A stretch of DNA of 11,070 bases. Origin: Candidatus Hodarchaeota archaeon (GTDB taxonomy: Archaea > Asgardarchaeota > Heimdallarchaeia > Hodarchaeales > YT1-057). The notes beneath the pieces were generated by a model. It worked only from the letters and a program-made list of their open reading frames with translations, had not been told where the DNA came from and did not search any database. Location of the stretch: the NCBI GenBank assembly GCA_016839955.1, contig JAEOTI010000220.1, positions 1 to 11,070 on the forward strand, in the 5' to 3' direction. Below are positions 1 to 11,070 of the stretch, one piece after another. Made by a program: the position numbers and the translations under genes. The number at the start of each line of letters is the position of its first letter. The first letter of the stretch is position 1.

Positions 1-2
1 GG

Positions 3-254
3 TTTCTGAAACGTTCTAGATTTGATCTTACAGGCGCTCTTGAAGATTTTAAGAATGCAAGTTCAATGGCTAAAGAAAGAAGTATGACTAAGCTCGTCCA
101 GATCATTAAAAAAGAGATTCAGAAAACCACAGACCAAATAAGTATGATACAGAAACTCCAGGAAATCTCTCAGGAAAAATATGAAGAAATTCAAATCAAT
201 GAATTCATTTCCTACCTTAAAGATGTCCAAGAACTCAGACAATTTATGCAATGA
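3..254 (+). CDS. C-terminal end of a TPR-type protein (5' end outside window)
   Basis: An open frame runs in from the left edge (first whole codon at 3) to TGA at 252-254, giving 83 visible residues. The sequence is helical and charged, with coiled-coil character. Its first residues (KRS-FDL-GA--F, about codons 3-16) match the C-terminal region of the TPR protein at 469-1857 from about residue 384 on. The likeness continues weakly to the end: both tails have a KE pair, then L--S---YE--Q--E, and a final Y-containing helix. I infer that the two are paralogues and that TPR repeats lie upstream, outside the window. TPR proteins are helical scaffolds for protein-protein contacts, and the partner is unknown. 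A Met at position 66 is internal to this frame, and the homology begins before it, so I do not take it as the start. The gene is convergent with the second TPR gene. Confidence 0.75.
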   Translation, partial: FLKRSRFDLTGALEDFKNASSMAKERSMTKLVQIIKKEIQKTTDQISMIQKLQEISQEKYEEIQINEFISYLKDVQELRQFMQ

Positions 255-273
255 AGCTCATTTTCAGACTATT

Positions 274-313
274 GTCCCAGAGATCTGGGACGAAAACCCC
301 CCTAGTTCTGGGG
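274..313. terminator. Two tandem GC-rich hairpins between convergent genes
   Basis: A perfect 7-bp inverted repeat GTCCCAG/CTGGGAC with loop AGAT occupies 274-291, beginning 20 bases after the TPR stop codon. A second C-run/G-run pair (ACCCC...GGGGT, about 297-313) follows at once. Both stand out in an AT-rich background. They lie between convergent transcription units, so a 3'-end structure or bidirectional terminator is the simplest reading. No long U-tract follows, so the role is inferred. Confidence 0.45.
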
Positions 314-359
314 TAGTTATTAACCAAGAATATAATAAATTTCGTTTAGGAAGTATAGT

Positions 360-431
360 TTACAGGGCGCTCAATGCAACTCGTTCAATATCTTGTGTCT
401 TCTTAACTGTATACGACTGAAGATCATAATT
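360..431 (-). pseudogene. Decayed fragment of rps7: last 23 codons plus stop of uS7
   Basis: Read on the - strand, 431 down to 360 encodes NYDLQS-YTVKKTQ-DIERVALSAL followed by TAA (hyphens only break the string). It aligns without gaps to residues 179-201 of the intact uS7 at 2006-2611, with 16 of 23 residues identical. By my count 55 of 72 bases match, including an uninterrupted 17-base run at 379-395. Beyond codon 23 the likeness fades into an AT-rich stretch and there is no start codon, so this is a fragment and not a gene. Several differences are synonymous third-base changes (in the S, L, V and K codons), which suggests the piece diverged while still part of a functional gene and was cut off later. 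It has the same orientation as the intact gene and lies about 1.6 kb downstream of it, on the far side of the TPR gene. Confidence 0.8.
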
Positions 432-468
432 CATAATTTTTTTTAAAATCATGATAGAAATAGACTAT

Positions 469-1857
469 TTATCCTAAGACGACTTGTTTGGCTTCCTGCA
501 TGTAGTCCAAAATCTCTCGCATCTGTAATTGTTCGTATGCCCCTGGGGACAATCGCATGAGACTTTTGAGTTTATCTGTGTGTTCAATAAGTTGGTTCAG
601 TTCTTTTCGTGCTCTTTGAGCAATTGGTTGAATTCCCTGTTCTTGAGCAAGGAGTTCGGTTAGTTTGAATTGCTTAATAGCTCCCTCAAGATCAAATTCT
701 GATCGTTTTAAGAGAGCCTGGATGAAGCATGTACCAACATAAACCCCATGAAGATTTTCTCGTTTACTCAATTGGATAAGGCTTTGCAATAAATCGTTAA
801 TCTGGTCCTTATATTGTGATTGGCTTGTAAGGAGGTACATTTGGACATAAATTTGAACAAGTAATTCGAGACTATCGACTAACATTTCAAAATGGGGAAG
901 CTGTTTTGCTAAATCCTTTGCATCATTACTACAACTCAATGCTTGAGGAAAATCAAGTTGCCTTAATTTTAAAAAGCTTTTAGCAAGTAAATGTCGTAAA
1001 ACAACTTCTTGTATTCCAGTTTTTTGAGCTAGTTTAGCTAATTCTTCAACTTGCTTATCTGCATCATTGAGGTTCTCCTGTCTTAGTAGAACTCGTACCA
1101 ATTGGTGGCGAGCATCTGCAATGTATTGTGGATTACTTTTTTCCAAATGTAAATCTAAACTTCGCTGAAGGACATCTTGGGCTTGTTCTAACTCTCCACA
1201 TCTCACATATACATTTCCAAGATTGATCAAAGCCGTGGCGATGTATTGGGGAGTTTTAAGTTCTTCTCTTATCGCAAGACTCCTCAGAAAACATTCTTTA
1301 GAATTATTGTAATCTCCTCTTTGGAAATAGACATTTCCAAGATTATTTGTTGATACAGCTATACCCTCAGCATCATTCAGCTTCTCATAAATGATGAGAC
1401 TTCGTTTGTGACATTCTTCTGCGTGACTTAAATCCCCTCGTTGCCAATACACATTCCCCAAATTAGTCAGAGAGCCTGAAATGTTACTTTGATCATCAAG
1501 TTTCTCTCTTATAGTTAAACTCCTTTTGTAGTAATCTTCAGCTCGATTAAGTTTACCATGTGACCAATGAACATTTCCAAGATTGTTAAAAGCAGAACCT
1601 AGTCCCTCAAGGATTACAGGCGATTGTTCTGCCAATTTTAAGGCTTCAAACGCTTGGCGTTCAGCATTTTCTAGTTGTGCTAACCGTAAAAAACACATAC
1701 TTCGTTCATTTAATCCTTTGATTCGTTCATGTCGTTCATCAGGTCCCAATTGATCAAAGTAGTTGTCTAAAAGAGCAAGGGCATCCTTAAATTTTCCTGA
1801 TTTGCGCAGGTCCCTCACTTCTTTGAGGATTGAGGTTGGTAGCATACTTTTACTCAT
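469..1857 (-). CDS. TPR-repeat protein, 462 aa
   Basis: The protein is built almost wholly of tetratricopeptide repeats and has no visible enzymatic motif, membrane segment or signal peptide. The clearest repeats recur every 40 residues, each with a NLGNV(Y/H)---G-L--A----KRSL-I-EKL core, at about residues 86-119, 126-159, 166-199 and 206-239. More divergent repeats extend on both sides (about 15-80 and 246-420). The 40-residue period is of the Kinesin-light-chain/LGN type of TPR. The C-terminal 80 residues are paralogous to the partial gene at 3-254. A cytoplasmic scaffold or sensor role is inferred from the fold; the ligand is unknown. The start is ATG at 1857; a second Met follows at codon 5. 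No strong Shine-Dalgarno or TATA box was seen. The gene lies 148 bases downstream of rps7 on the same strand, but a hairpin separates them, so co-transcription is uncertain. Confidence 0.9.
   Translation of the reverse strand: MSKSMLPTSILKEVRDLRKSGKFKDALALLDNYFDQLGPDERHERIKGLNERSMCFLRLAQLENAERQAFEALKLAEQSPVILEGLGSAFNNLGNVHWSHGKLNRAEDYYKRSLTIREKLDDQSNISGSLTNLGNVYWQRGDLSHAEECHKRSLIIYEKLNDAEGIAVSTNNLGNVYFQRGDYNNSKECFLRSLAIREELKTPQYIATALINLGNVYVRCGELEQAQDVLQRSLDLHLEKSNPQYIADARHQLVRVLLRQENLNDADKQVEELAKLAQKTGIQEVVLRHLLAKSFLKLRQLDFPQALSCSNDAKDLAKQLPHFEMLVDSLELLVQIYVQMYLLTSQSQYKDQINDLLQSLIQLSKRENLHGVYVGTCFIQALLKRSEFDLEGAIKQFKLTELLAQEQGIQPIAQRARKELNQLIEHTDKLKSLMRLSPGAYEQLQMREILDYMQEAKQVVLG
1211..1584. 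repeat. Direct repeats with exact 120-bp period inside the TPR gene
   Basis: The core ACATTTCCAAGATT is found at 1211-1224, 1331-1344 and 1571-1584, with a variant (ACATTCCCCAAATT) at 1451-1464. Spacing is exactly 120 bases, or 40 codons, so the repeat is the coding signature of successive TPR units (the LGNV helix). The high conservation in DNA as well as protein suggests fairly recent unit duplication or gene conversion. Confidence 0.8.
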
Positions 1858-1963
1858 TCGGGTTTGCTAAAATGTGTTACTTCATAGGCATCTCTTTTCT
1901 GAATTTGAGAAACCTAGAGAAATTGTGAAGGAATCAATGATAAACAAAATATAAATTAAATGG

Positions 1964-1994
1964 AATCCCCTTCCTTTTTAAATAAAAGGGGACT
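1964..1994 (-). terminator. Hairpin just downstream of rps7
   Basis: In the - strand transcript, 12 bases past the rps7 stop, AGUCCCCUUUU can pair with GGAAGGGGAUU around a loop of about nine bases. Three of the pairs are G-U wobbles that work only in - strand RNA; the + strand RNA would have A-C mismatches there. This strand bias fits a structure serving the rps7 transcript. U-rich sequence follows toward 1940. A role as terminator or 3'-end stabiliser is inferred. Confidence 0.45.
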
Positions 1995-2005
1995 GGATTT
2001 TCAAT

Positions 2006-2611
2006 TTAACGGGCACTTAATGCTACTCGTTCAATATCTTGCTTTTTCTTAACGGCATGAGATCTAGGATCATTATTCGCTGCCCAAATGAGTTCTTCTG
2101 CCAAAATTAGCGAAGTTGGTTTAATACTATTGAAGCTCTGCTTTCTTACGGCTTCAGCGAGTAGTCGAAGGGCTACATCAACGCGGCGTTGTGGGGCGCT
2201 GTCGACAGAGCTCGGATATACTACGCCACCGTAGGAAATCCTAGTGGTCTCTTCTCGAGGAGCTGAATATTCAATGGCACGAACAAGTTGCTCGATTGGA
2301 TTTTTACCAGATCGTAGCTCCACGATCTCAAAGGCTGTTTTTATGAGTTTTAGTGTCCTCATTTTTTTTCCATTGCTCGAGCCAGACTTTTTTCCGCCTT
2401 CTTTCTTTTTTTTCGGCGTGTTCATCAGCCGATTAGCAAGCCTTTCAACGATATGAACTCGCGATTTATGAAATCTCTTTTTTTCGTGTCTGCCACCTGA
2501 AAGAGGTGTTAAAACATTGTATAATTGGATGTATCGTCCTAAGCCAGGGTCATGTACTTCTATTTCGCTGCTATCCCACCGACCAAAGACTATAATCTCG
2601 TCGTAAAGCAT
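2006..2611 (-). CDS. rps7: Small ribosomal subunit protein uS7 (archaeal S7)
   Basis: uS7 nucleates the head of the 30S subunit by binding the 3' domain of 16S rRNA near the decoding and E sites. Recognition is by the archaeal/eukaryotic (RPS5-type) sequence: FGRWD near residue 9, DPGL-RYI at 21-28, SGGRHEKK-F-KS around 38-50, IVERL-NRLM at 54-63, GKNPIEQLV at 102-110, APREETTRISYGG at 117-129, AP-RRVDVALR at 139-149 and the C-terminal IERVA-SAR. Unusually, residues 65-84 hold a Lys/Gly/Ser-rich insertion between the NRLM helix and the next one. The start ATG at 2611 fits the usual N-terminus and has GGGG 8-11 bases upstream. The gene is not beside rps12, fusA or tuf, as it commonly is in archaea. 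Its stop lies next to a hairpin, and a broken copy of its 3' end lies at 360-431. Confidence 0.96.
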   Translation of the reverse strand: MLYDEIIVFGRWDSSEIEVHDPGLGRYIQLYNVLTPLSGGRHEKKRFHKSRVHIVERLANRLMNTPKKKKEGGKKSGSSNGKKMRTLKLIKTAFEIVELRSGKNPIEQLVRAIEYSAPREETTRISYGGVVYPSSVDSAPQRRVDVALRLLAEAVRKQSFNSIKPTSLILAEELIWAANNDPRSHAVKKKQDIERVALSAR

Positions 2612-2672
2612 AATATATCCCCGGTTCTAACGTGTATCATCCGATCTTTCTAAACTTAAAAGACTTGTTCAT

Positions 2673-3626
2673 TTAATCTTTCAAAAAGGCATCTAGGGCA
2701 GGTTTTGGTGGAGTCCAGTAAGAAACAATCTCATCTGATTTAACAAAGTCTCGAATTTTCTTTGCATCATCTGTTCGTTTCCATTCTGCTGATTGTTCGA
2801 GAGCTTTTGATTCACAAGCAATGCTTACTAAGTTAGTGAATCCATTTTGTTTAAGTACAGAAAGAAAAAGTTTCCAAGGAACACCATCTCCCTTTCCTAA
2901 TGGTGCATGGGACTTCTCACCTGCACTTGTCCGAAAAATACCTGAAATGTGGATTGGGAGACGTCTGTGAGAAGAAATATCCAAACGGGATTCAATCTCA
3001 GTGAAACGGGATTGAATGGAATCAAATGATGTTACATGTCCGCCTCTTGCAAAGTCATGAGCTATGTCCCACGTAAAAAGTGTATTACAATGTTCTGCAA
3101 GTTCTAAAATTTCATGAAAGGACCCCAATGAATTTACTTTCCCTGCAACTTCTGGGCAGTAATCAACTGAGATATTACGATCATTTCTAACCTCAATCAT
3201 TTCTTTAAGTATAATTTTTGACCTTTCCAATCCTCTTCGACCAGGTCCACGAGAACCACAGTGAAAAGTAATATGCGTAGCCCCAATTGTATGAGCCGCT
3301 TTTGCAGTTGCTGTCATGGAAGCTTTTGCGAATTGCGTTTTACCAGGCTCATAAGACGTTGTTACAATTGAATATGGTGCGTGAATCGAGAAAATTAAAT
3401 TTGATTCTTGTGCAATGGTGCGTAATTTTGAGCAAATGTCTTGATTAGGAAAAGGCGCGCCAGGTTTCCCTTTTGACCAATTTAAGGTACAACGTTGAAA
3501 ACCAAATTCTATGTAATTTAAATTATTCTCTGGGATTTGTTTGATTGTAGATTTGATATTCTCAAAACTTGTAAGCCCATGAAAACCCTGTGAGATACCA
3601 ACACATATTTCATTAAGTTTAGGCAT
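2673..3626 (-). CDS. Endonuclease IV-like TIM-barrel protein (AP endonuclease 2 family)
   Basis: Members of this family are three-zinc TIM-barrel enzymes. Endonuclease IV cuts DNA at abasic sites in base excision repair, while relatives are sugar isomerases and epimerases. Set against the known metal ligands of E. coli Nfo, I find H82 (IHAPY), H122 (FHCGS), E159 (PEVAGK), D187 and H190 (WDIAHDF), H226 (IHISG), H240 (SHAPLGKGD) and E272 (ACES). The spacings are close to those of Nfo: 40, 37, 28, 3, 36, 14 and 32 residues. One ligand differs: the Asp of the Nfo D-x-H motif is K238 here (K-S-H), with E237 beside it. At 317 residues it is slightly longer than the usual 280 or so. Activity on DNA is likely but not certain because of that change. 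ATG at 3626 sits about 32 bases after a TATA box. The rps7 start follows 61 bases after the stop on the same strand. Confidence 0.75.
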   Translation of the reverse strand: MPKLNEICVGISQGFHGLTSFENIKSTIKQIPENNLNYIEFGFQRCTLNWSKGKPGAPFPNQDICSKLRTIAQESNLIFSIHAPYSIVTTSYEPGKTQFAKASMTATAKAAHTIGATHITFHCGSRGPGRRGLERSKIILKEMIEVRNDRNISVDYCPEVAGKVNSLGSFHEILELAEHCNTLFTWDIAHDFARGGHVTSFDSIQSRFTEIESRLDISSHRRLPIHISGIFRTSAGEKSHAPLGKGDGVPWKLFLSVLKQNGFTNLVSIACESKALEQSAEWKRTDDAKKIRDFVKSDEIVSYWTPPKPALDAFLKD

Positions 3627-3654
3627 TGATTTTGCTTCGAGAAGCTTTACCTGA

Positions 3655-3661
3655 TTTTATA
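3655..3661 (-). promoter_or_regulatory. TATA box of the endonuclease IV-like gene
   Basis: On the - strand the sequence is TATAAAA preceded by purine-rich AAAGAAAGAATAG, which could serve as a BRE. Its centre is about 32 bases upstream of the ATG at 3626. A start 25-27 bases downstream would leave a leader of only about 6 bases, the near-leaderless layout common in archaea. Confidence 0.5.
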
Positions 3662-3782
3662 CTATTCTTTCTTTTGGAAATCCTAAAGGTCTCTATTTCT
3701 ACCAAAGGTTCTTGAAGAAATAACAGATATCAAAAAGTGTTTTCTTTTATTCCTTCTGGTGGTGTCTGTAATCGTTCTATTC

Positions 3783-4493
3783 ATGTTGGCTGAGAATATG
3801 AGTTTAAGTAAGAATACAGTCACTAAATGTAAAGATTTTCGAACTGAAATCCTTGGTGAAACTAAAAAAACTGCATGGGATAAACTTCCACTAGGAAAAC
3901 AATTGCAATGCTGTAGTGAATGTCCCCTTCGTCCGTATGATGAAGTTTCTTGTTCCTTTAGATGGGGACGTATACAAGATATTGCATCACTAAAACTCGG
4001 AACTTATACAGTCCTTCGGTGGGTATTTTCCGGTAAAGGACCATCTCACGAGTTTAAGTTTCATCCATATTTGGGTGCAAACCCTATTAGTGATATTATT
4101 TATGAAACCATAAAATTTATCAAAAACTGTGAACATATAGATCCTCAAACTCGCCCTGAGGAATTCAGGGAAGATCTCCAGGAAATTTACGCATTAGGAC
4201 CCTTTGAACCGACAAACATGGATTTTTCAACAATGGAAGGGAAAGTCAATATAATAATTAGCTATTGTCTATTAGATAGAGATCTTGAAAAACCTTTGAA
4301 AACTAAAGATATTAAACAAATACTTCCAGGAATAGAAGCTCTTTTAGCTTTGAAATATGAATACTTAGCAAGTCAAGAAAAATGGAATTCTGCAAGGCCT
4401 CATGTCATCCTCGCGATGTTACTATGGAGACAATATTTGAAAATGCTTAAAGTCAGTAATAAGGCAGAATTTGATTTTTATTTTTCCTTATAA
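3783..4493 (+). CDS. Unrecognised protein with a cysteine cluster, about 236 aa
   Basis: I do not recognise the family. The visible feature is a cysteine-rich stretch near the N-terminus. Counting from the upstream GTG at 3759, C24 is followed by C51-C52-x2-C55-x9-C65, in the context QCCSECPLRPYDEVSC. This could bind zinc or an iron-sulphur cluster. The rest is mixed alpha/beta and largely helical after residue 110, ending in a hydrophobic helix around 215-230 that is too broken for a clear membrane anchor. The frame opens at GTG 3759, but I prefer ATG 3783: a TATA-like TTTTAT at 3745-3750 would put the transcript start about 8 bases before it, and the extra N-terminus adds only a short hydrophobic run. 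ATG 3798 is also possible. The next gene starts 17 bases after this stop, so the two probably form an operon and may act together. Confidence 0.8.
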   Translation: MLAENMSLSKNTVTKCKDFRTEILGETKKTAWDKLPLGKQLQCCSECPLRPYDEVSCSFRWGRIQDIASLKLGTYTVLRWVFSGKGPSHEFKFHPYLGANPISDIIYETIKFIKNCEHIDPQTRPEEFREDLQEIYALGPFEPTNMDFSTMEGKVNIIISYCLLDRDLEKPLKTKDIKQILPGIEALLALKYEYLASQEKWNSARPHVILAMLLWRQYLKMLKVSNKAEFDFYFSL

Positions 4494-4495
4494 GG

Positions 4496-4501
4496 TGGTG
4501 A
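4496..4501 (+). promoter_or_regulatory. Ribosome binding site deciding the TTG start of the longin-like gene
   Basis: GGTGGTGA (about 4495-4501) follows the stop of the preceding gene and lies some 10 bases before TTG at 4511. GGTGA matches the archaeal anti-Shine-Dalgarno core. It supports the TTG start over the first in-frame ATG at 4598, which would delete the first strands of the longin-like domain. A very similar GGTGGTG occurs at 3758-3764, ahead of the upstream gene. Confidence 0.5.
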
Positions 4502-4510
4502 ACGTCTCTC

Positions 4511-5371
4511 TTGATTGTTTTATGTGGATATATTGATCTAACAAGTGGATTAGCCTGGGAAATATGGGAGAATAAAGAACGAAAATTGGATGTTGGTATG
4601 AGTTTAGTAGGGCCCTTAATCTACGCATTGGATGCGTTTGTTAAAGAACTGACATTTAGTAAACGAGGATTCTCAGAAGGGGCTTTAGAAGACTTACGAA
4701 TGATTCTGTATCAGCCACCCGAACCAAAAAAAGGAGACTATTTCTATGTAGTTTTCCAGCATTTGTATGATAGTATTGATTACACACATCGTAAAATAAA
4801 ACTCGTAGACAATGTTATAGGCGAACATCTTAGTGCAAATGTTTTCAATCCTCCAAAAGACTCTATAAAAAATGCTATTGATATTTTAAAATTTACACAG
4901 AAATTCCCTGAAGGGTTGATTACTGCTGAGGAATATATCGTTCAAGAAAAAATGACTCAGCTTGAAGAGAAAGGAGTAATATTTCTTGATCTATTTCTTG
5001 CAGACATTGATGAAGGGCTTATGATCGATTTTGTAGAGAACGATCTCATTGAAAAAACACCAAATAGACTATTTCATGATTTGCTGGCGTCGGTTCAATT
5101 TGAAGATTCATTGTACTTAGAAACTATTGCAGATAAAAGAGTAATAAACGGTCTTGCATTAGAAAAACAGTCTGGAATCCTTGAAGGCTGGATTGTTCAG
5201 TCGATTAAAGACAAAGTACCCACGGATTTCTTCATTGTAGCATATTTTGTGTTTAATCCAAGCAAATGCTCATGTCAGGAAATTAAAGAGGCTATAAGTT
5301 CTATATCAACTAATTTCTATGAAAAAATCAAGGATCATATTCAGGAATCTCCGATCTGGAAGACATCTTAA
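4511..5371 (+). CDS. Longin/roadblock-like domain protein, 286 aa
   Basis: The first 108 or so residues read like a longin/roadblock-type domain. There is a strand (residues 2-8), a turn TSG (11-13), a second strand (LAWEIW), and a long helix G-SLVGPLIYALDAFVKEL (about 29-47) resembling the L-sGf--A---F-KEl helix of such domains. Two more strands follow (RMILYQ, and YFYVVFQ at about 77-83), then a closing helix 91-108. In eukaryotes and Asgard archaea these domains commonly regulate or dimerise beside small GTPases. Residues 110-286 are mixed alpha/beta, contain a C-x-C (C253, C255), and are unassigned. The start is TTG, supported by the GGTGGTGA upstream and by the need for the first strand. 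The gene is tightly coupled to the cysteine-cluster gene and is followed, 213 bases on, by a Rag-like GTPase. I infer a GTPase-regulator or scaffold role; the assignment rests on a pattern and not on a signature motif. Confidence 0.7.
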   Translation: MIVLCGYIDLTSGLAWEIWENKERKLDVGMSLVGPLIYALDAFVKELTFSKRGFSEGALEDLRMILYQPPEPKKGDYFYVVFQHLYDSIDYTHRKIKLVDNVIGEHLSANVFNPPKDSIKNAIDILKFTQKFPEGLITAEEYIVQEKMTQLEEKGVIFLDLFLADIDEGLMIDFVENDLIEKTPNRLFHDLLASVQFEDSLYLETIADKRVINGLALEKQSGILEGWIVQSIKDKVPTDFFIVAYFVFNPSKCSCQEIKEAISSISTNFYEKIKDHIQESPIWKTS

Positions 5372-5584
5372 TTGTTTAATGAAGTCAAAATAAAAATCTC
5401 GACTAAATTCACCATTCTATATAATATTTCAGAAAAATAGCATTCGAATACCAATATTAATTTCTATTTTGCTGTTAGAAACATCAATATTATTATCCTA
5501 TTAAAATCCCAATTCAATAGTCCTTGAATCGAGATTAAAATTCTCTCTTACTAAAATTTAATTCAACTTTTCCAGGGTTAAACA
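5372..5584. other. AT-rich intergenic region upstream of the GTPase gene
   Basis: The 213-base spacer contains a weak hairpin (TTTCTA at 5461-5466 pairing with TAGAAA at 5476-5481) and a distant 7-base inverted pair, ATCTCGA (5396-5402) and TCGAGAT (5529-5535). It ends with the TATA-like box of the GTPase gene. I found no credible coding frame or RNA gene in it. Confidence 0.4.
5553..5560 (+). promoter_or_regulatory. TATA-like box of the Rag-like GTPase gene
   Basis: AAAATTTA is centred about 28 bases before the ATG at 5585, the distance expected for a leaderless or nearly leaderless archaeal transcript. No good Shine-Dalgarno is present (only AGGG at 5574-5577), which agrees with leaderless initiation. 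Confidence 0.4.
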
Positions 5585-6601
5585 ATGATAGATTGTGGCA
5601 ATAAGCGAAGAATCGTCTTTGCTGGTCAAAGAGGAGCTGGAAAAAGTTCCCTTCTGGAATTAATCGCACAATCCTTTCCTTGTAGCGTATCTAATAATGA
5701 AGTCAAAAATTCTAATGATTTTAATCCATTTCCTCGTTTTTATGACTTAGAAGAACCCCAAAATAAATTTGAGTTAGAAAAATGGAAAAATGAACTTACA
5801 ACATTTACGGATGCAATTATCTTCGTAGTAGATGGAGAAAATCGGGAAGAATGGCAAAAAGCTGGAGAATTACTTAAGGAATTAATAGAAACAATCGATC
5901 CATCTATTCCAATTGCGCTTACGATTCATAAAATAGATCGTGGCAAACCAGATTTTGCTGAGTTATTCGAACATCTTGCCCTTTCTGAACTGCTTGAAAT
6001 CTCTCAAGCAAGTGTTAGGATTTTTTACACTAGTACAAATGGTAACCAGGATATAACTCAGTTTTTAGATTGGTTAGGAGAACAAATCTGTTTCTTTCCT
6101 CGCATTAGTTCTGATACTCTGTTCCAAATAATAGTTTTTCGTGAATCAGGAGTGCCAATAGCATTAATCGGATCCAAAGATGAAAAGACCCCAAATTGGC
6201 ATAATGCCTTACTGGCCGCAGCTTATTCGGCAATAGATCAATTTTCATCGAGATTTGGAGTGGGAAGCAGTATAAAAACCTTAACGTTGACAAGTCCTGA
6301 CCTTGATCCTCGTTTACTCCGAGTATCTCGAGTTATTTGTGATCCATTTCGGGTTGTCTTAATAACTCGTGGTGTACCACCAGAAATTGTCTTTCGATTT
6401 GGTGAGTATACTGGGAATTACTTTAAAAAAATGCATATTGAAACCAAAATTGAAAAAACAAGGCAATATACAGTTCCTAGTTTTTTTGATAAACTCACAG
6501 AATCAATATCTTCCGCTTGCCCTTGTTTACCAATAATTAAAACAACTAAAAAGGAGCATATGTGGCCAAAATTAGAATTATTACAAAAACAAAAGATTTA
6601 G
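5585..6601 (+). CDS. Rag/Gtr-like GTPase with C-terminal roadblock/longin-like domain, 338 aa
   Basis: Residues 8-172 form a small GTPase-like domain. The P-loop GQRGAGKS is at 14-21, a hydrophobic strand AIIFVVDGE at 77-85, the G4 motif HKID at 115-118 and the G5-like TST at 149-151. HKxD in place of NKxD is typical of Rag/Gtr GTPases, as is the stretch from G5 to the following helix (YTSTNGN...WLGEQICFFP). Residues 175-290 form a second domain (IIVFRESGVPIALIG, NALLAAAYSAIDQF, then strands to VVLITRG) with roadblock/longin-like layout, again as in Rag proteins, where it mediates dimerisation. Oddly, switch II reads YDLEEPQ instead of WDxxGQ, and switch I is short with no clear G2 threonine, so GTP hydrolysis may be impaired. 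Rag-type proteins sense nutrients at membranes in eukaryotes; that role is only an analogy here. It follows the longin-like gene on the same strand. Confidence 0.8.
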   Translation: MIDCGNKRRIVFAGQRGAGKSSLLELIAQSFPCSVSNNEVKNSNDFNPFPRFYDLEEPQNKFELEKWKNELTTFTDAIIFVVDGENREEWQKAGELLKELIETIDPSIPIALTIHKIDRGKPDFAELFEHLALSELLEISQASVRIFYTSTNGNQDITQFLDWLGEQICFFPRISSDTLFQIIVFRESGVPIALIGSKDEKTPNWHNALLAAAYSAIDQFSSRFGVGSSIKTLTLTSPDLDPRLLRVSRVICDPFRVVLITRGVPPEIVFRFGEYTGNYFKKMHIETKIEKTRQYTVPSFFDKLTESISSACPCLPIIKTTKKEHMWPKLELLQKQKI

Positions 6602-6621
6602 AGTGAAGTGATACTAAATTA

Positions 6622-6629
6622 ATATAAAT
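6622..6629 (+). promoter_or_regulatory. TATA box of the histidine kinase gene
   Basis: ATATAAAT within TTAATATAAATT lies about 65 bases before the kinase ATG. A transcript starting near 6651 would have a leader of about 40 bases carrying the Shine-Dalgarno AGAGGT at 6677-6682. Unlike the GTPase gene, the kinase therefore appears to be translated from a leadered message with its own promoter. Confidence 0.45.
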
Positions 6630-6690
6630 TGAGCCTAATAATCTTATTCAATACGAAATCTAATATCAATTCTCTTAGAGGTCCTTTAAA

Positions 6691-8235
6691 ATGCCGGAAA
6701 AAACGATTGAGGACTTATCTTCTGGTGATCTTCCTGAAACAGAACTAAATCGATTATTAGTCGACTTTATGCCGCTCGGTATGTTCACTGCAAACAGTTC
6801 AGGAAAAATAACTTTTCAAAATCGAATTTTCTCAAATCTATTTGGTGGACCTTTAATTAATGTTTTCGAGGACAACGCAATTAGAGAAGCTGGCCTTGAT
6901 ATAGTATTCAAAGAAACTATTACAAATGGACTCGGAACGACATTTATGGGTCCTTATAAACAATATACAATTAACGTTTTGACAACACCAATAATTAGTC
7001 CGAAAAATGGTACAGTAATTGGGCTTATGGGTCTGATAACAGATCATACTACACAGGTTAAAAACCGATTAAAATTAGAAGAAATTGTAAAGGAAAGAAC
7101 AGCAGAGCTGGGAAAAAGAACTCAGGAATTAGTTCGATCAGAACACCGATTTAGAAATCTTATTGAGGTTATGGAAACTGGACTTTGGATTGCTGATCAA
7201 AAAGAGCAAACTACATATATAAACCCACGAATTGAAGAGATGCTCGGTTATTCAAAGGAAGAAATAATTGGAAAATCAGTCCTCGAGTTCATCGTCCCCG
7301 AAGATCACAAAAAGCTGGAGGACATAGACCGAGAGAGATATGTATCAAAAATTCCTACATCTGTTTATGATCTTACTCTTATTAAGAAAGATTCATCACT
7401 TATCCATGCCTTAGTATATGGTGTAGGTTTGTATGATGAGAAAGGTGAATGTGTCGAAACCTTTGCAACTATTACTGATATTTCAGACCGTAAAAAGGCT
7501 GAACAAGAACGTGAAGCTCTTTTAGAACGACTGCAGGATCTTGAATCCAGCCGCCGTGTCTTCTTAACAACAATTAGTCATGAAACAAGAACTCCGATCA
7601 CTGTCATCCTAGGGCAAGTTGATTTATTACTCAAAGGGAAAAGGGGTGATCTAACAGAAAAAACATATTCTTCATTGGAATCAATTCAACGAAACATACA
7701 TCGTTTAGAACGACTTCTAGGAGATACTCAAGCACTTTTAAGAATAGAATCAAATGCATATGAATTGAATCTCCAGGATTTCAACTTAATTCAGATAATT
7801 AAGAATACTGCTCAGGATTTTCACCATTTGCTTCAACAAAGAGATCAAAAATTCGAATTAGATCCTGTAATACTTCATCGAGAGTCCCTAATAGTGAATG
7901 GAGATCCTGAAAAAATCATTCAGGTTTTAAACAATCTAGTGGAGAATGCAATCCTTTACTCCCCTATAGAAAGTCAAATCAGAATCCAAGTAACTGAGGA
8001 AGAAAAGAATATAATTATTTCTGTTTTAGATAATGGATATGGAATTCCAGGGATCCAACAGCAAGATCCTCTTGAAAAAAGAATTGATTTCGATGCTATT
8101 AAAATAGATAAGGGCCTCGGTCTTACAATAGTAAAACAAATTATAGACAGGCATAACGGAGAAGTCTGGTTTGAAACTGGGATTGATAATAAAGGAACGT
8201 GTGTCTCTTTCTCTTTACCTAAGAAAAAAAAATAA
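6691..8235 (+). CDS. Soluble PAS-PAS sensor histidine kinase, 514 aa
   Basis: Domains in order: a PAS-like sensor at about 20-122 (PLGMFTANSSGKITFQNR), a coiled-coil linker at about 123-152, and a second, more typical PAS at about 153-272 (GLWIADQ, YINPRIEEMLGYSKEEIIGKS, ITDISDRK). A HisKA dimerisation domain follows with phosphoacceptor H297 in SHETRTP, then a HATPase domain with N-box NNLVENA (414-420), G1 DNGYGIP (447-453), G2 GLGL (475-478) and a last GTCVSF strand (502-507). All catalytic motifs are present, so the kinase should be active. It has no transmembrane segment and is thus a cytoplasmic sensor, perhaps of redox state or a small ligand. No response regulator or receiver domain is seen in the window. 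ATG 6691 is supported by AGAGGT ten bases upstream. It lies 89 bases after the GTPase gene on the same strand. Confidence 0.93.
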   Translation: MPEKTIEDLSSGDLPETELNRLLVDFMPLGMFTANSSGKITFQNRIFSNLFGGPLINVFEDNAIREAGLDIVFKETITNGLGTTFMGPYKQYTINVLTTPIISPKNGTVIGLMGLITDHTTQVKNRLKLEEIVKERTAELGKRTQELVRSEHRFRNLIEVMETGLWIADQKEQTTYINPRIEEMLGYSKEEIIGKSVLEFIVPEDHKKLEDIDRERYVSKIPTSVYDLTLIKKDSSLIHALVYGVGLYDEKGECVETFATITDISDRKKAEQEREALLERLQDLESSRRVFLTTISHETRTPITVILGQVDLLLKGKRGDLTEKTYSSLESIQRNIHRLERLLGDTQALLRIESNAYELNLQDFNLIQIIKNTAQDFHHLLQQRDQKFELDPVILHRESLIVNGDPEKIIQVLNNLVENAILYSPIESQIRIQVTEEEKNIIISVLDNGYGIPGIQQQDPLEKRIDFDAIKIDKGLGLTIVKQIIDRHNGEVWFETGIDNKGTCVSFSLPKKKK

Positions 8236-8431
8236 CCTTTCTTATATGAATCACATAATATGCGTAATTGATAATCAGAATAATTTCCAAACTTTTTCAA
8301 TAGGAAAACAAAAATAAGTTAAATTTAAATTTTCTTTTAGAAAAAATGTTTCTAGTTTAAAAGGCACATTCCAGGAACGGATTTCAATATTTGATATCCT
8401 CTCAAGTATAGAAAAACTACGAAAATTGGAT
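8236..8431. other. AT-rich region between convergent genes
   Basis: This 196-base spacer separates the kinase (+) from the anchored protein gene (-). It contains a small inverted repeat, TAGAAA (8338-8343) with TTTCTA (8349-8354), and A/T runs. I see no coding frame or RNA gene. Confidence 0.4.
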
Positions 8432-9082
8432 TTAGTAAGACTTTCTATTCTTTATTGCTACAAAAATTATTCCTATTAATCCAATGATTGCTGAAAAACC
8501 AGGAATGGATGTATTTTCTGATGTTTTTTTGTTACTCATTGAAAATCCAATCATCTGCCAGAGTATACTCAAATCTACTTTATCATACTCATTGGAGTAG
8601 CTAATTCTCGTAAATTCTAGAACTTCCATCCGAATGAGAGTAATATTATAACCTAGAAGGTCATTATTACCTTGAAATAGGTAAAATTCTGGACCAGATC
8701 GAATATTCCTTGCCGTTCCAAAACTTAAAACTCTTTCAACTGTGTCATTTTGACCGTTTGTGAGTAAATTTACCAAAGGATTGAATTCAATACAATTTGT
8801 TTTATTAAAAACCCATTCTTTTCCTGAACCGTCTGAGGATGTTAGATTTACCTTTATTGTTGCATTTAGAGAAGTATTGTAGATATTGAGCGATACTTCG
8901 ATTGTTGCAATTTCTTTTCTTATCCCAAAGTGCTTACTAAAGTCAATACTGCCTATGACTTCATTTTCAGAGTCCTGAAGATTGCTAATATTCGCTGTGC
9001 CTGCTAGTGATAAAATAAATAATGATAAGATTAATACTCCCCCCAAAAACATCATTTGAAAAGACCATTTCAATAATTTCAT
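8432..9082 (-). CDS. Secreted, C-terminally anchored protein with PGF-type tail, 216 aa
   Basis: A hydrophobic N-terminal helix (about residues 6-28, after KLLKW) should be a signal peptide or anchor. The body is beta-rich and rich in N-glycosylation sequons: eight N-x-S/T sites by count (NIS, NTS, NAT, NLT, NKT, NDT, NIT, NTS). The end is SIPGF, a hydrophobic helix of about 14 residues, then KNRKSY. This is the tripartite layout of PGF-CTERM-like signals, which archaeosortase-type enzymes process to lipid-anchor surface proteins. I therefore infer a small cell-surface glycoprotein with its body outside the cell; the function is unknown. The frame can open at GTG 9085, but ATG 9082 is preferred because a TATA box is centred about 28 bases upstream. 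The gene lies downstream of the TrmB-like gene on the same strand, 48 bases from its stop, and may be controlled by it. Confidence 0.75.
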   Translation of the reverse strand: MKLLKWSFQMMFLGGVLILSLFILSLAGTANISNLQDSENEVIGSIDFSKHFGIRKEIATIEVSLNIYNTSLNATIKVNLTSSDGSGKEWVFNKTNCIEFNPLVNLLTNGQNDTVERVLSFGTARNIRSGPEFYLFQGNNDLLGYNITLIRMEVLEFTRISYSNEYDKVDLSILWQMIGFSMSNKKTSENTSIPGFSAIIGLIGIIFVAIKNRKSY

Positions 9083-9106
9083 CACACTTTATTAATTACG
9101 TGATTA

Positions 9107-9114
9107 TTTATAAA
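9107..9114 (-). promoter_or_regulatory. TATA box of the anchored surface protein gene
   Basis: TTTATAAA is centred about 28 bases upstream of ATG 9082, giving a leaderless message. It sits within the 48-base gap after the TrmB-like gene, so the surface protein gene can be transcribed on its own. Confidence 0.5.
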
Positions 9115-9130
9115 GTTTTTTATCCTTGTC

Positions 9131-10468
9131 TTAATGCTTTTTTGTACCTATTTCCCAAAGTTGGTTGAAACCTCGGAGTACTAAGTCACGAATTAAAGGA
9201 TTTCTTGTAATTAGAATACTGTTCTCGAATTCTTCTAATGGAAAAACTGGAATCAAGAGAATTGAATTATCAATCAGAAAAAAAGTTCCTAAATCAAGTG
9301 GACCATCAAATGATCGGACTTCTATGTTTGGTAATTCATTCAGTACTTCGAAAAGTGCCTCTAATTCCTCTTTTGCAATTTCAGGATGAGGTTTCCATAA
9401 GACTCGCCAATAAACCCCTCGAATTTGGGACGATTCAAGAGTTTCCAATATTTGAGTAATATCAGAACGGAGTTCTTCATCAACTGAAATCGCCTCAAGG
9501 TTTGCAAAAGCAATTTCTTTCTCGGCTGATTCATCAAGAATTTTCTGTAGCGCTCGAATAGCCTCTGATCTCGAAGGAAATTTATGTATACCCGCTTCAT
9601 ATAAATTTGGAAAGGGAATATGCGGTGGAATGTTGCGTAAAGACTCCGCAATTGTTGGATTTTCTCGAGCGGCATAAGCAAAAAGACGAAAGTCTTGCCC
9701 TCGTTCCCAAAGAGAATCAAAGAGAGTTATTTTTGCCTGTACCGCAGTAGGTTCACGGATAACTAAACGTACATCTGGATTTGTAGGTGAAAGGAATTCA
9801 ATTATGATTGAATTATCAATAACATCGAATCCGAGCATTTCTGTACTAGAAACACGAATTGGACATATATCGTAAAAATTTGTTATTGTTGTCAATTCAT
9901 CTTCAGACAACGATTGGATCATGTTCTCTGCTTTTTCAACGCTTAACAGGATTCTACCTTTTCCATTCCGTTCTGCTAGGTTTGATAACGGTTCCCAAAT
10001 TTCAAAATAATCATTTTGAAACGAAGTTAAAATTGTTCGAAGTAAAAATGCTGAACTACTTCGCGATAGGAGGTTCTCAATCCGAGAACGTATTTGAGCG
10101 CCTTTCCAAAGGACCACATTTTCACGGATTGGGTTTTCTTTAAAACGCTCTAAAGTCTCTATCTTTGTCGCTAAATCCTTTAATTTCCTCTTCCTTGACT
10201 TCCAGTTTTTTTCTATGTTTTTTTCTTCAAGATCAATTACTTCAAACAGATTTGATGGGTCAAATGAGTACCTTTTAGGACGACCAGGGAGCATTTCAAT
10301 AAAACCCCGTTCCTGAAGTCTGTGAAGGATTTCATAAGCATAATATCGTGTAACTCCAGTCTTTATCGCAACTTCATTTCCTGAAAGAGGTTCTTCATTT
10401 TTAATCAGACAATTGAGGATCATTGATTCTTTATCAGTGAGACCAAAATCTAAAAGAGCTTTTCTCAT
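9131..10468 (-). CDS. TrmB-family transcriptional regulator with duplicated effector domain, 445 aa
   Basis: Residues 1-72 are the TrmB-type winged helix: LLDFGLTDKE at the start, the recognition helix region SGNEVAIKTGVTRYYAYEIL, and the wing GFIEMLPGRPKRYSFDP. A charged coiled-coil linker (about 78-112) leads to two similar effector-like domains, about 116-257 and 291-441. The repeat is visible: IDNSIIIEF and then LWERG (253-257) in the first, against IDNSILLIP and then LWEIG (437-441) in the second. TrmB proteins usually sense sugars or other metabolites and control transport or metabolic genes; standard members are about 260-350 residues with one effector part. The ligand cannot be told. 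No transporter is nearby, so the targets may be the gene itself, the divergent AbrB-like gene and the adjacent surface protein gene. ATG at 10468 gives the expected N-terminus. Confidence 0.88.
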   Translation of the reverse strand: MRKALLDFGLTDKESMILNCLIKNEEPLSGNEVAIKTGVTRYYAYEILHRLQERGFIEMLPGRPKRYSFDPSNLFEVIDLEEKNIEKNWKSRKRKLKDLATKIETLERFKENPIRENVVLWKGAQIRSRIENLLSRSSSAFLLRTILTSFQNDYFEIWEPLSNLAERNGKGRILLSVEKAENMIQSLSEDELTTITNFYDICPIRVSSTEMLGFDVIDNSIIIEFLSPTNPDVRLVIREPTAVQAKITLFDSLWERGQDFRLFAYAARENPTIAESLRNIPPHIPFPNLYEAGIHKFPSRSEAIRALQKILDESAEKEIAFANLEAISVDEELRSDITQILETLESSQIRGVYWRVLWKPHPEIAKEELEALFEVLNELPNIEVRSFDGPLDLGTFFLIDNSILLIPVFPLEEFENSILITRNPLIRDLVLRGFNQLWEIGTKKH

Positions 10469-10596
10469 AGGTTGAATCCCTTTTATACAATTAAATCGAT
10501 TTTAAAGGAAAAAATTAAGTATTAATTATAAGAATAACAACAAGTACTTACATTTATCTATTTGATCATAAGTAGTTATAATGGAGATTAAATTCA
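10469..10596. promoter_or_regulatory. Divergent promoter region with three TAAGTA half-sites
   Basis: The 128-base spacer between the TrmB-like (-) and AbrB-like (+) genes holds TAAGTA at 10516-10521, its reverse complement TACTTA at 10545-10550 (within the palindrome AAGTACTT, 10542-10549), and TAAGTA again at 10569-10574. For the - gene, ATTAAAT (10490-10496) is centred about 25 bases from the ATG and may be its TATA box. For the + gene, TTAATTATA (10523-10530) is a candidate, with the Shine-Dalgarno GGAGAT at 10583-10588. TrmB and AbrB-type proteins often regulate themselves, so the half-sites are plausible operators; this is inference. Confidence 0.4.
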
Positions 10597-10824
10597 ATGA
10601 ACTATAATTTTTCAGCAGAAATCGATTCAAATGGTAAATTAACGTTACCCCAAGAATGGATTGAAAATAATTTGACAGATGATGGAAAGGTTGCCCTTTA
10701 CACAAGTGGAAACGATTTAGTTATCCGACCTATCCGAGAATCGGATGAAGATTTTTTTGATGCAGAACATCTCGGGCTATTATCTATTGCACGAGCAAAA
10801 AATCATTTAGTAGAAGGAAAATAG
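10597..10824 (+). CDS. Small AbrB/MazE-like DNA-binding protein, 75 aa
   Basis: Residues 5-46 show the swapped-hairpin AbrB/SpoVT pattern: SAEIDSNGKLTLPQEWIE, then VALYTSGNDLVIRPI. Such proteins dimerise and bind DNA as transition-state regulators or as antitoxins of the MazE/VapB kind. The acidic C-terminal tail (ESDEDFFDAEHLG) could be the partner-binding part of an antitoxin. However, no PIN, MazF or other toxin-sized gene follows on this strand; a - strand gene converges from the right after 60 bases. A free-standing regulator is therefore as likely. ATG at 10597 has GGAGAT at 10583-10588. It is divergent from the TrmB-like gene and may share its regulation. Confidence 0.75.
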   Translation: MNYNFSAEIDSNGKLTLPQEWIENNLTDDGKVALYTSGNDLVIRPIRESDEDFFDAEHLGLLSIARAKNHLVEGK

Positions 10825-10863
10825 GTTTTAACAACCCCTTCTAAGAACCAAAACCTTTGTTCT
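10823..10863. terminator. Inverted repeats between convergent genes
   Basis: AGGTTTT (10823-10829) pairs with AAAACCT (10850-10856), and overlapping this AGAAC (10844-10848) can pair with GTTCT (10859-10863). The pair begins inside the AbrB-like stop codon and lies between convergent genes, so a shared 3'-end structure is plausible. The stems are short and mutually exclusive. Confidence 0.3.
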
Positions 10864-10884
10864 GAATATGTAGGAATTATTATT

Positions 10885-11070
10885 TTAATCAGTTTTTGCT
10901 TTTGGTCCAATCTTCCATGCAATTGAGGAACTATCTTCACGTTTTTGTTGGATATTAATATATTTTGAGAATATTCCTGATAAGAAGAAGTACTTTTCAT
11001 TCTTAACAAAGAAGAGAAGGAGATTTTCCTGTCGATCTTGAATCATAAACCCACCATCTATGAAGAATGA
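10885..11070 (-). CDS. C-terminal end of an unrecognised protein (5' end outside window)
   Basis: An open frame on the - strand enters from the right edge and runs 61 codons to TAA at 10885-10887. The translation starts SFFIDGGFMIQDR and ends with WKIGPKAKTD. Its middle alternates hydrophobic and polar residues in strands (LLLFFVKN, KYFFLSGIF), as in a beta-rich domain. I do not recognise the family. The composition looks like a real protein and is better than the competing frame that overlaps the AbrB-like gene. A Met at codon 9 (11044-11046) could in principle start a 53-aa protein, but the open frame before it makes a longer gene more likely. Confidence 0.6.
   Translation of the reverse strand, partial: SFFIDGGFMIQDRQENLLLFFVKNEKYFFLSGIFSKYINIQQKREDSSSIAWKIGPKAKTD

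Follow-up and report, generated by a model that had tools for sequence, protein, structure and literature searches.

A remnant of the rps7 3' end 1.6 kb from the working gene on an Asgard contig, probably left by local recombination

Introduction

Why should the end of a core ribosomal protein gene occur twice on one contig, with the second copy in the same orientation and separated from the working gene by 1.6 kb? This question is raised by positions 360..431 of the stretch of DNA analysed here (11,070 nucleotides; called the window throughout), where the final 23 codons and stop of an rps7 (uS7) gene can be read on the minus strand. A sequence-only reading had taken these bases for what survives of a second rps7 and, from the many synonymous differences, had supposed that the two genes diverged while both were under protein-level selection, part of one being lost later. 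For the uS7 protein of the window (P0001), a single contig is listed; at 11070 bases it is as long as the window, which thus seems to be the whole contig.

Results

The intact rps7 occupies 2006..2611 on the minus strand and encodes a protein of 201 aa (Pfam Ribosomal_S7, E = 2e-36). Among the best 120 of 1206 uS7 matches, its closest relatives were P0002 (88% identical; from a Candidatus Heimdallarchaeota MAG), P0003 (88%), P0004 (82%), and P0005 (80%), followed by proteins of about 60% identity, of which the named ones belong to Hodarchaeales and other Promethearchaeota. P0001 to P0005 share a lysine/serine-rich insertion, the NTPKKKKEGGKKSGSSNGKK region, which is slightly varied in P0005; at the same site, P0006, P0007, and P0012, all from the group of about 60% identity, read SPGKNTGKK. 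P0005, which is encoded on a 2858-base contig, also deviates at several otherwise conserved places (e.g., VNKKQDAERV) and may represent a diverged copy or lineage. No other ribosomal gene was found near rps7 among the ORFs scanned, and the gene adjoins instead a TIM-barrel gene. Such a solitary rps7 fits the dispersal of the str/L30e ribosomal gene cluster that is described for Heimdallarchaeote genomes in an excerpt of PMC10833476, while the terms uS7 and rps7 have no occurrence in that excerpted text. Outside the window, a contig scan for relatives of the locus returned a single distant uS7 locus of bacterial origin (Dojkabacteria; 30% identical), viral contigs gave neither relatives of the locus nor pattern matches (0 of each), and the plasmids scanned gave one partial match (37%, Methylobacterium).

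The stretch at 360..431 (minus strand) is a genuine remnant of the end of a uS7 gene, and its similarity to rps7 is far above chance. When aligned without gaps with the end of the intact gene, 55 of the 72 bases and 16 of the 23 residues are identical, and the TAA stop is common to both; the local alignment scored 39, as compared with a maximum of 17 among 200 base shuffles. The same pair of sequences was found independently as a direct repeat (D2; 359-432 and 2005-2078, 74 nt, 77% identical, spacing 1646). Furthermore, a uS7 HMM, for which the 120 uS7 proteins listed (the window's own among them) were used and which was run against all six-frame open stretches of at least 15 residues in the window, ranked the relic second (E = 1.4e-5) after the intact gene (E = 8.2e-95), and no further uS7 piece scored better than an E value of 2.1, that of the third-ranked stretch. 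The two copies share an identical core of 17 bases; this core, picked by comparing them, is present at just two places in the window, with 0.04 matches being expected when up to three mismatches are allowed. The remnant is hence borne out as originally read, with its orientation, its length of 23 codons plus stop, and its 16 shared residues.

Twelve codons of the relic differ from those of rps7, and the synonymous changes noted before at S, L, V, and K codons were found again in five of them (two S, one each of K, V, and L), the other seven being nonsynonymous. The relic contains neither an internal stop nor a frameshift. Most of the gene is missing, however, and the relic is accordingly a truncated remnant: the open stretch around it (363-464) has 34 codons and gave no Pfam match up to an E value of 1, so that a functional paralogue with a full-length S7-domain frame was not found here. 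An RNA at this site was also considered and rejected, as the window contains no tRNA or tmRNA and nothing in it reached the gathering score of an Rfam family.

Detectable homology between the two copies breaks off at both ends of the relic, the direct repeat extending one base further on each side. Alignment of the 60 bases after the stop did not rise above shuffled sequences (23.9% of the shuffles reached the score), and in the first 30 of these bases 13 are alike; the 37 bases upstream of the relic likewise aligned no better than shuffles, 97.8% of which reached the score. Flanks of this kind agree with an old divergence that was held back in the coding part, and they agree just as well with a repeat whose original boundary was the stop codon. 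Scans of positions 1-3700 found nine promoters, where 9.7 are expected by chance, and one terminator, where 2.6 are expected; with no excess over chance, neither scan is informative.

Could the relic still serve as the tail of a uS7 protein? We compared it with 51 distinct tails taken from the best 120 of the 1206 uS7 matches, the window's own protein included. Three of its replacements (A8>T, K12>T, and R23>L) fall at positions that are A in all 51 tails, K in 49 (R in the other two), and R in all 51, respectively, and T8, T12, and L23 were each found in none of the 51. Among its other residues, Y2 and Q5 were also absent from the 51 tails, L4 occurred in one, and Y7 in nine. A, K, and R also stand at positions 8, 12, and 23 in five uS7 chains of solved structures, which we take to be archaeal and of which three hardly differ among themselves. 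Consistently, the profile score of the relic (-38.1) lies below those of all 51 distinct tails, although by a small margin from the lowest real one (-36.3; leave-one-out). Family constraint thus appears relaxed in the relic, which, judged from these residues, would hardly fit a working uS7 tail. Continued selection on it as such a tail was judged unlikely because the three replaced positions are otherwise invariant or nearly so.

On the minus strand, the genes are arranged in the order of the TIM-barrel gene, rps7, a TPR-repeat protein gene, and the relic, after which comes the plus-strand end of a second TPR-family gene. The first TPR gene (469..1857, minus strand; 462 aa; Pfam TPR families) is the sole listed ORF of at least 60 aa that lies wholly between rps7 and the relic. 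In a search that scored the 7993 candidates sharing most words, 120 of 207 matches to its product were listed; among these, the best full-length relative was P0122 (36% identical over 98%), partial matches reached 42% over 25%, and, as judged by base count, the contigs of the four closest uS7 relatives were not recognised. This protein also matches the PHROGs family phrog_5208, which is of unknown function (E = 7.1e-15). The second TPR-family gene is cut by the window start, its 3' end at 3..254 (plus strand; no Pfam match) converging on the relic. Its product resembles the C-terminus of the 462-aa protein (29% identical over 78 residues, E = 6e-13), and recent copying of one from the other can therefore be discounted.

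Upstream of rps7, the TIM-barrel gene (2673..3626, minus strand) encodes an endonuclease IV-like protein (Pfam AP_endonuc_2, E = 2e-18). Its relative P0244 (61%) and the uS7 relative P0003 are both listed with a 6269-base contig of the same source, whereas the contigs of the other uS7 relatives P0002, P0004, and P0005 (51334, 22919, and 2858 bases, respectively) are absent among all 71 TIM-barrel matches. When contigs are equated, indirectly, by base count and source, therefore, the pairing of rps7 with the TIM-barrel gene appears to recur in one of the four relatives. Since the TIM-barrel gene is missing from the contigs of the three others, the neighbourhood is visible only on the short 6269-base contig, and this contig may not reach the position of the TPR gene. 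We would guess that only the present lineage has the TPR gene here.

Elsewhere in the window, two adjacent ORFs on the plus strand (3759-5371; 244 and 286 aa) gave no Pfam, PADLOC, or PHROGs matches; downstream of them lie genes for an Arf-like GTPase (5585-6601) and a PAS histidine kinase (6691-8235). An ORF of 75 aa at 10597-10824 has a weak, below-cut-off match to MazE_antitoxin (E = 0.0014). PADLOC returned only TPR and weak ATPase-type matches.

We then turn to the history of the 17 base changes between the two copies, which were placed by simulation with the stop codon left unchanged. At least 16 identical residues were retained in 1.0% of the simulations when all the changes fell on a neutral relic, in 17.1% when three quarters fell on the relic and the rest were synonymous in the intact gene, and in 59.2% when half fell on the relic. 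In a separate simulation with equal branch times, where the relic passed through a constrained and then a neutral phase, 6676 of 773550 draws were accepted. The constrained fraction had a median of 0.67 in the accepted draws (5-95% range, 0.15 to 0.94), and such fractions are rough, given that the seven conserved positions used were picked after seeing the data, that the proportion of amino-acid changes accepted was fixed at 5%, and that the intact tail was taken as the ancestor with no indels. Constrained fractions below 0.1 made up 3.3% of the accepted simulations versus 10% of the prior; those between 0.9 and 1 made up 10.4% versus 10%, so that near-full constraint is not disfavoured in this simulation, which treats all residues alike.

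Under this model, an earlier constrained phase would be mildly favoured over decay from birth, and the lineage that went through that phase may have been this one or a donor. The idea that the copies diverged under protein-level selection thus gains something from the simulation, and selection on both of them is nonetheless weakly supported overall, because synonymous changes would arise from the intact gene by itself and because a relic that was neutral from birth, while disfavoured, is still conceivable. The sequence-only reading is thus partly supported, the uS7 remnant and its orientation being borne out. A partial duplication or a displaced native tail explains the data as well as a complete second rps7 does.

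Discussion

We consider it somewhat more probable than all other explanations together that 360..431 is a non-functional relic of the rps7 3' end, produced by a recombination after which the TPR gene separated the working rps7 from a spare tail. In such an event, recombination would have taken place at the 3' end of rps7, either as a duplication of the gene end or as an exchange with related incoming DNA that carried rps7; the TPR gene would thereby have come to lie between the working gene and a second copy of the tail, and the spare tail would then have lost its function and decayed. Because no relative with an empty or an intact version of the locus was seen, we infer the event from a single contig, and the same holds for its order, for the arrival of the TPR gene with it, and for the probable earlier phase of constrained divergence. 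Duplication, exchange, and integration with a displaced tail can be regarded as three versions of the recombination event.

The explanation closest to the original proposal, namely that a complete second rps7 once stood beside the first, that both worked for a time, and that a later deletion spared only the tail of one, is possible but rather unlikely in our estimate. It draws on the mild preference of the simulation for a constrained phase (median 67%) before neutral decay and on the flanks, since noncoding bases that can no longer be aligned (13 of 30 alike) next to a tail that keeps 55 of 72 are expected if the divergence is old and was constrained in the coding part. The same divergence could have built up in a donor, however, a relic decaying neutrally from birth would not need the phase at all, and the other 178 codons are nowhere found in the window by the uS7 HMM. 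Less probable still, and to be held as doubtful, is the integration of a mobile element into the 3' end of rps7 with its own version of the tail, upon which the old tail was displaced and decayed while the element shrank to the TPR gene. It is just as doubtful that elements of this Asgard lineage use the rps7 end as a target for integration, in which case the working tail would be element-borne and the relic the native one. An element would account for a one-gene segment that has a direct repeat of the gene end at each border (with a difference of about 23-24%), for the 17-base identical core, and for a detectable homology that stops at the stop codon, but on the 5' side the homology continues beyond the core. 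While the TPR protein has its match to phrog_5208, TPR repeats match widely, and the PHROGs matches are of unknown function. Precedents exist at the 3'-distal parts of protein-coding genes (excerpt of PMC6563490) and at rpsI (excerpt of PMC5090054), whereas the aloposons of Heimdallarchaeum use tRNA sites as far as the excerpted part of PMC8813620 describes them. Integration is rated this low because no recombinase was recognised, either when Pfam was run on 11 of the 24 listed ORFs or when PHROGs was run on eight proteins; no mobile gene was found inside the segment, where the TPR gene is the only ORF of at least 60 aa. With one gene in 1.6 kb, the segment is also small for an element, all of which the window may not hold.

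Two further readings appear very improbable to us. One is that translation of the relic yields a microprotein, 24-30 residues long and stemming from the uS7 tail: in-frame ATG codons precede it and its frame stays open as far as the stop, but the 37 upstream bases are unlike rps7, and with the residues conserved in uS7 lost, any role of such a microprotein would be a new one. The other, to which we give equally little credence, is that the end of another organism's rps7 was joined to this contig near 432-470 during assembly. The relic does lie close to the window end, at a distance of about 360 bases, and only one assembly was seen; a uS7 that works elsewhere, however, would not be expected to lose three residues that are otherwise invariant or nearly so, and the supposed join has members of one TPR family to its left and right.

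We thus return to a recombination at the end of rps7 as the preferred origin. The remnant is a minor one of a known kind, and in all likelihood a local rearrangement of the DNA left it behind as an ordinary relic. Taken alone, it amounts to a small fossil that has no evident consequence for the cell. If confirmed in relatives, the relic would show where an Asgard lineage underwent an insertion or exchange at a core ribosomal protein gene, and it would mean that even such core genes can gain or lose their ends by recombination.

In comparison with known systems, the relic resembles the prokaryotic pseudogenes and gene remnants described in part of PMC522871 in being a truncated and decaying gene copy, and differs from them in that its parent is a core ribosomal protein gene only 1.6 kb away and that only the end survives. 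In Thaumarchaeota, 14 of 68 mapped integrated elements are located in the 3'-distal part of protein-coding genes, according to the excerpt of PMC6563490; with these, our locus shares a gene end that is repeated at both borders of a segment, but it consists of a one-gene segment without a recognised recombinase and its 72-base repeat is 24% diverged. The bacterial IMESag-rpsI, as presented in the excerpt of PMC5090054, similarly has the end of a ribosomal protein gene as its border, as does the segment between rps7 and the relic, and yet it is an element of about 9 kb equipped with a recombinase and a relaxase, neither of which was recognised at the relic locus.
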